The notes under the pieces: generated by a model
The model's database searches: none
The model's input: only the letters and a program-made list of their open reading frames with translations
Told to the model about the DNA's origin: nothing
Assembly (NCBI RefSeq): GCF_000190435.1
Contig: NC_015152.1
Location: 2,858,458 to 2,922,457, forward strand
Source: Sphaerochaeta globosa str. Buddy
GTDB taxonomy: Bacteria > Spirochaetota > Spirochaetia > Sphaerochaetales > Sphaerochaetaceae
Direction of reading: 5' to 3'
Length of the DNA: 64,000 bases
Shown here: one piece after another, positions 1 through 64,000 of the stretch
Layout of the letters: each line of letters opens with the position of its first letter
Position numbering within the stretch: position 1 is the first letter of the stretch
Program-made: the position numbers and the translations under genes

Positions 1-128
1 AAATGAAGAAGATTCCAAAATCAGATCAAATGAGAATTTCTGCCCATGTTGACTCACTGGAGGATGGAATCGTAATCATCAGCATTGAAGAGGTAAGAAA
101 ACGTGATGAGCGCACATACTCAGTATAG
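1..128 (+). pseudogene. RelE/ParE-family toxin remnant, left-truncated by window and internally deleted
   Basis: The frame entering the window reads KKIPKSDQMRISAHVDSLED and then GIVIISIEEVRKRDERTYSV before a TAG at 126-128. The first part looks like the N-terminal helical region of a RelE-type mRNA interferase. The second matches the usual C-terminus of this family (IISIEEV-KKRDERTY). Between them about 30-35 residues are missing, including the strand with the RLRVGNYR-like active-site stretch. The end overlaps the antitoxin start by 23 bases, the normal toxin-antitoxin arrangement. I infer an inactive toxin from an in-frame deletion. The true start lies outside the window. Confidence 0.55.
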
Positions 129-447
129 CAGAGTGGTTGGATCGGATGGTAAAACACACTATTTCCTCGTGCCTGTGGAAGACTTTCAGAAGTTGATAGT
201 CCAATCAAAACAAGATGAACAAATTTCCATACCCAATGCTGTGGTTAAACTCCATCTGTTGGATGAACTCTCTGTTATTGCAGCATGGCGGACATATCTG
301 GGATTGACCCAGGAGGAAGTGGCGCATAGGCTCAATGTCTCTCAAGCTGCCTACTGTCAGATGGAAAAAGCGAAGCGTCCGAGACAAGCAACAAGGAATC
401 GAGTTGCTATAGCTTTCGGGTTGGATGCACGACAGCTTTCTTTCTAG
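106..447 (+). CDS. XRE-family antitoxin of a RelE-type toxin-antitoxin module
   Basis: A 113-residue protein in two parts. The N-terminus (DGKTHYFLVPVEDFQKL) resembles the Phd-like segment typical of antitoxins paired with RelE toxins. The C-terminus (about residues 55-105) is a Cro/C1 helix-turn-helix with LGLTQEEVAHRLNVSQAAYCQME. It should bind the toxin and repress its own promoter. ATG at 106 is preferred over GTG at 103 because an AGAGG-like site lies upstream. The partner toxin just upstream seems internally deleted, so this antitoxin may be an orphan regulator. It ends by overlapping the convergent isomerase gene by 4 bases. Confidence 0.8.
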   Translation: MSAHTQYSRVVGSDGKTHYFLVPVEDFQKLIVQSKQDEQISIPNAVVKLHLLDELSVIAAWRTYLGLTQEEVAHRLNVSQAAYCQMEKAKRPRQATRNRVAIAFGLDARQLSF

Positions 448-977
448 AGTATCTGAGGTTTTCTTGTAATCCTGGGATCGGTAAAAATATCCTCTTCATC
501 AAAGCTGGGAGTGGAGAACTCTGAGACTACCGCTCCCTCATCTCCCGCCTGGAACCAGTGCTTGGTATCGGGTTTGAGGGTGTATTGCTCTCCCCCAAGG
601 AGCTCTATCTCATGAAAGACCGTATAAACCCCATCAACAGGCTTGGCCTTGATGGGATTTGTTGTCTCTCCATCCACATAGAGAAATACCCTCCCCCATC
701 GGCAGCGGAAGGTCTCCTCCTTGCCGATGTAGGAGCCGAAGGCGGGGTGACGGTGCTCAGGGCAGGTCTGGCCCGGGAACAATACAAGTTCCTTGGCACA
801 GACACGTTCGGTATTCAGGTAGGTGATCAACTCAAGACCGGTATGAGAAAGGTCGTTCAAACCAAAGTCGGCAACCTCGATTGAGGCTTTCTCTTCCTTA
901 GTAAGCACAATCTGTGCCTTTTCAAAGAAAGAAATGGTTCGCTCTACCGCCTTCTCATACTCGCTCTTGCTGATCAT
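444..977 (-). CDS. D-lyxose isomerase (cupin family)
   Basis: A 177-residue protein of the D-lyxose ketol-isomerase family (YdaE-like), which interconverts D-lyxose and D-xylulose, or mannose and fructose. A single cupin barrel carries the metal ligands: His75 and His77 in PEHRHPAF, a Glu at 88 in GKEETF, and His140 in DTKHWF. Length fits the short family form. It lies 8 bases downstream of the GH4 gene on the same strand and is probably co-transcribed, which suggests that the sugar released by that enzyme or its relatives enters metabolism here. Substrate in vivo is inferred from family only. Confidence 0.85.
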   Translation of the reverse strand: MISKSEYEKAVERTISFFEKAQIVLTKEEKASIEVADFGLNDLSHTGLELITYLNTERVCAKELVLFPGQTCPEHRHPAFGSYIGKEETFRCRWGRVFLYVDGETTNPIKAKPVDGVYTVFHEIELLGGEQYTLKPDTKHWFQAGDEGAVVSEFSTPSFDEEDIFTDPRITRKPQIL

Positions 978-985
978 GCTTACTC

Positions 986-2329
986 CTAATACTGCAACTT
1001 CGAAGCTTCGAGCATCTTCTCAAAGAGCTCACGTGCCTTGTCCAGACTCAAGTTCATCAACGGGTCGGACAGGAAAGCTGTGAACAGAAGCTCGTCATCG
1101 TTGTTGTAGATAGCCTCTAGTGTCATCTCTTGGACATCGCTGACCTGCTTGACCAGGTTCTGGATGGCAAGCGGGGGATCGTTGGCGACGATGGGTCTGA
1201 TCGAATCCTCGCTGATCAAACCATTGCTCTCCACAATCCGGCCCTTGGGCAGGTAGCTGATCTGCCCCTCGTTGGGTCGATTTATGTTGGTGACCATGCT
1301 CTTGTCGCCCATCAACGAGCGCATGATGTCCACACCCTCCTCGTCGGAGAGTGCAGCCTTCAGATCCTCGTCCTTGAATGTCCTCTCCCGCTTCTCCTTA
1401 GCCTGACGCATTCTCCAAGCATAGGGAGTACGAATGACACCATAGGTGTGCAGGTTCTCATCACTGGTGAGGAAGTAGGGAACGAATTCAGCAAGATGGC
1501 GGTCCCCGGCAGCTCCGAGGGAACCGAAGTCACGCAGGAAAGCCAGAGCAATTTTCTGGTCGCAGTCAAACCACTTCTCATTGGCAAGCCGTTCTTTGGC
1601 AATGGCTGTCTCATCGGTGAACGTTGCAGGATCGGCAATTTCTTCAATGAGTTTTGCCATCAGGTCGTGACCCTGCCAGAACGCTTTGGTCACGAAGGTG
1701 AAATGGTTCACCCCTGTCAGGTCGATCTTGATCTCCCGGCGGTCGGGCGTGGGGACATTGAACCACGCACTGACTTTCTTTGCCAGGAAATTCTGGGTAT
1801 GAAAAACCTCGTGACAGCAGCCCAAGGCCTTAATGTTCGGGAATGCCTTGTACAGCGCTGCAGTGCACAGCGTCATGGGATTGGTATAGTTGATAACCCA
1901 GGCATCGGGGCAGAACTGCTCAATTTTCCTGGCAAGGTCGAAGAACATGGGGAGCGCACGTCGTGCACGCATAATGCCGCCAGGGCCTGTGGTATCACCG
2001 ACGGACTGCAGAATGCCGTACTCTTCGGGCAACACCAAATCGCCGTACCGGCATTCGGTCTTCCCCGGCTCGATGGAGATGATCACCATATCACAGCCGC
2101 TTAAGGCCTGACCAAGGTCGTCGATGGCGATGACATTGAACCGGCCTTCACTCTTGTTGACGGCAAACACCTGGTTCGCTACGGCAATATTGTTGCGGGC
2201 AGCCTCTTTATCGATATCGTACAGAACCAAGGTCCCATGGGTCATGGTATTGTACGCAAGATCTTTCATGAACTGGATGGCCCACAGACGGCCACCGCCT
2301 CCAATAATGCAGATACGGGTCTCTTTCAT
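986..2329 (-). CDS. Glycoside hydrolase family 4, probable alpha-galacturonidase
   Basis: A 447-residue GH4 enzyme, a family that uses NAD+ and Mn2+ in an oxidation-elimination mechanism. Seen: a dinucleotide-binding start (ICIIGGGGRLW, residues 6-16), the INYTNPM motif (about 146-152), CHEV at 172-175 and GVNHFTF at 206-212. The CHEV form of the active-site motif is the signature reported for LplD-type alpha-galacturonidases, whereas alpha-galactosidases of the family carry CHS. No signal peptide, so it acts on imported oligosaccharides in the cytoplasm. It is divergent from the response regulator, and a two-box operator lies between them. An Lpl/Yes-like transporter nearby fits a uronide substrate. 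Confidence 0.82.
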   Translation of the reverse strand: MKETRICIIGGGGRLWAIQFMKDLAYNTMTHGTLVLYDIDKEAARNNIAVANQVFAVNKSEGRFNVIAIDDLGQALSGCDMVIISIEPGKTECRYGDLVLPEEYGILQSVGDTTGPGGIMRARRALPMFFDLARKIEQFCPDAWVINYTNPMTLCTAALYKAFPNIKALGCCHEVFHTQNFLAKKVSAWFNVPTPDRREIKIDLTGVNHFTFVTKAFWQGHDLMAKLIEEIADPATFTDETAIAKERLANEKWFDCDQKIALAFLRDFGSLGAAGDRHLAEFVPYFLTSDENLHTYGVIRTPYAWRMRQAKEKRERTFKDEDLKAALSDEEGVDIMRSLMGDKSMVTNINRPNEGQISYLPKGRIVESNGLISEDSIRPIVANDPPLAIQNLVKQVSDVQEMTLEAIYNNDDELLFTAFLSDPLMNLSLDKARELFEKMLEASKLQY

Positions 2330-2393
2330 CTCATCCCTCCTATCAGTAGGTGTAGTTTCCCCTCTCCATGGAAAGAAGAACAGGTTGTTTACC

Positions 2394-2421
2394 TTGACAT
2401 TGAGTATCTTTTTTTGACATT
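2394..2421. promoter_or_regulatory. Putative two-box operator of the 2440-4853 two-component system
   Basis: TTGACAT at 2394 and TTGACATT at 2414 form a direct repeat 20 bases apart, with GTATC between them. Nearly the same arrangement (21-base step, GTATC in the middle) occurs at 7985-8013 before the transporter operon. Direct half-sites two helical turns apart are typical of AraC-type regulators such as the adjacent YesN-like protein. It could act on the GH4 operon (leftward), on the regulator gene (rightward), or on both. Confidence 0.55.
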
Positions 2422-2439
2422 TCTTAGTAGAGTAGGCTC

Positions 2440-3177
2440 ATGTACACCTTGGTAATTGTAGACGATGAAAAGGAGCTCTTGGAAGGGCTCAGCAGCTATT
2501 TCCCTTGGGAATCGATTGGATTCGAGGTAGTCGGCTCCTTCGGCGACGGCCGCAGCGCCCTCGCCTACTGCAAGAAGGAGCGCGTCGATGTACTACTTAC
2601 CGACATCCGAATGCCCTTCATGAGCGGGCTCGAACTGATCGAGCAGCTCAAAGCGCTCCCCACCTGTCCGCTCTTTTGCATTATGAGTGCATACAACGAC
2701 TTCGAGTATGCCAAAAAGGCCATCAGCTACGGGGTCCAGGAGTACTTGGTCAAACCTGCGGCCTTTGAGGAGATACAGGCAACGTTTGAGAAAATCCGCC
2801 ACACCCTCGATGGAACAGTACCGTCGGCTGCTTCCGATACCGCCCAGGATGCAGGCAATCCCTTGGTCTCCCAAACCTTTGTCATCGTTCAGAAACGCCT
2901 CAGCTCCTGCACCCTGCAAAACATCGCAGGCGAGCTTGGGGTGACGTCCAGCTACCTCTCGCGCCTCTTCAAGGAGGAAACCGGCCAGAATTTCCAGGAC
3001 TACCTGCTTTCAGTGAAGATGGAGACTGCAAGACGGATGCTCGAAAGCAAAATCGGATACAAGAATAAGGAAATCGCCCGAGCCCTGGGCTACCAGGACA
3101 CCCAGAACTTCTGCAGAACCTTCCGAAAGTGTTTTGGCAAAAGTCCGCAGAAATTCAAGACGGAGATGGGACAATGA
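2440..3177 (+). CDS. Response regulator, YesN type (receiver plus AraC HTH)
   Basis: A 245-residue DNA-binding response regulator. Residues 1-120 form a receiver with the acidic pair DD-E at 8-10, the phosphoacceptor Asp55 in LLTDIRMP and the conserved Lys in LVKPA. Residues about 145-245 form an AraC-type double helix-turn-helix (LGVTSSYLSRLFKEETGQNF, then the YKNKEIARALGYQD region). It pairs with the downstream sensor kinase, which starts inside its stop codon. It probably activates the GH4 and ABC importer operons on either side when the sugar is present. The two TTGACA boxes just upstream are its likely targets. Confidence 0.9.
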   Translation: MYTLVIVDDEKELLEGLSSYFPWESIGFEVVGSFGDGRSALAYCKKERVDVLLTDIRMPFMSGLELIEQLKALPTCPLFCIMSAYNDFEYAKKAISYGVQEYLVKPAAFEEIQATFEKIRHTLDGTVPSAASDTAQDAGNPLVSQTFVIVQKRLSSCTLQNIAGELGVTSSYLSRLFKEETGQNFQDYLLSVKMETARRMLESKIGYKNKEIARALGYQDTQNFCRTFRKCFGKSPQKFKTEMGQ

Positions 3178-4853
3178 ATGCACGACCGAATAGAATCGTA
3201 AGGATTTTCATGCGCCACAGCCTTCCTCTGGTCATTGTCGCGCTCCTGCTTGGCAGCGGAGCCATGTTTCTGTCGCGCAACTTCATCCGCAGCAATTCAG
3301 TACTGCAGGCAAACCAGAAGCTTGCGGCCGTCCAATCCTACTACGATGTAATACTTGATGAGATGGACAGCCTGAGTTTGATGTTCAGCACCAACCCCGA
3401 GATGATGGCCCGCCTGATGCGTGTCCTGCAGGAAGGAGGACGCGTCGACTTGGACAACTACCGGGAGATTCGGCTCATCCGCTCGTTCCTGTCCGCCCCG
3501 GCCAATGCCCGGCCGTACATCCACAACATCTATGTATACCTGGAAAATCCCCAAGACTTGGTACTCAGCGCCGACCTGGCCTTCATTCCACTCTCCCACC
3601 TGGAAGATAGTTCCTGGTTCGGCACCTACCAAAACCTGGGCGACTCCAACCAGAGCTACTCCGAGCGGGTACACCTGAAGGCCGGCACTCCGACCGAGCA
3701 GTCCATCATCCGCATCATGCGTCCGATTACCAGTCAGCTCAACGCCCGCATCGGTGTGATCGTGCTGGACATCAAGGAAGCCGCACTGTCGGAAGCCTAC
3801 CAGTTCCAGGAAGGAGAAATTCTGCAGGTGCATACTAGAAACGGAGAGTTGCTCTTCTACAATACCGTCAAACCTCAGCACTATGCAGACGAGGACATGC
3901 AGTATTTCCAGGCGGCCTCCAGCAAATATGGCTGGAAATATACCTTGGGGATGTATAAACCGATGCTCTATCGGCTCTCTGCCACCCTGATGTACTACAC
4001 CATCGCACTCACCCTCATAGCACTGTTGCTGGGTTTGTACCTCACCCACCGCACAAACCGACAGGAGCGCAAGTTCCTTTCCAATGTCATGAAACAGCTG
4101 ACGCAGGTTGCCGATGCCGACCTTACCGGAGAGGGACCCGAGGAGTACCGAAACATTTTCGACTACCTCAACCACCACGTGATCAAGACATTCCTGGAGC
4201 AGGACTACCTCAGGTGGCAGAAGGAAGCGATGGAGTACCGGGCCCTGCAGATGCAGATTAACCCGCACTTCCTCTTCAACACCCTGGATACGATCAACTG
4301 GAAGGCAGTCAAGTTAGCTGAAGGTGAGAACGATGTTTCGCGCATGATTCTGCTGCTCTCCAAGCTGCTGAAGTATTCGCTGCAGGTTGACGACTTTAGC
4401 GGCGTTGCACTTGCTAAGGAGCTTGAACAGACCAGCTACTACGTCGAGCTGCAGAAAATCAGGTTCCCCGGTCGCTTCACCTACACAGAACACATCGATC
4501 CAACACTGCTCGATGTACGGGTTCCCAGCCTGTTGCTCCAGCCCATTTTGGAGAATGCCTTCAACCATGGCTTTGTCGAGGGAAAAGTGCTTTGCATCAC
4601 CGTGGATGCTTTCAAGGATGCAGAGAAGCTGAAAATCGTTGTCACAGACGATGGAAAAGGACTGGACGAACATGAACTTGCAAAGCTGAACAACAACCAA
4701 AGCGATGTGCTGAAGAAAAAGAAATCCCTTGGGCTGATGAACATCAACAAGCGTTTGATGCTCTTTTCCCAAGGGAAGTCCCCCATCGTCGTTGCCAGCG
4801 GGAAAACAGGGGGTGTGACCGTTACGATCGTCCTCCCGCTGAGAAGAGAATAA
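3174..4853 (+). CDS. Sensor histidine kinase, YesM/LytS-like
   Basis: A 559-residue membrane kinase. One transmembrane helix at about 13-33 and a second at about 272-292 enclose an extracytoplasmic sensor domain. After it come a HAMP-like linker, the His-kinase motif with phosphoacceptor His near 365 (MQINPHFLFNTLD), and an ATP-binding part with LLQPILENAFNHG and VTDDGKGL. ATG at 3174 shares ATGA with the regulator stop and has GGAG upstream, so translation is probably coupled. The stop codon directly abuts that of the convergent permease gene, leaving no room for a terminator. It likely senses an oligosaccharide or a loaded binding protein outside the cell. Confidence 0.88.
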   Translation: MNARPNRIVRIFMRHSLPLVIVALLLGSGAMFLSRNFIRSNSVLQANQKLAAVQSYYDVILDEMDSLSLMFSTNPEMMARLMRVLQEGGRVDLDNYREIRLIRSFLSAPANARPYIHNIYVYLENPQDLVLSADLAFIPLSHLEDSSWFGTYQNLGDSNQSYSERVHLKAGTPTEQSIIRIMRPITSQLNARIGVIVLDIKEAALSEAYQFQEGEILQVHTRNGELLFYNTVKPQHYADEDMQYFQAASSKYGWKYTLGMYKPMLYRLSATLMYYTIALTLIALLLGLYLTHRTNRQERKFLSNVMKQLTQVADADLTGEGPEEYRNIFDYLNHHVIKTFLEQDYLRWQKEAMEYRALQMQINPHFLFNTLDTINWKAVKLAEGENDVSRMILLLSKLLKYSLQVDDFSGVALAKELEQTSYYVELQKIRFPGRFTYTEHIDPTLLDVRVPSLLLQPILENAFNHGFVEGKVLCITVDAFKDAEKLKIVVTDDGKGLDEHELAKLNNNQSDVLKKKKSLGLMNINKRLMLFSQGKSPIVVASGKTGGVTVTIVLPLRRE

Positions 4854-5699
4854 TCAGGCCTTCATACCAGTGGTGGCAATACCTTCAACGAAGTACTTCT
4901 GAGCTGCAAAGAAGAGGACGATCGGGGGAGCGATCGAGATCAGGCTCATGGCCAGAATCTGGTTCCAGTTGAACTCGGTGGATATGTCCATCGTCATCCT
5001 CAAGCCCAGGGCAACGGGGTACTTTGCCACACTGCTGATGTAAATCAACACGTTCAAAAAATCATTCCATGTCCAGACAAACTGAAAGACGATGACTGAG
5101 AAAATGGCCGACTTGCACAGCGGCAACAAGAGGTCCTTGAGGATGATGAAGCTGTTGCAACCGTCAAGCTTTCCCGATTCATCCAATTCCAGGGGAAGGC
5201 CGCGGAAAAACTGAACCATCATGAAGTTGAAGAAGGGAAAGCATCCCAGCATCGCAGGAACGATGAACGGCAGGTACGAGTCAAGCCATCCCAGGTTGCG
5301 GAAGAAGATATACCGCGGAATAAGAATAACGGTAGCCGGCAGCATCATCGTCGAGAGCATGATGGTGAACAGTGTCTTCTTGAAAGGAAACTCAAAGCGT
5401 GCAAAACCGTAACCGATCAAGGTTGCACTGATGGCAGTAAAAATGACGGTGGGAATTACCATGAGAAAGGTGTTGTACAGGAAGGTTGAGAAACCATACT
5501 GGCCTGAACCTTTCCACCCTTCGGTAAAGGCACCGAACATCGGGTTTTTCGGCAAAAGTCCGATGGTACCGAATATTTCCTCGTTGCTCTTGAAGGCAGC
5601 CCCGATCATCCACAGAAGCGGATAGGTCATGATATACGCCAGGACAATCAAGAAGAAATACGAAAGGAATTTTGCTACAGGGGTTTTTCTCTTGATCAT
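4854..5699 (-). CDS. ABC sugar importer permease, LplC/MalG type
   Basis: A 281-residue inner-membrane permease with six predicted helices, starting MIKRKTPVAKFLSYF and containing the EAA-loop region LDESGKLDGCNSF that contacts the ATPase. ATG at 5699 overlaps the stop of the upstream permease in ATGA, and this start gives the usual family length of about 280. It is the last gene of the binding-protein/permease/permease operon. No ATPase gene is present in the cluster, so it likely uses a shared MsmX-like ATPase encoded elsewhere, as in many CUT1 importers. Confidence 0.88.
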   Translation of the reverse strand: MIKRKTPVAKFLSYFFLIVLAYIMTYPLLWMIGAAFKSNEEIFGTIGLLPKNPMFGAFTEGWKGSGQYGFSTFLYNTFLMVIPTVIFTAISATLIGYGFARFEFPFKKTLFTIMLSTMMLPATVILIPRYIFFRNLGWLDSYLPFIVPAMLGCFPFFNFMMVQFFRGLPLELDESGKLDGCNSFIILKDLLLPLCKSAIFSVIVFQFVWTWNDFLNVLIYISSVAKYPVALGLRMTMDISTEFNWNQILAMSLISIAPPIVLFFAAQKYFVEGIATTGMKA

Positions 5700-6580
5700 A
5701 GCGAATCTCCATAATGGACCCAGGACTCGGAGGAGCGGAAGGTCAGGCTGGTGAAGAAGAGGATGATGGCAAACAGAATCCACGAGAGGGCCGAGGAGTA
5801 GCCCATCTTGAAGAACTTGAAGCCTTGGTCGTAGAGCATGAGGCCGTAGAGGTAGGTCGACTTGAGCGGACCTCCCTGGGTAATGACAAACGCACTGGTG
5901 AAGTCTTGGAAGGCGTTGATCATCTGCATGATGAGATTGAACAGAATGATGGGAGAGAGCTCGGGGATGGTAATTTTCCAGAAAATCCGCATCCGTCCCG
6001 CCCCATCGATCCGTGCCGCCTCATAGAGGCTGACCGGAATCTGCTTCAGCCCGGCCAGAAAGAGCAGCATGGACGAGCCGAACTGCCAGACGGTGACCAA
6101 ACTGACGGTTCCCAGTGCAAAGCGGGGATCACCCAGCCAGTCCACGGCCTTGATGCCGAAGACGGCAATGATGTTGTTCACCACCCCTTGGTTCATGAAC
6201 AGATACTTCCACAGTACGCTGATGGCCACACTGCCGCCGAGAATGGAAGGTATGTAGTAGAGGGTACGGAACAGGTTGATACCCTTGATATTCTGATTAA
6301 GGATGATTGCAATAACCAAGGCGAAGGAAATCTTCAGGGGGACTGCGATCATGACATAGTAGGACGTCACTTTCAGCGACTGCAAAAAAGTCGCGTCGGC
6401 AGTGAAGATTTTCTTATAGTTCTCCAGTCCAAGGAACTTGGGATCCCCCAGAAGCTGGAAATTGGTGAAGGAGTAATAGAAGGAGTTGATCAGGGGAACG
6501 AGCTGGAGCAGCAGAAACCCAATGATCCAAGGCAGGATGTACAAGTATCCTGTGTAGTTGTAGCGTTTGCGTATTTGCAT
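5696..6580 (-). CDS. ABC sugar importer permease, LplB/MalF type
   Basis: A 294-residue permease beginning MQIRKRYNYTGYLYILPWIIGF, the usual N-terminus of LplB/UgpA-type proteins, with six transmembrane helices and the EAA-loop segment ASLYEAARIDGAGRMRIFWK-like near residue 200. ATG at 6580 is chosen over upstream in-frame codons because AGGGA precedes it and because the longer form would run through a strong hairpin. It forms the heterodimeric channel with the following permease. The hairpin at 6601-6627 separates it from the binding-protein gene. Confidence 0.88.
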   Translation of the reverse strand: MQIRKRYNYTGYLYILPWIIGFLLLQLVPLINSFYYSFTNFQLLGDPKFLGLENYKKIFTADATFLQSLKVTSYYVMIAVPLKISFALVIAIILNQNIKGINLFRTLYYIPSILGGSVAISVLWKYLFMNQGVVNNIIAVFGIKAVDWLGDPRFALGTVSLVTVWQFGSSMLLFLAGLKQIPVSLYEAARIDGAGRMRIFWKITIPELSPIILFNLIMQMINAFQDFTSAFVITQGGPLKSTYLYGLMLYDQGFKFFKMGYSSALSWILFAIILFFTSLTFRSSESWVHYGDSL

Positions 6581-6600
6581 CTCAATTCCCTTTGCTAGAA

Positions 6601-6627
6601 GCCATCCGTCCGTAGTGGACGGATGGC
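6601..6627 (-). promoter_or_regulatory. Intercistronic hairpin after the binding-protein gene
   Basis: GCCATCCGTCC, a 5-base loop, and the exact complement GGACGGATGGC form a perfect 11-bp stem between the binding-protein stop and the first permease. There is no strong T tract. Such hairpins commonly protect the upstream message and make binding protein more abundant than permease. The same design occurs at 27383-27409. Confidence 0.7.
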
Positions 6628-6640
6628 AAACAATCATGAT

Positions 6641-7912
6641 TTACAGAGTTGCGAGAGTAGCTTCGAGATTCTTGATCATCTTGGCGGAAGCTTCAGCGGG
6701 AGTGAGCTTTCCAAAGCCGAACTCATCGATGACATCCTGCATGGTCTGGATAACTTCGCTGTTCATCTGGTATACGCTCTGGGGCAGTCCTGCCTGGGCG
6801 ATGCCTTCATTGGTAGCCTTCTCAGCCATGGTCGTGATCATGCCTTTCTGGGCAAGTACGCTTCTTCCGACGGTGGTCGAAGGAATGCCGCGTGCAAGAC
6901 CGAGCAGCTCAAGGGCCTGGGCGTCGGTAAACAGATAGTTGAGTACCTTGATCGCTTCGGCTTTGTTCTTGGAGTTGTTGTTGACAACGAAAATCTGGGA
7001 CGGTCTCATCAGCACTCCGCTGTTCTTGGCTCCTGCCATGACGGGGAACTGGCGGGTTACCATCTTCCTGGCTCCGATGTCCTTATCCATTGAGCTCACC
7101 CAAGTCCAGCTGGTGGCCATTTTGCCATTGATCCACGACGGATTTTCCTGGAACTTCTGGTAGAAAAGGGAGGTCTGGCTGAAAGGAGCTACGATGCCCT
7201 CGTCGAACCAACGCTTGAAGTAGGTGAAAGCCTCGGTGCCCTGAGCCTGGGTGAATGCAACTTTCTTGTTGCCGTCTACCACTGCACCTGCGAGCTGGGC
7301 GATATAAATCTCAAACCAGTAGCGCATGAGGTCCGGGGTTGCTCCGCTGAAATACGCAGTCTTGTCCTTCTGGTTGATCTTCCTGCCCTCGGTGACGATA
7401 TTGTCCCACGTCCATTTGGTGTTGGGATCGATACCGGCTGAAGCAAGCATGTCTGCATCAACGATAAAGGTGTTGACGTTGGTTCCGGTGGGAAGTCCAA
7501 GAAGCTTTCCGTTGTAGGTGCAGTAGTTCTTCAGGAAGTCTGCATCAAACTGGGAGAGGTCGACCATCGAATTGTCGATGGTTGCAAACACGTCTCCCTT
7601 GGAGGCGAGTTCGGCAAGCCAGGGCTGGTCGATCTGGATAATGTCGGCAGCAGTTCCACCGGCGATCTGGGTCACGATTTTCTGATAGTAGCCGTCCCAT
7701 CCGCCATACTCACCTTCCAACTTTACGTTGGGGTTGCTCTGCGTATAGGCATCCATGGCTTTGAGGGTCGGGGTGTGGCGTGAATCTCCACCCCACCAGC
7801 TGAGCCTGAGGGTAACCGGTCCGGTTTGTGCTGCAGCTTCTTTGGTTCCTGCTGCAAACACGGTTCCCATTGCCAACATGGCGATGAGAAGCAGTACGAG
7901 TGTCTTTTTCAT
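6641..7912 (-). CDS. Extracellular sugar-binding protein of the ABC importer
   Basis: A 423-residue family 1 solute-binding protein. MKKTLVLLLIAMLAMGTVFA is a clear signal peptide, followed by AGTKEAAAQ, a spirochaete-like mature start. The fold is supported by LRLSWWGGDSRH and KLEGEYGGWDGYYQKI near the N-terminus and a typical alternating pattern through the protein. ATG at 7912 has GGAGG upstream, so the long open frame beyond it is not coding. It captures sugar for the two permeases downstream. The two-box operator upstream suggests control by the response regulator at 2440-3177. Confidence 0.9.
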   Translation of the reverse strand: MKKTLVLLLIAMLAMGTVFAAGTKEAAAQTGPVTLRLSWWGGDSRHTPTLKAMDAYTQSNPNVKLEGEYGGWDGYYQKIVTQIAGGTAADIIQIDQPWLAELASKGDVFATIDNSMVDLSQFDADFLKNYCTYNGKLLGLPTGTNVNTFIVDADMLASAGIDPNTKWTWDNIVTEGRKINQKDKTAYFSGATPDLMRYWFEIYIAQLAGAVVDGNKKVAFTQAQGTEAFTYFKRWFDEGIVAPFSQTSLFYQKFQENPSWINGKMATSWTWVSSMDKDIGARKMVTRQFPVMAGAKNSGVLMRPSQIFVVNNNSKNKAEAIKVLNYLFTDAQALELLGLARGIPSTTVGRSVLAQKGMITTMAEKATNEGIAQAGLPQSVYQMNSEVIQTMQDVIDEFGFGKLTPAEASAKMIKNLEATLATL

Positions 7913-7984
7913 AACGAGCCTCCATTTGTGAACTAAGTAGCTGTAGTCTGAGATGGTTTCTCTACTCTTACCAGCAAGAGAGTT

Positions 7985-8013
7985 TTGACAAAGTAGTATC
8001 ATTTCTTGACATT
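7985..8013. promoter_or_regulatory. Second copy of the two-box operator
   Basis: TTGACA at 7985 and TTGACATT at 8006 repeat 21 bases apart with GTATC between them, matching the element at 2394-2421. It lies between the divergent binding-protein and amidohydrolase genes and may control both. The match over about 28 bases, with one base more in the spacer, is unlikely to be chance, but which factor binds is inferred. Confidence 0.55.
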
Positions 8014-8083
8014 GAAGAAACGAAACCTCCATTGACCGATAGCATAAACACCTGTAGCGTACAGGAAAAAGGGAGGTCTTGCC

Positions 8084-8983
8084 ATGGCGTATATTGATGC
8101 TCATGCCCATATATTTGAACAGCTTTGCGGGTTCGGTGCCGACGGAGAACTGAGGGCTATGCCCAAAGGGAAAGCCATCTGGGCTACTGGAGAGGTTATA
8201 GACCTTGTTCCATCCTGCTATGGTGACACAACCTTTCCCGCTGAGCGATTCCTTGAGGTGATGGATGCGCATGCCATAGAGAAGGCAGTGCTGTTGCAAG
8301 GTGGCTTTTTGGGCTTCGCCAACCAGTATCTGAAGGAAGTAGTAGAGAAATATCCCACACGTTTTGCAGCTGCAGCAACGTTTGACCCCTATTGCCGTAA
8401 TGCACAGAAAATTCTGGACAATGTGCAAAAGAGCTTTTCTCTCTTCAAGTTCGAGCTTTCCACCGGTTGCGGCATTATGGGCAGCCACCCCGACTTCGCG
8501 CTGGACAACAGCTTGATGATGGGCTTCTACGAACAGATTGCAGGGAACAAGGGTGTATTGGTTTTCGACTTAGGGAGCCCCGGTGATGGATCACACCAAC
8601 CCAACGCGATACGAAATATCGCACGACAGTTTCCTAATCTTGAAATTGTCATCTGCCACTTGGCTAGTCCGAGGCGCCAGCATCGGGCGGAGCTTACCGA
8701 TGCTCTACAGACCATGAAAGCCGAGAACATCCACTTCGACCTTGCCGCCCTGCACCACAAGGTACGTCCCGAGGCCTATCCCTTCCCTACCGCACAGGCG
8801 TTCATCAACCTTGCAAAGGATATCGTGGGGTCAGAGCACCTGATGTGGGGTACTGACGCTCCATCGACGTTGGTACAGTACAGCTATGAGCAGCTTATGG
8901 AGTATCAGAGGCTTCTCTTCAGTGAAGCTGAGCAGGCCTTGGTCTTTCATGACAATGCACAGCGGCTGTACTTCTCCCGATAG
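8084..8983 (+). CDS. Amidohydrolase-2 family metal hydrolase/decarboxylase/lactonase
   Basis: A 299-residue TIM-barrel protein of the amidohydrolase-2 family. Metal or catalytic motifs seen are DAHAH at 5-9, ICHLASP near 190 and GTDAP near 263. Members hydrolyse lactones or decarboxylate ring acids; the exact reaction cannot be told. It starts at ATG 8084 behind GGGAGG and is divergent from the importer operon across the shared operator. A lactonase acting on a uronic-acid product would fit this regulon, but that is inference from position. Confidence 0.75.
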   Translation: MAYIDAHAHIFEQLCGFGADGELRAMPKGKAIWATGEVIDLVPSCYGDTTFPAERFLEVMDAHAIEKAVLLQGGFLGFANQYLKEVVEKYPTRFAAAATFDPYCRNAQKILDNVQKSFSLFKFELSTGCGIMGSHPDFALDNSLMMGFYEQIAGNKGVLVFDLGSPGDGSHQPNAIRNIARQFPNLEIVICHLASPRRQHRAELTDALQTMKAENIHFDLAALHHKVRPEAYPFPTAQAFINLAKDIVGSEHLMWGTDAPSTLVQYSYEQLMEYQRLLFSEAEQALVFHDNAQRLYFSR

Positions 8984-9022
8984 CAAGTAGCTCTATTGAA
9001 CTGAGACAGTTTCACTGATGGG

Positions 9023-9051
9023 TGCAATTTCACTCTATCAGTGAAATTGCA
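9023..9051. terminator. Perfect 12-bp hairpin after the amidohydrolase gene
   Basis: TGCAATTTCACT and AGTGAAATTGCA flank a 5-base loop. The hairpin sits between the rightward amidohydrolase and the leftward RloB fragment. It lacks a T tract, so it may be a weak bidirectional terminator, an mRNA end stabiliser or an operator. Confidence 0.5.
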
Positions 9052-9069
9052 TGCATATTCAGCGTGCAT

Positions 9070-9549
9070 CTATCTCCCGAAGAACGTAGATACTGTGTTG
9101 GAACATGTTCTGCAGTCGTTTTTGAAGGTACATCCTTTACATGTCTCCAAGTGCATAATACGTGTCGATATTTCAGTGAAAGAACACAATGCGACATCCA
9201 TTTCGGCGTGTAGGATTGAAAGGAGATACTCAGCACTGGACAAAGCTCTCTGTAAGCCATTGTTTTGCTCCATACGTGCAAAGGCTTGAGAAGAGGCGAA
9301 ATATGTTTCTGTTTTTTCATAGCCAGGGATGAACTTGTGCAACGCATTATTGATAACGCTTTGACATGACTCATATATTCGACTTTTCGGGTTGTCCAGA
9401 AACTGCAAGAGGAACCAAAACTCAATACAAGGATTGCTGGTGATGGGCAGTACTGTACTCGGCAATCTGCTACATGAATGTTGGAATTCTTGAAGCTGAT
9501 GGTTGGTTAATCCCGCTATATTCACCAGTGGAATCCCGGAAATTTTCAT
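9070..9549 (-). pseudogene. RloB-like defence protein, C-terminal fragment
   Basis: The open frame has no N-terminal domain, but it carries TSNPCIEFWFLLQF, then HKFIPGYEKTETYFA and LQRALSSAEYLL. This series matches the C-terminal half of RloB-family proteins (SNPCFEFWFLLHF, then a YxKxxKYF region, then an A-I-x-x-A-x-x-L helix). RloB is associated with RloA ATPases in phage-defence and restriction islands. The nucleotide-binding N-terminal half of about 100 residues is absent, and the apparent start lies in the mobile-element remnant. No RloA gene is nearby. I call it a truncated relic; the exact end is uncertain. Confidence 0.5.
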
Positions 9550-10010
9550 CAGTTAAATCCGTATAATCTTCACCACTTGTTTGCCTGTACCATAGGGAAT
9601 CTCCTCCGACTTGGGGGAGCAATTCGTAACTATGGAGGTAAGAACAGATGGTATCTTACAAATGGATTTTCGACCTACCTTGCTCAGGTTGAAACACCCC
9701 GCTGAACCACAACGAACTGATGCTGATCAGAGAAATCATGGACTACCGGCCAAACTATTAGAAAACCATCCTGATATCCCATCCCCGCCGGATGACTGGG
9801 CTTCGATGATGCAAACCAATACCAGCTACAAGGTTTCGATGATCAAAACCCTGACCGAAGGAGCGACTGTCGTTAAGCTGAAATAGGGTTTTTAAACCGG
9901 TGACGGTTCAGGCCGTCACCTCCATCACTGGTGAATTATTACCGAATTATACTGGTTAGATTTCTCCGGATTTAGATGGTGAAAGTAACCGGATTATCCA
10001 TGCTATCCAA
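9511..10010. mobile_element. Decayed mobile-element remnant with imperfect inverted ends
   Basis: The segment near 9516-9574 (TTCACCAGTGGAATCCCGGA and onwards to CTTCACCA) and the reverse complement of about 9928-9985 share the same spaced words: TTCACCA, AATCC-GG, CAGT, ATAAT, TTCACCA. This looks like the repeated transposase-binding sites at the ends of IS21-like elements. Between them only a 91-codon frame (9611-9886) of unknown identity remains, followed by a hairpin GGTGACGG/CCGTCACC at 9899-9920. No transposase motif was recognised. It adjoins the truncated RloB fragment and may have caused that truncation. Confidence 0.4.
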
Positions 10011-10171
10011 ATCGTTTTTCAAAAATTGATTTGAATACTATTTATACACATGTCAAGTACTTGTTACGATACTCACAATTCCTAACCGATCGTCATGAAT
10101 GCAACATCCATGGCTTTTCATTGTGACAAAGAGGGTTCACAATTGAACGGGTGCTACGGGGAGGAATGGTG

Positions 10172-10897
10172 ATGGATTCAACAATCAAAACACACGAAAT
10201 CAGCAGTACAAAGCTGGTGCTTCTGATATTCGTGCCCACGACCCTTGTTACCGGCACCTATGTGGTGTTGGGTATGATGCAAACCACCATCCCATCCCTC
10301 CTACTCTTTTACCTGTGTGCCACAGCAATTCTCTTTCCCCTTGAACTTGGAATTATTCTGTATGCAAGTAAAAAGGAGTACGGGAAAATCTCCTTACGAA
10401 GTGCCTTTTTTGACCAAATGAAGCTGCAATGGTGGAAAATCCTACTGTATGGGTCATTACTCTTTGCCTTTGCAGGGCTCATGTCCATTACGGTTGCTCC
10501 TTGGGAAGCTAGGTTGTTTGTCCCGATGCAGCAGAACATCCCTGCGTATTTTGATTGGAATGCCCTGGGTCAGTATCCACGCACTACCGTACTCATTACG
10601 TTCGCGTACTACTTCCTCTTTAATGGATTTGTGGGTCCCATCACCGAAGAACTGTTTTTCAGGGGATATCTCACCTCACGAGTAAGCAGATTCGGCAAGG
10701 CTGCACCGCTGATCATCACCATCCTTTTTTCGCTCTACCACTTCTGGGCGCCCTTTGGGAATATTTTCAGGATTGCCGTCTTTTTGCCTGCGGCGTATGC
10801 AGCCTTCAAGCTGAAGAACATCTACGTATCGATGGTCTGCCACTGCCTGTGCAACATATTCTCGGTGATTATCTTCATTACAGCAATTTCGGCCTGA
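10172..10897 (+). CDS. CPBP-family intramembrane metalloprotease (CAAX-like)
   Basis: A 241-residue membrane protein with about seven hydrophobic helices. It carries the three CPBP motifs: EELFFRGYL (EExxxR), a His in SLYHFW, and HCLCN (HxxxN) near the C-terminus. These form the metal site of intramembrane proteases of the Abi/CAAX group. ATG at 10172 is chosen because GGGGAGG at 10158-10164 is correctly spaced for it and too close for ATG 10166. Partner proteins and substrate are unknown. It stands alone, right of decayed mobile DNA. Confidence 0.8.
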   Translation: MDSTIKTHEISSTKLVLLIFVPTTLVTGTYVVLGMMQTTIPSLLLFYLCATAILFPLELGIILYASKKEYGKISLRSAFFDQMKLQWWKILLYGSLLFAFAGLMSITVAPWEARLFVPMQQNIPAYFDWNALGQYPRTTVLITFAYYFLFNGFVGPITEELFFRGYLTSRVSRFGKAAPLIITILFSLYHFWAPFGNIFRIAVFLPAAYAAFKLKNIYVSMVCHCLCNIFSVIIFITAISA

Positions 10898-11365
10898 TCA
10901 GATAATCCCTTTTTCAGAAAGAGCCTCTACTACCCCATCAGCAAGGCTTGGGCAGAGCTCATGCAGTGTTGCAAGCTGCCAAGCCAGTTCCTTATCTGCA
11001 TCCATACCAAGGAGCGTTACCAGCTTTCTTCCGTAATAGACCGGCCCCATGCTGTGGTCGGCCATATGGGCGGTTGCCACTGCCTGCCCGACAGCACGGC
11101 AAAAGAGCTTGTAGGCCGGGTCTGCAACGCTCTGGGCATGTTTGTGCACTGATCTGCTCATCCCCATTGCTTCCCCGGTGCCGACAGAGCCTTCACCCCA
11201 TTGCTTTCCAATTTCCAGTGCTTCCAGTAACAGGGAATCGACGGATGTTGACAGGTAGGGAATGAGGTGTTCTGTCATTGCAAGCGCCCAGCTCATCAAT
11301 TGCCGATGATGGTCCATTTCCAACAAGCCGCCTCGATGTCGGGCGATAAACCGTGGATTACGCAC
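10898..11365 (-). CDS. Putative immunity-protein-like helical protein (Imm-5-like)
   Basis: A 155-residue soluble, mainly helical protein. The pattern RLMSWALAMTEHLIPYL near the start and RAVGQAVATAHMADHSMGPVYYGRK in the middle resembles the family annotated as putative immunity protein (Imm-5-like). No toxin gene is adjacent, so a role in immunity is not shown. Its start overlaps the end of the upstream DUF5655-like gene by 8 bases, so the two are probably one operon. It ends next to the convergent protease gene. Confidence 0.5.
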   Translation of the reverse strand: MRNPRFIARHRGGLLEMDHHRQLMSWALAMTEHLIPYLSTSVDSLLLEALEIGKQWGEGSVGTGEAMGMSRSVHKHAQSVADPAYKLFCRAVGQAVATAHMADHSMGPVYYGRKLVTLLGMDADKELAWQLATLHELCPSLADGVVEALSEKGII

Positions 11366-11726
11366 GGCCTTTCCTCAATGCTTGATAGGTTGTCTGCAGC
11401 AACTCTAGAAGCGTCTGAGCCAGGTCCTCTGAGGACCATAGTTCCTTATGATGCATGATTACATGATTGCGTACCTGATAGACTTCCTTCCACCGTACGG
11501 TCCCGTCCCGATAGGAGAGCGGGATGCTGATCACCAAGGGTGCAGTTATACCTCGCTGGTAGCGTGCGGGTACCCACACATAGGCAAACGGCTTGCCATA
11601 GTGATAGGCGATCTGGCTCTTGGTTACTTTCATGGTAGAGGGACCAAGGGCTTTGAGAGCCTCTTCTACAGCAGTGAAGAGAGAGAAGGATTGGGGAAAG
11701 TCCTGGAAGAAGTGCTCAAGGGTCAT
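11358..11726 (-). CDS. DUF5655-like protein
   Basis: A 122-residue protein of unknown function. The segment LFTAVEEALKALGPSTMKVTKSQIAYHYGKPFAYVW-type (residues about 16-52) matches the DUF5655 pattern, in which a helix is followed by GP-x-V-TKS-QI and a strand with aromatic residues. No catalytic residues are evident. It is the first gene of a two-gene unit with the Imm-5-like protein. Its promoter region faces the divergent DUF523 gene in a 76-base gap. Confidence 0.55.
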   Translation of the reverse strand: MTLEHFFQDFPQSFSLFTAVEEALKALGPSTMKVTKSQIAYHYGKPFAYVWVPARYQRGITAPLVISIPLSYRDGTVRWKEVYQVRNHVIMHHKELWSSEDLAQTLLELLQTTYQALRKGRA

Positions 11727-11795
11727 ACCTAGATAGTACTATACCCCTGACCAAATTTAAACAGATTGCTTCCCTATCGCATTCCGCTTTTTCAA

Positions 11796-11820
11796 TGCTA
11801 CAATGCAATCAAGTGAGGAA
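11796..11820 (+). promoter_or_regulatory. Extended -10 promoter and ribosome site of the DUF523 gene
   Basis: TG-C-TACAAT at 11796-11804 is a good extended -10 element. It overlaps the first possible ATG (11803), so that ATG would not be in the transcript. GAGGAA at 11816-11820 is then well placed for GTG 11827, which decides the start. No clear -35 box is visible. Confidence 0.45.
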
Positions 11821-11826
11821 CTATCT

Positions 11827-12801
11827 GTGGAGCAAAAACAAGTCGTCATTACCGAGAAGATACCCATCGGCATAAGCTTGTGTGCCATGGGAGGGCCGGT
11901 TCGCTATAACGGCAAGGGCATCGATGTTCTCTCTGACTTGGGAAGAGAGAAAAACGACTTTATCTTCTACCCTGTCTGTCCTGAGTGCCAGGCGGGCTTG
12001 GGTGTCACCCGCGACCCTGTACACCTTTCAGGAGGAAACGGGGAGCAGGTTTGGAGCGGGGAAGCCGAAGTAAAGAACCGTTCCGGCCGGTTGGTGACCA
12101 AGCAGATGAAGCAAGGTTCCCTAGAGTGCCTTGAAGTACTCAAGCGCTCGGGTGTCAAAGCCTTCATCTACATGGATGGCAGCCCTTCCTGCGGGGTATA
12201 TCGTACAACGCTGAAAAGCACCAAGCGGGGCAACCCTCCCGGAGTCTTCGGCTCGCTTCTGCTTGACGAGGGATTCTTCCTCATTCCTTCCAGTGATCTG
12301 CAAAGCCCGCTGAAGTGGTGGGATTGGAGAAGGCGGCTGCTCGCCTTCCATTGGTTTGCTAACCATCCACTACACTCCATGCAGGAACTCTATGAGACTT
12401 GGTATGTGCTCAAGTTCCTCTGCCAGGAGTTGGACAACACGTGGGCTAGGGAGATGGGGCGTACCCTTGCATCCCTTTCCAAGGGAGACTTCGCCCAGTT
12501 TGAGCCGACATTCAGAGCCCAAGTATTGGATTTGTTGCGTCGTCCTTCCACTACGGTTAAAATCACCAACAGCCTGTGGAAGCACTACTCCCACTACCGA
12601 AAGAAGAAGGGCAAGACAGTTGAGGAGATCAACAGCCCGGATTTCAAGCGCAATGTTACCACCATTGCCAAGGAACTAACCAAAATGGAACGCACCGCAT
12701 TGGAGGACGACTTCCTCTTTGGAGCGAGTCCGGTCATCTACCGGGACAAGAGCCGGCTGAGGGCGCTTGAGGAGCAGAAAGAAAGTCGCGAGGAATCCTA
12801 A
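11827..12801 (+). CDS. DUF523/DUF1722-like (YbgA-type) protein
   Basis: A 324-residue protein. The N-terminal part (about 1-145) matches DUF523: a glycine-rich start with Cys (SLCAMGGPVRYNG), YPVCPECQAGLGVTRDPVHL, and a later SPSCGVY. The three cysteine spots suggest a metal or Fe-S site. The C-terminal part (about 160-290) is helical and has LLAFHWFANHPLHSM, which may be a divergent DUF1722 domain. Function is unknown; fusions of these two domains occur widely in bacteria. GTG 11827 is preferred over ATG 11803 on promoter and ribosome-site grounds. The stop overlaps the convergent YibE/F gene by 4 bases. Confidence 0.65.
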   Translation: MEQKQVVITEKIPIGISLCAMGGPVRYNGKGIDVLSDLGREKNDFIFYPVCPECQAGLGVTRDPVHLSGGNGEQVWSGEAEVKNRSGRLVTKQMKQGSLECLEVLKRSGVKAFIYMDGSPSCGVYRTTLKSTKRGNPPGVFGSLLLDEGFFLIPSSDLQSPLKWWDWRRRLLAFHWFANHPLHSMQELYETWYVLKFLCQELDNTWAREMGRTLASLSKGDFAQFEPTFRAQVLDLLRRPSTTVKITNSLWKHYSHYRKKKGKTVEEINSPDFKRNVTTIAKELTKMERTALEDDFLFGASPVIYRDKSRLRALEEQKESREES

Positions 12802-13934
12802 GCTCTGTGCTGCGGGATTCTCGTATACACGTAAGAGCACACTGCTGAAGTCAAGGGACTTACCAGTACCAGTCCGATGGAGCCGATGAGAGTATGCAGG
12901 ATCTCAGAGGCTACACTTTGGGAGTTGAGAATGCTCATCAGCGGGGTCCCTTGGGCCATATAGACCATCATGATCGTCAAATAGCTGCCGATATAGGCAA
13001 GCAGCAAGGTGGTGGTCTGACTGCCCACTACCGATTGGCCGATATGCATACCGCTAGCAAACAACTGCAGCCGGCTAATTTGAGGATTGTGCAGATGCAC
13101 TTCCTCCAAGGCTGCGCTGATATCGATGGACAAGTCCAGAATTGCCCCGCTGCAAGAGAGGTAGATGGCTGCCTGCAGCAGCTTGGTCAGATTGACATGA
13201 CCAAAACCGGCAAACAGCAGGGATTCAGCCCAGCTCAATACCGCTCCATGGATGGCAAAGTACCACGTGCCGACCATGGCAAGAAGACAGGTGACCAGCG
13301 AGCAGAGCAGGGAACTGGCAATAGCACAATATGCTTTTCTGGTGAGCCCGGCCACCAAAAGCAAACAGGAGACAGTCAATACAGCACCCACCAACAGGGC
13401 GACAAGAATCGGCTCATACCCCTTCAGGCAGAGAGGGATGAGCACTTTCCAGATCAAGAGGAACGCAAGGGTAAAGGAGAGCAGCGTCCGAGCCCCCTTC
13501 CATCCTAAGACCATGAGTACCAGAAATGCAAAAACCCCAAGCAACTGCAACTCTTTGGAGACCCGGTAAAGACTTACCATGTTGGCGAACACTATCGAGC
13601 CGTCCCCGCCCCGCTCCACCAGCACCCAAGCAAGGTCTCCCTCCTGATAGACGGTATCGAACTCCAGTTTGCCCCCCAACAAGTTAACTGCATTGGTTTC
13701 CAAATTCTTATAGGGAGCCTTGAGCAAGCGGACGGTTACAACCTGTTCCCCCATCCTCACCACACCTTTTTGAATGAGATTGGTATTGTCAACGGCAATG
13801 ACACGGGCCTTGCTGCCCAAGGCATTACTGTACAACTCGCGTTCAAAACCGGTAGGAATCAGGAACAATACAACAGCGAAGGCAAGCAACACACCGATCA
13901 AAACCCGTTCGCGAACAACTTTATGTAGTTTCAT
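12798..13934 (-). CDS. YibE/F-like integral membrane protein
   Basis: A 378-residue protein: one N-terminal helix (about 11-28), an extracytoplasmic segment of about 100 residues, then seven or so helices beginning LQLLGVFAFLVLMVLGWKG. DISAALEEVHLHNPQIS in the second half is the conserved loop of the YibE/F family. These proteins are found with NisI-like or transport genes in Gram-positives, but their role is unknown. It follows the alkaline phosphatase gene on the same strand, separated by a strong hairpin, so it probably has its own promoter. Confidence 0.8.
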   Translation of the reverse strand: MKLHKVVRERVLIGVLLAFAVVLFLIPTGFERELYSNALGSKARVIAVDNTNLIQKGVVRMGEQVVTVRLLKAPYKNLETNAVNLLGGKLEFDTVYQEGDLAWVLVERGGDGSIVFANMVSLYRVSKELQLLGVFAFLVLMVLGWKGARTLLSFTLAFLLIWKVLIPLCLKGYEPILVALLVGAVLTVSCLLLVAGLTRKAYCAIASSLLCSLVTCLLAMVGTWYFAIHGAVLSWAESLLFAGFGHVNLTKLLQAAIYLSCSGAILDLSIDISAALEEVHLHNPQISRLQLFASGMHIGQSVVGSQTTTLLLAYIGSYLTIMMVYMAQGTPLMSILNSQSVASEILHTLIGSIGLVLVSPLTSAVCSYVYTRIPQHRA

Positions 13935-13956
13935 TTCTTCATCCTTTGCAAGAAAT

Positions 13957-13977
13957 CTCCCCCCGGATGGGGGGGAG
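13957..13977 (-). terminator. Terminator of the alkaline phosphatase gene
   Basis: On the minus strand CTCCCCCC pairs with GGGGGGAG around a 4-base loop, followed by ATTTCTTG. It lies 27 bases beyond the phosphatase stop and directly before the YibE/F start. The G/C-only stem is strong; the U tract is short. Confidence 0.6.
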
Positions 13978-14003
13978 AAGAAGGGAGAAAGTAGTCGTCC
14001 CTG

Positions 14004-15485
14004 TTACACAATACCAGTCAGTTGCTTCAACTTGGCATACACCTCGGTGTTGTCATAGGAACCACTAAAAAGCTCGCTGCCGCTTCCATAGGCATACACT
14101 CCTACCGGAGTTCCGGTGTGAGAATAACTGGTCCAACCGATACCTGCCTTGTTGTTCAGGATGTGCGTCAGGGTGACGGAGAATGGATTGTATCCACCAT
14201 AGAGCAAGTAGGCTTGGTCACTGCCGTCTCTCTGCTTGGAGGGCAGCATCGCCTGCTTGAACGATGCTTCAAGCTTGGAATACTCAAGAGCTGAAAGCAC
14301 CAAAGCTTTGTTGGCTGTGTTTTTACCAGGTGCCACCAAGCCAAAGTCTGCTTCCACCAAGGCCATAGCCTGTTCGAATCGCAGACTGGGATTCTGTTTC
14401 TGCAGTGCAGTAAACTTCTCATCGAAGGCGATATAGGAGAGCTTCTGAGCATCCAGGATATCGAACGCTGTGGAGTATCCCGTACCGGCATAGCCGATGG
14501 TCATACCACCGGTCTCATGGTCGCCGGTCACCACAATCAAGGTCTCTTCTGGGTGCTTTTGGGCAAAGGCGAGTGCAACATCGATGGATTTATCAAAAGC
14601 AAGCAGATCGTAGATTTCGGCGGCGGCATCGTTGGCGTGGCAAGCCCAGTCGATCTTGCCTGACTCCACCATCATGAAAAACCCATTGGGATTGTCCAAC
14701 ACCTCGATTCCTTTCTGTACAAACAGCTCAAGGCCGATATCCTCAAAGCCCATGTCCAGTGCATAGGGCATTGAACCGCTGTCCTGGAGCCTTGGGCTTT
14801 GGGCATAGACCTTGCCGCTTGCTGAGCTGAGGTTGCGTATTTGGTCCGCATCGTCGGTAACCAGGTAGCCTGCTTCCTCAAGCAACGTATAGATGCTCTT
14901 CTTGCCACCATCGTCAGCCTTGTTGATCGCTCCACCTCCAAAGTAGTCGAACCCGCTTTGTACCATCTGTAGGCCGATGTCGTAGTAACTATTGCGTGAA
15001 GGTACGTGGGCATAATAGGCAGCAGGGGTGGCATGGTTGAGGGTGACAGTGGATACTATACCCACCTTCCAGCCCTTCTGCTCTTTTACCTGTTCTGCAA
15101 TGGTCTTGCCAAGCATCTGCTTGTCGATGCCCAGTCCGAGCGTTCCACTATGCGTCTTGTACCCGCTGGAAAGCGAAGTTGCGGTGGAAGCTGAATCGGG
15201 ACAGAAGGATGTTGCATCGTAGGTGGTCTGCAAACCAAGAACCGGGAATGAAGTAAAGGTAAGAGGCTTGAGGGAGAGCTTTCCCTTCTCATTGCTGCCC
15301 TTCAAAACCTGTGCAGCATTGATTTGCACATGGCTCATACCATCACCGATGAACATGAATACGTACTTGGGCTGTGCTTGTACAGGCATTGCACTGCTAC
15401 CCTGAATTTCTCCCGCGGCTTGTGCCGAGAGACCTGCCATGACTGCTGCTGCAAGCAGCAAAACCATCAGTAAATGTTTTCTCAT
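14004..15485 (-). CDS. Secreted alkaline phosphatase (PhoA family)
   Basis: A 493-residue exported phosphomonoesterase. A signal peptide covers about 1-24 (MRKHLLMVLLLAAAVMAG, ending AQA). Metal and catalytic motifs seen: FIGDGM with Asp48, PDSAST with the nucleophile Ser98, TGDHETGG for the second zinc, and a later SHTGTPV carrying the last His ligand. ATG 15485 is preceded by GGAGG; upstream in-frame codons would spoil the signal peptide. It should release phosphate from organic esters outside the inner membrane. No Pho-box repeat was recognised upstream. Confidence 0.88.
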   Translation of the reverse strand: MRKHLLMVLLLAAAVMAGLSAQAAGEIQGSSAMPVQAQPKYVFMFIGDGMSHVQINAAQVLKGSNEKGKLSLKPLTFTSFPVLGLQTTYDATSFCPDSASTATSLSSGYKTHSGTLGLGIDKQMLGKTIAEQVKEQKGWKVGIVSTVTLNHATPAAYYAHVPSRNSYYDIGLQMVQSGFDYFGGGAINKADDGGKKSIYTLLEEAGYLVTDDADQIRNLSSASGKVYAQSPRLQDSGSMPYALDMGFEDIGLELFVQKGIEVLDNPNGFFMMVESGKIDWACHANDAAAEIYDLLAFDKSIDVALAFAQKHPEETLIVVTGDHETGGMTIGYAGTGYSTAFDILDAQKLSYIAFDEKFTALQKQNPSLRFEQAMALVEADFGLVAPGKNTANKALVLSALEYSKLEASFKQAMLPSKQRDGSDQAYLLYGGYNPFSVTLTHILNNKAGIGWTSYSHTGTPVGVYAYGSGSELFSGSYDNTEVYAKLKQLTGIV

Positions 15486-15611
15486 GTATTCCTCCACAGA
15501 AATGTCTGGATGGCCACACACTGCGCTATGATTGCGAGGTTTTCACCAGCAAATCATGAGAAATAGTTCAGAAAAGTATGAGAGCCGGCTCTGGCCTCCC
15601 AGCCTCAAGGC

Positions 15612-15627
15612 TGCTACGATGTGCTCA
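15612..15627 (+). promoter_or_regulatory. Extended -10 with predicted start at the HNH gene ATG
   Basis: TG-C-TACGAT at 15612-15620 is an extended -10 element. Transcription should begin about 7 bases later, at 15627, which is the A of the best ATG. No ribosome-binding site precedes that ATG, so the message may be leaderless. Confidence 0.4.
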
Positions 15628-16502
15628 TGTATGAGTTTCCTATCCTGAACAAGCGAACACGAAAACGTGAATTCTCCCTCTATACCGACGAACAACGCTC
15701 ATCGGTTGTGTACTACTGGCTCTTCAGCAGAAAAGGGTTTCGAGAGCTTGATGCGCTTTGCCTTGGCCTTGATGGTTTGGTCAGCCATGGCTGGCAGTCG
15801 ATGGGTATCGCCCATTACCTAGGCTTGGACGACACCCATCATGGCTTCTTCGAACAGGCCCAACCCTCGTATGCACTGACCACCCTGCTCTCCCATACCG
15901 ATTCCGACCCTGCCTATACCCTTATTTATTGCTATCTACGGGACTGGTTTATCGAGCATCCGGCATCGGATGCCCTTACTGAAGACCTGGTAAAAGAGAA
16001 GGATCCAGACTACCATACCGACCATGTTGAAGCTTCCTACTGGATTAAGGAGACACTTCTGACTAAGGCTCCCCAGAAAAGCATCGATCAGAAGTTGCTC
16101 AGCCTTCTCTCTACTAATTCTCATGATCAGACCGTGAAGATAGGAACCAAGCGTTATTACTACAGCAACGGTGCACTGAAGGAAGCGGTCAAATGCCTGT
16201 ATGATTTTCAGTGCCAAGTCTGCGGGACACGAATCTATCGTCCCGGTTGGGTCAAGACCTTGAGCCGAGAACAGCAGTGGAACTACCTCAATGCCGATGC
16301 CCATCACATCCAGCCGCTCTATCAAAATGGCCCCGACTCTCTCTCAAATTTACTATGTCTCTGCCCTTCCTGCCACCGCAGGTTTCACACCAAAGAGTTT
16401 ATTTTGCTCGAGCACAATAGCAAAATTGGGTGTGAAGACCAGGTACTGCAAAGGAGTTGGGAAGTGCTTGCCAAGCATCCAATCCTGCTCACTATTTCAT
16501 AG
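15627..16502 (+). CDS. HNH endonuclease domain protein
   Basis: A 291-residue protein. The C-terminal third has a full HNH zinc-finger nuclease: CQVCG, then DAHHIQPL with the catalytic His pair, then GPDSLSNLLCLCPSCHRRFH. The N-terminal 180 residues are not recognised; they contain RTRKREFSLYTDEQRSSVVYYW, which may bind DNA, and resemble the specificity part of HNH restriction-type proteins. No methyltransferase is adjacent, so a restriction role is unsupported. ATG 15627 is favoured over GTG 15621. Confidence 0.78.
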   Translation: MYEFPILNKRTRKREFSLYTDEQRSSVVYYWLFSRKGFRELDALCLGLDGLVSHGWQSMGIAHYLGLDDTHHGFFEQAQPSYALTTLLSHTDSDPAYTLIYCYLRDWFIEHPASDALTEDLVKEKDPDYHTDHVEASYWIKETLLTKAPQKSIDQKLLSLLSTNSHDQTVKIGTKRYYYSNGALKEAVKCLYDFQCQVCGTRIYRPGWVKTLSREQQWNYLNADAHHIQPLYQNGPDSLSNLLCLCPSCHRRFHTKEFILLEHNSKIGCEDQVLQRSWEVLAKHPILLTIS

Positions 16503-16608
16503 GTACGGAGAATTGTGCATGGTTTTCCAGCAAAAACTTGCTCAGCGAGTAAGGATTACCAACCTTTTAGCCATTTTTATGATAAAGTGGCTGCAAGGAG
16601 ATGCAAAG

Positions 16609-17556
16609 ATGGCAACACTGTATGAACGAGCGCTTGGATCGCTGCTTGGCAGTTTTGTTGGTGATGCCTTCGGAGCCCAAACTGAGTTCAAGCGGGAAAA
16701 AGACATTCTGAAGCAATTCCCCTCGGGAATCTTGGAGATGGATGCATGCAAGCGATCGGTGGGGTCATTCGGGGAAATCACCGACGATAGCGAAATGGCC
16801 ATCATGATGCTTCAAAGCATCCTCAGCCACGGTTCCTACTCACAGAGCATGGTGCGAAAAGCATACCAAAGGTGGCGCAATGCGGGACCTGAGGATATCG
16901 GTATCACCATCTGCGGTGCCCTCGATGGAAGAATGAATCCCAACAGCCAAGCCAATGGAGCGTTGATGCGGATAACACCACTAGGAATCCTGGGCTGCAA
17001 ACTATCCATTCCGCAACTTATGCAGCTCTCTGATCTCGACTGCTCCATCACCCACACCAACCCCGTCAGCCGGGATTGCAACCGCCTCTTTGCAATTGCC
17101 CTGAGCCTTGCCATCTGCAAAGGCTGGGGTGCAGGGGAAGTATACTCCTACCTGCTTGAATGCGCCCCTTCCTATGTAACGGAAACAGAAGTGCTTGCAG
17201 CCCTGAAGAAGGCCAAGGATGCTCCCCCTGACGGCATAGACGGAAGTCTGAAGGGTTGGGTTCTCATTGCCTTCCAGCTTGCTTTCTATACTGTCCTCCA
17301 TGCAGAGAGCTTTGAGCAAGGCATGGTCGAAGTCACGATGCGTGCCGGTGATGCAGATACCAACGCAGCCATCTATGGTGCATTGGCCGGGGCCTTTGCC
17401 AGCGCAGAAGGGATTCCGCTGCGCTGGAGAAAAGCTCTCACTCTGACTGACTGTATCAAGCGACTCTTCGTAAGTGACGAGCAGAGCCTTGCAAGCCTTG
17501 CAGAAATATGGACAAAAGCATTGTTGGAGCTGAATACGCAGAGCCAGTTCAATTGA
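16609..17556 (+). CDS. ADP-ribosylglycohydrolase family protein
   Basis: A 315-residue DraG/ARH-like hydrolase that removes ADP-ribose from proteins or small molecules. The two Mg-binding motifs are visible: TDDSEMAIM near residue 63 and GDADTNAAIYGALAGA near 248. Helical GSLLGSFVGDAFGA at the start is the normal N-terminus of the family. ATG 16609 is preceded by AAGGAG at the right spacing, so the longer frame reaching into the HNH gene is rejected. No nitrogenase or ADP-ribosyltransferase gene is nearby, and its target is unknown. Confidence 0.85.
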   Translation: MATLYERALGSLLGSFVGDAFGAQTEFKREKDILKQFPSGILEMDACKRSVGSFGEITDDSEMAIMMLQSILSHGSYSQSMVRKAYQRWRNAGPEDIGITICGALDGRMNPNSQANGALMRITPLGILGCKLSIPQLMQLSDLDCSITHTNPVSRDCNRLFAIALSLAICKGWGAGEVYSYLLECAPSYVTETEVLAALKKAKDAPPDGIDGSLKGWVLIAFQLAFYTVLHAESFEQGMVEVTMRAGDADTNAAIYGALAGAFASAEGIPLRWRKALTLTDCIKRLFVSDEQSLASLAEIWTKALLELNTQSQFN

Positions 17557-17613
17557 TTGCTGAATTTTGCAAGATTTTCATCTTGCGTGTTCCATCATCC
17601 AAGGTCACAATCT

Positions 17614-17622
17614 TGATACTAT
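17614..17622 (+). promoter_or_regulatory. Extended -10 overlapping the aldose epimerase start
   Basis: TG-A-TACTAT at 17614-17622 matches an extended -10 and overlaps the ATG at 17621. Either the true translation start is a few codons downstream, or the element is chance. Similar TGnTACNAT elements precede the DUF523 and HNH genes. Confidence 0.3.
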
Positions 17623-18598
17623 GACATCTAGAATCAATAAAGAAGAACTTAACGGCATCAGCGGCTATCGTTTGGAAGCAGGGCTCTACAGTGCCTTCAT
17701 CTGCGCCCAAAAGGGGGCAAACTGCATCCAGCTAAGTAAGGGAGAGGCAGACCTGCTACGCACCCCACCTTCACAAGAAGAATTTTTTGCTCAACCCAAT
17801 CTGTATGGCACTCCCCTGCTGTTTCCTCCCAATCGCATCAATAGCGGAAGGTTTACGTTTGGAGGCAGGGAATACTGCTTGCCGATCAACGAGCAGGAAC
17901 GGGGTCATCACATTCATGGGTTTCTCAGCAGCACGCCTTTCAAGCCGAAAGAGCGGTGGTGCACTGCAAAAGAAGCGCATATCAGTTTCCTCTATGAGGC
18001 TACCGCCTCTGAGCCCTATCTCTCCTTCGGCCACACATTCTCAGTGGAATCCTCCTTCAGCCTTGATGAGACAGGGCTGACTCATGCGTTGACCATCACC
18101 AACACGTCAGAGACTGCAATGCCGGTGGGCGTGGGTTTTCATACTGCTTTCAATGCTGACTTTCTACATGAGGGAAGAGAAGAAGCGTATGTACTGAAGG
18201 TGGACGCCGACCAGGAAATCCTGATCGAACGGTCAACGTTCATGCCTACCGGTGAATATGCTAGGGATAACGCACTGCTTACTGCACTGCGGGAGGGTTC
18301 CTATAGACCGTATGCTCAGGCACTTTCCAACCACCTCACCACCAAAACTGACCAGGTGCATGAAATCTGGTATACCCACCTACCGAGTCAGAGGAGCATC
18401 CATTACAGCACCAGCTCGCCTTTGGACTATTGGATGCTCTTCAATAAGGGGGGCAAGGAAGGGTTTGTCTGTGCTGAGCCGCAAACCTGGATCATCGATG
18501 CCCCGAACTCAAAGCTTCCACCCGAAAAGAGTGGATTCCGTGCTCTTGGGATGGGTGAAAGCCTTGCAGTGAGTACTCATCTAGCTTTGATCGGCTAA
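17621..18598 (+). CDS. Aldose 1-epimerase (galactose mutarotase-like)
   Basis: A 325-residue beta-sandwich enzyme that interconverts alpha and beta anomers of aldoses. Visible motifs: RINSGRFTFGG near residue 70, HHIHGFLS with the catalytic His, GVGFHTAFN with the second His, and AEPQTWIIDAPN with the acidic base region near the end. The start is uncertain because a -10-like element overlaps the ATG. It is convergent with the SPFH gene and overlaps it by 18 bases. Cytoplasmic; it should serve the many sugar pathways of this organism. Confidence 0.82.
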   Translation: MTSRINKEELNGISGYRLEAGLYSAFICAQKGANCIQLSKGEADLLRTPPSQEEFFAQPNLYGTPLLFPPNRINSGRFTFGGREYCLPINEQERGHHIHGFLSSTPFKPKERWCTAKEAHISFLYEATASEPYLSFGHTFSVESSFSLDETGLTHALTITNTSETAMPVGVGFHTAFNADFLHEGREEAYVLKVDADQEILIERSTFMPTGEYARDNALLTALREGSYRPYAQALSNHLTTKTDQVHEIWYTHLPSQRSIHYSTSSPLDYWMLFNKGGKEGFVCAEPQTWIIDAPNSKLPPEKSGFRALGMGESLAVSTHLALIG

Positions 18599-19594
18599 GG
18601 AGTCTCTGGTAGAAAGCAGTTCCTGGATGCCCTTGATAGATCCAAACAAGCCGGCTGCCTCGGTGGGGAGGAAAATCTTCTGGCTGGTTCCATTGGCTAG
18701 GTCCTTGGCAATCTCGTTCTGGGAACGCAGCACTTCCATCATCAGCAGGTTGTTCGAACCACCTTGCTCAGCATAGACCTTTCGTACAGCATCGAGGCCG
18801 ATGGCTTTTGCTTGCTGTACAAGCTGAATTGACTCCGCCTCGCCTTGGGCGAGCAGAATCTTCTCTGTCTTGAATGCTTCGGCCTTCATTATACGGGACT
18901 CGCTTTCTCCTTGGGCGTTGAGAATCAAGCTCTGCTTGACTCCTTCAGCTTCCAGTATGGCAGCCTGCTTCTTTCCCTCGGCTATGGTGACTTCCTGCCT
19001 GCGGGTACGCTCGGCGCGCATCTGCCGCTCCATATCCTCCTTGAGATCGGCAGGGGGGACAATGTCTTGGATTTCAACACGAAGGATTTTCACCCCCCAC
19101 TTGTCGGTTGCCTCATCGAGGATGGTGCGCAGCCTTTGGTTCACAACATCACGAGAAGAGAGGCTGGCATCGAGGTCCATTTCACCGAACACGTTACGCA
19201 TGGTGGTCTTGGAGAGCTCACGGATGGCCATGATCAGGTCGCTGATCTCATACAGGGCCCGGTGTGGTTCCACAATCTGGTAGAAAATCAGGGTGTCGAC
19301 GGTCAGGCTGATGTTGTCGCGTGTAATCACCGCCTGCGAGGGGATGTCGTAGACCTGCTCGCGAAGGTCGACGCAGTAGATGGAGAGGCCGTCGGGCTTG
19401 TAGTTGAGGTGTTTTACCACCCGCTTGCGGTCCAAAAACGGGATAATGAAGTTAATGCCCGAATCCAGGGTTCGCACATATTTACCCAACCGCTCGATGA
19501 TCATCGCCTGGCCTTGGCTTACCTGCTTAATGCCCTTCAGTACGATGAGAATGACAAAGAACGTGATCGCAAGAATAATATAGAGCTCTTCCAT
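18581..19594 (-). CDS. SPFH/Band 7 membrane protein (stomatin, QmcA-like)
   Basis: A 337-residue protein with one N-terminal membrane helix (about 4-21), a Band 7/SPFH domain (IIERLGKYVRTLDSGINFIIP onward to about 190) and a long charged coiled coil rich in AEGKKQAAILEAEG-type repeats. Such proteins form membrane-bound rings and act in membrane quality control. The NfeD-type gene 3 bases upstream is the classic partner, and the two form one operon. Confidence 0.9.
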   Translation of the reverse strand: MEELYIILAITFFVILIVLKGIKQVSQGQAMIIERLGKYVRTLDSGINFIIPFLDRKRVVKHLNYKPDGLSIYCVDLREQVYDIPSQAVITRDNISLTVDTLIFYQIVEPHRALYEISDLIMAIRELSKTTMRNVFGEMDLDASLSSRDVVNQRLRTILDEATDKWGVKILRVEIQDIVPPADLKEDMERQMRAERTRRQEVTIAEGKKQAAILEAEGVKQSLILNAQGESESRIMKAEAFKTEKILLAQGEAESIQLVQQAKAIGLDAVRKVYAEQGGSNNLLMMEVLRSQNEIAKDLANGTSQKIFLPTEAAGLFGSIKGIQELLSTRDSLADQS

Positions 19595-19597
19595 CCC

Positions 19598-20029
19598 CTA
19601 CTCCTTTTCCACCAACAGTTTCACCCCTTCGATGGCTTGGACTACGACAATCTGGTCGACACCGATAGGCTTTCCACTTTTTGTCCCGGCGCTCCAGACT
19701 TCCTTGCGAACCCGCACCTTCCCTGTTGCCTTGAGGGGGTCGATCGACTCAATGACTACCCCTTTCTCCCCGATCAGGGAGGAGGCGTTGGTCCGAATGC
19801 CACCCTTGCCTGCAAACCTATTGGTGAAGATTCTTCTGACGAATACGGTGAGTATGAGCAGCGTTATAGCAAACGTGATCAGAACCACCGACGTAGAAGC
19901 TCCGAAATAGACCGGTATTGCAGCTACAATGGTTGCGATACCGAACCACATGATAATAAAGCCCGGAGTAATGATTTCCATGGCCATCAAAAGAATACCA
20001 ACTGTTACAAATACCCACCACAAATTCAT
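19598..20029 (-). CDS. NfeD-family membrane protein
   Basis: A 143-residue protein. Two or three helices in the first 75 residues (MNLWWVFVTVGILLMAMEI, then IVAAIPVYFG) are followed by an OB-fold domain (about 85-143) with IGEKGVVIESIDPLKATGKVRV. ATG 20029 has AAGGAG upstream; earlier in-frame codons lack a site. NfeD proteins work with SPFH partners, here encoded immediately downstream. This is the short form without the ClpP-like protease domain. Confidence 0.88.
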   Translation of the reverse strand: MNLWWVFVTVGILLMAMEIITPGFIIMWFGIATIVAAIPVYFGASTSVVLITFAITLLILTVFVRRIFTNRFAGKGGIRTNASSLIGEKGVVIESIDPLKATGKVRVRKEVWSAGTKSGKPIGVDQIVVVQAIEGVKLLVEKE

Positions 20030-20059
20030 CTGCTTACTCCTTGAGTGATATTCACATAA

Positions 20060-20084
20060 GAAAACAGTAGACTTGCTCTGTTTC
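20060..20084 (-). terminator. Weak terminator after the 28434-20098 operon
   Basis: On the minus strand GAAACAG and CTGTTTTC form a 7-bp stem around a 10-base loop, and the second arm itself supplies the T run. It lies just after the response regulator stop and before the NfeD gene. Confidence 0.4.
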
Positions 20085-20097
20085 CATGTCAATCGTA

Positions 20098-20898
20098 TCA
20101 ACGGCCGCCTTTCTTGAACTCCAGTGGAGTGAGACCGAAACAACTCTTGAAAATCTTGCAGAAGTAACGATAGTCCTTGTACCCAACCATAAGGGCTACC
20201 TCTCCCACCTGCCGCTCCTTTTGTTGCAGCATCGCGGTGGCCATTCGCATTCGATACAAGGTGAGATATTCCAAAAAGGTATAACCGGTTCGTTCCTTGA
20301 ACAGATTCGAAAGGGTTCTTTCGCTCAACCCCATGTGCTCGGCAATATCTCCTACGTTCAGATGCTCGGCATAGTGTTGCTCGATGATGGCGACCGCATC
20401 TTGGATGTATTGATCTCGATAATCTTTTGATAAACTGGCTTTACCTGGGACAAATCCCTCAGAGAGAGCTCTCAGCTGCTCCAATTCAAGGTCTTTTTCC
20501 CGTTCCTGTTTGCGGCTGTGAATCTCTTTGGCGGCCTTGGTGAGTACCGCTGCCAGCTCTTTGGGATCTATGGGCTTAAGAATGTAGCCCTTCACCCCGT
20601 GACTGAGAGCTTTCTGGGCATAGGAAAATTGCGCATGGCCGCTGATGATAATGCACTCACAATCGGGAAGCTGATCAGATAAAACGCCGATGAGCTCAAG
20701 ACCATCCTTGCCTGGCATGGCGATATCGGTGACTAGGATATCAGGTTCTAGCTTAAGAGCTAGTTCTTGTGCATCGATACCGTTGTCGGCCTCTGCGATG
20801 ACGACCATGCCCAAAGCCTTCCAATCGGTAGTGAGAATTAGCCCCTTTCTCAGTATATTCTCATCCTCAGCTACCAATACCTTCAACCTTTCTTCCAT
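20098..20898 (-). CDS. Response regulator with AraC-type DNA-binding domain
   Basis: A 266-residue YesN-like regulator. The receiver (1-120) has acidic EDE at 11-13, phosphoacceptor Asp in LVTDIAMPGKDG near 58 and the Lys in LKPIDP. The C-terminal 100 residues form an AraC HTH pair (MGLSERTLSNLFKERTGYTF and VGYKDYRYFCKIF). It begins inside the end of the kinase gene with a 16-base overlap, so the two are translationally linked. As the last genes of the transporter operon, the pair probably senses the substrate and autoregulates the operon. Confidence 0.9.
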   Translation of the reverse strand: MEERLKVLVAEDENILRKGLILTTDWKALGMVVIAEADNGIDAQELALKLEPDILVTDIAMPGKDGLELIGVLSDQLPDCECIIISGHAQFSYAQKALSHGVKGYILKPIDPKELAAVLTKAAKEIHSRKQEREKDLELEQLRALSEGFVPGKASLSKDYRDQYIQDAVAIIEQHYAEHLNVGDIAEHMGLSERTLSNLFKERTGYTFLEYLTLYRMRMATAMLQQKERQVGEVALMVGYKDYRYFCKIFKSCFGLTPLEFKKGGR

Positions 20899-22616
20899 TG
20901 CAGTACCTCTTGCTGTATGCGAATCGTAATGGTAGTTCCCTTGCCCACATCGGATCTGATGAAGAATTCACAAGCACTGCCATAGTTCAACGTAAGTCGC
21001 CTCTGAACATTCTGCAGCCCGGTACCCTCCTGCATTGCATCAATGATTTCACGATAGGATGCCATGCCTTTTGCCCTCTCACTCTCCATGCCGACCCCGT
21101 CATCGGAAATCGTGAATAGTATTGCAGCATCCTCGCGCTTTGTACCGATGGTCAGCCTCCCTTTTCCCCGTTTCTTCTCAAGTCCATGCATAAGAGCATT
21201 CTCAACGAGAGGCTGGAGAAGAAAGCGGGGAATCGTGAGTGAGTTAAGCGTTGAATCAATATCACACTCGACTGACAAACGCTCGCCCATTCTTCGTTGC
21301 TGCAAAGCTAGGTAGTGGGAAACAATGGCCAGTTCCTCTTCGAGAGTGATCATACCTTCGGCCAAATCGAGCGTACTCCTGAGCAAAAGACCCAGCTCAA
21401 CAATTGTGGCGGAAGCTTCCTCGCTTTGGTTAAGCAGAATGTACCATTTGACCAACTCCAAACAGTTGAAAATAAAGTGCGGCCTAGTCTGGGCCTGTAA
21501 TGCCTTAATCTGGGCAGTCCTGAGGCTCTGCTCCTTCTGCTGGTTGGTCAGTAACAGCCGTTCCATGTTCATTACCATCTCGTTCACCGATTCACCGAGC
21601 ACGCCAAATTCATCGTTGCCGATGATGTGCGTTCGAGCAGAAAAGTCTCCCTCGCTAACACGCTTCAAGCATGCAACCACCTCATCCAACGGCTTGGATG
21701 CTTTTCGGCTGTATCGATAGGCAAGATAAAAACATAAGAGTGTCATGAGTGTTCCCAGCGATATGCTGATGGTAGCCACAATGGATGTAATTTCATCAAT
21801 CTGGGCCAACGGATAAAGAGAAACTAACGAGAACGCAAGAGCTCTATCATTCTGGATAGAGAATTGATAACGCTGGCCGTCGTTGATGGAAACAGGGGTA
21901 TGGATGCTTAGGCTGCTCTGACGTATAAAATCTAGCTCTTCATCAGTAAAAATTCCGTTGAGTATCCGACTGCTTGTCTTATGCTCGTCGAGTATAGCCA
22001 CATAGGGAAAGTGGGCGGTAGAGTGAGTATCCAAAATATCCTTTAGTTGCTCATATCCAATATCGAGAATAATGAAACCCTCAAAGGAAGCTTGCTTGAC
22101 ATGTCTTGCAAGACTGAATATTCGTCCCAGACTATCCTGAGAGGCGTGTAGATATAACACTGCCTCACCTTGGGTTAGAAAGGCTTTGCGAAGGACACCC
22201 CAGTTACGATAGGACTCTTGGGTATATTCGATGGGTGTTTCTACAGAATTCAGACGTACGTGACCATCAAGTGATACTACATGGACTGCAGGCTTGAGGT
22301 GACGTGCAGTAAGCAACAGGAAAAGGGCATTATAAAGATTGGTTTGTTGTTCTTGGGAAATTTGCGAAGCATACAGAGGAAGAAAGGTTTGGTCGGTGGC
22401 AATTGCATCCAATACAGTCAAGGTGTCACCAACCAGTCCCTGCAGTTGAAGAAAGAGACGATCATTCACTTCCACAGTTGTTGAACGTACCCGATCAAGC
22501 AGAATATTGCGTACAAGAGAGTATGCCAGCGGACCGATAATTACCAACGGCAGCACGCCGATAAGCAGGTAAGAAATCAGGAGCTGTGAAAAGAACTTTC
22601 TGACTCGTCGTTGCAC
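20883..22616 (-). CDS. Sensor histidine kinase, YesM-like
   Basis: A 577-residue membrane kinase: helices at about 12-32 and 280-300, an extracytoplasmic sensor between them, a HAMP domain (RKASKPLDEVVACLKRVSEG), then the His-kinase motif RPHFIFNCLELVKWY and the ATP-binding segment LLQPLVENALMHG and ISDDGVGME. GTG 22616 follows GGGAG and overlaps the phosphatase gene by 40 bases. It pairs with the AraC-type regulator after it. It resembles, but is clearly distinct from, the kinase at 3174-4853. Confidence 0.88.
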   Translation of the reverse strand: MQRRVRKFFSQLLISYLLIGVLPLVIIGPLAYSLVRNILLDRVRSTTVEVNDRLFLQLQGLVGDTLTVLDAIATDQTFLPLYASQISQEQQTNLYNALFLLLTARHLKPAVHVVSLDGHVRLNSVETPIEYTQESYRNWGVLRKAFLTQGEAVLYLHASQDSLGRIFSLARHVKQASFEGFIILDIGYEQLKDILDTHSTAHFPYVAILDEHKTSSRILNGIFTDEELDFIRQSSLSIHTPVSINDGQRYQFSIQNDRALAFSLVSLYPLAQIDEITSIVATISISLGTLMTLLCFYLAYRYSRKASKPLDEVVACLKRVSEGDFSARTHIIGNDEFGVLGESVNEMVMNMERLLLTNQQKEQSLRTAQIKALQAQTRPHFIFNCLELVKWYILLNQSEEASATIVELGLLLRSTLDLAEGMITLEEELAIVSHYLALQQRRMGERLSVECDIDSTLNSLTIPRFLLQPLVENALMHGLEKKRGKGRLTIGTKREDAAILFTISDDGVGMESERAKGMASYREIIDAMQEGTGLQNVQRRLTLNYGSACEFFIRSDVGKGTTITIRIQQEVLQWKKG

Positions 22617-23416
22617 GCCTGCTCTCCCAGTAGATTTCGAATGAACCTAGTATACCATGGGAAAAGCGCTTTGTTAGTGACAAGAATATCCTGATACGGC
22701 ATGTGGTCGACACAGTGCAGAGATGAAAAACAGCCACCGGCTTCCTCAACCAACACCTTCCCTGCGGCATAATCATGATACTTGAGCTTAAACTCGACAA
22801 AAGCCTCAACACGCCCCATGGCCACATAGCACAAATGAAGCGCTGCCGAACCAAAGTCACGCACATCCCCACCCTCTCGGCAGAGAAGTTCATAGATTTT
22901 CAAGTGGGAAGGGATGAGAGAGGGAACGCGTAAGGGAGGAGGTGCAATACTCACTGCATCGGCAATGGAAGCAACCGAAGAGATGTGAATCGCCTTACTA
23001 TTCAAGAAGGCTCCACAGCCCTGTGCGGCATAGAAGAGTTCGTTACTTTGGGGAGAGAACACCACGCCGATTACCGGGTGTGAATCCTGAGCCTCGTAGG
23101 CAATGCTGATGGTATAGCCGGGGATACCGTGGACAAGGTTGTTTGTCCCGTCTATGGGATCAACTATCCAGGTCCCTCCATTACCATACTCAATCAGGCC
23201 TTCTTCCTCACCAAGGAAGTTATCCAAAGGAAATGAGTGATGGATTATATCGCGAATCAGACGCTCGCTGGCAGTGTCCAGATGAGTGACCACATCGCTC
23301 TTTCCTTTTACCAGGAAGGCGATATCAGTCAGGTTGGAAGCAAGAATCATTTCACCGGCCATTTTAGCTGCACCACAGGCGATTTTCAGACGATCTTCGA
23401 AACAAGATACCGTCAT
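22577..23416 (-). CDS. Inositol-monophosphatase-family phosphatase
   Basis: A 279-residue Mg-dependent phosphatase. The family signatures are present: GEEEG at about 69-73 (metal-binding Glu), WIVDPIDGTNNLVHGIPGY near 84-102 (three acidic ligands) and a later YHDYAAGKVLVEEAGG, which has the fourth Asp. Relatives hydrolyse inositol phosphate, 3'-phosphoadenosine phosphate or sugar phosphates. Its ATG shares ATGA with the end of the permease gene, so it belongs to the importer operon. That position suggests it dephosphorylates the imported compound, which would then be a phosphate ester rather than iron. Confidence 0.85.
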   Translation of the reverse strand: MTVSCFEDRLKIACGAAKMAGEMILASNLTDIAFLVKGKSDVVTHLDTASERLIRDIIHHSFPLDNFLGEEEGLIEYGNGGTWIVDPIDGTNNLVHGIPGYTISIAYEAQDSHPVIGVVFSPQSNELFYAAQGCGAFLNSKAIHISSVASIADAVSIAPPPLRVPSLIPSHLKIYELLCREGGDVRDFGSAALHLCYVAMGRVEAFVEFKLKYHDYAAGKVLVEEAGGCFSSLHCVDHMPYQDILVTNKALFPWYTRFIRNLLGEQACNDESESSFHSS

Positions 23417-24301
23417 ACCACGCTCCCTTTACCCTTGGTCAGAGTGTTGAAAACCAGCAAGCTGATAATAGTAGCAAATGTAAGAATTGAGGCAAGCGCT
23501 GCTGCAGTTCCGTACCCGTCCTTCATAATCTCGGTGTAGATTGCCACAGAGATGGTTCCTGTCCTGCCCGAGTAAAGAATGAGGGTAGAACTCAATTCAT
23601 TGATGGTGGAAATCCAGCTGAGAATAGCTCCCGAGAGAACCCCGGGAAGCATTAATATGGCAGTAATCTTGAAGAAGGTCTTCATTGGGGAAACTCCAAG
23701 GTTAATTGAAGCCTCTTCACTACTGAGATCCAATTGATACAGAATGCCGGTACTTGAACGGATGATGTAGGGAATCTTGCGAATGGTGTAGCTGATGATT
23801 AAAATCGCAGCGGTTCCGGTGAGGACAAGCGGCGGCTTGTTGAAAGCCATAACCAAGATTATGCCCAATACAGAACCAGGAATGACATACGGTGACATGA
23901 GCACGAAGTCCAGAATGTTGGTTAAGTTCGATTTGCGTCTGACAATGACATAGGAGGTGAACATCCCGATGACAATCATGAATACCATAGCGATAGTGGA
24001 ATAGAGGAACGTTCTTGCTATGTTCGCCGATAGCTTGAACCAAACAGAACGATAGCTCTCCAAACTAAAACCGGAAACAAAAAGAGGCCCTCGGGTTTTT
24101 ATGAAGGACGTAACCATCGTCGTTATCTGAGGTGCTAAGGCACATAGTGCAATGAAGTAACAAAGGATGGTCAGCAGAATAAAAGGCAGCTTCTTGAGTT
24201 TTTTCACCGCTGGCGGACGAAGGCCAGACATGGAATAGGAGCGCTTGCCGATGGAAATTTTCTGTAGGAGCAGAACGGAAAGGGAAAAGAGAATAATAAT
24301 T

Positions 24302-25507
24302 AAAATCCGTATTTGCACACGGGAGCTAGAAACCTTCAGAATTCGCTTTCTTCTTGAGAAACAGCTCCCGATATGAGATGTTTCGGGAGCACTCAATTCC
24401 CAAATTGATCAAAATATCCACTTTTTCAAGCTTTTCCTTAGGAGGATTCATCACGAATGAGAAGAGGTTGATGAAGCCTTCAATCGAGTCCCTGTCGAAG
24501 CTGGAATGGGCAAGAAAGAACCTCTTCAGATAGAAATGGATTCTGTTGACGCGTTCCATCGGGTTTTCCTTGTCTTGGAGCTTCTTAAGCTCTGCCGACT
24601 GGTAGGCCCTGCTTTGAAGGCCAAGTCCCTCAACAAGCTTTCTGTGGGAGCCTTCCTTGTCATGGATGAGCACCGAACCAGGCCTGATGTGATCCTTGAA
24701 GGATTCGTACGCCTTTCTCTGGGTTGGCTTTCCGTATCCCTCCAATGTGCAGAAAACATGATGGGAGTCGCAGGCGACGCCGATGCAGATCTGGTTTCTC
24801 GATATGCCTCTCAGCTTCTTTCCTTCCTGCATGACCAGATCCGAGGTGCGTACGGAATAGAAGGTCTCATCAAGGGTCACCTCACCCTCGAGGACGATGC
24901 CCTCCTGGTATTCCTGGACAAGGAGGAATACCTTCTCAAGCCAGAATCGGGACGTGGTTATGGCGTTCTTGTTGTTCCATGAGTCCGCACGCAGGCTTAC
25001 ATAGGAAAACAAGTTGTACAGATACTCTATCCATTCGCTGATTGGTATCTTGTGCCCGTCGAAGACCGTTTCAGTAAGCACGGTGAATTTCCTGTAGCAG
25101 GCATTGCATCGGTACATCTGCACACCATTTGCCGACAGTCCGGCCTTCTTAATGTCACTGGATCCGCACAGCCTGCAACCAAAAGGAATCTTGCTGTTGA
25201 GGAACTCGGCTTCATTTGTTTCGGCTAAGGCATGGTGCCGCTCATGGTAATGACGCTCATGATGCTGCTTGATGAAAGCCTGGGAAGGAGTGATGTCTCC
25301 TTGTTCATCCCAGGGCGTGGAACGCCGGGATGTGCTGTGCTGATCTGGTTTCATAGGTGGTGGCCTCTTGAAGAACCAAGCTTTGAAGCTGCATCAAGGG
25401 CCACCACGCTCCAAATGCAGCCTCTCCGCCGGATTCATGGATATTCTACCATGATTCGGCGTCCCTTCCTATTCACTGGTCAGCTCCCGTGTGCAAATAC
25501 GGATTTT
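24302..25507 (-). mobile_element. Complete IS1595-like insertion sequence, 1206 bp
   Basis: The ends are perfect 26-bp inverted repeats (24302-24327 and 25482-25507, beginning AAAATCCGTATTTGCACACG). Both sides are flanked by the direct repeat TAATAATT (24294-24301 and 25508-25515). An 8-bp duplication and a zinc-ribbon DDE transposase fit the IS1595 family. Perfect ends and flanks suggest a recent insertion. It carries one gene and lies in the same direction as the host operon. Confidence 0.92.
24326..25354 (-). CDS. IS1595-family transposase
   Basis: A 342-residue DDE transposase. The N-terminus has a zinc ribbon with two Cys pairs (CRLCG and CNACYRKF, about residues 60-87). The catalytic core shows Asp in VTLDETFYS, Asp in VLIHDKEGSHRK, and a Glu/Asn-bearing helix MERVNRIHFYLKRFF. 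Its stop codon overlaps the inner edge of the left terminal repeat, so the gene fills the element. It appears intact and may be active. Confidence 0.88.
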   Translation of the reverse strand: MKPDQHSTSRRSTPWDEQGDITPSQAFIKQHHERHYHERHHALAETNEAEFLNSKIPFGCRLCGSSDIKKAGLSANGVQMYRCNACYRKFTVLTETVFDGHKIPISEWIEYLYNLFSYVSLRADSWNNKNAITTSRFWLEKVFLLVQEYQEGIVLEGEVTLDETFYSVRTSDLVMQEGKKLRGISRNQICIGVACDSHHVFCTLEGYGKPTQRKAYESFKDHIRPGSVLIHDKEGSHRKLVEGLGLQSRAYQSAELKKLQDKENPMERVNRIHFYLKRFFLAHSSFDRDSIEGFINLFSFVMNPPKEKLEKVDILINLGIECSRNISYRELFLKKKANSEGF

Positions 25508-26293
25508 TAATAATTACGCTCAGCGTGCTCGCCATAGTTGCATTGCCGCCGATTTCACTCATATATTCCTCATAAACAAGAACAGGAAGAACCTTATAAC
25601 CCTCTCCGATGAGCATCGGAGTCCCTAAATCTGCCAGACTTGTCATAAATACTACTACCGCTCCGGCTGTGATTGTGGGCATGATTAAGGGAAACGTAAC
25701 CGTCAGAAGCTTCTTCAGTCCGTGAACACCTAAGTTCTCAGCTGCTTCCTCGAGAGAGCTGTCGAACGTCTGTAGCGCCCCTTGGACATACATATAAATA
25801 AAGGGAAACAACTTAAGGGTAAAAACAAGAATCAGACCGCGAAACCCATAGATGGTAGGAATCTCAATACCAATATGCCGTACTAGGTTTGTGATAAAAC
25901 CATTTCGACCCAGCAACATAATCCACGAGTAGGCTCCAATGAAAGGAGGTGAAAGCAGGCTTATGATAACCATGGCATTGAGAATCTTTTTGCCTGGGAT
26001 ATTGAAGCGGGCAACTACATATCCCATTGGGACTCCCAGTAGTATCGCAAAGATTGTAGTGGTAATGGAAACAGCAAAGCTGTGTTTTAAAGTGTTGAAA
26101 TAATAGGGAAGGCGGAAGAAGTCGACATAATTCACCAGTGACAGCTTTCCTGTATCGTTGGCGAGGAAACTGCGAGAGAGCATTCCGACCAGAGGGTAGA
26201 CCAAGAAGAAAATTGCCAAGCCAAAGGCTGAAAGAATGACAAAGCCCCAGAAGCCGAATCTATTCAGACCTTTCTGCATCCAGTTAGGCTCTC

Positions 26294-27358
26294 TCATACC
26301 AGACTCTCCTTTCCATCGGAAGTGAAGAGGTTCACACTCTTGTGGTCAAAGGAGACATACACCACGTCTCCTGCTTGCTTGATGGCCAAACCCTCCTTCA
26401 AGTATTCGTTGACTTGGATTACACGCTCACCACCCAATTCGACTTCGTAGTTGATGAAATCACCTAGGAAGGTGGCAAATTGTATTCTACCAGGGATGCC
26501 GCCGTTGTCGGTAATCGACAGACTCGCCTCTTCGGGGCGAACAGCCAATATTGCCTCTCCTGTGTGCTGTTTCTTAAGCTTTATCGCGAAGGTATGCCCA
26601 AGCAGTGAGACAGCGTTTCCGACTACTGTACACGGAATGAAGCTAGAGATGCCGATGAAGTTGGAGACAAAGGTATTCTGTGGACGGGTGTAGATTTCCA
26701 AGGGTTTGTCGATTTGTTGAACGGTACCTAAGTTCATGACAGCGATGCGGTCACTCATCGCCAAGGCTTCTTCCTGATCGTGAGTAACATAAACGGTGGT
26801 GATATTCAGATTCTGCTGAATTTTCTTGATGACCGAGCGCATCTCAATGCGCAATTTGGCATCAAGGTTGGAGAGCGGCTCGTCCATCAACAATACGTCA
26901 GGCTTTATCACAATGGCACGAGCAAGAGCGATGCGCTGCTGTTGCCCTCCGGAGAGCTGTGAGGGCTGACGATCCTTGTACTCGCTCATTTTCACCAAAC
27001 CCAAGACCTCTTCTACGTCCTTCTCGATATTCTCTTTTGTGTAGCCGCGGGCTTTCAGACCGTACGCTACGTTGTCAAAGACCGAGAGATGGGGGAAAAT
27101 GGCATAGTTCTGGAACACCATGCCTGCATTTCGTTTGTATGCGGGAATCGAGTTGATTACCGTTTCCCCAAAACGTATTGTACCAGCCTCTATGCTATTA
27201 AAACCTGCAATCATCCTGAGCAACGTCGTCTTGCCGCAACCCGATGGTCCGAGCAGGGTAAAGAACTCGCCTTTTTTAATAGCGATGCTGACTCTGTCTA
27301 TGGCAGTAAAGTCCCCATAGCGTTTGGTGACTTCTTCAATGAATAATGGCTGGCTCAT
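26294..27358 (-). CDS. ABC importer ATPase, FbpC/PotA-like
   Basis: A 354-residue ATP-binding subunit. Walker A GPSGCGKTT (about 37-45), Q-loop VFQNYAIFPHL, signature LSGGQQQRIALARA, Walker B VLLMDEPLSNLD and switch His in YVTHDQEEA are all present. A C-terminal TOBE-like domain (about 240-350) is typical of Fbp, Pot and Ugp systems. ATG 27358 has AAGGAG upstream; longer forms would pass through the hairpin at 27383. Its TGA overlaps the permease start. With the permease broken, this subunit may be idle. Confidence 0.9.
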   Translation of the reverse strand: MSQPLFIEEVTKRYGDFTAIDRVSIAIKKGEFFTLLGPSGCGKTTLLRMIAGFNSIEAGTIRFGETVINSIPAYKRNAGMVFQNYAIFPHLSVFDNVAYGLKARGYTKENIEKDVEEVLGLVKMSEYKDRQPSQLSGGQQQRIALARAIVIKPDVLLMDEPLSNLDAKLRIEMRSVIKKIQQNLNITTVYVTHDQEEALAMSDRIAVMNLGTVQQIDKPLEIYTRPQNTFVSNFIGISSFIPCTVVGNAVSLLGHTFAIKLKKQHTGEAILAVRPEEASLSITDNGGIPGRIQFATFLGDFINYEVELGGERVIQVNEYLKEGLAIKQAGDVVYVSFDHKSVNLFTSDGKESLV

Positions 27359-27382
27359 GATGTAAAGCTCCTTTAGAAAGTG

Positions 27383-27409
27383 TGCCAGGCTTCTGACTGA
27401 AGCCTGGCA
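27383..27409 (-). promoter_or_regulatory. Intercistronic hairpin after the binding-protein gene
   Basis: TGCCAGGCTTC, a 5-base loop and GAAGCCTGGCA form a perfect 11-bp stem between the binding-protein stop and the ATPase start. The size and place match the hairpin at 6601-6627. It likely stabilises the binding-protein message or partly terminates transcription. Confidence 0.7.
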
Positions 27410-27420
27410 AGAGATAGGCA

Positions 27421-28434
27421 TTAGCGACCTACAATCAAATTCTTCCACTGGTTCATGATGCGGTCCTTGTTCTGGCCGACCCAAACCGTGTCGTAAGGAA
27501 TATCGCCGAGTTTGTCGTTTGGAATCATGATGGAGGGCAACTCGATGTCGGTACGTACAGTACGACGATTGAGATTTCCCATTAGAACCTGGACATCCTT
27601 ACTAAGGATGAAGTCAACAAACTTTTGGGCGTTCTCTAGGTTCTTTGCACCCTTTACGATAGCAATAGGACTGGGAACCTTGGAAGAGCCTTCTACGGGA
27701 TAGACAACTTTAAGGTTTGCACCAGCTCTCTCATACTTGAGAGCGGCTTCCTCATAGGTGATTCCCACAGCATATTCACCGTCAGCAACGCCTTTGAAAG
27801 TGCCCGATGAAGAACCGAGCAACTTACCGTCAAGGTTGGTAACAAAGTTTTTCATGTAGGTCCAACCAACTTCATTGTCTCCTCCCATAGAGAGCAACTG
27901 GATGATAAGAGCCATGAAGGAAGAGCCTGAACGGGCCGGATCGGCATGAGCAATTCTTCCTTTGAATTTGGGATTAAGTAGGTCAGCCCAACCCTTGGGA
28001 GCATCGGCTTCAGCCACCAGCTTTGGATTATAGATTATTACCATCGGGTCGATGGTAGTACCATGCCAGCGATTACCCGGGTCTCGGGTAACGGGCAGAA
28101 CCTTGTCCATGTGCGCATGGGAATATGGCTCGAGGAGTTCAACAATAACTTGATAGGAGTCAGAACCACCACCCCAAAGTACGTCAGAGAGTGGGTTGTC
28201 TTTCTCAGCACGGATTCTGGAAACCAGTTCACCAGTTCCAGCACCAACAAGATTGACTTTTATGCCAGTTCTGTCCTGGAATTCCTTGATAATGGGGTCT
28301 GTCCAGTCAGCTGCGTGGGAATAGTAGAGAGTCAGCTCATTCGAAACAGGCTTTGCCTCAGGCTGTGCTGCAGAGAAGAGGCTGATCGTTGAGATCAGCA
28401 GAATTGCGGCGAGTAACACCAATGCTTTCTTCAT
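27421..28434 (-). CDS. Periplasmic binding protein of Fbp/Afu type
   Basis: A 337-residue protein with signal peptide MKKALVLLAAILLISTISLFSA. The mature part is a type II periplasmic binding fold of the Fe(III)/polyamine/sugar-phosphate group: LTLYYSHAADWTDPIIKEF at the start, DVLWGGGSDSY near 95, and GRIAHADPARSGSSFMAL near 170. The latter Ser/Arg-rich loop, with no tyrosine iron ligands evident, fits AfuA-like phosphate-ester binding better than iron. ATG 28434 follows AAGGAG. It heads the six-gene operon that ends with the two-component system. Confidence 0.85.
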   Translation of the reverse strand: MKKALVLLAAILLISTISLFSAAQPEAKPVSNELTLYYSHAADWTDPIIKEFQDRTGIKVNLVGAGTGELVSRIRAEKDNPLSDVLWGGGSDSYQVIVELLEPYSHAHMDKVLPVTRDPGNRWHGTTIDPMVIIYNPKLVAEADAPKGWADLLNPKFKGRIAHADPARSGSSFMALIIQLLSMGGDNEVGWTYMKNFVTNLDGKLLGSSSGTFKGVADGEYAVGITYEEAALKYERAGANLKVVYPVEGSSKVPSPIAIVKGAKNLENAQKFVDFILSKDVQVLMGNLNRRTVRTDIELPSIMIPNDKLGDIPYDTVWVGQNKDRIMNQWKNLIVGR

Positions 28435-28452
28435 AGTTTTCTCCTTTTGGAT

Positions 28453-28495
28453 CACACAAGGTAATCTAGTTCTATTCTAGAACTGGTTTTGTGTG
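28453..28495. promoter_or_regulatory. Nested palindrome upstream of the Afu-type operon
   Basis: CACACAA and TTGTGTG form outer arms, and AGTTCT and AGAACT inner arms, around a 5-base centre. It sits 19-61 bases before the binding-protein start, so it may be a 5' leader hairpin or an operator. No regulator is proved; the operon's own AraC-type protein is the obvious candidate. Confidence 0.4.
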
Positions 28496-28597
28496 CCCAC
28501 AAGGCGAGAATACGGCAATCATGTCGACAGATTCGAAATGTCAAACTTCTAGCATCCGGTTCACAAACAGGATATAAAGAACGTATCGGAGGCCGCT

Positions 28598-28948
28598 GTG
28601 TTCTACTACCTTGTCAAACTAACCCTCTCTGCATCCCTGATCGTTGCTGTCAGTGAGATTGCCAAACGAAGTTCTTTCGTTGGGGCACTCATCGCTTCGT
28701 TGCCGCTTACATCCTTGCTTGCCTTGATTTGGATGTACCTGGAAAAGACGGAAACACAGGCGATTGCCGATCTTTCCCGTTCGATTTTCTGGCTCGTACT
28801 GCCTTCTCTGGCATTCTTTTTGCTCTTCCCTGCCCTGCTTTCCAAAGGTCTGCATTTCTGGGCGAGCCTGGGCATATCGGTTTCAGCAACCATAGTCCTG
28901 TACGGCGCTCTTGTGTGGGTGTTGCGCTTGTTTCATGTAACGTTGTAG
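28598..28948 (+). CDS. DUF3147-family small membrane protein
   Basis: A 116-residue protein with four hydrophobic helices and the pattern SEIAKRSSFVGALIASLPLTSLLALIWMY-type near residues 19-48, as in DUF3147. Function is unknown. GTG 28598 is the start, with CGGAGG 5 bases upstream. It is monocistronic and convergent with the GGDEF-EAL gene, 8 bases from its stop. Confidence 0.75.
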   Translation: MFYYLVKLTLSASLIVAVSEIAKRSSFVGALIASLPLTSLLALIWMYLEKTETQAIADLSRSIFWLVLPSLAFFLLFPALLSKGLHFWASLGISVSATIVLYGALVWVLRLFHVTL

Positions 28949-28956
28949 CAGAGATC

Positions 28957-31347
28957 CTAGTTCCGGGGTGTCAGCATATTTTTCTGGATAATAGCCTCAA
29001 CCTCCAGGGGCTTGGAGAAGTAATAACCCTGCAGCTTGTCACAATCGTGTTCACTGAGATACTGCAGTTGCTCCTCGGTCTCCACGCCTTCAGCAAGGGC
29101 TTCAATTCCCAGATTCTTTGCTATCTGGATAATGCTCTTGATAAGGGCCATATCCTTCTCTGAGCCGGTGCTGATGCCCCGTACGAATTCAATATCGATT
29201 TTCAGCTGATCAATGGGATAGGTCTTCAGTCTACTGAAGGACGAGTGTCCGGTTCCAAAGTCGTCAATGGCTATTGAAAGACCAAGTTCTTTCAATTCAA
29301 TCAGGCGCTGCAGCAGAATCGGTTCGTCCAAGAAGTTGGCACTCTCGGTAATCTCTATTTGCACGCAAGAGACATCAACATCCGTGCGAACCAGTATTTC
29401 CTGGATTTTCTCTACAATACGGGAATCCTTTAGTTGTATCAGGGAGAGATTGACCGACATGGTCAGCCTTTCCGTAAACTGACTCGTAAAGGAAACAAGC
29501 TGATTGCAGGCTTCTTCAAGAACAAACAAACCGATGGGGCGGATGAGGCCGGTTTGCTCGGCGAGAGGAATGAAACTCAAGGGAGGAATCAGGCCGTACT
29601 CTGGGTTGTTCCAACGCACGAGGGCTTCAAACCCACAGACCTTGCGGGTTTTTGTGTCTACCTGGGGTTGGTACATAACATACAATTCGCCTTTATCAAG
29701 GGCCCTATAGAGGCTGTTTGTCAGTCGCAGCCTCTTTGTTGTCTGCTCCTTCATTTCCTCGTCGCAATATACTACCTGATTCTTTCCCTTCGCCTTGGCA
29801 GAGTACATGGCAATATCGGCATTCATGATCAGGGTTTCGGCGTCGTTGCCATCAGTCGGATACATCGAAACTCCGATGCTGGCGGGAAGAAAGTATTCCT
29901 CAGTTTCGATGACAATAGGATGCTTGAGCGCCTTCATGATCTGTCTGGTCACCTGCAGGATATCAGTTTCCTTTCGCCTTTTTATTTGCATAAGGAATTC
30001 ATCGCCGCCAAATCGGGCTATCACATCATCCTTGTCCAAGACTGATGCAAGCACATGGGCAATTTTCTTCAGTACCAAATCACCGGTGGCATGCCCGGCG
30101 GTGTCGTTGATGGATTTGAAGGAATCAAAATCGAGAAAGAGAAGTCCGATCAACTGCCCATTTTTTGATGACTGAGCAATCGCCAGATCAACTTGCTCAA
30201 TGAAATAGTCTCGATTGGGGAGATTGGTAAGTGAGTCATAAAAAGCCATGGTATAGAGCTTTTCCTGTGATTGCTCAAGTTCAACACGTTGGGAGTCCAT
30301 GTGGGAGATGTACCATTCAGAGCGTTGCTCATATTCCATGATGAGATAGACGAGCAACAACACTCCGATATAGGAGATAATGCCTGGAATGGGAGCCGCG
30401 GAGTTTGTTCTCAGGAGAAATAGCAAGGAGGAAACAAGATTTGCACCGTTTACCAGAAGCGCCGCAATAACGCCGGTTCTCTTTGCGCGTAGGACGAGAT
30501 AGATGGATATAAACATCTGCATCTGGGTGATGATACCCCTAAAGGTCGACTCTTGGAGGTTGAACAAGCCAAGCAGGCTTGCATCTACTGCCAACCGGAC
30601 CTGTACTACTGATAAGAGTACATACAGGGCTACTCCGATAAAGGTGATGGTATAACGAGAATTGGAGTCCAATCCTACAACCACGGGGTTTCTGCTTCGC
30701 AACGCTTGGGAAAAGAGAACTATAGGCACGACAAGAATGATCGGTCCAAGTTGAGGCAATTCAAAACCGAGTGCAGGCAGAAGCACGTCGGTTACTGAAC
30801 CGACAAGAAAGGCAATGACCAGCGAGTATAAAATCTGTTTTCTCTGTTTCTGTTCCCGCGTTGTTTTCCAGCTGAACAGGAGATAGACACTCGCAATCGT
30901 GTACCCAATATAGTAGGCATAGAAGATGTAATCCCAGAAGGTATCGACAGTAGAAAGAGCATACCCAAAGCGGGTGAATTTCAAGTCGTAGGTATAGAGG
31001 CCTAGGGGAAGTCCGAAGACCAGTATCATCAATACGGTGGGGATAAACAGCAGGTAATAGTTGCGATAGGGCCTGTTTGTGAGGCGAAGAATAAACAGAA
31101 GAAGAATTGCATAGAGGTTTCCCCATCCAAAGGCGGAGATGCGATACCCCCATTGTGCAATAGACTCCGAGGAAGCGATGGTGGACATGGTTAATCCAAG
31201 CGTCCAGAGAATGAGCGAGACTACCAAAGCAAAGAACGCTTGGTGAACAGCTGATTTTCGGTCATTCTGTACAACCAGAATTCCGCTTACCAGGGAGACA
31301 ATACATACGGTGATGAAAAGCATGGCAAACAACGATGTACTGAGCAA
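28957..31347 (-). CDS. Bifunctional GGDEF-EAL cyclic-di-GMP protein with 7TM sensor
   Basis: A 796-residue protein. The N-terminal 330 residues hold about eight membrane helices resembling the 7TM receptor region of histidine kinases. A coiled linker is followed by a diguanylate cyclase domain with the intact site ARFGGDEFLM near residue 450, then a phosphodiesterase domain with FEALVRWNNPEYG, IAIDDFGTGHSSF and IEALAEGVETEEQL. Both catalytic motifs are complete, so it may make or degrade c-di-GMP depending on its signal. It is the only clear c-di-GMP enzyme here, since the GGDEF at 54882-56870 is degenerate. Confidence 0.9.
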   Translation of the reverse strand: MLSTSLFAMLFITVCIVSLVSGILVVQNDRKSAVHQAFFALVVSLILWTLGLTMSTIASSESIAQWGYRISAFGWGNLYAILLLFILRLTNRPYRNYYLLFIPTVLMILVFGLPLGLYTYDLKFTRFGYALSTVDTFWDYIFYAYYIGYTIASVYLLFSWKTTREQKQRKQILYSLVIAFLVGSVTDVLLPALGFELPQLGPIILVVPIVLFSQALRSRNPVVVGLDSNSRYTITFIGVALYVLLSVVQVRLAVDASLLGLFNLQESTFRGIITQMQMFISIYLVLRAKRTGVIAALLVNGANLVSSLLFLLRTNSAAPIPGIISYIGVLLLVYLIMEYEQRSEWYISHMDSQRVELEQSQEKLYTMAFYDSLTNLPNRDYFIEQVDLAIAQSSKNGQLIGLLFLDFDSFKSINDTAGHATGDLVLKKIAHVLASVLDKDDVIARFGGDEFLMQIKRRKETDILQVTRQIMKALKHPIVIETEEYFLPASIGVSMYPTDGNDAETLIMNADIAMYSAKAKGKNQVVYCDEEMKEQTTKRLRLTNSLYRALDKGELYVMYQPQVDTKTRKVCGFEALVRWNNPEYGLIPPLSFIPLAEQTGLIRPIGLFVLEEACNQLVSFTSQFTERLTMSVNLSLIQLKDSRIVEKIQEILVRTDVDVSCVQIEITESANFLDEPILLQRLIELKELGLSIAIDDFGTGHSSFSRLKTYPIDQLKIDIEFVRGISTGSEKDMALIKSIIQIAKNLGIEALAEGVETEEQLQYLSEHDCDKLQGYYFSKPLEVEAIIQKNMLTPRN

Positions 31348-31474
31348 AGACTTTTCTCCCTTAGCCTACCGATACTTGCTATCGACTCCTTAATAGTAAT
31401 GTACATATGGGTGTGTTGCAATGGGGGAAGGATTTGTATCTTTTTATCATGTTTATATATATCCAACTTTCATC

Positions 31475-32896
31475 GGCCTTTCGCTGTTTATAGTGGGTAG
31501 CTCTACATGATTGGCTGCAGGGGAAGGGACAATTCTCCACAGACGAAGTAGATCATATTCATGAAGTTCCTCATGTTCCTGAAGCCTCTCGCACGGCTCT
31601 TGATGATGCTTATCTTCGAGTTGAACCCCTCCAGGATTGCATTGGTCCTCAGGGTCTGGAAGTAGTTGAGAATCTCCACCGCATTCCTGGTCAGGCACTG
31701 TGCAAACTTGCGGATTTCCATGACCGCCGAGTTGGCGAATCTGATGGCCAGCCGCTCAAAGTCAGACACCATGTCCTCGTCATAGGCCTTGTGGGTCTCA
31801 TAGAAATCCTGCAGCTCAAGACGGCAGCTGTAGGCCTGGACCGTATCCAGATATTCGACCTGGAGCAGTTGGCCGAGCCGCTCCCGCTGCCTGTCGGTGA
31901 GGTTGTCGGGGTTCTTCAGCCAGATGTACCGCGTCTCTTTCAGGTCCTTTGTCTTTGCGGCGTTCTTGCTGCGCATTTCCCGTTTCCTGGTATTGTCCAC
32001 CGCATCCGAACAATTCTTGACCACATGGAACTTGTCCACGGTGACGACGGCCTCGGGAAAGCTCTCCCCCAGGACGCTGCGGTAGCCGTGGATCATGTCG
32101 CTGGTGGCAACCTTCACCTGCCCGGGTTTTCCGTCCTTCTCCTTGAAACGCTCAAGAAAACGTTTCACGGCATCCTTGTCTTTTCCTTCCGTCACAAAGA
32201 GTACCCTCGCTTTCCCCGCCTGCCTGCGCCTTCCAGCCTCATCGGTGACGACATCGGGATGGGAGAGGAATACCGTGATGTAGTTGTGACCCTTGTGGCT
32301 GTACTCGTCCACCCCTATCGCACTGACATCCGAGAAGTCCTGGTCCTTGAGGGCCTCCCCCACATGGTAATCGATCAGGCGCCACAGCTTGGTGTCGTGC
32401 TCCCCGATCTCCCGGGCAACCGTCCTGACCGGCATATGCTTCACCAGGGTGAGTATCACCCCCTCCATCATCAAGGTGAAGCCGCTGCCGCTTCTTGCCC
32501 AGGGCACCGGGACGGTCCTCACCTTGCCGTCGGGCGTGATGATCCTGGGAACCCTCGCCGTGATGTAGCAGCGATACTGGAAGAAATTAAGATGCCTCCA
32601 GGTTCTCTCCCGTGTGTCGTGGACCTTGCAGCCCTGGTCGAAGCCTGGACACGGGAAACTCGACCCTTCCTCAAAATCGATCCGTATGTGGAGTTCCAAC
32701 AGCGTTGGCTGCTTCTCGGACGGAACCATCTCCAGTGAAGTGATGCGCCAAGGTTCCTCAAGGCCCAATCCGAGGCTGAAAAGTTTCTGAATATGCGGAT
32801 CGATCATCTGCTTTGCTCCTTGCTCTAAACATAGCAAATTACCCTCTATTCATGAATACCCAATTGAGTCTTACCCACCAGAAACAGCGAATAACC
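31475..32896 (-). mobile_element. Complete ISL3-family insertion sequence, 1422 bp
   Basis: Imperfect inverted repeats of 25 bp (31475-31499 and 32872-32896; 20 of 25 positions match, core CGCTGTTT) bound one transposase gene. The 8-bp direct repeat CTTTCATC flanks both sides (31467-31474 and 32897-32904), as expected for ISL3. The insertion lies 6 bases beyond the methyltransferase stop and does not break a gene. Confidence 0.9.
31503..32807 (-). CDS. ISL3-family transposase
   Basis: A 434-residue transposase. The N-terminal region (about 1-95) contains CPGFDQGC and YRCYITARVPRI, the zinc-binding part of ISL3 proteins. The core has IGVDEYSHKGHNYITV, TSDMIHGYRSVL and VDKFHVVKNCSDAVD, and the C-terminal part has NAILEGFNSKISIIKSRARGFRN with the last acidic residue. 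ATG 32807 follows AAGGAG. The gene is uninterrupted and could be active. Confidence 0.9.
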   Translation of the reverse strand: MIDPHIQKLFSLGLGLEEPWRITSLEMVPSEKQPTLLELHIRIDFEEGSSFPCPGFDQGCKVHDTRERTWRHLNFFQYRCYITARVPRIITPDGKVRTVPVPWARSGSGFTLMMEGVILTLVKHMPVRTVAREIGEHDTKLWRLIDYHVGEALKDQDFSDVSAIGVDEYSHKGHNYITVFLSHPDVVTDEAGRRRQAGKARVLFVTEGKDKDAVKRFLERFKEKDGKPGQVKVATSDMIHGYRSVLGESFPEAVVTVDKFHVVKNCSDAVDNTRKREMRSKNAAKTKDLKETRYIWLKNPDNLTDRQRERLGQLLQVEYLDTVQAYSCRLELQDFYETHKAYDEDMVSDFERLAIRFANSAVMEIRKFAQCLTRNAVEILNYFQTLRTNAILEGFNSKISIIKSRARGFRNMRNFMNMIYFVCGELSLPLQPIM

Positions 32897-32910
32897 CTTT
32901 CATCTTTGTA

Positions 32911-33486
32911 TTATTTCTTACGTAAAAGTAGATTCAACCACCTTTCATCTTCCCTTCCCACTCTCATATCCTGGGAGTTTTTAAGCTCAATAAGCTCAAA
33001 GAGGGAGAGCTCAGAAAGAAGAGATTTGAAGCCATCAGACGTAAAACAGGAAAAACTTCTTCCTTCTTGGGAGAAGTCAGCTTCACGGTCCTTGAAGGAA
33101 CAGTAAAGCAAGCCCTGCGGTTTAAGAGCCCGGTGCAGAAGGACAAACACAGAAGGTAACTCAGTATTGGGTACATGCAAGAGCGAAGCACAAGCCCAAA
33201 TACCATCGAAGGCTCCTTCATAGTCCATTTCTTGAAAGGAGAGCCGTCGAACATCCAAACCGGTGAGGTTTCGTGCATGCTCAACCATCGCAATACTATT
33301 GTCGAAGGCTTCAACCGAGTACCCTCTCTTCAGAAACTCAAGACTGTCACGCCCGCTCCCGCAGCCGGCATCCAAAATGGAGGAACCTTCTACAAGATAG
33401 GGAAGAAACATCGAGTATTGCATGCTCATATCCACCGAGACGGTAGTACTGATATAGCTATCAGCATGCTTGTCATAGTAGTCCAT
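32911..33486 (-). CDS. Class I SAM-dependent methyltransferase
   Basis: A 191-residue enzyme with the SAM-binding motif ILDAGCGSGRDSLEFLKRGY near 36-55, an acidic EAFDNS after the next strand and FDGIWACASLLHVP as motif IV/post-IV. Similar to small methyltransferases annotated as Tellurite-resistance TehB-like or UbiE-like; the acceptor is unknown. The ISL3 element sits just after its stop codon, which may remove its terminator. Confidence 0.8.
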   Translation of the reverse strand: MDYYDKHADSYISTTVSVDMSMQYSMFLPYLVEGSSILDAGCGSGRDSLEFLKRGYSVEAFDNSIAMVEHARNLTGLDVRRLSFQEMDYEGAFDGIWACASLLHVPNTELPSVFVLLHRALKPQGLLYCSFKDREADFSQEGRSFSCFTSDGFKSLLSELSLFELIELKNSQDMRVGREDERWLNLLLRKK

Positions 33487-33918
33487 CGCATAAGCCTCCG
33501 CCTTCTTTATTGTACTATGTAAGTAGTTCTATCAACAAGGAGGATCCTGGGGAAGATTAAAAAACGGCATGGTACAGATCAAAAGAGGGAGAACAAGGTC
33601 ATAAGGAAATATTCCTTGCAAATTTTTAATCGGCTTACTTAGGTACAGAACGCAATCAGGATAATTGCCGGATATTTCTACATTGAGAACCAATCTGCGT
33701 TAGTTTTCCCTTTATCTGCAAAGAAAGCAAGGTACAATGCTCATGATAGTATTTTTCAAGAAACTAGCGGGTGTCAACCAAAGCAATTATCAGTAGAGAA
33801 CTTACATAAAGCGTCGCTTCATTAGCACTGCACCATTGATTTTTAAATAAAGCAGAGTAGGAAAGGTAATAGCCCAAAAAAAACACCGTATTTGAACCAG
33901 TGATAGAATAACATCAGT
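33487..33918. other. Non-coding AT-rich stretch, probable CRISPR leader
   Basis: No credible gene was found. The stretch is A/T-rich, and its last 100 bases run up to the first CRISPR repeat with no other feature. Repeat decay at the opposite end of the array places the leader on this side. Part of it must also hold the promoter of the methyltransferase gene. Confidence 0.4.
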
Positions 33919-34068
33919 GTTTTCCCCGCTCACGCGGGGGTGTTTCGAAAAGATCGTGTTTCTGTTCCAAGTATTGGGAGTTTTCCCCGCTCACGCGGGG
34001 GTGTTTCTTATTGACTAGTACAATGGAGGGAAGTTAAAACGTTTTCCCCGCTCACGCGGGGGTGTTGT
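33919..34068 (+). CRISPR. Short type I-E-like CRISPR array, 3 repeats and 2 spacers
   Basis: Repeats of 28 bases lie at 33919-33946, 33980-34007 and 34041-34068, with core GTTTTCCCCGCTCACGCGGG. The first two are identical; the third differs at its last two bases. Both spacers are 33 bases, so the period is exactly 61. Length, hairpin core and the terminal GGTGTTTC handle fit type I-E. The decayed last repeat sets transcription left to right. No cas gene is present in the window, so the array is either orphan or served from elsewhere. Confidence 0.92.
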
Positions 34069-34098
34069 ATGCATGTTCATACCTGCTAAGTACAGAAA

Positions 34099-34126
34099 AG
34101 CCCGCCTCCCCAAAGGAAAGCGGGCT
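34099..34126 (-). terminator. Terminator of the transketolase gene
   Basis: On the minus strand AGCCCGC pairs with GCGGGCT around a 14-base A/G-rich loop and is followed by TTTTC. It lies 24 bases beyond the transketolase stop and separates that gene from the CRISPR array. Confidence 0.75.
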
Positions 34127-34149
34127 GAATAAACTAGAGAGAGTATTAC

Positions 34150-36144
34150 CTACAGCAGTGATGCTGCAGCTTCGTACACCTTAACAGCGGTAATGCCGAA
34201 GAACTCATAGAGCTTCTCAGCAGGACCGGACTCACCAAAGCTGTGCATACCGATGACCTTGCCATCAAGACCGACATACTTGTACCAGAAATCAGTCCAG
34301 GCAGCTTCGACTGCAACGCGTGCTTTCACAGAAGCTGGAAGTACGGCTTCCTTGTAGGCTGCATCCTGCCTCTCAAAGACTTCAGGAGAGGGCATGGAGA
34401 CTACACGAACAGCTTTGCCTTCGGAAGCAAGTTTCTTGCCTGCTTCCAGGGCGAGTGATACTTCACTACCGGTTCCGATGAGAATCACCTGCGGCTTTGC
34501 TGCAGACTCATAGAGAGTATAAGCTCCCTTGGAAATCTGAGCGAGCTGGGTTTCCGTTCTCTCCTGCGGAGCCAGATTCTGGCGGCTGAGCAACAGGGCT
34601 GTCGGGCCATCGGTCCGCTTGACTGCACTCTTCCAAGCGCAGGCGGTCTCAACGGCATCACAGGGTCTCCAGGTAGTCATGTTCGGAGTCATGCGCAGAC
34701 TTGCAATCTGTTCGACCGGCTGGTGGGTGGGACCATCCTCGCCCAGGCCGATGGAATCATGGGTGAATACCATGACGTTGCGCAGTCCCATGAGAGCGGA
34801 CATGCGAAGCGCATTGCGGGCATATTCCATGAACATCAAGAAGGTTGCACCGTAGGTAAGGAAGCCACCGTGAAGGGCCATGCCGTTGAGAACGGCAGTC
34901 ATACCAAACTCACGAACACCAAAGCGCAGGTATGTGCCTTTGCCGGTTGTTACATCAAAGTCCTGTACACCCTTCCACTGGGTAAGGTTGGAGGGAGAGA
35001 GGTCAGCCGAACCGCCGGTGAGCTCGGGAAACAACTTGCCCAATACATCCAAGGTCATTTGGCTTGCCTTGCGGCTTGCTACCTTTACTTTATCAGCTTG
35101 CCACTGCTTCACCACTGCGTCGAAAGAAGCTTCCCAATCGGCAGGGAACTGACCATTGAGTCTTCTCTTCAGTTCAGCAGCTTCAGCAGGATAAGCCTTC
35201 TCGTAGGAAGCAAAGAGATCGTTCCACTTGTGCTCAAGCTTACCACCCCGTTCTGTCTGATCCCATGCCTTGTAGATTTCCTCGGGAACGAAGAACGGCT
35301 CGTCGTATTCCCAGCCGAGCTGCTTGCGGGCAAGAGTAACTTCATCGGAGCCAAGGGGTGCACCGTGACACGATTCCTTTCCACCCTTGTTGGGGGAGCC
35401 GTAGCCGATGGTGGTCTTGCACATGATCAGCGTGGGCTTGGAGGTCTCATATCTGGCAGCAGAAATAACTTTCTGGATTGCATCGGAGTCATGACCGTTG
35501 ATGTCTTTGAACACCTGCCATCCGTATGCTTCAAAGCGCTTGGCAGTGTCGTCGGTCAACCAACCTTTTACTTCGCCATCGATGGAGATGCCATTGTTGT
35601 CGTAGATAGCAATAAGCTTTCCAAGCTTCCAGGTTCCAGCAAGGGAAGCAGCCTCATGGCTGATACCTTCCATAAGACATCCGTCACCAAGGAAGGTGTA
35701 GGTATAGTGGTTTACAACAGGAAAGCCTTCTTTGTTGAACTGGGCAGCAAGCATTTTTTCTGCCAAAGCCATACCAACAGCATTGGCAAGGCCCTGTCCA
35801 AGGGGTCCGGTAGTGGTCTCAACACCCGGAGTCAGTTTATATTCAGGGTGACCGGCTGTTCGGCTGTGAAGCTGTCTGAACTGCTTCAGGTCATCCAAAC
35901 CCAAGTCATAGCCGCTCAAATGAAGCAGAGAATAGAGCAACATGGAAGCGTGACCATTGGAAAGGACAAAGCGGTCACGGTTAGCCCACTGAGGATTCTT
36001 GGGGTTGTGTGCCATAATTTTGCGCCACAGAACCTCGGCGATATCGGCCATTCCCATTGGGGCTCCGGGGTGTCCAGAGTTTGCTTTCTGCACACCATCC
36101 ATACTTAATATACGGATTGCATCTGCAAGTTGATTCGTTTTCAT
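34150..36144 (-). CDS. tkt: Transketolase
   Basis: A 664-residue thiamine-diphosphate enzyme of the non-oxidative pentose phosphate pathway. Seen: [18 protein letters not shown] at the start, [14 protein letters not shown], the cofactor motif [18 protein letters not shown] near 157, the second-domain [21 protein letters not shown], and [17 protein letters not shown]. Length is normal. ATG 36144 follows GGAGGG. It stands alone with its own terminator and would link pentoses such as D-xylulose to glycolysis. Confidence 0.96.
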
Positions 36145-36184
36145 CTATCCCTCCAAAAAGTGTCTATCGGTTAGGTATGAAATA

Positions 36185-36208
36185 CCCCGGATTTGCAAAA
36201 AACCGGGG
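36185..36208 (-). promoter_or_regulatory. GC-rich hairpin in the transketolase leader
   Basis: CCCCGG and CCGGGG flank a 12-base loop, 41-64 bases before the transketolase start. With TTTTTT in the loop on the minus strand it is not a normal terminator. It may be a leader hairpin or an end of the upstream message. The rest of 36145-36379 shows no gene. Confidence 0.35.
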
Positions 36209-36310
36209 CATAATCTGTACTGACAAGATATCGCAGTATCGATATAAAGTCAAAAGTGTCAAATCTGTTTAATAGCCATAAGTTAAAACTTTGAGTGGGT
36301 CTAGATAACA

Positions 36311-36350
36311 AAAAGCCCAGTCTCTCAGAAAGCCGTTTTCTGACTTTTTG
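36311..36350. terminator. Terminator-like hairpin after the GntR gene
   Basis: TCAGAAA and TTTCTGA (with GCCG in the loop on the plus strand) form a stem with T runs on both sides: CTTTTTG on the plus strand and GGGCTTTTTG on the minus strand. It is placed to end the leftward TRAP/GntR operon. Confidence 0.4.
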
Positions 36351-36379
36351 ATCAATTGGACAAAAATATACGTTCAGGC

Positions 36380-37057
36380 CTAATCCAGAGAGAATGTTTT
36401 AATAATATTGACAACAGTATTAAACAAGTCTTTTGTGTGTTTTTCCATAAGCTGAAAAGCTTTCCCTCCATCTCCCTCAATAATTGCCTCACAAAACTGG
36501 ATATGCTCACTGATATTTCGTTCCAGTCTCCATTCCATTGCAGTAATACCAACGCGCCAACGATGCCATTGCATATTGAGATTATTGATAATTGCTTCAG
36601 CTCTGGAATTATTGGCAATCTTATACGTAAGTGAATGGAAGGCGGCATTTACCTCACCCCACTCATTAAATAAATTTTTCGTGAATCCATTTCTTGCTTT
36701 ATCTTCAAGATCAGTCATTTGTTTAATGGCTTTTCTCAATTTGGAAATATCTTTTTCTGTGCGAGTTTCTGCACAGTTTCTCATTACCATGCCTTCAATA
36801 GCAATTTTCAGTTCAAATATTTGCTGCAAGTCATCAACTGTGATGATTGTAACTTTTTTCCGTCCATTCTTATTTTCTAAAAGTCCATCTTGTTCGAGAC
36901 GTCTCAAAGCTTCTCGTATCGGTGTCCGACTAATACCTAAGCTCGCGGATAATGTGGTTTCAGCGATGCTCTCACCCGGTTTATATTCGAAATCCAGAAT
37001 CTTTTTCTTAATATTTGCATACGCTTGATCACATACTTTTCGTGAGGTATCATCCAT
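36380..37057 (-). CDS. GntR-family transcriptional regulator, FadR/FCD group
   Basis: A 225-residue regulator. A winged HTH at about 10-75 has SIAETTLSASLGISRTPIREALRRLEQDGLL, the standard GntR recognition region. The C-terminal FCD helical domain (about 85-215) carries the ligand pocket. It closes the leftward hydroxy-acid cluster and probably represses it, with a substrate or intermediate as inducer. The gene and its neighbours up to 42087 are visibly richer in A+T than the genes around them. Confidence 0.85.
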   Translation of the reverse strand: MDDTSRKVCDQAYANIKKKILDFEYKPGESIAETTLSASLGISRTPIREALRRLEQDGLLENKNGRKKVTIITVDDLQQIFELKIAIEGMVMRNCAETRTEKDISKLRKAIKQMTDLEDKARNGFTKNLFNEWGEVNAAFHSLTYKIANNSRAEAIINNLNMQWHRWRVGITAMEWRLERNISEHIQFCEAIIEGDGGKAFQLMEKHTKDLFNTVVNIIKTFSLD

Positions 37058-37101
37058 ATTGAACTATTTCCACCTTGTCTTGATTCATAAATCATAAAGA
37101 C

Positions 37102-37764
37102 TTATTGACATGTTTTCAATACAGCCATGATATTCTGGATACAGAACCGTGGACTACTGACTACAATACTTGAAGTAATTGCACGTACCTGTTGTTCGAG
37201 ATGTGCCATGGAAGCTTGAGCAAGAATAATCACATCGTAGTTTTTTTGTATTTCATGTATTGCTTTAAGGACATGTTTATCATGCCTTTCTGTATCGCGA
37301 TTCTTTATTGCGACATATGCTTCATTACACACAATATTATCGATAAGAATATGTTTTTTCTGCCTTACGGCTTCATCCAATAATTTGTTTTTTGTTGGGA
37401 TAACAGTACTTTCTGCAGTTGAGACAATCAACATCGAAGTCCCTATCCGAACAGATTCACAAATCATCAATTCATCAATAGTCACGAGTGGAATATCATA
37501 TAAAGCCCTTGCAGCCACAACATACGGGGATAGGGTTGAGCATGTCACAGCGATTACATCCGGATGAGTTTTTTCTGCCGCATCTAAAAAACTATACAAC
37601 CGTCTTTGATTCTCTTTTGAAAAATAGCCGCGTACTTCTGCATCACTTGCGAGAAAATCATCGAGCATATTGGTAATTTTCGTATCAGGAAGCAATTCCT
37701 TGAGTCCATTTGCAAATGACAAATACACGGTTGGTACGGTATGGATCAAAGCTATCCTGTTCAT
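37102..37764 (-). CDS. Aspartate/glutamate racemase-family protein
   Basis: A 220-residue protein with the two-lobed Asp/Glu/hydantoin racemase pattern: MNRIALIHTVPTVY at the start, DVIAVTCSTLSPYV with the first catalytic Cys near 79, and a second half with LIDNIVCNEAY and VIILAQASMAHLE. The usual second Cys is replaced by Ala in LAQASM, so it may be a decarboxylase- or isomerase-like member rather than a true racemase. ATG 37764 overlaps the VOC stop in ATGA. Its substrate is presumably the acid imported by the TRAP system. Confidence 0.7.
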   Translation of the reverse strand: MNRIALIHTVPTVYLSFANGLKELLPDTKITNMLDDFLASDAEVRGYFSKENQRRLYSFLDAAEKTHPDVIAVTCSTLSPYVVAARALYDIPLVTIDELMICESVRIGTSMLIVSTAESTVIPTKNKLLDEAVRQKKHILIDNIVCNEAYVAIKNRDTERHDKHVLKAIHEIQKNYDVIILAQASMAHLEQQVRAITSSIVVSSPRFCIQNIMAVLKTCQ

Positions 37765-38114
37765 ACATGCTTCTCCATGGGAAGTACTTCTATACAAAGT
37801 CCAAAGGGGAATACAAGCCAGTTTAATCCTTTTTCGAGAGACTTCGCACCATACTTGCTAGCCAACGAGAGGCACTTCTCTACATCATCCACCCGAATCC
37901 CAATATGATTCACAATTTCATGTCCCGGCACTCCTGGGAAATCACTTCTGGTGAGTTGGATTCCTTGATCAAACCAAATCTGAAAGATTCTATCCTCTTT
38001 CATCTCAGTCTTTCTCACGGTCATACCAAATACTGTTTCACAAAGATTAATTCCAAATTCAATGTCTTGTATCATCACTGCACAATGGTCGAGAACGCTT
38101 TTTATCATAATCAT
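37761..38114 (-). CDS. VOC (glyoxalase/dioxygenase-like) small protein
   Basis: A 117-residue single-unit VOC protein: SVLDHCAVMIQDIEFGINLCETVFGM at the start and EIVNHIGIRVDDVEKCLSLA in the second module. His in LDHCAV, His in VNHIGI and Glu in CIEVLP could bind a metal. Members catalyse epimerisation, glyoxalase or dioxygenase reactions. It lies between the dehydrogenase and racemase-like genes and is tightly linked to the latter, so it likely acts in the same pathway. Confidence 0.7.
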   Translation of the reverse strand: MIMIKSVLDHCAVMIQDIEFGINLCETVFGMTVRKTEMKEDRIFQIWFDQGIQLTRSDFPGVPGHEIVNHIGIRVDDVEKCLSLASKYGAKSLEKGLNWLVFPFGLCIEVLPMEKHV

Positions 38115-38126
38115 ATCCTAGAAATG

Positions 38127-38156
38127 ATTGCCGACCCTCTTTCGAAGGTCGGCAAT
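38127..38156 (-). promoter_or_regulatory. Intercistronic hairpin between dehydrogenase and VOC genes
   Basis: ATTGCCGACC and GGTCGGCAAT form a 10-bp perfect stem with a 10-base loop. It lies in the 46-base gap between the two genes. It may modulate downstream expression or stabilise the upstream message. Confidence 0.55.
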
Positions 38157-38160
38157 ATGC

Positions 38161-39267
38161 TTATTTCATTATGTGCTTTACTACTGTATCGCCAAACATT
38201 GACGTAGAAGCAGTACCTGCAACATCTGATGTCCTCACCCCTTCAAGGAAGGTTTGGTACACGGCATCATCAATCAATTGCGCAGCTTTGGTGAGTGCTG
38301 CATCTTCATGCTTTCGGCCTAACCAATCAAGCATCATTTTTGCTGACAAAATCGTACCAGTAGGATTGGCCAATCCCTTACCCGCAATAGTAGGAGCGCT
38401 TCCATGTGAAGGTTGAAATAATCCGTGTTCAAACCCAATGTCACCACTCGGAGCCATACCCATTCCGCCAACATAAGCTGCAGCCATGTCAGAGATAATA
38501 TCCCCATGCATATTCTCTGCAAGAATAATGTCGTAGTTCTCAGGCCGTTGCGTCATCAGCAATGTAAGTGCGTCAATCATACAAAGTTCTGAATCAACGC
38601 TTTCTTTATACTCTTCTGCCACTTCATTGAATACTTTAGTCATGTAAGCGAATGATCTGAATACATTTCCCTTATGCGTACAGGTTACCAGTCTTTTCCC
38701 ATCAACAGGTCTGCCATTCCTTCCTATAGCGAGCTCAAAGCAGTATCGAGCAGCTCGCTCAGTTCCTTTTCTGGTTATGATCTGAGTATCGTAGGCACAT
38801 GCATCATTGACTACTCCTCCTCCTCCGTATGAGGAAAACAACCCCTCAGTACTCTCTCTCAGAATAATCAAATCTATTTTTCTATCCTTTCCTGCAAGTG
38901 CGGAAGGAACACCGGGAAACGATTTAATCGGTCGAACCCCTGCAAAAAGGTCTAGGTCAAATCTGAGCTTGAACATAAGATGCCCAGTGACTTCTGTTCC
39001 ATATTTGTCGGTTACCGGTTTCATGCCTGCTCGAGGAAGTCCAATTGCACCCATGAGAATTGCATCAGCAGCCTTACAATCCTGGAACGTTTGTTCCGGC
39101 AGAACCTCTCCATGTTCAAGATATCTTTGGTTCCCTACATAGTATTCCTGATAATCAAGGTCAAGTCCCACTACCTTTGAGACTGCTCGAAGGACTTTTT
39201 CTCCTTCTTTCACTACTTCAGGGCCAACGCCATCTCCTGGGAGCAACGCGATATTATACTTTCTCAT
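38161..39267 (-). CDS. Isocitrate/isopropylmalate dehydrogenase-family hydroxy-acid dehydrogenase
   Basis: A 368-residue NAD(P)-dependent beta-decarboxylating dehydrogenase. Seen: LLPGDGVGPEVV at 9-20, the substrate loop ILRESTEGLFSSYGGG near 138, and MHGDIISDMAAAYVGGMGMAPSGDIG with the metal Asp pair, followed by FQPSHGSAPTIAGKGLANPTG. The STEG-type loop is closer to isocitrate/tartrate dehydrogenases than to LeuB. It follows the TRAP genes, so the substrate is probably an imported malate-, tartrate- or isopropylmalate-like acid. No leucine genes are nearby. Confidence 0.82.
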   Translation of the reverse strand: MRKYNIALLPGDGVGPEVVKEGEKVLRAVSKVVGLDLDYQEYYVGNQRYLEHGEVLPEQTFQDCKAADAILMGAIGLPRAGMKPVTDKYGTEVTGHLMFKLRFDLDLFAGVRPIKSFPGVPSALAGKDRKIDLIILRESTEGLFSSYGGGGVVNDACAYDTQIITRKGTERAARYCFELAIGRNGRPVDGKRLVTCTHKGNVFRSFAYMTKVFNEVAEEYKESVDSELCMIDALTLLMTQRPENYDIILAENMHGDIISDMAAAYVGGMGMAPSGDIGFEHGLFQPSHGSAPTIAGKGLANPTGTILSAKMMLDWLGRKHEDAALTKAAQLIDDAVYQTFLEGVRTSDVAGTASTSMFGDTVVKHIMK

Positions 39268-39284
39268 CTACCATCTCCTTGCGC

Positions 39285-40289
39285 TTAACGAGCACTCTCA
39301 ATCTTTTTAATTAATTCATCGCCATATTTATTTTTATACTCATCCCAAACCGGCTGAACTGATTTGATGAAAGCATCTGTATCGATATCCTTCTTCCTTG
39401 TTACATTCATGCCATTCTCCTGCAGCGTCTGAATTGATTTCTCAAACCTGACAGACACTTCCTTTCTCTGTATATCTCTCGCATAGTTGACCGCTTGAAC
39501 AAATAACTTCTGGTCTTCTGAGGAAAGGGATTTCCAGAAACTCGGGCTGAAGGCAAGCACCTTACTTCCATAAAAGTGCCCACTTTCAGAGAAGTAATCT
39601 TGGTATTCCCACATGCTATTTGCAACAACAGTGTCAGCGTTGTTGTCATGCCCTTGAATTACTCCCTGCTGCATAGCAGTGATCATTTCAGAGATACTCA
39701 TCGGAGTAGCATCAGCACCCCACAATCTATAAGACGCAAGATGGGTTGCACTTTGCATGCTGCGCATTTTGATGCCTTTCAGATCATCAGGTTTTGTGAT
39801 TGGCCTTACATCATTCGTAAAATACCTAAACCCATTTTCCCAATATGCTACGGGAACAATTCCTGCTTTCGCCTGAACGAGCGCGAGCATCTGGGCACCA
39901 ATCTCACCATCAAGAACTTTGTAAACATGTTCACTGCTAGCGAATAAGTAGGGAAGGTCCAAAACTGACAGCTCGGGAACAATGCTTGTTACAACAGAAG
40001 TATTAACCTCTGCAAAATCGACAGTCCCGATCTGAAGCCCTTCCATGAGAACCTTATCGCCACCAAGAGTAGCAGGATAAATTTCACAGACGAATCTTCC
40101 ATTTGTAAGGCTCTCCAATTCCGATTTGAATGCTAACATTCCTGTCTGATACGTAGTTCTTTCATTGCCGGTATGAGCAACTACAACTTTCTTAGGTGCT
40201 GCAGCAGTTCCACTTTCTGACGCACCACTTGCAAACACACCGACCGTGGCTACTAGTGCTACTAGTACCATAATTAGAATCTTTTTCAT
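39285..40289 (-). CDS. TRAP transporter binding protein, DctP family
   Basis: A 334-residue secreted protein with signal peptide MKKILIMVLVALVATVGVFA and the spirochaete-like mature start SGASESG. The DctP fold shows VCEIYPATLGGDKVLMEGLQIGTVDF and IKMRSMQSATHLASYRLWGADATPM, the latter containing the Arg that clamps the carboxylate of the ligand. It binds an organic acid for the DctQM permease encoded upstream. It lies between the permease genes and the dehydrogenase. Confidence 0.9.
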   Translation of the reverse strand: MKKILIMVLVALVATVGVFASGASESGTAAAPKKVVVAHTGNERTTYQTGMLAFKSELESLTNGRFVCEIYPATLGGDKVLMEGLQIGTVDFAEVNTSVVTSIVPELSVLDLPYLFASSEHVYKVLDGEIGAQMLALVQAKAGIVPVAYWENGFRYFTNDVRPITKPDDLKGIKMRSMQSATHLASYRLWGADATPMSISEMITAMQQGVIQGHDNNADTVVANSMWEYQDYFSESGHFYGSKVLAFSPSFWKSLSSEDQKLFVQAVNYARDIQRKEVSVRFEKSIQTLQENGMNVTRKKDIDTDAFIKSVQPVWDEYKNKYGDELIKKIESAR

Positions 40290-40309
40290 GAATTTCTCCT
40301 TATTTATGC

Positions 40310-41578
40310 TTAATGCATTAGACTTGGTAAAAAGAGACTCAATTGCGGCACGAATGCAATCACAATTAGGTCGAGTAGTATTACTATCCAGAAGGGAATC
40401 AGTTCCTTAAACATTTTCTCCATCTGAATATCCCCTAACTTACAAGCAACAAATAGATTTACTCCCACAGGAGGCGTTACGCACCCTATCGCCATATTGA
40501 CAATCATGATTACTCCAAAATGAATTGGGTTAATTCCAAAAGCGATAGCAACAGGGGTAAGGATTCCTGCAAGTACAGTTACTGCAGATGTAGAATCGAA
40601 AAACATTCCAGTCAAAGTGAGCAGAAGAATCGTCAGTATGAGGAAAACTGCAGAGTTCGGTGCAATGGTACTGAATGCTATTGCCACATTTTGAGGTATC
40701 TGTTCTCTCGTCAGAAGGAAAGAGAATGCGGTTGCACAGGCAATCACCATCATAATCATTCCTGAAGTTGTAAGGGTATCGATTGCTGATTTCTTGAACT
40801 TCTCCCAGCTAATTTCTTTGTAGACGAATGTACCAACGATAATTGCATACACTACGGCTACTACAGAAGATTCGGTTGCAGTAAAAATTCCTGTATAGAT
40901 ACCACCGAGGACCACTACTGGCATAAGAAGAGCAAGCCATGAGTCTTTTAATGCATTATGCTTTTCCTCTTTACTTGCCTTTTCAGACCCCGAATAGCCT
41001 TTTTTCCTACAAAGTACATAGGAGACAATTATCAGAGTGATGCCAATGAAAATACCAGGCAAAAACCCCGCCATGAACAATTTCGCTATTGATGTTTCAG
41101 TTATTACACCATAGATAATCATGGAAATGCTTGGTGGAATAATCATACCAAGCTCAGCCGAAACTGCAGTGACAGAACCCGCAAAAGCCCGATCATATTT
41201 TCTTTCAAGCATTGCTGGAATCAGGATTGAACCGATTGCAGCAGTGGTTGCAGAACTTGATCCAGATACCGCAGCGAAAATCATACAGGAAATGATGGTA
41301 ACCATTGCCACACCACCTGTTCTATGTCCGGTATAGGCTTGTACTACTTTAATAAGTCTTCTTGAAATTCCACCCTGGCCCATCAGGTAACCAGAAAAAA
41401 TAAAAAAGGGTAAGGGTAATAAGGAATACTTCGCAATTCCCATGGTAAGTTGCTGTCCAAGTACCATGAGGCTTGTTCCAGAAATTAGGAATCCTACAAT
41501 TGAGGCACCTGCCAATGAGAAAGCAATAGGAACACCGAGGAACATTGTAACAATAAGTATTAGTACAACAACAATCAT
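40310..41578 (-). CDS. TRAP transporter large permease, DctM family
   Basis: A 422-residue protein with about 12 hydrophobic helices, start MIVVVLILIVTMFLGVPIAFSLAGAS, and conserved VSGSSSATTAAIGSILIPAM and IGCVTPPVGVNLFVA segments. It is the sodium-driven channel subunit. Its start overlaps the DctQ stop in ATGA. Confidence 0.92.
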   Translation of the reverse strand: MIVVVLILIVTMFLGVPIAFSLAGASIVGFLISGTSLMVLGQQLTMGIAKYSLLPLPFFIFSGYLMGQGGISRRLIKVVQAYTGHRTGGVAMVTIISCMIFAAVSGSSSATTAAIGSILIPAMLERKYDRAFAGSVTAVSAELGMIIPPSISMIIYGVITETSIAKLFMAGFLPGIFIGITLIIVSYVLCRKKGYSGSEKASKEEKHNALKDSWLALLMPVVVLGGIYTGIFTATESSVVAVVYAIIVGTFVYKEISWEKFKKSAIDTLTTSGMIMMVIACATAFSFLLTREQIPQNVAIAFSTIAPNSAVFLILTILLLTLTGMFFDSTSAVTVLAGILTPVAIAFGINPIHFGVIMIVNMAIGCVTPPVGVNLFVACKLGDIQMEKMFKELIPFWIVILLDLIVIAFVPQLSLFLPSLMH

Positions 41579-42087
41579 TTTGCAGCCCCCCCTCGAACAA
41601 CTTCAACGGTATGAATCAGTGTATTCACAAACATTATCAATACTCCGAAAGGCATCGCGACATATACCCAGAACATTGTGAGCATAGGTATTGTCGTTGC
41701 ATGCTGGGAATTTACAATAATGGCCATTTCGGTTCCGTAATAGATAATTACAGTAAAGATACAGAAACTGATGAGTGCAGCAATAACTGCAACCACACGC
41801 TTAATGTGTTCGGGCAACCACATGACACCAATTTCAATGGTGGTAAGCCCACCTTTTCTAGCTGTCAGGCCAGCACCAATGGCACATATCCAGGCCATGG
41901 CAAAAGTGGCACTTTCTTCAACCCAACTTAATGAGAAACCAATAAAAAACCTTGATAACACAGCAACAAATACTGTAATTGTCATGATGCAAAGGATTAA
42001 AATCCCGACATACTGCAACCATGTATTAAAGATATCAACCAGAGCGATAAATGTATTATCAGTGTGCTCGCGTTTGCTGCCCTTCAT
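41575..42087 (-). CDS. TRAP transporter small permease, DctQ family
   Basis: A 170-residue protein with four helices and the family pattern SLSWVEESATFAMAWICAIGAGLTARKGG near residues 54-82. It forms the membrane unit with DctM. It is the first gene of the seven-gene leftward cluster (DctQ, DctM, DctP, dehydrogenase, VOC, racemase-like, GntR), and GGAGG-like AGGAGGATTC precedes its ATG. Confidence 0.9.
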   Translation of the reverse strand: MKGSKREHTDNTFIALVDIFNTWLQYVGILILCIMTITVFVAVLSRFFIGFSLSWVEESATFAMAWICAIGAGLTARKGGLTTIEIGVMWLPEHIKRVVAVIAALISFCIFTVIIYYGTEMAIIVNSQHATTIPMLTMFWVYVAMPFGVLIMFVNTLIHTVEVVRGGAAK

Positions 42088-42427
42088 AGAATCCTCCTTT
42101 TGTATACATTAGCATCGTAACATCGACATATGTATCTGTCAATAAAAAAGATCAATTTATGGTAGTTTTTCTATTTCTTTTATTATATGATTTTACAGTA
42201 TTATTGTTCTTGTTATTGTTTATAACTGTATACATTTTCATGAATATTGTACACATTTTTACTATCATTCTGAATACCATAGCTTGCAAAATATTGAATT
42301 GTATACCATTTTAAACTTGAGAAAGCCTGATGATTTAAATGAAATTCCAATGCAAGCACAATACGTTTTCTAGATGAACTCTCAACAAGATCTGTAAAAT
42401 CCTGATTTTTACTGAACTTCACGGACG
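42088..42427. other. AT-rich non-coding region upstream of the TRAP operon
   Basis: Very A/T-rich DNA holding the likely promoter and GntR operator of the TRAP operon. A leftward 69-codon frame (42213-42422) has biased composition, no ribosome site and no recognisable motif, so I do not call it a gene. Confidence 0.4.
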
Positions 42428-42464
42428 GAAAAAACCCCGGCTCTCAATGAGGGTCGGGGATTTT
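42428..42464 (-). terminator. Terminator of the outer-membrane protein gene
   Basis: On the minus strand CCCCGACCCTC and GAGAGCCGGGG pair with two mismatches around ATT, followed by TTTTTTCC. It lies 26 bases after the gene's stop. Confidence 0.8.
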
Positions 42465-42489
42465 AGGACAATATAGAAAGCAGGATTAT

Positions 42490-43362
42490 TTAATAGCCAT
42501 AACTGAGAATCATGGCAACACGTTTGAAGGCAGGTTCTGCCTTCTTGACGATGACTCTGTTGGCATCCTTCTCGAAATTCGTAAATTGAACGGCGGTGAG
42601 TACCGAGAGATTCTCGTTGATCTGAGTATTGGCAAGGATACTCAGGTCACTAAACAAGCCGGTTCTCGCGCTATCAAGCACGTTGTACGCATAGGTTTCG
42701 AGTTGTACACCAACAAGGTTGACGATGAGAGGCATCTGATAGCCAAGGATGTATTCGCCCTTGTAGTTGAAACCATTGACCATGGCTCCCCCATTCTCAA
42801 ACTCCCAGGCAATGTCTGCAGGTGCGTTGGAGTAGCCTTTGTAGTTCAATTCCTGATAGGCACGGATGACTACGCTGGTCCAATCACCTTCGAGAATTGC
42901 TCCGGTGTCAAACTGGAATGCAGCACCAAGTCTTCCCATATAGTAGGTTCCGGCAAGCTGGTCAGAGTTTAGTGTAGTGCCGATACCGCCGGTGGCCAGC
43001 TTCAGGCCGGCAAGATCCATCAAAGAGAAATCCCAACCAGTTCCTGCTCCGCCGCCAAGGCTGACTTCAAGAACGGCGATTGGGGTCAAGACTGCATCCA
43101 GGGTAGCGGTTGCAGCAATCGGAGAGACTCCAATCTGGGTCTTGAGCTTCAGGTTGTTGCCACTCATAAGCGGGCCTTCACCGACCAGCATGGGAATCTT
43201 CACCTGGTAGGCTGCTTCACCCTTGGCTTCAATGCCCTTCTTCCCATCCCAAGCCCCGGTGAATTTCAGGGTACCTGAAGTAGTTGTCTGGGCAAACAAG
43301 CCCCCAACTACCAATAAAACAACCAACAATGCAAGAATAGTCCTTGATGTATTCCGTTTCAC
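42490..43362 (-). CDS. Predicted outer-membrane beta-barrel protein
   Basis: A 290-residue exported protein. Signal peptide: (V)KRNTSRTILALLVVLLVVGG, ending LFAQ. The mature part alternates polar and hydrophobic residues in strands rich in Gly, Tyr and aromatic girdles (for example GTYYMGRLGAAFQF and YKGYSNAPADIAWEF) and ends AMILSYGY, with aromatic residues at the C-terminus as in barrel proteins. GTG 43362 follows GGAGGAAG. No family was recognised by name; spirochaete-specific porin-like proteins have this look. Confidence 0.65.
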   Translation of the reverse strand: MKRNTSRTILALLVVLLVVGGLFAQTTTSGTLKFTGAWDGKKGIEAKGEAAYQVKIPMLVGEGPLMSGNNLKLKTQIGVSPIAATATLDAVLTPIAVLEVSLGGGAGTGWDFSLMDLAGLKLATGGIGTTLNSDQLAGTYYMGRLGAAFQFDTGAILEGDWTSVVIRAYQELNYKGYSNAPADIAWEFENGGAMVNGFNYKGEYILGYQMPLIVNLVGVQLETYAYNVLDSARTGLFSDLSILANTQINENLSVLTAVQFTNFEKDANRVIVKKAEPAFKRVAMILSYGY

Positions 43363-43833
43363 AGCTCTTCCTCCAAAATTAAGGTAGATACAGCATAGCA
43401 TAAGTAATACTGAACGATTAAAAAAACTAACAATTCCACAATTTGAAAAACCAAGAATCCAACAAACAATACCTTATATGAAAGCGTATCATATCGAATT
43501 AGGTATTTAGCCTAATCAAGCACTCCCAGAGAAAGGCTACCTGAGTAGAACTCTCTTAAGTAGGACTGTATGGGGCGGCAATACCTAGGGTACCCCCCTT
43601 TAGGTGCAGAAACAGTATTTTGGAATTCCCAGGACCCAAGCGGAACGTGCTCTCAGTCAAATCCAAGGCAGCACAGCCCAACAGGAATGTGATGAGTACT
43701 ATCATGCTTGTTATATTCTGACTATGCATTAAAATACTTACCCTCTTCGATCATACCTTGCATCCTTGTTCTCACTCGGAAGAATGCTCTCAATATCTTG
43801 TGTGAACTCCGCGCAAATGGTATCACTTCTTAT
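43363..43833. other. Intergenic region with a gene fragment and the EIIA promoter
   Basis: The first 100 bases are A/T-rich and contain the promoter of the outer-membrane protein gene. The part from 43598 to 43690 is an SGNH esterase relic. No ribosome site is visible before the EIIA start at 43834. Nothing else was recognised. Confidence 0.5.
43598..43690 (-). pseudogene. Fragment of a second SGNH esterase gene
   Basis: Read on the minus strand this gives CAALDLTESTFRLGPGNSKI and continues LFLHLKGG. It matches the intact esterase at 46135-46806 (YAALDMTEKTF-QLFNQ-LGPENSKMLFLHLKKG), with a four-codon deletion and scattered changes. DNA identity is evident over about 90 bases and the direction is the same. 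It is a relic of a paralogue, or of a duplication around the EIIA/antiporter pair that now separates the two copies. Confidence 0.8.
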
Positions 43834-44280
43834 ATGAATATCAAGAATAAATTAAGTCCCGCGGTGATCAAGACATCACTGCAAGGGACGACAAAAGAAG
43901 AAGTAATTCGCGAGCTGCTGGAAGTCCTGGTCGAGGCACAGCTGGTAACCGATCGGGAAACTGTATATGAGGCCTTGATGGAGCGCGAGAGAAAGATGTC
44001 AACCGGGCTCCAGCACGGGGTGGCTATCCCGCATGCTAAGACGACTGCAGTCAAATCGCTGGTGGCGTGCATCGGTCTGAAGCCGGAGGGAGTGGACTTC
44101 GCAGCCCTGGATGGATTGCCGAGCCGGATCTTCATCATGACGCTGTCGCCGATAGATCGTGTGGGACCGCATGTGCAGTTCCTGGCAGAGGTGAGCATGG
44201 TAATCAGGACGGAGGAGGCGCGCGAGCGCCTGCTCCAATCAAAGAACGCGCAGGACGTACTGTCCGTGTTCGGGTTGTGA
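43834..44280 (+). CDS. PTS EIIA-like regulatory protein (PtsN/FruA EIIA domain)
   Basis: A 148-residue single EIIA domain. GLQHGVAIPHAKT at 59-70 holds the phosphorylatable His67. The rest follows the pattern EEVIRELLEVLVEAQLV and FLAEVSMVI of the PTS EIIA type-2 fold. No EIIB or EIIC gene is adjacent; instead a cation antiporter starts 9 bases downstream. I infer that phosphorylated or free EIIA controls the antiporter. G+C is visibly higher than in the flanking genes, which suggests a separate origin. The ATG at 43834 lacks a clear ribosome site. Confidence 0.82.
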   Translation: MNIKNKLSPAVIKTSLQGTTKEEVIRELLEVLVEAQLVTDRETVYEALMERERKMSTGLQHGVAIPHAKTTAVKSLVACIGLKPEGVDFAALDGLPSRIFIMTLSPIDRVGPHVQFLAEVSMVIRTEEARERLLQSKNAQDVLSVFGL

Positions 44281-44289
44281 GGAAAAGCG

Positions 44290-45930
44290 ATGGCACATGA
44301 AATGATGATGCTGGCACTGCAACTAGGTGTAATCCTGGTGGCCGCCAAGCTGTGTGGGTGGTTCTTTTCGCGCAAGCTGGGCCAGCCGAAGGTACTGGGT
44401 GAACTCGTTGCGGGAATGGTAATGGGCCCGTACGTACTGGGAGCCATACCCCTTGGGGCTTTGGGACCCTTGTTCCCTGTGGTATCCGGCTCGATTCCGG
44501 TGACGCCTGAACTGTACGGAATTGCGACGGTGGGCTCGGTGCTGCTGTTGTTCACCAGCGGGTTGGAAACAGACCTGCCCACGTTCCTGCGCTTCAGCGG
44601 GAAGGCCACAGTGGTCGGTCTTGGGGGAGTGATCATATCCTTCTTCCTCGGTGCATGGATCACCGTTCTTTTCAATCCCGCAGTCGACTCCCTGATGGAC
44701 CCCGAAGCATTGTTCCTGGGCATCATAAGCACAGCGACATCAATTGGGATCACTGCACGAATTTTAAGTGAGACACGCAAAATATCAAGCCCTGAGGGGG
44801 TGACCATCCTGGCGGCGGCGGTATTGGATGATGTTATCAGCATCATCCTGCTTTCGGTGGTGGTTGGCATCTCGACGGTGTCTCTCGCAGGGGGCACAGT
44901 AGCGTGGGGAAGCATCGGTGCGGTTGCCCTGAAGGCAGTGGGGTTCTGGGTTCTGTGCATGGTCGCAGGAATTCTACTGGCACCACGATTGACAAAACAG
45001 ATGAAACGCATGGAGTCGCTGGGAGTACTGGCCGAAATCTCGTTCGGAATCGCACTCTTGCTTGCAGGTCTGTCGGAAATGGCGGGATTGGCAATGATCA
45101 TTGGAGCCTACATCGCCGGACTCTCCTTCAGCCAGACCGATGTCGCCGGTGAAATCAACGAGCGGGTCAATGCTGTGGGTGAATACCTCGTCCCAGTATT
45201 CTTCGCTGTTATGGGAATGATGGTCGATTTCAAAGCCTTGGGATCGATTCTCGTCTTCGGACTCATCTACAACGTCGCTGCATTCATCGGCAAAATCGCC
45301 GGGTGCGGACTTCCCGCGCTTTTTGTGGGGTTCAACCTCAAAGGGGCGCTGCGCATCGGCACCGGAATGCTCCCTCGCGGTGAAGTCGCCCTGATTGTTG
45401 CTGGGATCGGACTATCGAGCGGTATCATTGGAAATGACATGTTTGGTGTCGCAGTAATGACAATGCTTTTGGCATCGGTGGCAGCACCCCCGATGATTCT
45501 CGCCTCGTTCAAGGGTGGTTCTGGGTACCGCGAAACATTGGTAACCGATGAAATGCAGGGGATGGTGACAATCGAACTGCAGTTTCCCTCGGAGCGGACG
45601 GCCGATTTCATGCGCCACTCCTTGGCTGACGCATTCCGCGGTGAGGGCTTCTTCATCAGGACCATCGAAGGTTCGGTCCGTGCCTGGCAGATTCGCAAGG
45701 AAGAAACGGTGTTGATCCTCCGAAGGCTCGGAGCGAAGCTTGAGCTATCCGCTAAGAAAGAGCAGGAAGCCTATGCACGGCTGATGCTCATGGAGAGCTT
45801 GGTCGACTTTCAGGAGTTCGCCGACAGCCTGAGAAGCATGCAGGAGCCGGAAATGATGGGTGCGAATCTTCTGATGCGTATGTTCGCATCACAGCATGAT
45901 GAAACCGAAGGGCCGAACAAGGTCCAGTAA
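44290..45930 (+). CDS. Cation:proton antiporter, CPA2 family (Kef/NapA-like)
   Basis: A 546-residue membrane protein with about 12 helices over residues 1-390: LGQPKVLGELVAGMVMGPYVLG, then LFTSGLETDLPTF and AAAVLDDVISIILLS with the ion-binding Asp pair, then GMLPRGEVALIVAGIG. A cytoplasmic tail of about 140 residues (MQGMVTIELQFPSERTADF onward) is not a standard TrkA-N domain; it may receive the signal from EIIA. GAGGAAAAG precedes the ATG. It should exchange K+ or Na+ for H+. Confidence 0.88.
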   Translation: MAHEMMMLALQLGVILVAAKLCGWFFSRKLGQPKVLGELVAGMVMGPYVLGAIPLGALGPLFPVVSGSIPVTPELYGIATVGSVLLLFTSGLETDLPTFLRFSGKATVVGLGGVIISFFLGAWITVLFNPAVDSLMDPEALFLGIISTATSIGITARILSETRKISSPEGVTILAAAVLDDVISIILLSVVVGISTVSLAGGTVAWGSIGAVALKAVGFWVLCMVAGILLAPRLTKQMKRMESLGVLAEISFGIALLLAGLSEMAGLAMIIGAYIAGLSFSQTDVAGEINERVNAVGEYLVPVFFAVMGMMVDFKALGSILVFGLIYNVAAFIGKIAGCGLPALFVGFNLKGALRIGTGMLPRGEVALIVAGIGLSSGIIGNDMFGVAVMTMLLASVAAPPMILASFKGGSGYRETLVTDEMQGMVTIELQFPSERTADFMRHSLADAFRGEGFFIRTIEGSVRAWQIRKEETVLILRRLGAKLELSAKKEQEAYARLMLMESLVDFQEFADSLRSMQEPEMMGANLLMRMFASQHDETEGPNKVQ

Positions 45931-45980
45931 ATGGAATATAAGGCGAATTTGCACAATGACGCTTTCGCCTCATCCGATTC

Positions 45981-46010
45981 ATGGAGCACGCCATCAAGAG
46001 CGTGCTCCAT
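45981..46010. terminator. Perfect 11-bp hairpin after the antiporter gene
   Basis: ATGGAGCACGC and GCGTGCTCCAT pair around an 8-base loop, 50 bases after the antiporter stop and 124 bases before the convergent esterase stop. It lacks a T tract. A bidirectional terminator or transcript end is likely. Confidence 0.55.
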
Positions 46011-46134
46011 CCCTCTAATCAGGCACATAGTTGCGAATCTCACCACTTTCTTCAGCTCACTCTTACCACACACACGATTGCACTCCTCGATAAGAGGAAA
46101 TAGTTCCAAAAAGAAATTGAGTACTAACGACTTA

Positions 46135-46806
46135 CTAGTCTTTCAGAAAGGGAACGAAAGCATACAAGTCCCGTAGCTGGGACAGTATGAGGGTGGCAAT
46201 AACCTGGGCACCCCACTCATTCAGGTGGGTGTCATCGGCTACTCCCTCCGGGTAATTGGGGTGTTCTCCCTTCTTCAGGTGCAAAAACAGCATTTTGGAG
46301 TTCTCAGGACCCAGCTGGTTGAACAACTGAAACGTCTTCTCTGTCATATCCAAGGCAGCATAGCCTCGGCTTTCAGCCAATGAAAGGATTGCCATGGGAT
46401 ACTCGCCATGTGTTTGGACCAGATTTCCCCTCTCATCGAAGCGCCTTCTGCAAATAGGTGTCAGCAGCACAGGGTGCGCCTTCCTTGCCAGTACTTGGTC
46501 AGTCATCAGAAGGAGATTTCCCTGAAACGTTGTCCAAGGGTCGGTATGCCGAGCTTCATCTTCCTTGCTGTCATTGTGCCCGAACTGGATGAAAACCCAA
46601 TCACCTTCGGTAAGCTGGTCCAAACAGCAATCGAACAAGCCTTCGTCAAGAAATGACTTGGTCGAGCGGCCATTTTGTGCCAGATTGAGTATCTGCCATG
46701 GTTTCTTGACCAGCGGTTGGAGTGCCATCCCCCACCCCGTCTCCGGGCGCTTGTCATCACTCTTGTGGGCGCAGGTGGAGTCGCCGAGCAAAAAAATCTG
46801 TCTCAT
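46135..46806 (-). CDS. SGNH/GDSL hydrolase, rhamnogalacturonan acetylesterase-like
   Basis: A 223-residue esterase. Block I LLGDSTCAHK holds the nucleophile Ser9, block III is FIQFGHNDSKE (Asn near 79), and block V DDTHLNEWG holds the Asp/His pair near residues 196-199. These are the rhamnogalacturonan acetylesterase variants of the SGNH fold. No signal peptide is seen, so it acts in the cytoplasm on imported acetylated oligosaccharides, or leaves by another route. It is the last gene of the leftward ABC/two-component operon. A relic of a paralogue lies at 43598-43690. Confidence 0.85.
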   Translation of the reverse strand: MRQIFLLGDSTCAHKSDDKRPETGWGMALQPLVKKPWQILNLAQNGRSTKSFLDEGLFDCCLDQLTEGDWVFIQFGHNDSKEDEARHTDPWTTFQGNLLLMTDQVLARKAHPVLLTPICRRRFDERGNLVQTHGEYPMAILSLAESRGYAALDMTEKTFQLFNQLGPENSKMLFLHLKKGEHPNYPEGVADDTHLNEWGAQVIATLILSQLRDLYAFVPFLKD

Positions 46807-46994
46807 CGCTTCGATTCCTCTTCTTCCTTACCCCAACCAGGAAGCATATCCTCGGTGGAAATAGTGGCCTGCTTGTTTGGCCTCTCGTGTTTATGAGGCT
46901 TGCTTGTGTGATGCGTAAGCAAAAAGTACAGTCCAATTCCCCCAAGGGCTGCTGCCACCACATAGATGGTGATGAGAATCAGAATATCGGACAT
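46803..46994 (-). CDS. Small single-pass membrane protein
   Basis: A 63-residue protein: MSDILILITIYVVAAALGGIG starts a membrane helix (about 3-25), followed by a charged, His/Lys-rich cytoplasmic tail ending KEEEESKR. GGGAGG precedes the ATG at 46994, one base beyond the regulator stop, and its own stop overlaps the esterase start. It was not recognised. Given its place it may be an accessory of the two-component system or of the exporter. Confidence 0.7.
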   Translation of the reverse strand: MSDILILITIYVVAAALGGIGLYFLLTHHTSKPHKHERPNKQATISTEDMLPGWGKEEEESKR

Positions 46995-46995
46995 G

Positions 46996-47607
46996 CTACC
47001 TCCCCCTGCTTTTACGTTGCCAATACGCAATGGCAAGCTGGGTGCGGTCACGCAAATCAAGCTTATCCAGCATCACTGAGATCATATTACGCACCGTCCC
47101 CTCACTCATACACAGCCTAGTAGCGATTTCCTTGTTGCTCAACCCCTGAGCTAATTGCATCAATACATCCTGCTCCCGTTGGGTCAAATCGCTGAACAAC
47201 TGATCGTCTGAAAAGCTCTTCAGTGCCTGCTCGCTGATCACCGGAAGACCTTGGTGCACCGCCTTGATCGTTAAAATCTGTTTCTCGGTGCTGTCGCTCT
47301 TAAGCAGAAAGCCCGAGGCCCCCGACTCCAGGCAACGATGCAGCGTCCGGTAATCGGCAAAGGTGGTGAGCATCAAAATCTTGATAGGGGGAAATTCGGC
47401 CCGTATGCGCTGGGCGGCCTCAATGCCATCCATAACCGGCATCTGAATATCCAAAAGCACCAAGTCAACTGATTGTTTTTGCAGGAACGAAAGGGCTTGT
47501 GCCCCATTTTCAGCCTTCCCTGCAATGGTAAGCATAGGATCATCGGAGAGCAGGATCTCCAGGCTCTCAAGCACCAAAACATCATCATCGACGAGCAGAA
47601 GCCGCAT
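46996..47607 (-). CDS. Response regulator, NarL/LuxR family
   Basis: A 203-residue regulator. The receiver has DDD at 7-9, phosphoacceptor Asp in LVLLDIQMPVMDG near 53 and Lys in LLKSDS. The C-terminal LuxR-type HTH (about 138-200) has LTQREQDVLMQLAQGLSNKEIATRLCMSEGTVRN. ATG 47607 is one base after the kinase stop. It probably controls its own ABC exporter operon, as in LiaR or DesR systems. Confidence 0.92.
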   Translation of the reverse strand: MRLLLVDDDVLVLESLEILLSDDPMLTIAGKAENGAQALSFLQKQSVDLVLLDIQMPVMDGIEAAQRIRAEFPPIKILMLTTFADYRTLHRCLESGASGFLLKSDSTEKQILTIKAVHQGLPVISEQALKSFSDDQLFSDLTQREQDVLMQLAQGLSNKEIATRLCMSEGTVRNMISVMLDKLDLRDRTQLAIAYWQRKSRGR

Positions 47608-47608
47608 C

Positions 47609-48700
47609 TTAAAACTCCTTTTTTGAAGGGATGGTGACGATGAGGCGAAAGGTCTTCTCCCGCTGGATGGCCACACTGCCACCGAGGGCTTCCACCCGCC
47701 GACGCATATATCTCAGTCCGTTACCGGCCTCTGAAGGTCTCTCTTCCAAAAGCCCGTCATTCTCCAACATCATGCGGGTTGTCGTGCTGGTAACGGCAAT
47801 TTGGGCTTTGACCATAGTCGGCCTTGCATGCTTGGCAACGTTGGTCAAAGCTTCCTTTGCAGAAGCATAGAGCACCTGTTGAACTGCAGGATCCAGCTCT
47901 TCCAATGCACCGCTCATATGCAAATCCACCGGATAACCAAAACCCTCAAACAGCTGTTTCAACCTCCGGCTAGCCTCCTCCTCATCGCTCTGCAACTGCC
48001 TGACGGCAAGCTTGAGCTGCTCGAGGCTGTTCTGGAGACGAACAAGAGCCTTGGCCTGGCTGTCCTGTGCCTTCTCAACCTCGCCGCGCTGGAGCAATGA
48101 CCCCAGCGCTTTGAGCGTCAGATGTGCAGCGGTCAACTCATGGCCAAGGCTGTCATGCAAAATCTGTGCAATGTGGTTGCGCTCCTCAAGACGCGAAAGC
48201 TGCTGTGCGTCCTGATAGTCGAGCAGCAAATGCTCCTCTTCCTCCTGGAGGTGATACACTTTCAGACGTAGCTCATCCGCCTCGTCCTGTACTCTAGTAT
48301 TCTCTTTCTGCCACAAAGCCATCGTCAAGCCCAGCAATACGCTCAAAACAGGAAATAATGCCAGAGGAAGGGGAAGCACAACCAAGGCATAGAGCAGAAA
48401 CGGGGCAAGGGCGAGCAACTGCAAGCGTGAGGCAAAGCTGTAGAGGTACAAACTCACTAAAAGCGTGGCGTCGCTTTGGAATAAGGAGACAACCACTAAA
48501 GCCGTACTGTCCACAAGAAAAAGCAAAGGATTGAGTGCAAACCTCCAGCGGAGCAACAAAGAAAACAAAACCAGCAAAAAGACCAGCATCAGCGGGACAT
48601 CGAGCTTGTCAAAGAGCAACAACAGCGACGAAACCAACAGCAGGATTGCCATCAGCCTCGTCACCTGTTCACAACCAAGCGAATATTTGCTCTGAGCCAA
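47609..48700 (-). CDS. Sensor histidine kinase, HisKA_3 (NarX/DesK/LiaS-like)
   Basis: A 363-residue kinase with about five short membrane helices in residues 12-130 and little extracytoplasmic sequence, as in membrane-stress sensors. The dimerisation helix ERNHIAQILHDSLGHELTAAH has the phosphoacceptor His near 183. The ATPase part has VLYASAKEALTNVAKHA and NGLRYMRRRVEALGG. It lies directly after the ABC-2 permease genes, with 3 bases between, so it likely senses cell-envelope stress or the exported compound. Confidence 0.88.
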   Translation of the reverse strand: MAQSKYSLGCEQVTRLMAILLLVSSLLLLFDKLDVPLMLVFLLVLFSLLLRWRFALNPLLFLVDSTALVVVSLFQSDATLLVSLYLYSFASRLQLLALAPFLLYALVVLPLPLALFPVLSVLLGLTMALWQKENTRVQDEADELRLKVYHLQEEEEHLLLDYQDAQQLSRLEERNHIAQILHDSLGHELTAAHLTLKALGSLLQRGEVEKAQDSQAKALVRLQNSLEQLKLAVRQLQSDEEEASRRLKQLFEGFGYPVDLHMSGALEELDPAVQQVLYASAKEALTNVAKHARPTMVKAQIAVTSTTTRMMLENDGLLEERPSEAGNGLRYMRRRVEALGGSVAIQREKTFRLIVTIPSKKEF

Positions 48701-48703
48701 CGG

Positions 48704-49381
48704 TTAGAATCTCCTTTTGCTGCCGATCAACAGGAATATCCCTGTGAATATCCAGAGTACCACAGCGGATAGCAGGATACCAGAGAGCGATTGCGCATCG
48801 AGCATGGCAAGCGCTTGGGCCAGGTAGTAGGTGGGCAGAATTCTCACCATGGTTTGCACCGACTGAGGAAGAAGGCTGAGCGGAAAGGACAAGCCACTTA
48901 CCAGACACATGATCGAACCGATACCGCTAAACAAGGCGAAACTGGTGGTATAGGAGCGGAACATGCTGTTCCAAGCCAGGGCAAGCGAAAGGACCATCGC
49001 ACTATAGGAGAAATAGAGCAAAAACAATATCAGGTAATTGGTTCTATCCGGACCGTAGAAGAGGCGCGCTGCAATGACAAAAATCAGACACTGCACAGAG
49101 AGCAGCAACAAGGAAGCAAGCAGATGGCTCACCAGGTAGAACCCGTGGCTTATCGGTGAGGCTGCGATACGGACTACTATCTTTTGCATCCGGTCCTCCA
49201 CCACAGGCCTGGACATCAGAAACGCCGTATAGAGATTCAACAGACCAAAGAGGCTGAATCCCATCGGCAGCGAGCCGTTCATCGAAGGAATGGAAAGCAG
49301 AATGAGCGGAAGGACCAACAGCAGTAGAAGAGAGATGCGCTGCTTAAGATTTTGTTGTAAGGCAAACAGGAAAATTGTCAT
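48704..49381 (-). CDS. ABC-2 type permease, second subunit
   Basis: A 225-residue permease with six helices, starting MTIFLFALQQNLKQRISLLLLL. The central motif RPVVEDRMQKIVVRIAASPISHGFYLVSHL is the typical ABC-2 coupling region. ATG 49381 overlaps the preceding permease stop in ATGA. With its partner and the ATPase it should form a NatAB-like or drug/peptide exporter. Confidence 0.85.
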   Translation of the reverse strand: MTIFLFALQQNLKQRISLLLLLVLPLILLSIPSMNGSLPMGFSLFGLLNLYTAFLMSRPVVEDRMQKIVVRIAASPISHGFYLVSHLLASLLLLSVQCLIFVIAARLFYGPDRTNYLILFLLYFSYSAMVLSLALAWNSMFRSYTTSFALFSGIGSIMCLVSGLSFPLSLLPQSVQTMVRILPTYYLAQALAMLDAQSLSGILLSAVVLWIFTGIFLLIGSKRRF

Positions 49382-50109
49382 ACTGCTATCCTCCGTACCA
49401 AAGGTTTCAGACAAAGCAGCAACAGAGCTATTGCTATGAGGATGGGAAGCATCACAAGCGCCATGGAGGAAAAGTTTCCCTCCATCGCCCGGATGCTCGC
49501 CGTATTGGCCAAGCTCATCGGCGTACCATAGAGGCGGATGAATCGGAACAAAGCAGTCGTGGGTAATGGAAAGTAGAGGCCCACCAGCATGGGAACCACC
49601 GAACCGTAGATGGTAGTCACGACATTGGCTACCTTTGGAGTGCCTACGAGCAAGAGCAGCACCGTTCCCAACAACTGATTAAAGATTACTGAAACCAGAA
49701 GAACTATAAGTACCAAAGGAATGCCGGGAATGCGGGCTCCCAATACGACAGTAGTGAAGAGCACAATTACCAGAGACTGTAAAAAACTGACCACAGAGCC
49801 GCTGAACAGTACCGAGAGGACCAGTGTACGCCCTTCCACCGGAGAGGCAAATAGGCGGTCGTGCATTGGGGTATAGAGGTCCTCGGCCAAGGTCTCAAAG
49901 CTCAAACCGGCTCCATAGATCTGAAACGTGAGGGCAAAACCGATGACCAAAAGGGACAATCGCTGTTGGCCTGCCACCTCCATACCGGTCTGGATATCGA
50001 TGGTCTTGTACAAGTAGTCGAAGAAGAAAATCAGGACCAAGGGAAAGAGTATAAGAATGGCGTTGCCCAGCAGGTCCTTTGCCGAACGTTTGATCTGAAA
50101 CGCAATCAT
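49378..50109 (-). CDS. ABC-2 type permease, first subunit
   Basis: A 243-residue membrane protein with six helices: MIAFQIKRSAKDLLGNAILI, then a large early loop, and ETLAEDLYTPMHDRLFASPVEGRT as coupling region. The stop overlaps the next permease and its ATG overlaps the ATPase stop (ATGA in both cases), so all three are translationally coupled. Confidence 0.85.
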   Translation of the reverse strand: MIAFQIKRSAKDLLGNAILILFPLVLIFFFDYLYKTIDIQTGMEVAGQQRLSLLVIGFALTFQIYGAGLSFETLAEDLYTPMHDRLFASPVEGRTLVLSVLFSGSVVSFLQSLVIVLFTTVVLGARIPGIPLVLIVLLVSVIFNQLLGTVLLLLVGTPKVANVVTTIYGSVVPMLVGLYFPLPTTALFRFIRLYGTPMSLANTASIRAMEGNFSSMALVMLPILIAIALLLLCLKPLVRRIAV

Positions 50110-51044
50110 GATGCTACCTCATCACGCAGCTGTTTGCCGGTCAGGGTGAGAAACACATCCTCCAAATTGGGCTGCTTTGTGTTGATGGCAACCAATCCCT
50201 GCTCGGAGAGGGCGAGGACTACCTTGTCCAGAATGGGGATGCCGCCGGGCACCACAATCGTATATCGATTGCCATCCAAGGCAACTTCCTTCACATCACC
50301 AAGACCCAGCAGCTCCTTGCGCTTCTGCTCGGTGGCAAGCCGTACCTCGACCTCGATGAAATGGTCGCCTTGGATGCGGGCGATCAACTCGCTCAGCGTT
50401 CCCTGTGCGATGATATGACCGTTGTCCATGATGTATATGCGGCTGGCAACAGCTTCCACCTCTTCAATGTAGTGGGAAGTGTAGATAATGGTCGCCCCGC
50501 CCTTGGCCAGCTCCTTCACCGACTGCAATATGAAAGAACGTGACTGAGGATCGATGCCCACTGTCGGCTCGTCCATAATGATCAACGAAGGTTTGTGCAT
50601 TAAGGCACAGCCGATGTTCAGCCTGCGCTTCATACCACCGCTGTAGTGCTTTACCTTGTCGGCCAGTCTTCCTTCAAGGCCGATGAGCTTGCCGACTTCG
50701 GCGATGCGCAGCTGGATATCGGTCTTACTCATCCCATACAAGGAAGCAAAGAACGCCAGGTTGTCCTTCCCGCTCATATCCTCATACAGGGTAATTTCCT
50801 GCGTAACATACCCGATTTTACTTCGGATGGCTTTATTCTTCCCATCCTGCTTCATCCCGAATACCGTAATGGAGCCTTCATCGATGCCGATAAGGCCGAT
50901 GATCGAGCGGATGCAGGTCGTCTTGCCCGCACCATTGGGTCCGAGCAGGCCGATTACCTCACCCTTCTCTACACTCAGCGAACAACAATCGAGGGCGAGA
51001 TTCGCATTGAATCGTTTAATGACATCGTCTACTTGCAATACCAT
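50106..51044 (-). CDS. ABC transporter ATPase, NatA-like
   Basis: A 312-residue ATPase. Walker A LLGPNGAGKTT near 34-44, Q-loop YVTQEITLYEDMS, signature HYSGGMKRRLNIG, Walker B SLIIMDEPTVGIDP and switch His in YTSHYIEEVEA are intact. The C-terminal 80 residues form the usual DUF4162-like tail. ATG 51044 follows AGAGG. It heads the seven-gene operon running to 46135. The transported compound is unknown; the kinase with short loops hints at antimicrobial or membrane stress. Confidence 0.9.
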   Translation of the reverse strand: MVLQVDDVIKRFNANLALDCCSLSVEKGEVIGLLGPNGAGKTTCIRSIIGLIGIDEGSITVFGMKQDGKNKAIRSKIGYVTQEITLYEDMSGKDNLAFFASLYGMSKTDIQLRIAEVGKLIGLEGRLADKVKHYSGGMKRRLNIGCALMHKPSLIIMDEPTVGIDPQSRSFILQSVKELAKGGATIIYTSHYIEEVEAVASRIYIMDNGHIIAQGTLSELIARIQGDHFIEVEVRLATEQKRKELLGLGDVKEVALDGNRYTIVVPGGIPILDKVVLALSEQGLVAINTKQPNLEDVFLTLTGKQLRDEVAS

Positions 51045-51116
51045 ATGTGTGTACCTCTGAATCCCAGTATAGAAAGAGTCAGAGACATAGGGCAGTGACA
51101 AATGTCACCAATTCAC

Positions 51117-51551
51117 TTACTTGACCAAAACAAGGGGCTCGACGGTAACCTCAGTGCGCATGGAGTTGGAGATCAAACAATACTTCTCTGCTTTCTCAAA
51201 GAGTTTCATCACCTCTTCCCGTCTGCTTTCCTCTGCAATGACCACCGTCGGCCTGATGTGGATTTTCGTCATAAGAAAGCCCTTTTCCACCTTGTCCAGC
51301 TTCCCCTCGGCCTCACTCTTGTAGCTTCTGAAGGCAAATTTGGCCTTTTCAGCCAGGGAGAGGAACGTTGTCATCAGGCACACTTCTGCAGCTGCCGTGA
51401 AGAGGTGCTCCGGTGACCAAATGCCCTCATGGCCGCCAGGGAAATTCGGTGGCGTTGCTACCTCAAGAGTAGGAAGAGATGCAGAGGACAAAGCCCCTCT
51501 CTTTTGTTTTGTCCACTCTACCGAGGTGGTATAGATATGGGTATCGCTCAT
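51117..51551 (-). CDS. OsmC/Ohr-family peroxide-resistance protein
   Basis: A 144-residue OsmC-like protein. PPNFPGGHEGIWSPEHLFTAAAEVCLMTTFLSLAEK contains the family helix with the conserved peroxidatic Cys region, but only one Cys is obvious at that site. VEKGFLMTKIHIRPTVVI forms the next strands. These proteins reduce organic or lipoyl-linked peroxides. ATG 51551 follows AAGGAG. It ends 72 bases before the ABC operon and is probably separate from it. Confidence 0.82.
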   Translation of the reverse strand: MSDTHIYTTSVEWTKQKRGALSSASLPTLEVATPPNFPGGHEGIWSPEHLFTAAAEVCLMTTFLSLAEKAKFAFRSYKSEAEGKLDKVEKGFLMTKIHIRPTVVIAEESRREEVMKLFEKAEKYCLISNSMRTEVTVEPLVLVK

Positions 51552-51673
51552 AGTTGGTTTCTCCTTATACAGTAAAGATACCCATTTCCTTTCCTGTCGA
51601 CCACGTCCACCCTCAGTTTGAATGTACATACTTCCAAACCAAAAAGTACGCACTATCCTGCATGCTTATTCTC

Positions 51674-51710
51674 TTGGTAAAGGTACAGAGCAAGGCTATA
51701 CTGAAGACAA
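51674..51710 (+). promoter_or_regulatory. Sigma-70 promoter of the exopolysaccharide locus, leaderless start
   Basis: TTGGTA at 51674-51679 and TATACT at 51697-51702 are spaced by 17 bases. Transcription should begin at 51709-51710, which is the A of the ATG used by the first gene. No ribosome site is present, so a leaderless mRNA is likely. Confidence 0.55.
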
Positions 51711-52438
51711 TGAAGCGCAAAAAACCTCCGAAGCCGGGTCGCATGCGACCTCTTTTCCTTGTAGCCCTGTTGTTTTTGCTAGCTCTTGTACTCAGCCTTC
51801 CCTTTGTGCTGTGGCTGCTTACGCCAAATCAGGATGTACAAGTCACCGTTTACGACAAGAGTGTAGCGACTTTAAAAGCCGAACAACACCAGAATCTGGG
51901 GTGGTTTCTCAGCCACTTCAAGGTTCCCACCCAAGAAGGTGAGCGTTTCAGGACACAAAAAACCTATCTGGGGTACCATCCAAAAAGTGAGAATCCAATT
52001 CGCGACCTTTCGAGCATGGATGAAAGAACCGATCTGCTTTATATTGCCGATACCTATGGTGTGTATAAAAGTGGTGAGGGCTTCTTACGCACTCTTTCAG
52101 AAGGGGAGAGCAATCTTATCTGGGGGGGAAGTAGTAATTCCGATGTCCAGGTTCTCCGTACCTTCCTCAATCGGGAATCCAGCAGTACCGTTGTTGCCGA
52201 ATACAACACCTTCGCCACCCCCACTCCCTCCTATGTACAGGCACAGATGTATGAAGTACTGGGAACCCGATGGACCGGATGGACCGGCATGTACGTCAAC
52301 GACCTCTCCAAAGGTGGGGAAACCCCTGCTTGGATTATGGACCTTTACGCCCAGAATTGGGAATTCTCCGGCAGCGGCATTTTGCTGTACAACACCGATG
52401 ATGAAATTGTGGTATTGAGAAACGGCATTGAGTTGTGA
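51710..52438 (+). CDS. Membrane-anchored N-terminal part of a split glycosidase-like protein
   Basis: A 242-residue product: basic N-terminus MKRKKPPKPGRMR, one membrane helix (about 14-37), then an extracytoplasmic domain with DLLYIADTYGVYKSGEG and NLIWGGSSNSDVQVL. The domain was not recognised by family. It ends at TGA 52436-52438, and the next gene starts in the same frame only nine bases later. The last residues (IVVLRNGIEL) and the following MTFSFTEKG read as one continuous beta-sheet segment, so I suspect a single protein of about 1059 residues broken by a nonsense codon. If translation restarts, the halves may still work together. Confidence 0.6.
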   Translation: MKRKKPPKPGRMRPLFLVALLFLLALVLSLPFVLWLLTPNQDVQVTVYDKSVATLKAEQHQNLGWFLSHFKVPTQEGERFRTQKTYLGYHPKSENPIRDLSSMDERTDLLYIADTYGVYKSGEGFLRTLSEGESNLIWGGSSNSDVQVLRTFLNRESSSTVVAEYNTFATPTPSYVQAQMYEVLGTRWTGWTGMYVNDLSKGGETPAWIMDLYAQNWEFSGSGILLYNTDDEIVVLRNGIEL

Positions 52439-52447
52439 CCTGAGCAC

Positions 52448-54889
52448 ATGACCTTCTCCTTTACCGAAAAAGGAACGGATATCCTGGGGCTCTCAGGCTC
52501 AACAGCCTACCGCCTTCTCTTTGATATTACCGAGCCGCTCGGTGGTACTGAGGTGTTGGCTACCTACAACCTTGATGTCACCGATACAGGAAAAGCGTTG
52601 CTCGATCAGTTTGGTATCCCCTCCTCCTTTGCCGCCATCCAGCTCAAGCAAACTGCAAACCACCGCTCGTATTATCTGGGAGGCAACTGGGCATACAGTA
52701 AACGGACATTGAATCTGTTTAGACTCAAAGGCTTGTACTCCTTACTAAAGACTGTTGCCACCGGGGAACGCGCTTTCACCTGGAAATTCTATTTCCCCAT
52801 CCTCAATGCAATCTTTGCCGAGGCTGAAGAGCGGAAAACCGAAATTTTACCTCCTCTTTCTCGTGAGATTGCCACTATTGCGCAGAGCAGAATGGTCAGC
52901 CGAGCCACCAGTACCACCCTCGAACTGTACAGCCAAGGAGCGTGGAAGCCCTACTTTGTGTATGGCATGAACCTGGGCATAGCCATGCCGGGTCGGTGGT
53001 TCACCGAGTTCCCCCAGGACAAGAGCCTGTACTACCGATGGATGGAGCAGATGGGAGAGCTTGGGGTGAATACCGTACGCATCTATACCCTGCTGGACCC
53101 ACAGTTCTACCAAGCCTTCGCACTGTACAACCGGATGCATCCCCAAAAGCCTCTGTTCCTCTTGCAGGAGGTATGGCCTGAAGAAGAGCCACCGGGACAC
53201 GATTACCTACAGCCTGCCTACCAGAAGGCCTTTGAAGAGGAAATCATCAACGTCGTCGATGCCATTCACGGGAAAGCCAGTATAGCTGAACGCAAAGGAA
53301 GAGCCTTCGGGGAGTATACCACCGATGTCTCCGCCTATGTACTGGGATATCTGGTGGGGCGCGAGCTCGAACCGCAGGAAGTGGAAGAGACCAATCTTTT
53401 GCACGCCGGCTACCGCTACAGCGGCCAATACATCAGTACTACAAAGGATGCGACACCCACCGAGAGCTGGCTTGCCCAAAGCTGTGACTACCTGCTCGCC
53501 TACGAACAGGAAACCTACGGTTGGCAACACCCCGTCTCCATCGTCAACTGGCCCACCCTCGACTATCTTGTCCACGAATCAGAGCGTGATGAGGATGGCA
53601 AGAAGGTGCGAGAATACAACGACCGTACTACGGTGGACATCAACCACTTGGTGGTTGGGAGCCGCAACCAAGTCGGTCTCTTCGGCTCGTACCACATCTA
53701 CCCCAACTATCCCGATTTCATGAACAACGAGCCCTCCTTTGAAGCGTATGAGGATGAGAATGGAAGGTTTCGCTACGGTGGGTACCTCAAGGCTTTTATG
53801 GAAGGACATCGACAGTACCCGGCTGTGGTTGCCGAGTTCGGTATTGCCACCGGCATGGGCAATGCCCATACAAGTCCCGATGGCTACAACCACGGAGGAC
53901 TTACCGAAAAACAGCAGGCAGAGGGCATTATCCGCATGTTCGAGGCCATGCAGGCTGAGGGCTACAGCGGGGGCATCATCTTTGAATGGATGGATGAGTG
54001 GGCAAAGAAAACTTGGACCACCGAACCTTACATGGTTCCCTATGAGCGGCAGATTCTGTGGCACAATGCCGTCGACCCCGAACAGAACTACGGTATTCTT
54101 GCCTATGAGTCGGTCAAACCAAAACGAAGCGGGAATTCGCTTCTCGGGGAAGGTTTGGTCCAGCGCATGGAAGTACGTTCAGACGCCTCCTTCCTGTATA
54201 TTGATATCACCTTGCAACGAGCATTGAACTTTGGAGCCGAGCAGGTAGTAGTCGGCATCGATACACTCTATCGCGACCGTGGAGAGCTCGCATATTCTGT
54301 CTTGCTCGACTATAAAGGGCCGTCCGGAATGGAGTATATAGTAGTGCTCGACTCCTTTGAGCATGCACGACTGCTCGCCTTACCGGAAGCGAACTATACC
54401 ACCTACCAATTCAGTACGGCGCCTTCCTTGCAAGAAGAAGGCCACTTTGAGCCGATGAGCAAACTGATCAACAAACGGCGGATGTTGGAGGACGGAACAG
54501 TAATCGAGGCAAAGTATGAGGATTCGAGCCACCTCAGATTCGGCAGTCTTGAGGGCAATACCAATCACTGGGACATGCAGGGAAAGGAGCTTTCCATCCG
54601 CATCCCCTGGACACGCATCAATGTCAGCGATCCTTCTTCTTCCCAAGTACTCGACGACGAGAAGCTCTACTACAGCGATCCGCTTCGCGACCAACTTGCC
54701 ACTACGGCAACCGATGGCATTGTGCTCAGCGTTGTGGTCTCTGATACAGGTAAACAAACCATCCTCGATGCACCGCAAGCACTACAGCTGACTCTTTCGG
54801 GATGGAACCAACCTATATACCAAGAACGACTGAAAGCAAGCTATGATTTGCTGAAGGCATATTTTGCCGAGGAGAGAGCACATGAATGA
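52448..54889 (+). CDS. Clan A glycoside-hydrolase-like protein, second part of the split gene
   Basis: An 813-residue product without its own signal peptide. Central sequence is a TIM-barrel glycosidase: YGMNLGIAMPGRWFTEFPQ, then GVNTVRIYTLLDPQFYQAF, SIVNWPTLDY, VAEFGIATGMGNAH (candidate nucleophile Glu) and GGIIFEWMDEWAKKTW. A C-terminal beta-sandwich of about 220 residues follows. It would trim or transglycosylate the polymer made by the GT2 synthase downstream. The start ATG 52448 has no good ribosome site, which supports the view that it is the remainder of a longer gene. Its end overlaps the next gene by 8 bases. Confidence 0.65.
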   Translation: MTFSFTEKGTDILGLSGSTAYRLLFDITEPLGGTEVLATYNLDVTDTGKALLDQFGIPSSFAAIQLKQTANHRSYYLGGNWAYSKRTLNLFRLKGLYSLLKTVATGERAFTWKFYFPILNAIFAEAEERKTEILPPLSREIATIAQSRMVSRATSTTLELYSQGAWKPYFVYGMNLGIAMPGRWFTEFPQDKSLYYRWMEQMGELGVNTVRIYTLLDPQFYQAFALYNRMHPQKPLFLLQEVWPEEEPPGHDYLQPAYQKAFEEEIINVVDAIHGKASIAERKGRAFGEYTTDVSAYVLGYLVGRELEPQEVEETNLLHAGYRYSGQYISTTKDATPTESWLAQSCDYLLAYEQETYGWQHPVSIVNWPTLDYLVHESERDEDGKKVREYNDRTTVDINHLVVGSRNQVGLFGSYHIYPNYPDFMNNEPSFEAYEDENGRFRYGGYLKAFMEGHRQYPAVVAEFGIATGMGNAHTSPDGYNHGGLTEKQQAEGIIRMFEAMQAEGYSGGIIFEWMDEWAKKTWTTEPYMVPYERQILWHNAVDPEQNYGILAYESVKPKRSGNSLLGEGLVQRMEVRSDASFLYIDITLQRALNFGAEQVVVGIDTLYRDRGELAYSVLLDYKGPSGMEYIVVLDSFEHARLLALPEANYTTYQFSTAPSLQEEGHFEPMSKLINKRRMLEDGTVIEAKYEDSSHLRFGSLEGNTNHWDMQGKELSIRIPWTRINVSDPSSSQVLDDEKLYYSDPLRDQLATTATDGIVLSVVVSDTGKQTILDAPQALQLTLSGWNQPIYQERLKASYDLLKAYFAEERAHE

Positions 54890-56870
54890 CCTTACCAAAC
54901 CCGTACAGGTTGCAGAAGACTTGTGGTGGGTCGGTTCAGAGGGAATCCATCAGAGTTTACAGTGCAATCCATTTCTCTACATCAAGGATGGACTGGGCAT
55001 TCTCTTCGACCCGGGCTCAACCTTGGACGGCCACATTGTCCTGGAGAAAACCAAGAGTTTACTCCCGCTTTCCAATCTCAAAGCCATCGTATGCAGCCAT
55101 CAGGACCCGGATTTGTGTTCGGCCATTCCCCTCTTTGAAGAAGCCGGCTTCAAAGGGGACATCTGCTGCCATGAGCGTACAGCGCTGTTGATTCAGTACT
55201 ATGGGGTGAAAAGCCCTTTCTATATCGTAAACCACCATTTCTATTCCTATACCTTGGGTAAGAATGCCAGTATCGGTTTCATCTTCGCTCCCTACCTCCA
55301 CTTCCCAGGTTCCATCATGAGCTATCTGCCGGACCAGCAGGTTCTTATCAGCGGCGACCTCTTCGGTTCGATCACCGCCGATTGGCACCTATATGCCGAT
55401 GAGAACTATCTCGATGGCATGAAGGCATTCCACGAAGTCTACATGCCCAGCCATGAAATTCTTGCATCTGCCATGCAAAGCCTGGAAAGCTACCCCATTT
55501 CCCTCATCTGCCCCCAGCATGGTTCAATTATCAAAGAGAACATTGAGCTCTCTATCTCAACGCTCAAGGCCATGCCATGCGGCCTGTTTCTGCAACCCCG
55601 TCTCCAAACGCTTCCTGTTGATGGTGGCGTTCGCTCCCTGCTCGACCAAGTGGTTCTCCGCTTGATAACCATCCATGGGGAGCAAGAAGTTAAAAAGACA
55701 TTTGAGAATTCTCCTTTCTCCCTTGCGATCAAAAAGCGGCAAATAGCAAAGACCACCATCGCCGAGGACCAGATGTGGGAGAGCTTTTTCTCGTTCATCG
55801 AGGAAAGGAGGGGGGTGAGCTACCTCTCTTCCATCTCTTCACTGGTGGAATTGCTCGGAAAACAATACGGCCTTACCATTCCTTTGGCTTTCTCCACCCT
55901 CATTGTCGATTCAGAGCGTAAGTTTAAGGAAAAGGAAGCCGAACTCAAGGCGTTGGAAGAACGTCTCAAGGACTTGGAAGAGAGCATGTACCGCGATCCA
56001 GTGACCAAGCTCTACAACAAGGAATTTCACCAAGCCTTCTTAGTAAAAGAACTGGCCTTGGGCTCTTCCGTAGTCTCCTTGGTGCTCAGTATCGACAACT
56101 TGGAACGAATCAATCTCGATTTCGGAAGCAGCGAAGGGGACCGCACCATGCGCATCCTTTCAGAACTTCTGATCCAGAGCGTTGAACCGAAGGTCCAGGT
56201 ATGTCGTATCACCGGGGGAATGTTCGCTCTCTTATGTACTTCCCTGACCAAGGAAGAAGCCTTACAGCGGGCTGCAAAACTGCGAAATCTCATAGCAGAG
56301 GAGGACCGATTCATCGTCCCGATTACGGTGTCGATGGGAATTATCCACTCTGATGAAATTGACGAAGCCAGTCGTGAGGATGTGACGCTCATGGCAGCCT
56401 ATATCAATCAAAACGCAGCGTTCCGACTCCGTCTTGCCAAAAAGAGTGGAGCCGGGGGAATTATTGACTGCTCTACAAGCGAAGTGGGGAGCCGCTCAGC
56501 CTATACCATTCTCCTGGTGGATGTTCCGGGTTTCTCCCGGGATTTGCTCAAACAAACCTTGGAAAAACAGCGCTACCGTGTGGTGGTTGCCGACAATGGA
56601 CTGGAAGCGAAAAACAAGTTGCTCTTGGGTGGCATTGATCTGATTGTATGTGAATTGCTCATCCCCAAGCTCAGTGGCCTGACCCTTCGCAAGGAATTGC
56701 TCAGAGAACCTCTCACCGCAAAAATCCCCTTCATTCTCATGTCGGTTAACAAGCAGGAACAGACTGTCAGAAGAGCTTTCGACTTAGGCATCCAACACTT
56801 TTTCGCCCGCCCCTTGGCCTTGTATGAGTTGACTGGCCTCGTCAACCTCATTGCAGAAAAGGGGGCCTAA
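54882..56870 (+). CDS. ODP-like di-iron MBL domain fused to degenerate GGDEF and pseudo-receiver
   Basis: A 662-residue cytoplasmic protein in three parts. Residues 1-230 form a metallo-beta-lactamase fold of the flavodiiron/oxygen-binding ODP type, with ligands His73, Asp75, Asp77 (SHQDPD), His140 (YLHFPGS), Asp159 (SGDLFG) and His213 (PQHGS), and no flavodoxin domain. A coiled coil near 355-375 leads to a GGDEF fold, whose signature is GGMFA at 445-449 in place of GGDEF, so it is probably inactive. The C-terminal receiver (about 540-660) has Glu591 in place of the phosphoacceptor Asp. I infer an oxygen- or NO-sensing adaptor that talks to the synthase gene starting at 56872. ATG 54882 follows GAGGAGAG. 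Confidence 0.82.
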   Translation: MNDLTKPVQVAEDLWWVGSEGIHQSLQCNPFLYIKDGLGILFDPGSTLDGHIVLEKTKSLLPLSNLKAIVCSHQDPDLCSAIPLFEEAGFKGDICCHERTALLIQYYGVKSPFYIVNHHFYSYTLGKNASIGFIFAPYLHFPGSIMSYLPDQQVLISGDLFGSITADWHLYADENYLDGMKAFHEVYMPSHEILASAMQSLESYPISLICPQHGSIIKENIELSISTLKAMPCGLFLQPRLQTLPVDGGVRSLLDQVVLRLITIHGEQEVKKTFENSPFSLAIKKRQIAKTTIAEDQMWESFFSFIEERRGVSYLSSISSLVELLGKQYGLTIPLAFSTLIVDSERKFKEKEAELKALEERLKDLEESMYRDPVTKLYNKEFHQAFLVKELALGSSVVSLVLSIDNLERINLDFGSSEGDRTMRILSELLIQSVEPKVQVCRITGGMFALLCTSLTKEEALQRAAKLRNLIAEEDRFIVPITVSMGIIHSDEIDEASREDVTLMAAYINQNAAFRLRLAKKSGAGGIIDCSTSEVGSRSAYTILLVDVPGFSRDLLKQTLEKQRYRVVVADNGLEAKNKLLLGGIDLIVCELLIPKLSGLTLRKELLREPLTAKIPFILMSVNKQEQTVRRAFDLGIQHFFARPLALYELTGLVNLIAEKGA

Positions 56871-56871
56871 G

Positions 56872-59721
56872 GTGTCCAGCAACTTCGCCATCATCATGAC
56901 CTTTGCCGTAGTGGCACTCAACCTTTTCGTTTTGGCCAGCCTTGTATGCCTGCGCTTGGTACGAGCGAGGAGAAAGCGCAAACTTGAGCATACAGAAGTT
57001 TTGTTTTTAGCCCAGCTTGAGGCAGAAACACCAGACTTCTCAACCTTTAGGGCCAGGACCCTGCTCCAGCTTTACAGCAGGCTGTGCGACAGTCTGCAGT
57101 TGGAAGCCTCAGTGCATGACAGCATTCTGAGCTTTCTTTGCACATCCCCCTTCGTCAAGAAACAGACCAAACGCCTGAAATCCCCTTTTTTCATCAGACG
57201 CATTGAGGCTGCAGTCCGTCTCAAGCCACTGCTCTGTCTTAGTGAATACCGAACACTGTTTTTACAGGTGCTATCTGCAGAAAAAAGCCAAGTCGTTACG
57301 CTGTACCTATTCCAAGCCCTCACCTGGGTACAGGAGAAGCGTGCCATCATTCCCATGCTCAGACGCCTAAGCAGGGCGACTCCGTGGATGGCAGGCCGCT
57401 ACCGGGCCCTCTTGATCAGCTATGAATTCCAATTGTTGCCCTATCTGAAAAAGCGACTTTCCGTCGACCGCATGTACCTTGGGCTTCTCATCTGTGAATA
57501 TGCCGCTCTATATCCCACCGATGTACTGAAGTCCTATCTGGTCCGTCACGCACAAAGTAAGAATATCCAAGTCCGTAAGAGTGCGTTGTTCGCTTTATGC
57601 CAACATTTTCCTGAGGAACTGCTCAAACCTGAGTTCTTGGAAAGTCCCTTTCCAAGCACAAAACTCTCTGTAATCCGCGCATATGCACGCATCGGGGATA
57701 AACGATACATCCCTGCCCTCTTGGCATACAGCAAGTACACTTCAATGCGCGACCAATTGGTGCAAAGTCTTTCCGAGATGGCCTATAAGGACCCTACGCT
57801 GCTCAATGACTTTTTGTTGCGGTTTGAGAAGGCCCGCAGTAAAAGCGAAGCAATCGTTTTAGCCAAAGTGCTGGATAACCGTCTGACCTACATCCTGAGT
57901 GCCTACCAAGGGGATTTGGATGCACAGCTCGTCAATCTGGTTACCAGGTTGGCTGAAGAGAAACATATCAGCGGTTTGGTGCAATTTCTCAATACCAATA
58001 CCGATATCCACAAACAAGAGCAGTTGGTAGCACTGGTCAGGAAAATTGCCAAGCGCAACAAGCAGCTCAAGCTCTTGTTCTTCGCCTACCTGCATCCGTC
58101 TGTGTATCAAACACTGAACCTCTCCAAGCCGGAGGTAGTCAAACCTTCAGCACAAGCACATCAGGAGAAACCCCAACGACTGAATCTGATTCTCCTTTTG
58201 ATTCTCACCCTTCTGATCTTCCCCTTGATCATCCTCCTCTCAGAAATTCCCAACCTCATCGACTTGAGTTTGGGAGAATTTCTTTCCCTGTATGTAGTCC
58301 GCTTCAATTACTTATTGGTCTACTATTCGGTTACGATCAATGTCATCTATCTTGCCATGCTGGCCATTTCGTATCGGGGGGCGGGAGTACAGAATCGACT
58401 CTGGAGGGCAAAGGATACACGCATGCTTTTCACCAAAGGGGTGCTTCCTTCGGTCTCGATCATAGCTCCGGCCTACAATGAGGCGGCCAATATTATTGAG
58501 AGCACCAATAGCCTGCTCAACCAGCAATACCCCGACTTTGAGCTGATTGTTGTCAACGACGGGTCCAAGGACGACACGCTTAAAAAGTTGATCATGTACT
58601 TCAACTTGGAAAAACGCGACCAGTTGGTCCCCAAGAGGCTGAAAACACGAGCGCTGAGGGGAATCTACAAGAACAAGAACATTCCCAACCTGATTGTGGT
58701 GGACAAGGTGAACGGGGGGAAGGCCGACTCGCTGAACCTGGGGCTGAATGTCGCTACCAAAGTATTCTTCTGCGGCATCGATGCCGATTCCTTGCTGGAA
58801 CCCGATGCCCTGCTCAGGGCGGTCTCGGTGATGCTCGACCACAGTACCGAGAGTATTGCCAGCGGCGGCAATATTTGCCCGGTAAACGGCTGTGATGTCG
58901 AATTGGGCAATTTGGACTCGATCGGCTTGCCGTCGAAGTTCCTTCCCCGGCTTCAGAGTCTTGAATATATCCGTTCCTTCATGACCGGCCGCGTAGGTTG
59001 GGCGCGCTTGAATATGCTGCTGATCATCAGCGGAGCCTTCGGCATATTCCATCGTGACCGTGCAATTGCCACCGGCGGTTACCTTACCAAGAGCGGCAAG
59101 TATCACAAGGACACAGTGGGTGAGGATATGGAGTTGGTGGTCAGGCTTTCACGCTACATGCGTGAACGCAAGCTTCCCTATCGGGTGCAGTATGCAAGCA
59201 ATGCCAACTGCTGGACCGAGGTCCCCGAGAAGTGGAAAGTCCTGCATCGCCAGCGGGACCGCTGGCATCGCGGGCTCATCGATATCCTGCTCTTCCACAG
59301 CACCATGATAGCCAATCCCCGCTACGGACGGCTTGGTATGGCGGGCATGCTCTACTACTTCATCTTTGAGCTGCTCGGACCGTTTGTGGAAGCACAAGGG
59401 TTGTTGTTTGTGTTCATCGGAGCCCTCATGGGTCTGATAAACCTTCCCATCGCCCTTGCCTTGTTCACCTCTACCATTCTCTTGGGGATTCTTGTCTCAC
59501 TCTCCGCTCTGCTTATCAGCGAGTTCGACCGTCCGCTCTACTCAAAGCGGGATATGTTGCGTTTGGTGTGGATGGCAATCATCGAGAATTTCGGAGTACG
59601 CCAAGTGATCAGCTTGTGGCGGGTGAGCGCCTATTTCAGCGCCATGCGTAAGAACCGCGGATGGGGGGCACAGGTGAGGACGGGCTTCAAGGCCGGTGGG
59701 GCACAAACGAAAACGAAGTAA
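56872..59721 (+). CDS. Processive family 2 glycosyltransferase with HEAT-like repeats
   Basis: A 949-residue inner-membrane polysaccharide synthase. One helix at about 5-24 precedes 370 residues of paired helices resembling HEAT repeats. After two helices (about 438-505) comes the GT2 domain, with SIIAPAYNEA near 528, VVNDGSKDD, GGKADSLNLGLN, GIDADS near 636, TVGEDMEL and the processive motif QRDRW near 792. Four C-terminal helices complete the channel. The arrangement recalls cellulose and beta-glucan synthases, but no PilZ domain is seen. GTG 56872 is one base after the previous stop, with GGGGG upstream. Repeats may receive the signal of the ODP-like protein. Confidence 0.88.
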   Translation: MSSNFAIIMTFAVVALNLFVLASLVCLRLVRARRKRKLEHTEVLFLAQLEAETPDFSTFRARTLLQLYSRLCDSLQLEASVHDSILSFLCTSPFVKKQTKRLKSPFFIRRIEAAVRLKPLLCLSEYRTLFLQVLSAEKSQVVTLYLFQALTWVQEKRAIIPMLRRLSRATPWMAGRYRALLISYEFQLLPYLKKRLSVDRMYLGLLICEYAALYPTDVLKSYLVRHAQSKNIQVRKSALFALCQHFPEELLKPEFLESPFPSTKLSVIRAYARIGDKRYIPALLAYSKYTSMRDQLVQSLSEMAYKDPTLLNDFLLRFEKARSKSEAIVLAKVLDNRLTYILSAYQGDLDAQLVNLVTRLAEEKHISGLVQFLNTNTDIHKQEQLVALVRKIAKRNKQLKLLFFAYLHPSVYQTLNLSKPEVVKPSAQAHQEKPQRLNLILLLILTLLIFPLIILLSEIPNLIDLSLGEFLSLYVVRFNYLLVYYSVTINVIYLAMLAISYRGAGVQNRLWRAKDTRMLFTKGVLPSVSIIAPAYNEAANIIESTNSLLNQQYPDFELIVVNDGSKDDTLKKLIMYFNLEKRDQLVPKRLKTRALRGIYKNKNIPNLIVVDKVNGGKADSLNLGLNVATKVFFCGIDADSLLEPDALLRAVSVMLDHSTESIASGGNICPVNGCDVELGNLDSIGLPSKFLPRLQSLEYIRSFMTGRVGWARLNMLLIISGAFGIFHRDRAIATGGYLTKSGKYHKDTVGEDMELVVRLSRYMRERKLPYRVQYASNANCWTEVPEKWKVLHRQRDRWHRGLIDILLFHSTMIANPRYGRLGMAGMLYYFIFELLGPFVEAQGLLFVFIGALMGLINLPIALALFTSTILLGILVSLSALLISEFDRPLYSKRDMLRLVWMAIIENFGVRQVISLWRVSAYFSAMRKNRGWGAQVRTGFKAGGAQTKTK

Positions 59722-60433
59722 TAACCATGTCGGCGGGCCTTACCGGTATTGTTCCCTGATAGAGCCAGAAGTTGATGCGGAACCGAACCTTCCCCTCGGT
59801 GGGGCTTGGGCGATGGTGCCACTGCTTGATCAGCATGGTACTACTCTCCATTTGGTCGGGGTCGACAGAGCCGTGGTAGGACGAAAAGGTTACCCCATCA
59901 GCTGTCCAGACAATGCGATGGGTCGTTACATTGCCGTTCAAAGCCGGCTTGAAGACGAAAATGCGTGAGGGATCGGCATAGGGCTGGACCACATATTGAA
60001 ACAAAGTCCCACTTGGTTGTCCCCATGCTGCAAACTCAATGTCTATTTCCCGGTTGTACTCTTGTGGTGCGGTATCCCAGGTAAAGAAACCTGCCACCAC
60101 GTTTGGGTCGTACTGCTGGATGTCAGTCTCAACAGTGAATGTATAGGTACCGTACCCGACCCGCTCACGGGTGAATATCTCAGTAGCCCACCACGTTCCC
60201 TGCTGCTCTTGTATGGTCAGATGCAAGCCCCAGTCGTCGACCCAGACTGCATCCTCGGTTCCCCGAAAGTAGTTCGGTCCGGGGGCTGTAGGGGTAAGAC
60301 TGGACTTCATTCTCCAGTGCAGGTTGCCGAATTCCAGTTCCCTCGGACCGGTCTTCACTAGAGGAACGTCTTGTGCGTACAGGGTGCAGGAAAGCAAACT
60401 TACCAACGCCAATAGAACCCATAAAGCTTTCAT
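59687..60433 (-). CDS. Secreted GH16 beta-glucanase-like protein
   Basis: A 248-residue protein with signal peptide MKALWVLLALVSLLSCTLYA. The GH16 jelly roll has RVGYGTYTFTVETDI and the catalytic motif REIDIEFAAWG (Glu-x-Asp-x-x-Glu type, near 131-141), then the aromatic QPSGTLFQYVVQPY. Such enzymes cut beta-1,3 or beta-1,3-1,4 glucans. It overlaps the end of the synthase gene by 35 bases on the opposite strand and follows the deacetylase by 2 bases, so a surface beta-glucan is a plausible product of the locus. ATG 60433 follows GGGAGG. Confidence 0.85.
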   Translation of the reverse strand: MKALWVLLALVSLLSCTLYAQDVPLVKTGPRELEFGNLHWRMKSSLTPTAPGPNYFRGTEDAVWVDDWGLHLTIQEQQGTWWATEIFTRERVGYGTYTFTVETDIQQYDPNVVAGFFTWDTAPQEYNREIDIEFAAWGQPSGTLFQYVVQPYADPSRIFVFKPALNGNVTTHRIVWTADGVTFSSYHGSVDPDQMESSTMLIKQWHHRPSPTEGKVRFRINFWLYQGTIPVRPADMVITSFSFVPHRP

Positions 60434-60435
60434 AC

Positions 60436-61323
60436 CTACCTCCCGGTCAAGACAAGCACCTTCTGCACAAAGACATCGGTACTGTAGTTCTCCACATTCA
60501 TTGCCCCGATTTCCCATACATTGAGGTTTTTTGTCAACACTGCCTGGGGGATGCTGGTCCTGATCGCCTGGTACCCCGAGGCGCGGGCTTCATCGATGAT
60601 ACTGCGTTCCCCTGCCCCGTTTCCGAACGGCAGAGCCAAAACGGTGACACCCTCGGCTGTCTGTTCCTCGATAAGGCGCTTGGAGGTATCCGCCTCATGA
60701 CGGATTTCCTCAACGCTGAGTTGCCCCATCATCCGATGGGTGAGCGAGTGTGATTCAAAGTAGAATAGTTTTCTGCCTGAGAGCGTTCGGTAATCACTCA
60801 TCTGCCGCACTTGCTCCCAGCTCATGTAGCCCACTTCTCCGATGAAGTTGGGAACCAGGAAAATGGTAGCCTCAAGTTCATACTGACGAAAGAGCGGATA
60901 GACGATGGCATACAGGGAAAGGTCTCCGTCATCAAAGGTAATGATCACCTGGTCGGTGGTCGCTTTGGAGCCCTTGGCCAATACATCCCTGAAATTGGTG
61001 ATGGTGAAATTCCGTTTGAGAAAAGCCAGGTCGTGCTCAAAATTATAGAGATCGCGATTGTAGACATTCCCCGTCCTGCCGAACACGATATTGTGGTAGA
61101 GCACTACCAAGAGCTTGGGATCCTTTCTTTGGGGAACCTGAACGGTACTATCCAAGCCCGGCAGCGTCTGTACGGGAAGCAGGCCCTGCTCATGGGTACT
61201 CCAATATCGTACTGCAGGGGCTTCTGTTCTACTGAGCGGCGCACTTTGCTGTTCGGGGACCACCTCCGCCGATACAGCGAGCATAAGGGTGAGCAAAATT
61301 AGGGTAAGCAGGTATTTTTTCAT
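60436..61323 (-). CDS. Secreted polysaccharide deacetylase (NodB domain)
   Basis: A 295-residue exported protein: signal peptide MKKYLLTLILLTLMLAVSA, then a NodB domain with LLVVLYHNIVFG, VIITFDDGDLSLYA (TFDDG motif), ESHSLTHRMM (His metal ligands) and ALPFGNGAGE. This resembles PgaB/IcaB-like deacetylases, so N-acetylated or O-acetylated sugar polymers could be substrates. Its ATG overlaps the stop of the CruF-like gene, so it is transcribed with the carotenoid genes as well as with the GH16 gene. Confidence 0.88.
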   Translation of the reverse strand: MKKYLLTLILLTLMLAVSAEVVPEQQSAPLSRTEAPAVRYWSTHEQGLLPVQTLPGLDSTVQVPQRKDPKLLVVLYHNIVFGRTGNVYNRDLYNFEHDLAFLKRNFTITNFRDVLAKGSKATTDQVIITFDDGDLSLYAIVYPLFRQYELEATIFLVPNFIGEVGYMSWEQVRQMSDYRTLSGRKLFYFESHSLTHRMMGQLSVEEIRHEADTSKRLIEEQTAEGVTVLALPFGNGAGERSIIDEARASGYQAIRTSIPQAVLTKNLNVWEIGAMNVENYSTDVFVQKVLVLTGR

Positions 61324-61964
61324 AGGGCGAAGACCCGCAATCCGGTGAAAAAGACAAACTGGATACCAACGATCAAGGTGGGAACCTTGTTCGTTGTGGT
61401 AAGCTTATGCTGTGCAAACAATAAGGCAAAGACAAAAGCAATACAGAACCAAGCGATATAATTCTGCAAGGGTATATCTCCTTCAGCCCACGTCCAGTAG
61501 TCGAAAGCGATGGCTACAGGCTCCATCACATAGTCAAATACCACAGTAAAAATTGCTGTAGCAAAGGCTGCGAGCAAGGGCTTTTCAAGCACCCTAACGG
61601 CAACCTGAGCAATGCCCATAATGATAATGGTCCAGTTGATGCCAATCAAGAGCGGCACACCCAACAGCTTCAGTCCCAGTGTTTGACCATACGTATAGGC
61701 CCCGAAAACCAAGGAAGTAGCCACTCCCACGATTTCCAAACATAGGGTGACCAACAAGGTAACGACCGCCCAGATAAGCAAGTTCCGGTTGCGAGCCTTG
61801 ATCTCAAAGGCAAACCCAAGAATCGAGGTTGCTGCAATGGTGTAGGGAGTGAAGAGGAGCATCAAAGGCAAGGTTGCCTCAATGCTGTGCAGAAGAATTC
61901 CGATACAGTAGAACGGAACTAGCAGGAGGAAGATCAACCTTTCTGGTTTGCTACTATTCTGCAT
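61320..61964 (-). CDS. Carotenoid biosynthesis protein, CruF-like (DUF422)
   Basis: A 214-residue membrane protein with six or seven helices. It has YTIAATSILGFAFEIKARNR near residue 40, FGAYTYGQTLGLKLLGVPLLIGINW (the typical GxYxY then GVP motif) and DYVMEPVAIAFDYWTWAEGDIP, all typical of the CruF/DUF422 carotenoid hydratase-like family. It starts inside the phytoene synthase gene (31-base overlap). It probably modifies an acyclic C30 or C40 carotenoid such as neurosporene or lycopene. Confidence 0.85.
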   Translation of the reverse strand: MQNSSKPERLIFLLLVPFYCIGILLHSIEATLPLMLLFTPYTIAATSILGFAFEIKARNRNLLIWAVVTLLVTLCLEIVGVATSLVFGAYTYGQTLGLKLLGVPLLIGINWTIIIMGIAQVAVRVLEKPLLAAFATAIFTVVFDYVMEPVAIAFDYWTWAEGDIPLQNYIAWFCIAFVFALLFAQHKLTTTNKVPTLIVGIQFVFFTGLRVFAL

Positions 61965-62788
61965 GGTAGGGCGACTCCTATGCTGTGGGCTATTCCCTTT
62001 CTCAGGATTCTCGCCTTCGGCGGCTTTACCTTCTTCTCAAACACGATGAAAGGATCCTTGGCTATCTGATGTGCAGTCCAGCAGTACATGTCCGCTGCGG
62101 TCATAATGGGTATGCGATAACGCCTTGGGATGAAGCGATAGCCCTTCTGCGCTTCTTTCTGCCAATGTTGGTAGCGCTTGATCTCATCTCTGATGAATGT
62201 TTTGAATTGCTCAGGATGCTGCTGAACGTACTCTGAGTCCAAGGAGGTGAGGCCGCTTCCTCCAAGAGGGAGATAGCGCCTTCCAATCTCCAGGTCTTCC
62301 TTTATATCGCGGATGAAGTTGATGTACTGCATCGCCCGACCAAGCATCACCGCATAACCGAAAGCCTCTTCACTGAGATCCATGATCCTTGCCATATACA
62401 GGCCGATGACTTCGGCCGAGCCATAGATGTAGGTCAATACTTCATCGAGGCTTTCACACGTACGAGCAGACAGATCGTGTTCCATGGAGTCCAGGAACGC
62501 TTCGGTCCAGGCAGGATCGAAATGTTTGCGGTTTTGCAGCTCCAAAAAAGCATCGATGATTACATCGCCGCTTGCCTTCCCTGATGTTAATGCCTCGGTA
62601 TAGGTTTTCCGAAAAGCATGAAAAGCATCAGGGTCGACCGGTTGGTCGTCCACCAGGTTGTCAGCCACCCTGACAAACCCATACAAAGCATAGACATCCC
62701 TGCGAACTACAGGAGGAAAGAAACGGGAACTGAAGTAATACGTCTTGCTCCCGTTTCTGAAAATGTGTTCATGTTTCTCAGCGACCAT
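61934..62788 (-). CDS. crtB: Phytoene/squalene synthase family enzyme
   Basis: A 284-residue prenyl synthase that joins two prenyl diphosphates. The two Asp-rich motifs are seen: DNLVDDQ (about 45-51) and GRAMQYINFIRDIKEDLE (about 155-172), with YFSSRFFPP near the start. ATG 62788 is chosen over a TTG 24 bases upstream; neither has a good ribosome site, and coupling to the desaturase gene (overlap of 11 bases) is likely. It is the committed step of the carotenoid pathway. Confidence 0.9.
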   Translation of the reverse strand: MVAEKHEHIFRNGSKTYYFSSRFFPPVVRRDVYALYGFVRVADNLVDDQPVDPDAFHAFRKTYTEALTSGKASGDVIIDAFLELQNRKHFDPAWTEAFLDSMEHDLSARTCESLDEVLTYIYGSAEVIGLYMARIMDLSEEAFGYAVMLGRAMQYINFIRDIKEDLEIGRRYLPLGGSGLTSLDSEYVQQHPEQFKTFIRDEIKRYQHWQKEAQKGYRFIPRRYRIPIMTAADMYCWTAHQIAKDPFIVFEKKVKPPKARILRKGIAHSIGVALPCRIVANQKG

Positions 62789-64000
62789 AGGTTTCTTGGA
62801 TTTCCTTAGCAATCAATTCACTTGCAATGAGCACCATCGGTACTCCTACGCCCGGATGGGTATATTGGCCTGTGTAGTACAGATTCGATAATCGCTTGGC
62901 TTGGTGTCTGGGACGGAACACTGCTGTTTGCAAAAGCGTGTGGCTCAGCCCCAACGCCGTGCCTTTGTAGGCATGGTAATCCTGGATGAAATCCCGATGC
63001 GTATACAGCCGTTTGACCAAGACATCCTGACTCAGATCCTCGCCGGTGACGCGCTTCACATGTTCGACCATCAAGGAGAAATATGCTTCCCTTTGTTCGT
63101 CGGTATCGGCAAGTCCGGGGGCTACCGGAACGAGCAGGAAGACGTTCTCACACCCTTGGGGTGCAGAACTTTGATCGGTTTTGGTGATGCAGCTGAGGTA
63201 AAAGCAGGGATCTTCCTGCGGCCATGCGGGGTTCTTGAAAATATCATCGAAATGTTCGTTCCAATCCTTGGCGAAGTAGAGGTTGTGATGCTCAAGACCC
63301 TTCAGCTCACGACCGATGCCCAGGTACGCAATGAACATGGAAGGAGCGACAACCCTCTTTTCCCAATAGGAGTCGGAATACGTCCGTTCCTCCTTCTTGA
63401 CCAAAGCTGTTTCGGTATGGTGATAGTCGGCGGAACTGACGATCACATCGGCTGTAAAATACCCTTTGGTTGTCTGTACGCCGACGGCCTTGCCGTCCTT
63501 GGTCACTATGTTCTTCACCTCTGTATCGGTGAGCAAAGAAACACCCAGTTCCCTACAAAGGTTGGCAAAACCCTCGGCCGCCCCTGCCATGCCTTTCTCA
63601 GGGAAGAATACACCCGGCTTAAGGTCTACATGACTCATGATCGAGTAAATGGCAGGTGCCTGGGCGGGATTGGTACCTAAGAATACCATGGCATACTCAA
63701 GAATCTGCTTGGCCCTGCGGTCCTGCACATAGTGCGAGACAAACGTGTCGAGTTTTCCCAACACTCCGAGCTTGAGGCCTTCAGTCATCAGGCGTCGGTT
63801 GAAAAACTGTCCGATATGCTTGTAGTCACGATAGAGGAAATCCTCCATGGCAACATCATATTTGTATGTCGATTGCTCCATGTAGGCTTTCAGGGCCTGA
63901 CCGCCACCCTTTTCAAAGGATTCGAAAATGGCAATGTCCTTTTCAAAATCCGGGGTAAGCGCTACCGTTCCCTCTTCCCCAAAGAACACCTTATAGTAGG
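62778..64000 (-). CDS. crtI: Phytoene desaturase (CrtI type), C-terminal part, runs off the window
   Basis: The frame stays open to the end of the window (YYKVFFG and onwards), so the N-terminal FAD-binding part of about 90-100 residues lies outside. The visible 407 codons hold KPGVFFPEKGMAGAAEGFANLCRELGVSL, VIVSSADYHHTETAL, FLLVPVAPGL and the C-terminal signature NLYYTGQYTHPGVGVPMVL with the GxGVP motif that ends FAD-dependent carotenoid desaturases. It is the first visible gene of the carotenoid operon. Number of desaturation steps cannot be told. Confidence 0.92.
   Translation of the reverse strand, partial: YYKVFFGEEGTVALTPDFEKDIAIFESFEKGGGQALKAYMEQSTYKYDVAMEDFLYRDYKHIGQFFNRRLMTEGLKLGVLGKLDTFVSHYVQDRRAKQILEYAMVFLGTNPAQAPAIYSIMSHVDLKPGVFFPEKGMAGAAEGFANLCRELGVSLLTDTEVKNIVTKDGKAVGVQTTKGYFTADVIVSSADYHHTETALVKKEERTYSDSYWEKRVVAPSMFIAYLGIGRELKGLEHHNLYFAKDWNEHFDDIFKNPAWPQEDPCFYLSCITKTDQSSAPQGCENVFLLVPVAPGLADTDEQREAYFSLMVEHVKRVTGEDLSQDVLVKRLYTHRDFIQDYHAYKGTALGLSHTLLQTAVFRPRHQAKRLSNLYYTGQYTHPGVGVPMVLIASELIAKEIQETYGR

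Follow-up and report, generated by a model that had tools for sequence, protein, structure and literature searches.

The locus studied here raises the question of how a polysaccharide synthase can be regulated by an adjacent protein that carries a putative oxygen sensor and two output domains that both look inactive. It lies in the 3.32 Mb genome of Sphaerochaeta globosa, in a stretch of 64,000 nucleotides that was analysed as a whole (the window). The regulator gene (54882–56870, forward strand, from the ATG at 54882 to the stop at 56870) encodes a soluble protein of 662 amino acids composed of an ODP domain, a linker, a pseudo-GGDEF domain and a pseudo-receiver domain. The first-pass annotation of this DNA had placed a polysaccharide synthase gene one base away, and this is correct: the GTG start codon (56872) of a HEAT-repeat and processive GT2 polysaccharide synthase of 949 amino acids (56872–59721, forward strand), whose D,D,D,QxxRW-type motifs are all intact, is one base past the regulator stop.

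A gene for an exported glycoside-hydrolase-like protein (51689–54889, forward strand; class assigned by eye, without a Pfam match) precedes the regulator gene in the same operon, an arrangement shared by most close relatives. In S. globosa, it is broken by an in-frame TGA (52436–52438) that is either a nonsense mutation or a sequencing error, most close relatives having a continuous frame of about 1070–1120 amino acids. Two convergent neighbours on the reverse strand are kept across the genus, a GH16/ExoK-like secreted protein (59690–60517) and an IcaB/PgaB-like polysaccharide deacetylase (60436–61323). No RNA element above the gathering score was found within the 64-kb window, and a defence-system reading was discarded as PADLOC gave no match. 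According to hydropathy, the regulator has no transmembrane segment, its two hydrophobic peaks corresponding to strands inside the cores of the GGDEF fold and of the receiver fold, which excludes a membrane sensor.

Pfam profiles recognize three domains in the regulator: ODP (PF19583, E-value 1.6e-50, residues 26–214), GGDEF (1.6e-14, residues 370–497) and Response_reg (8.4e-15, residues 543–653). The AlphaFold2 model of the full protein (mean pLDDT 87.6; pTM 0.53, so that the arrangement of the domains is unsure) recovers the ODP fold (Z 31.3 to the zinc-reconstituted Thermotoga maritima ODP 6qwo, 240 residues, 2.7 Å) and the GGDEF fold (Z about 23), in agreement with the domain composition proposed initially. 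The ODP domain, a flavodiiron-type metallo-beta-lactamase (residues 1–235, 54882–55586, forward strand), reaches 172 bits for a profile cut-off of 27.2 and is the top ODP match of the genome. The six metal positions listed by the first-pass annotation are those found by residue check, namely His73-x-Asp75-x-Asp77 (55098–55112), also supported by alignment with the T. maritima and T. denticola ODPs, His140 (55299–55301), Asp159 (55356–55358) and His213 (55518–55520), all on the forward strand. All six align with identical residues of the solved ODPs of T. denticola and T. maritima, and no flavodoxin domain was found in the regulator, again as annotated. Leu78 follows the HQDPD motif, the seventh ligand of flavodiiron proteins (the His after HxExD) being missing as it is in sensor ODPs. 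At the sequence level, none of the ligands of the solved di-iron ODPs is missing from the domain, which is predicted to bind iron and O2; in the chemotaxis of T. denticola, a domain of this kind serves as O2 sensor (PMC7666581). In the AlphaFold2 model, it is followed by a helical middle domain (residues 241–335, 55602–55886, forward strand), which is present in full-length ODP-bearing relatives and missing from a shorter type (for example L210, L211 and L213), and by a long signalling-helix-like helix (residues 335–369, 55884–55988, forward strand) that runs into the GGDEF fold.

The pseudo-GGDEF domain (residues 370–530, 55989–56471, forward strand), delimited by Pfam, alignment and structure match, keeps its fold in the model (Z 23.4 to PleD 2v0n, 155 residues, 1.5 Å; many GGDEF structures give Z of about 23). 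It had been described as degenerate with a GGMFA motif; the motif is indeed lost, but this reading was one residue off, and alignment on 'CRYGGDEFAIL' gives the register Thr444-Gly445-Gly446-Met447-Phe448 (56211–56225). The first metal-binding Asp of the fold is replaced by Ser403 and the RxxD I-site is missing. To situate these losses, searches were run on relatives, on named genomes and on 395 Spirochaetia genomes. The resulting 57 distinct GGDEF-REC relatives include the S. globosa protein and many proteins from metagenome bins, and the counts given below are sequences and not independent events. None of the 57 has an intact GGDEF motif, only two have Asp at position 403 and a single one has the RxxD I-site. 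Other residues are conserved (Asn411 in 55, Asp420 in 51 and Arg515 in 56 of the 57); in the alignment, Asn411 and Asp420 match what we take to be the base-contacting positions of active cyclases, by reference to PleD.

The pseudo-receiver domain (residues 540–660, 56499–56861, forward strand; Pfam and alignment) has Glu591 (56652–56654) at the phospho-Asp position, a claim of the first-pass annotation that the residue check confirms. The acidic pair has lost one acid (Val548) and Arg643 stands in place of the usual Lys, so that the CheY-like phospho-acceptor set (Asp, acidic pair, Lys) is incomplete. Of the 57 relatives, 53 have Glu at the phospho-site and 4 have Asp. The losses of the GGDEF motif, of the I-site and of the phospho-site residues predict, without proving it, that the protein neither synthesizes c-di-GMP, nor binds it in the canonical way, nor is phosphorylated; as first proposed, both outputs are probably catalytically dead, and this throughout the family. 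The apparently dead domains are nevertheless under purifying selection, dN/dS being about 0.05–0.15 in both of them for Sphaerochaeta species pairs (Nei-Gojobori; rough values, several pairs having dS >1). The S. globosa genome encodes 31 GGDEF and 9 EAL domains, and a profile search detected no PilZ domain either in the synthase or across the genome. The switch through which c-di-GMP usually acts on such synthases is therefore absent, and a PilZ-controlled (BcsA-type) route is ruled out.

The partner of the regulator is composed of a first transmembrane segment, a HEAT solenoid, two further transmembrane segments (TM2-3), the GT2 domain and additional transmembrane segments. The HEAT domain is preceded by a basic stretch located after TM1 and is therefore probably cytosolic. 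The synthase has the hyaluronan synthase/BcsA-like membrane fold (Z 23–25) and invariant DXD, ED and QRxRW motifs (D637, D639, E751-D752, Q794-R797-W798); its best NCBIfam match, PgaC/IcaA, is far under the cut-off. Direct adjacency to a HEAT-GT2 synthase was found for 55 of the 57 regulators, the other two being on fragments without one. Conversely, the synthase was found in 51 of the 395 Spirochaetia genomes, and none of these genomes has a HEAT-fused synthase with readable upstream DNA and without the regulator. The exceptions of the survey are a copy cut at a contig end (G251), a GT2 without HEAT (G137) and a contig that retains only an 82-amino-acid receiver-bearing end piece (G267). The pairing is thus kept across many families of Spirochaetia, and this survey of the class rules out a chance pairing. 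The spirochaete GT2 without HEAT (L300, in G137) has as neighbours three single receivers together with a TPR/YaiO protein and a Cache-PAS histidine kinase, which represents a different set-up for the control of a related synthase.

The first-pass annotation had also proposed to look for the same three-domain order beside GT2 synthases. The GGDEF-REC part and its synthase recur as described above, but the ODP part varies: the domain has intact ligands in 25 of the 57 relatives, has damaged ligands and a profile match in 15, is reduced to remnants, as judged by eye, in 3, is absent from 12 and is cut by contig ends in 2. A tree built from the GT2 catalytic domain (52 rows, partial ones being left out; 37 of 49 branches well supported; rooted on Bacilli) shows at least four switches between the intact and non-intact states. 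Since many regulators with damaged ligands or without any ODP still adjoin this synthase, the partnership cannot in general depend on the di-iron site, and the 'oxygen-tuned' switch put forward initially does not hold as a general statement. A di-iron O2 or redox input can only be a property of the Sphaerochaetaceae-type clade and of a small number of other clades.

Comparison with Bacilli provides a possible origin for the regulator. Among 349 genomes of Bacilli, only that of the Gram-positive Trichococcus palustris (L104) encodes the HEAT-fused synthase, and the regulator beside it has damaged ODP ligands; on the GT2 tree, this synthase branches as the sister of the Sphaerochaetaceae-type clade, which is suggestive of horizontal transfer. 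In many other Bacilli, separate genes encode the regulator, a HEAT protein (about 350 amino acids), a GT2 (about 475 amino acids), a GH-like protein, a small receiver and a hybrid kinase. This REC-GGDEF-REC/HEAT/GT2/GH-like/small REC/hybrid kinase operon (L295–L340) is widespread, and no description of it was found in the literature searched. Ten of the 42 candidate regulators from Bacilli have both an intact GG[DE]EF motif and the phospho-Asp (L298, L303–L305, L308–L311, L313, L314), several with an RxxD; of the 42, 20 have Asp at the phospho-site, 15 have Glu and 7 have another residue. Cyclase loss and the Asp-to-Glu change thus occur in these cousins too. Short regulators of about 270 amino acids with a Glu-receiver also adjoin HEAT and GT2 genes in large-genome Bacilli (L320–L340; also L299:4664-5560), and their N-terminal 140 amino acids, which match GGDEF with an hhalign probability of 18%, are perhaps a decayed GGDEF domain.

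Homologues that occupy this position with both GGDEF and receiver intact had been named at the outset as evidence against inactivity. None was found in Spirochaetia (0 of 57 with an intact GGDEF) and those of the cousin operon in Bacilli point to an active ancestor rather than refute inactivity in Spirochaetia. Given these active cyclases, the spirochaete protein looks as if it had descended from a phospho-regulated diguanylate cyclase and been disarmed. In the simplest history, an active phospho-regulated cyclase would have served the synthase locally and would have been disarmed in several lineages, the direction of this change depending on the rooting of the tree on Bacilli. These systems can be ordered in a natural series that starts with an active phospho-controlled cyclase in the Bacilli and ends in Spirochaetia with a fully dead form, fused to an ODP or devoid of it, the type of synthase staying the same. 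It therefore becomes testable how a second-messenger enzyme turns into a protein-contact regulator and what roles the conserved pseudo-GGDEF and Glu-receiver play.

Several known systems share parts of this architecture. The ODPs of T. denticola and T. maritima (6qnm, 6qrq, 6qwo, 6r9n) are the same domain, with the same six ligands and no flavodoxin part, but they are single-domain proteins described in chemotaxis, whereas here the ODP is fused to a GGDEF and a receiver that are both dead and paired with a polysaccharide synthase. Listeria PssE, Bacillus YdaK and Pseudomonas PelD are degenerate-GGDEF receptors of exopolysaccharide synthases and likewise have a non-catalytic GGDEF in an exopolysaccharide synthase operon. 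PssE retains the RxxD I-site and binds c-di-GMP (PMC4125290), whereas the S. globosa regulator lacks RxxD and adds the Glu-receiver and the ODP; on sequence grounds, the missing RxxD rules out a PssE-type I-site receptor. The REC-GGDEF-REC proteins of Bacilli share the gene order by HEAT and GT2 and the GGDEF-REC tail; they differ by their intact cyclase motif and phospho-Asp, the lack of ODP and the separate HEAT and GT2 genes. In the bacteriohemerythrin-GGDEF protein VcBhr-DGC, a non-haem di-iron domain is fused to GGDEF (PMC8846402), but its di-iron fold is unrelated, its cyclase is active and no synthase partner is described in that paper. In the NELoc-2 locus of Clostridium perfringens, CP4_0467 (HEAT) adjoins CP4_0468 (GT2 'chitin synthase') (PMC2879425), a pair that resembles the operon of Bacilli and for which that paper describes neither a regulator nor a tested function. 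Degenerate GGDEF domains in exopolysaccharide operons (PMC4125290) and the ODP as an O2 sensor (PMC7666581) are thus already known; their combination was not found described, nor were the ODP-GGDEF fusion, the I-site loss, the near-invariant Glu receiver or the HEAT-GT2 partnership, in a literature search that covered few subscription papers.

The reading favoured here, to which an even chance is given, is that the regulator is a non-catalytic subunit of the synthase that would act by contact, with a putative di-iron O2/redox input in the Sphaerochaetaceae-type clade. With outputs that look dead throughout the family and a polysaccharide synthase as partner, signalling by conformation, already suggested in the first-pass annotation, is the natural interpretation; as the disarmed regulator stayed beside the same synthase across the class, control is probably exerted by touch. 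The mechanism could be as follows. The ancestor of the regulator would be a diguanylate cyclase under phospho-control, encoded in this operon. In this clade, the oxidation or O2 state of the ODP di-iron site would alter the helical linker and the signalling helix, and this change would move the tail made of the pseudo-GGDEF and the pseudo-receiver, Glu591 fixing a phosphorylated-like receiver face. The tail would then dock on the cytosolic HEAT domain or on the catalytic loop of the synthase and set the polymer output. If true, this would be a c-di-GMP-independent control of exopolysaccharide in bacteria without PilZ proteins. A broader proposal, held tentatively and at slightly less than even confidence, is that such regulators would make up a widespread class, as yet undescribed, derived from response-regulator diguanylate cyclases that would have come to act on HEAT-GT2 synthases as purely conformational subunits, with phospho-Asp changed to Glu and an exchangeable front-end sensor; the ODP of Sphaerochaetaceae would make polymer synthesis responsive to O2 or iron without c-di-GMP.

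The main rival to this contact-subunit reading is that the pseudo-GGDEF is a receptor for a guanine nucleotide, be it c-di-GMP, GTP or another one, bound in what is left of the base pocket or at a non-canonical site, and that it signals this binding to the synthase in the manner of PssE, PelD and YdaK. The conservation of Asn411, Asp420 and Arg515 despite the lost catalysis, the large c-di-GMP network in a genome without PilZ and the precedent of Listeria PssE (PMC4125290) all speak for it, but the RxxD I-site is missing in 56 of the 57 relatives, both acidic catalytic/metal positions are lost and the conserved residues could serve folding alone; such a receptor is unlikely, if worth serious attention. 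It is also rather improbable that the regulator is a constitutive scaffold or stabilizer of the synthase, with a receiver locked 'on' by Glu591 and an ODP that is a relic or a mere dimerization unit. The near-invariance of Glu591 and the repeated loss of the ODP ligands, or of the whole ODP, while the pairing persists would fit such a scaffold. However, every Sphaerochaetaceae-type member with a complete ODP keeps all six ligands without exception, and dN/dS in this domain is about 0.05–0.11, which argues against a relic. The ODP could finally be an enzyme for O2/NO reduction or hydrolysis that the fusion would merely localize, as its fold is shared with flavodiiron O2/NO reductases; the absence of a flavin domain and the presence of one His ligand fewer than in flavodiiron proteins (Leu78), as in sensor ODPs, make this very improbable.

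Outside this family, stand-alone ODP genes with an intact GGDEF gene, often GGDEF-EAL, directly after them were observed at 25 loci (within L127–L165), a set biased by a search query that contained both domains. These split operons are found in Gammaproteobacteria, Burkholderiales, Aquificota, Nitrospirae and other hosts, and ODP is therefore a recurrent input to such proteins.
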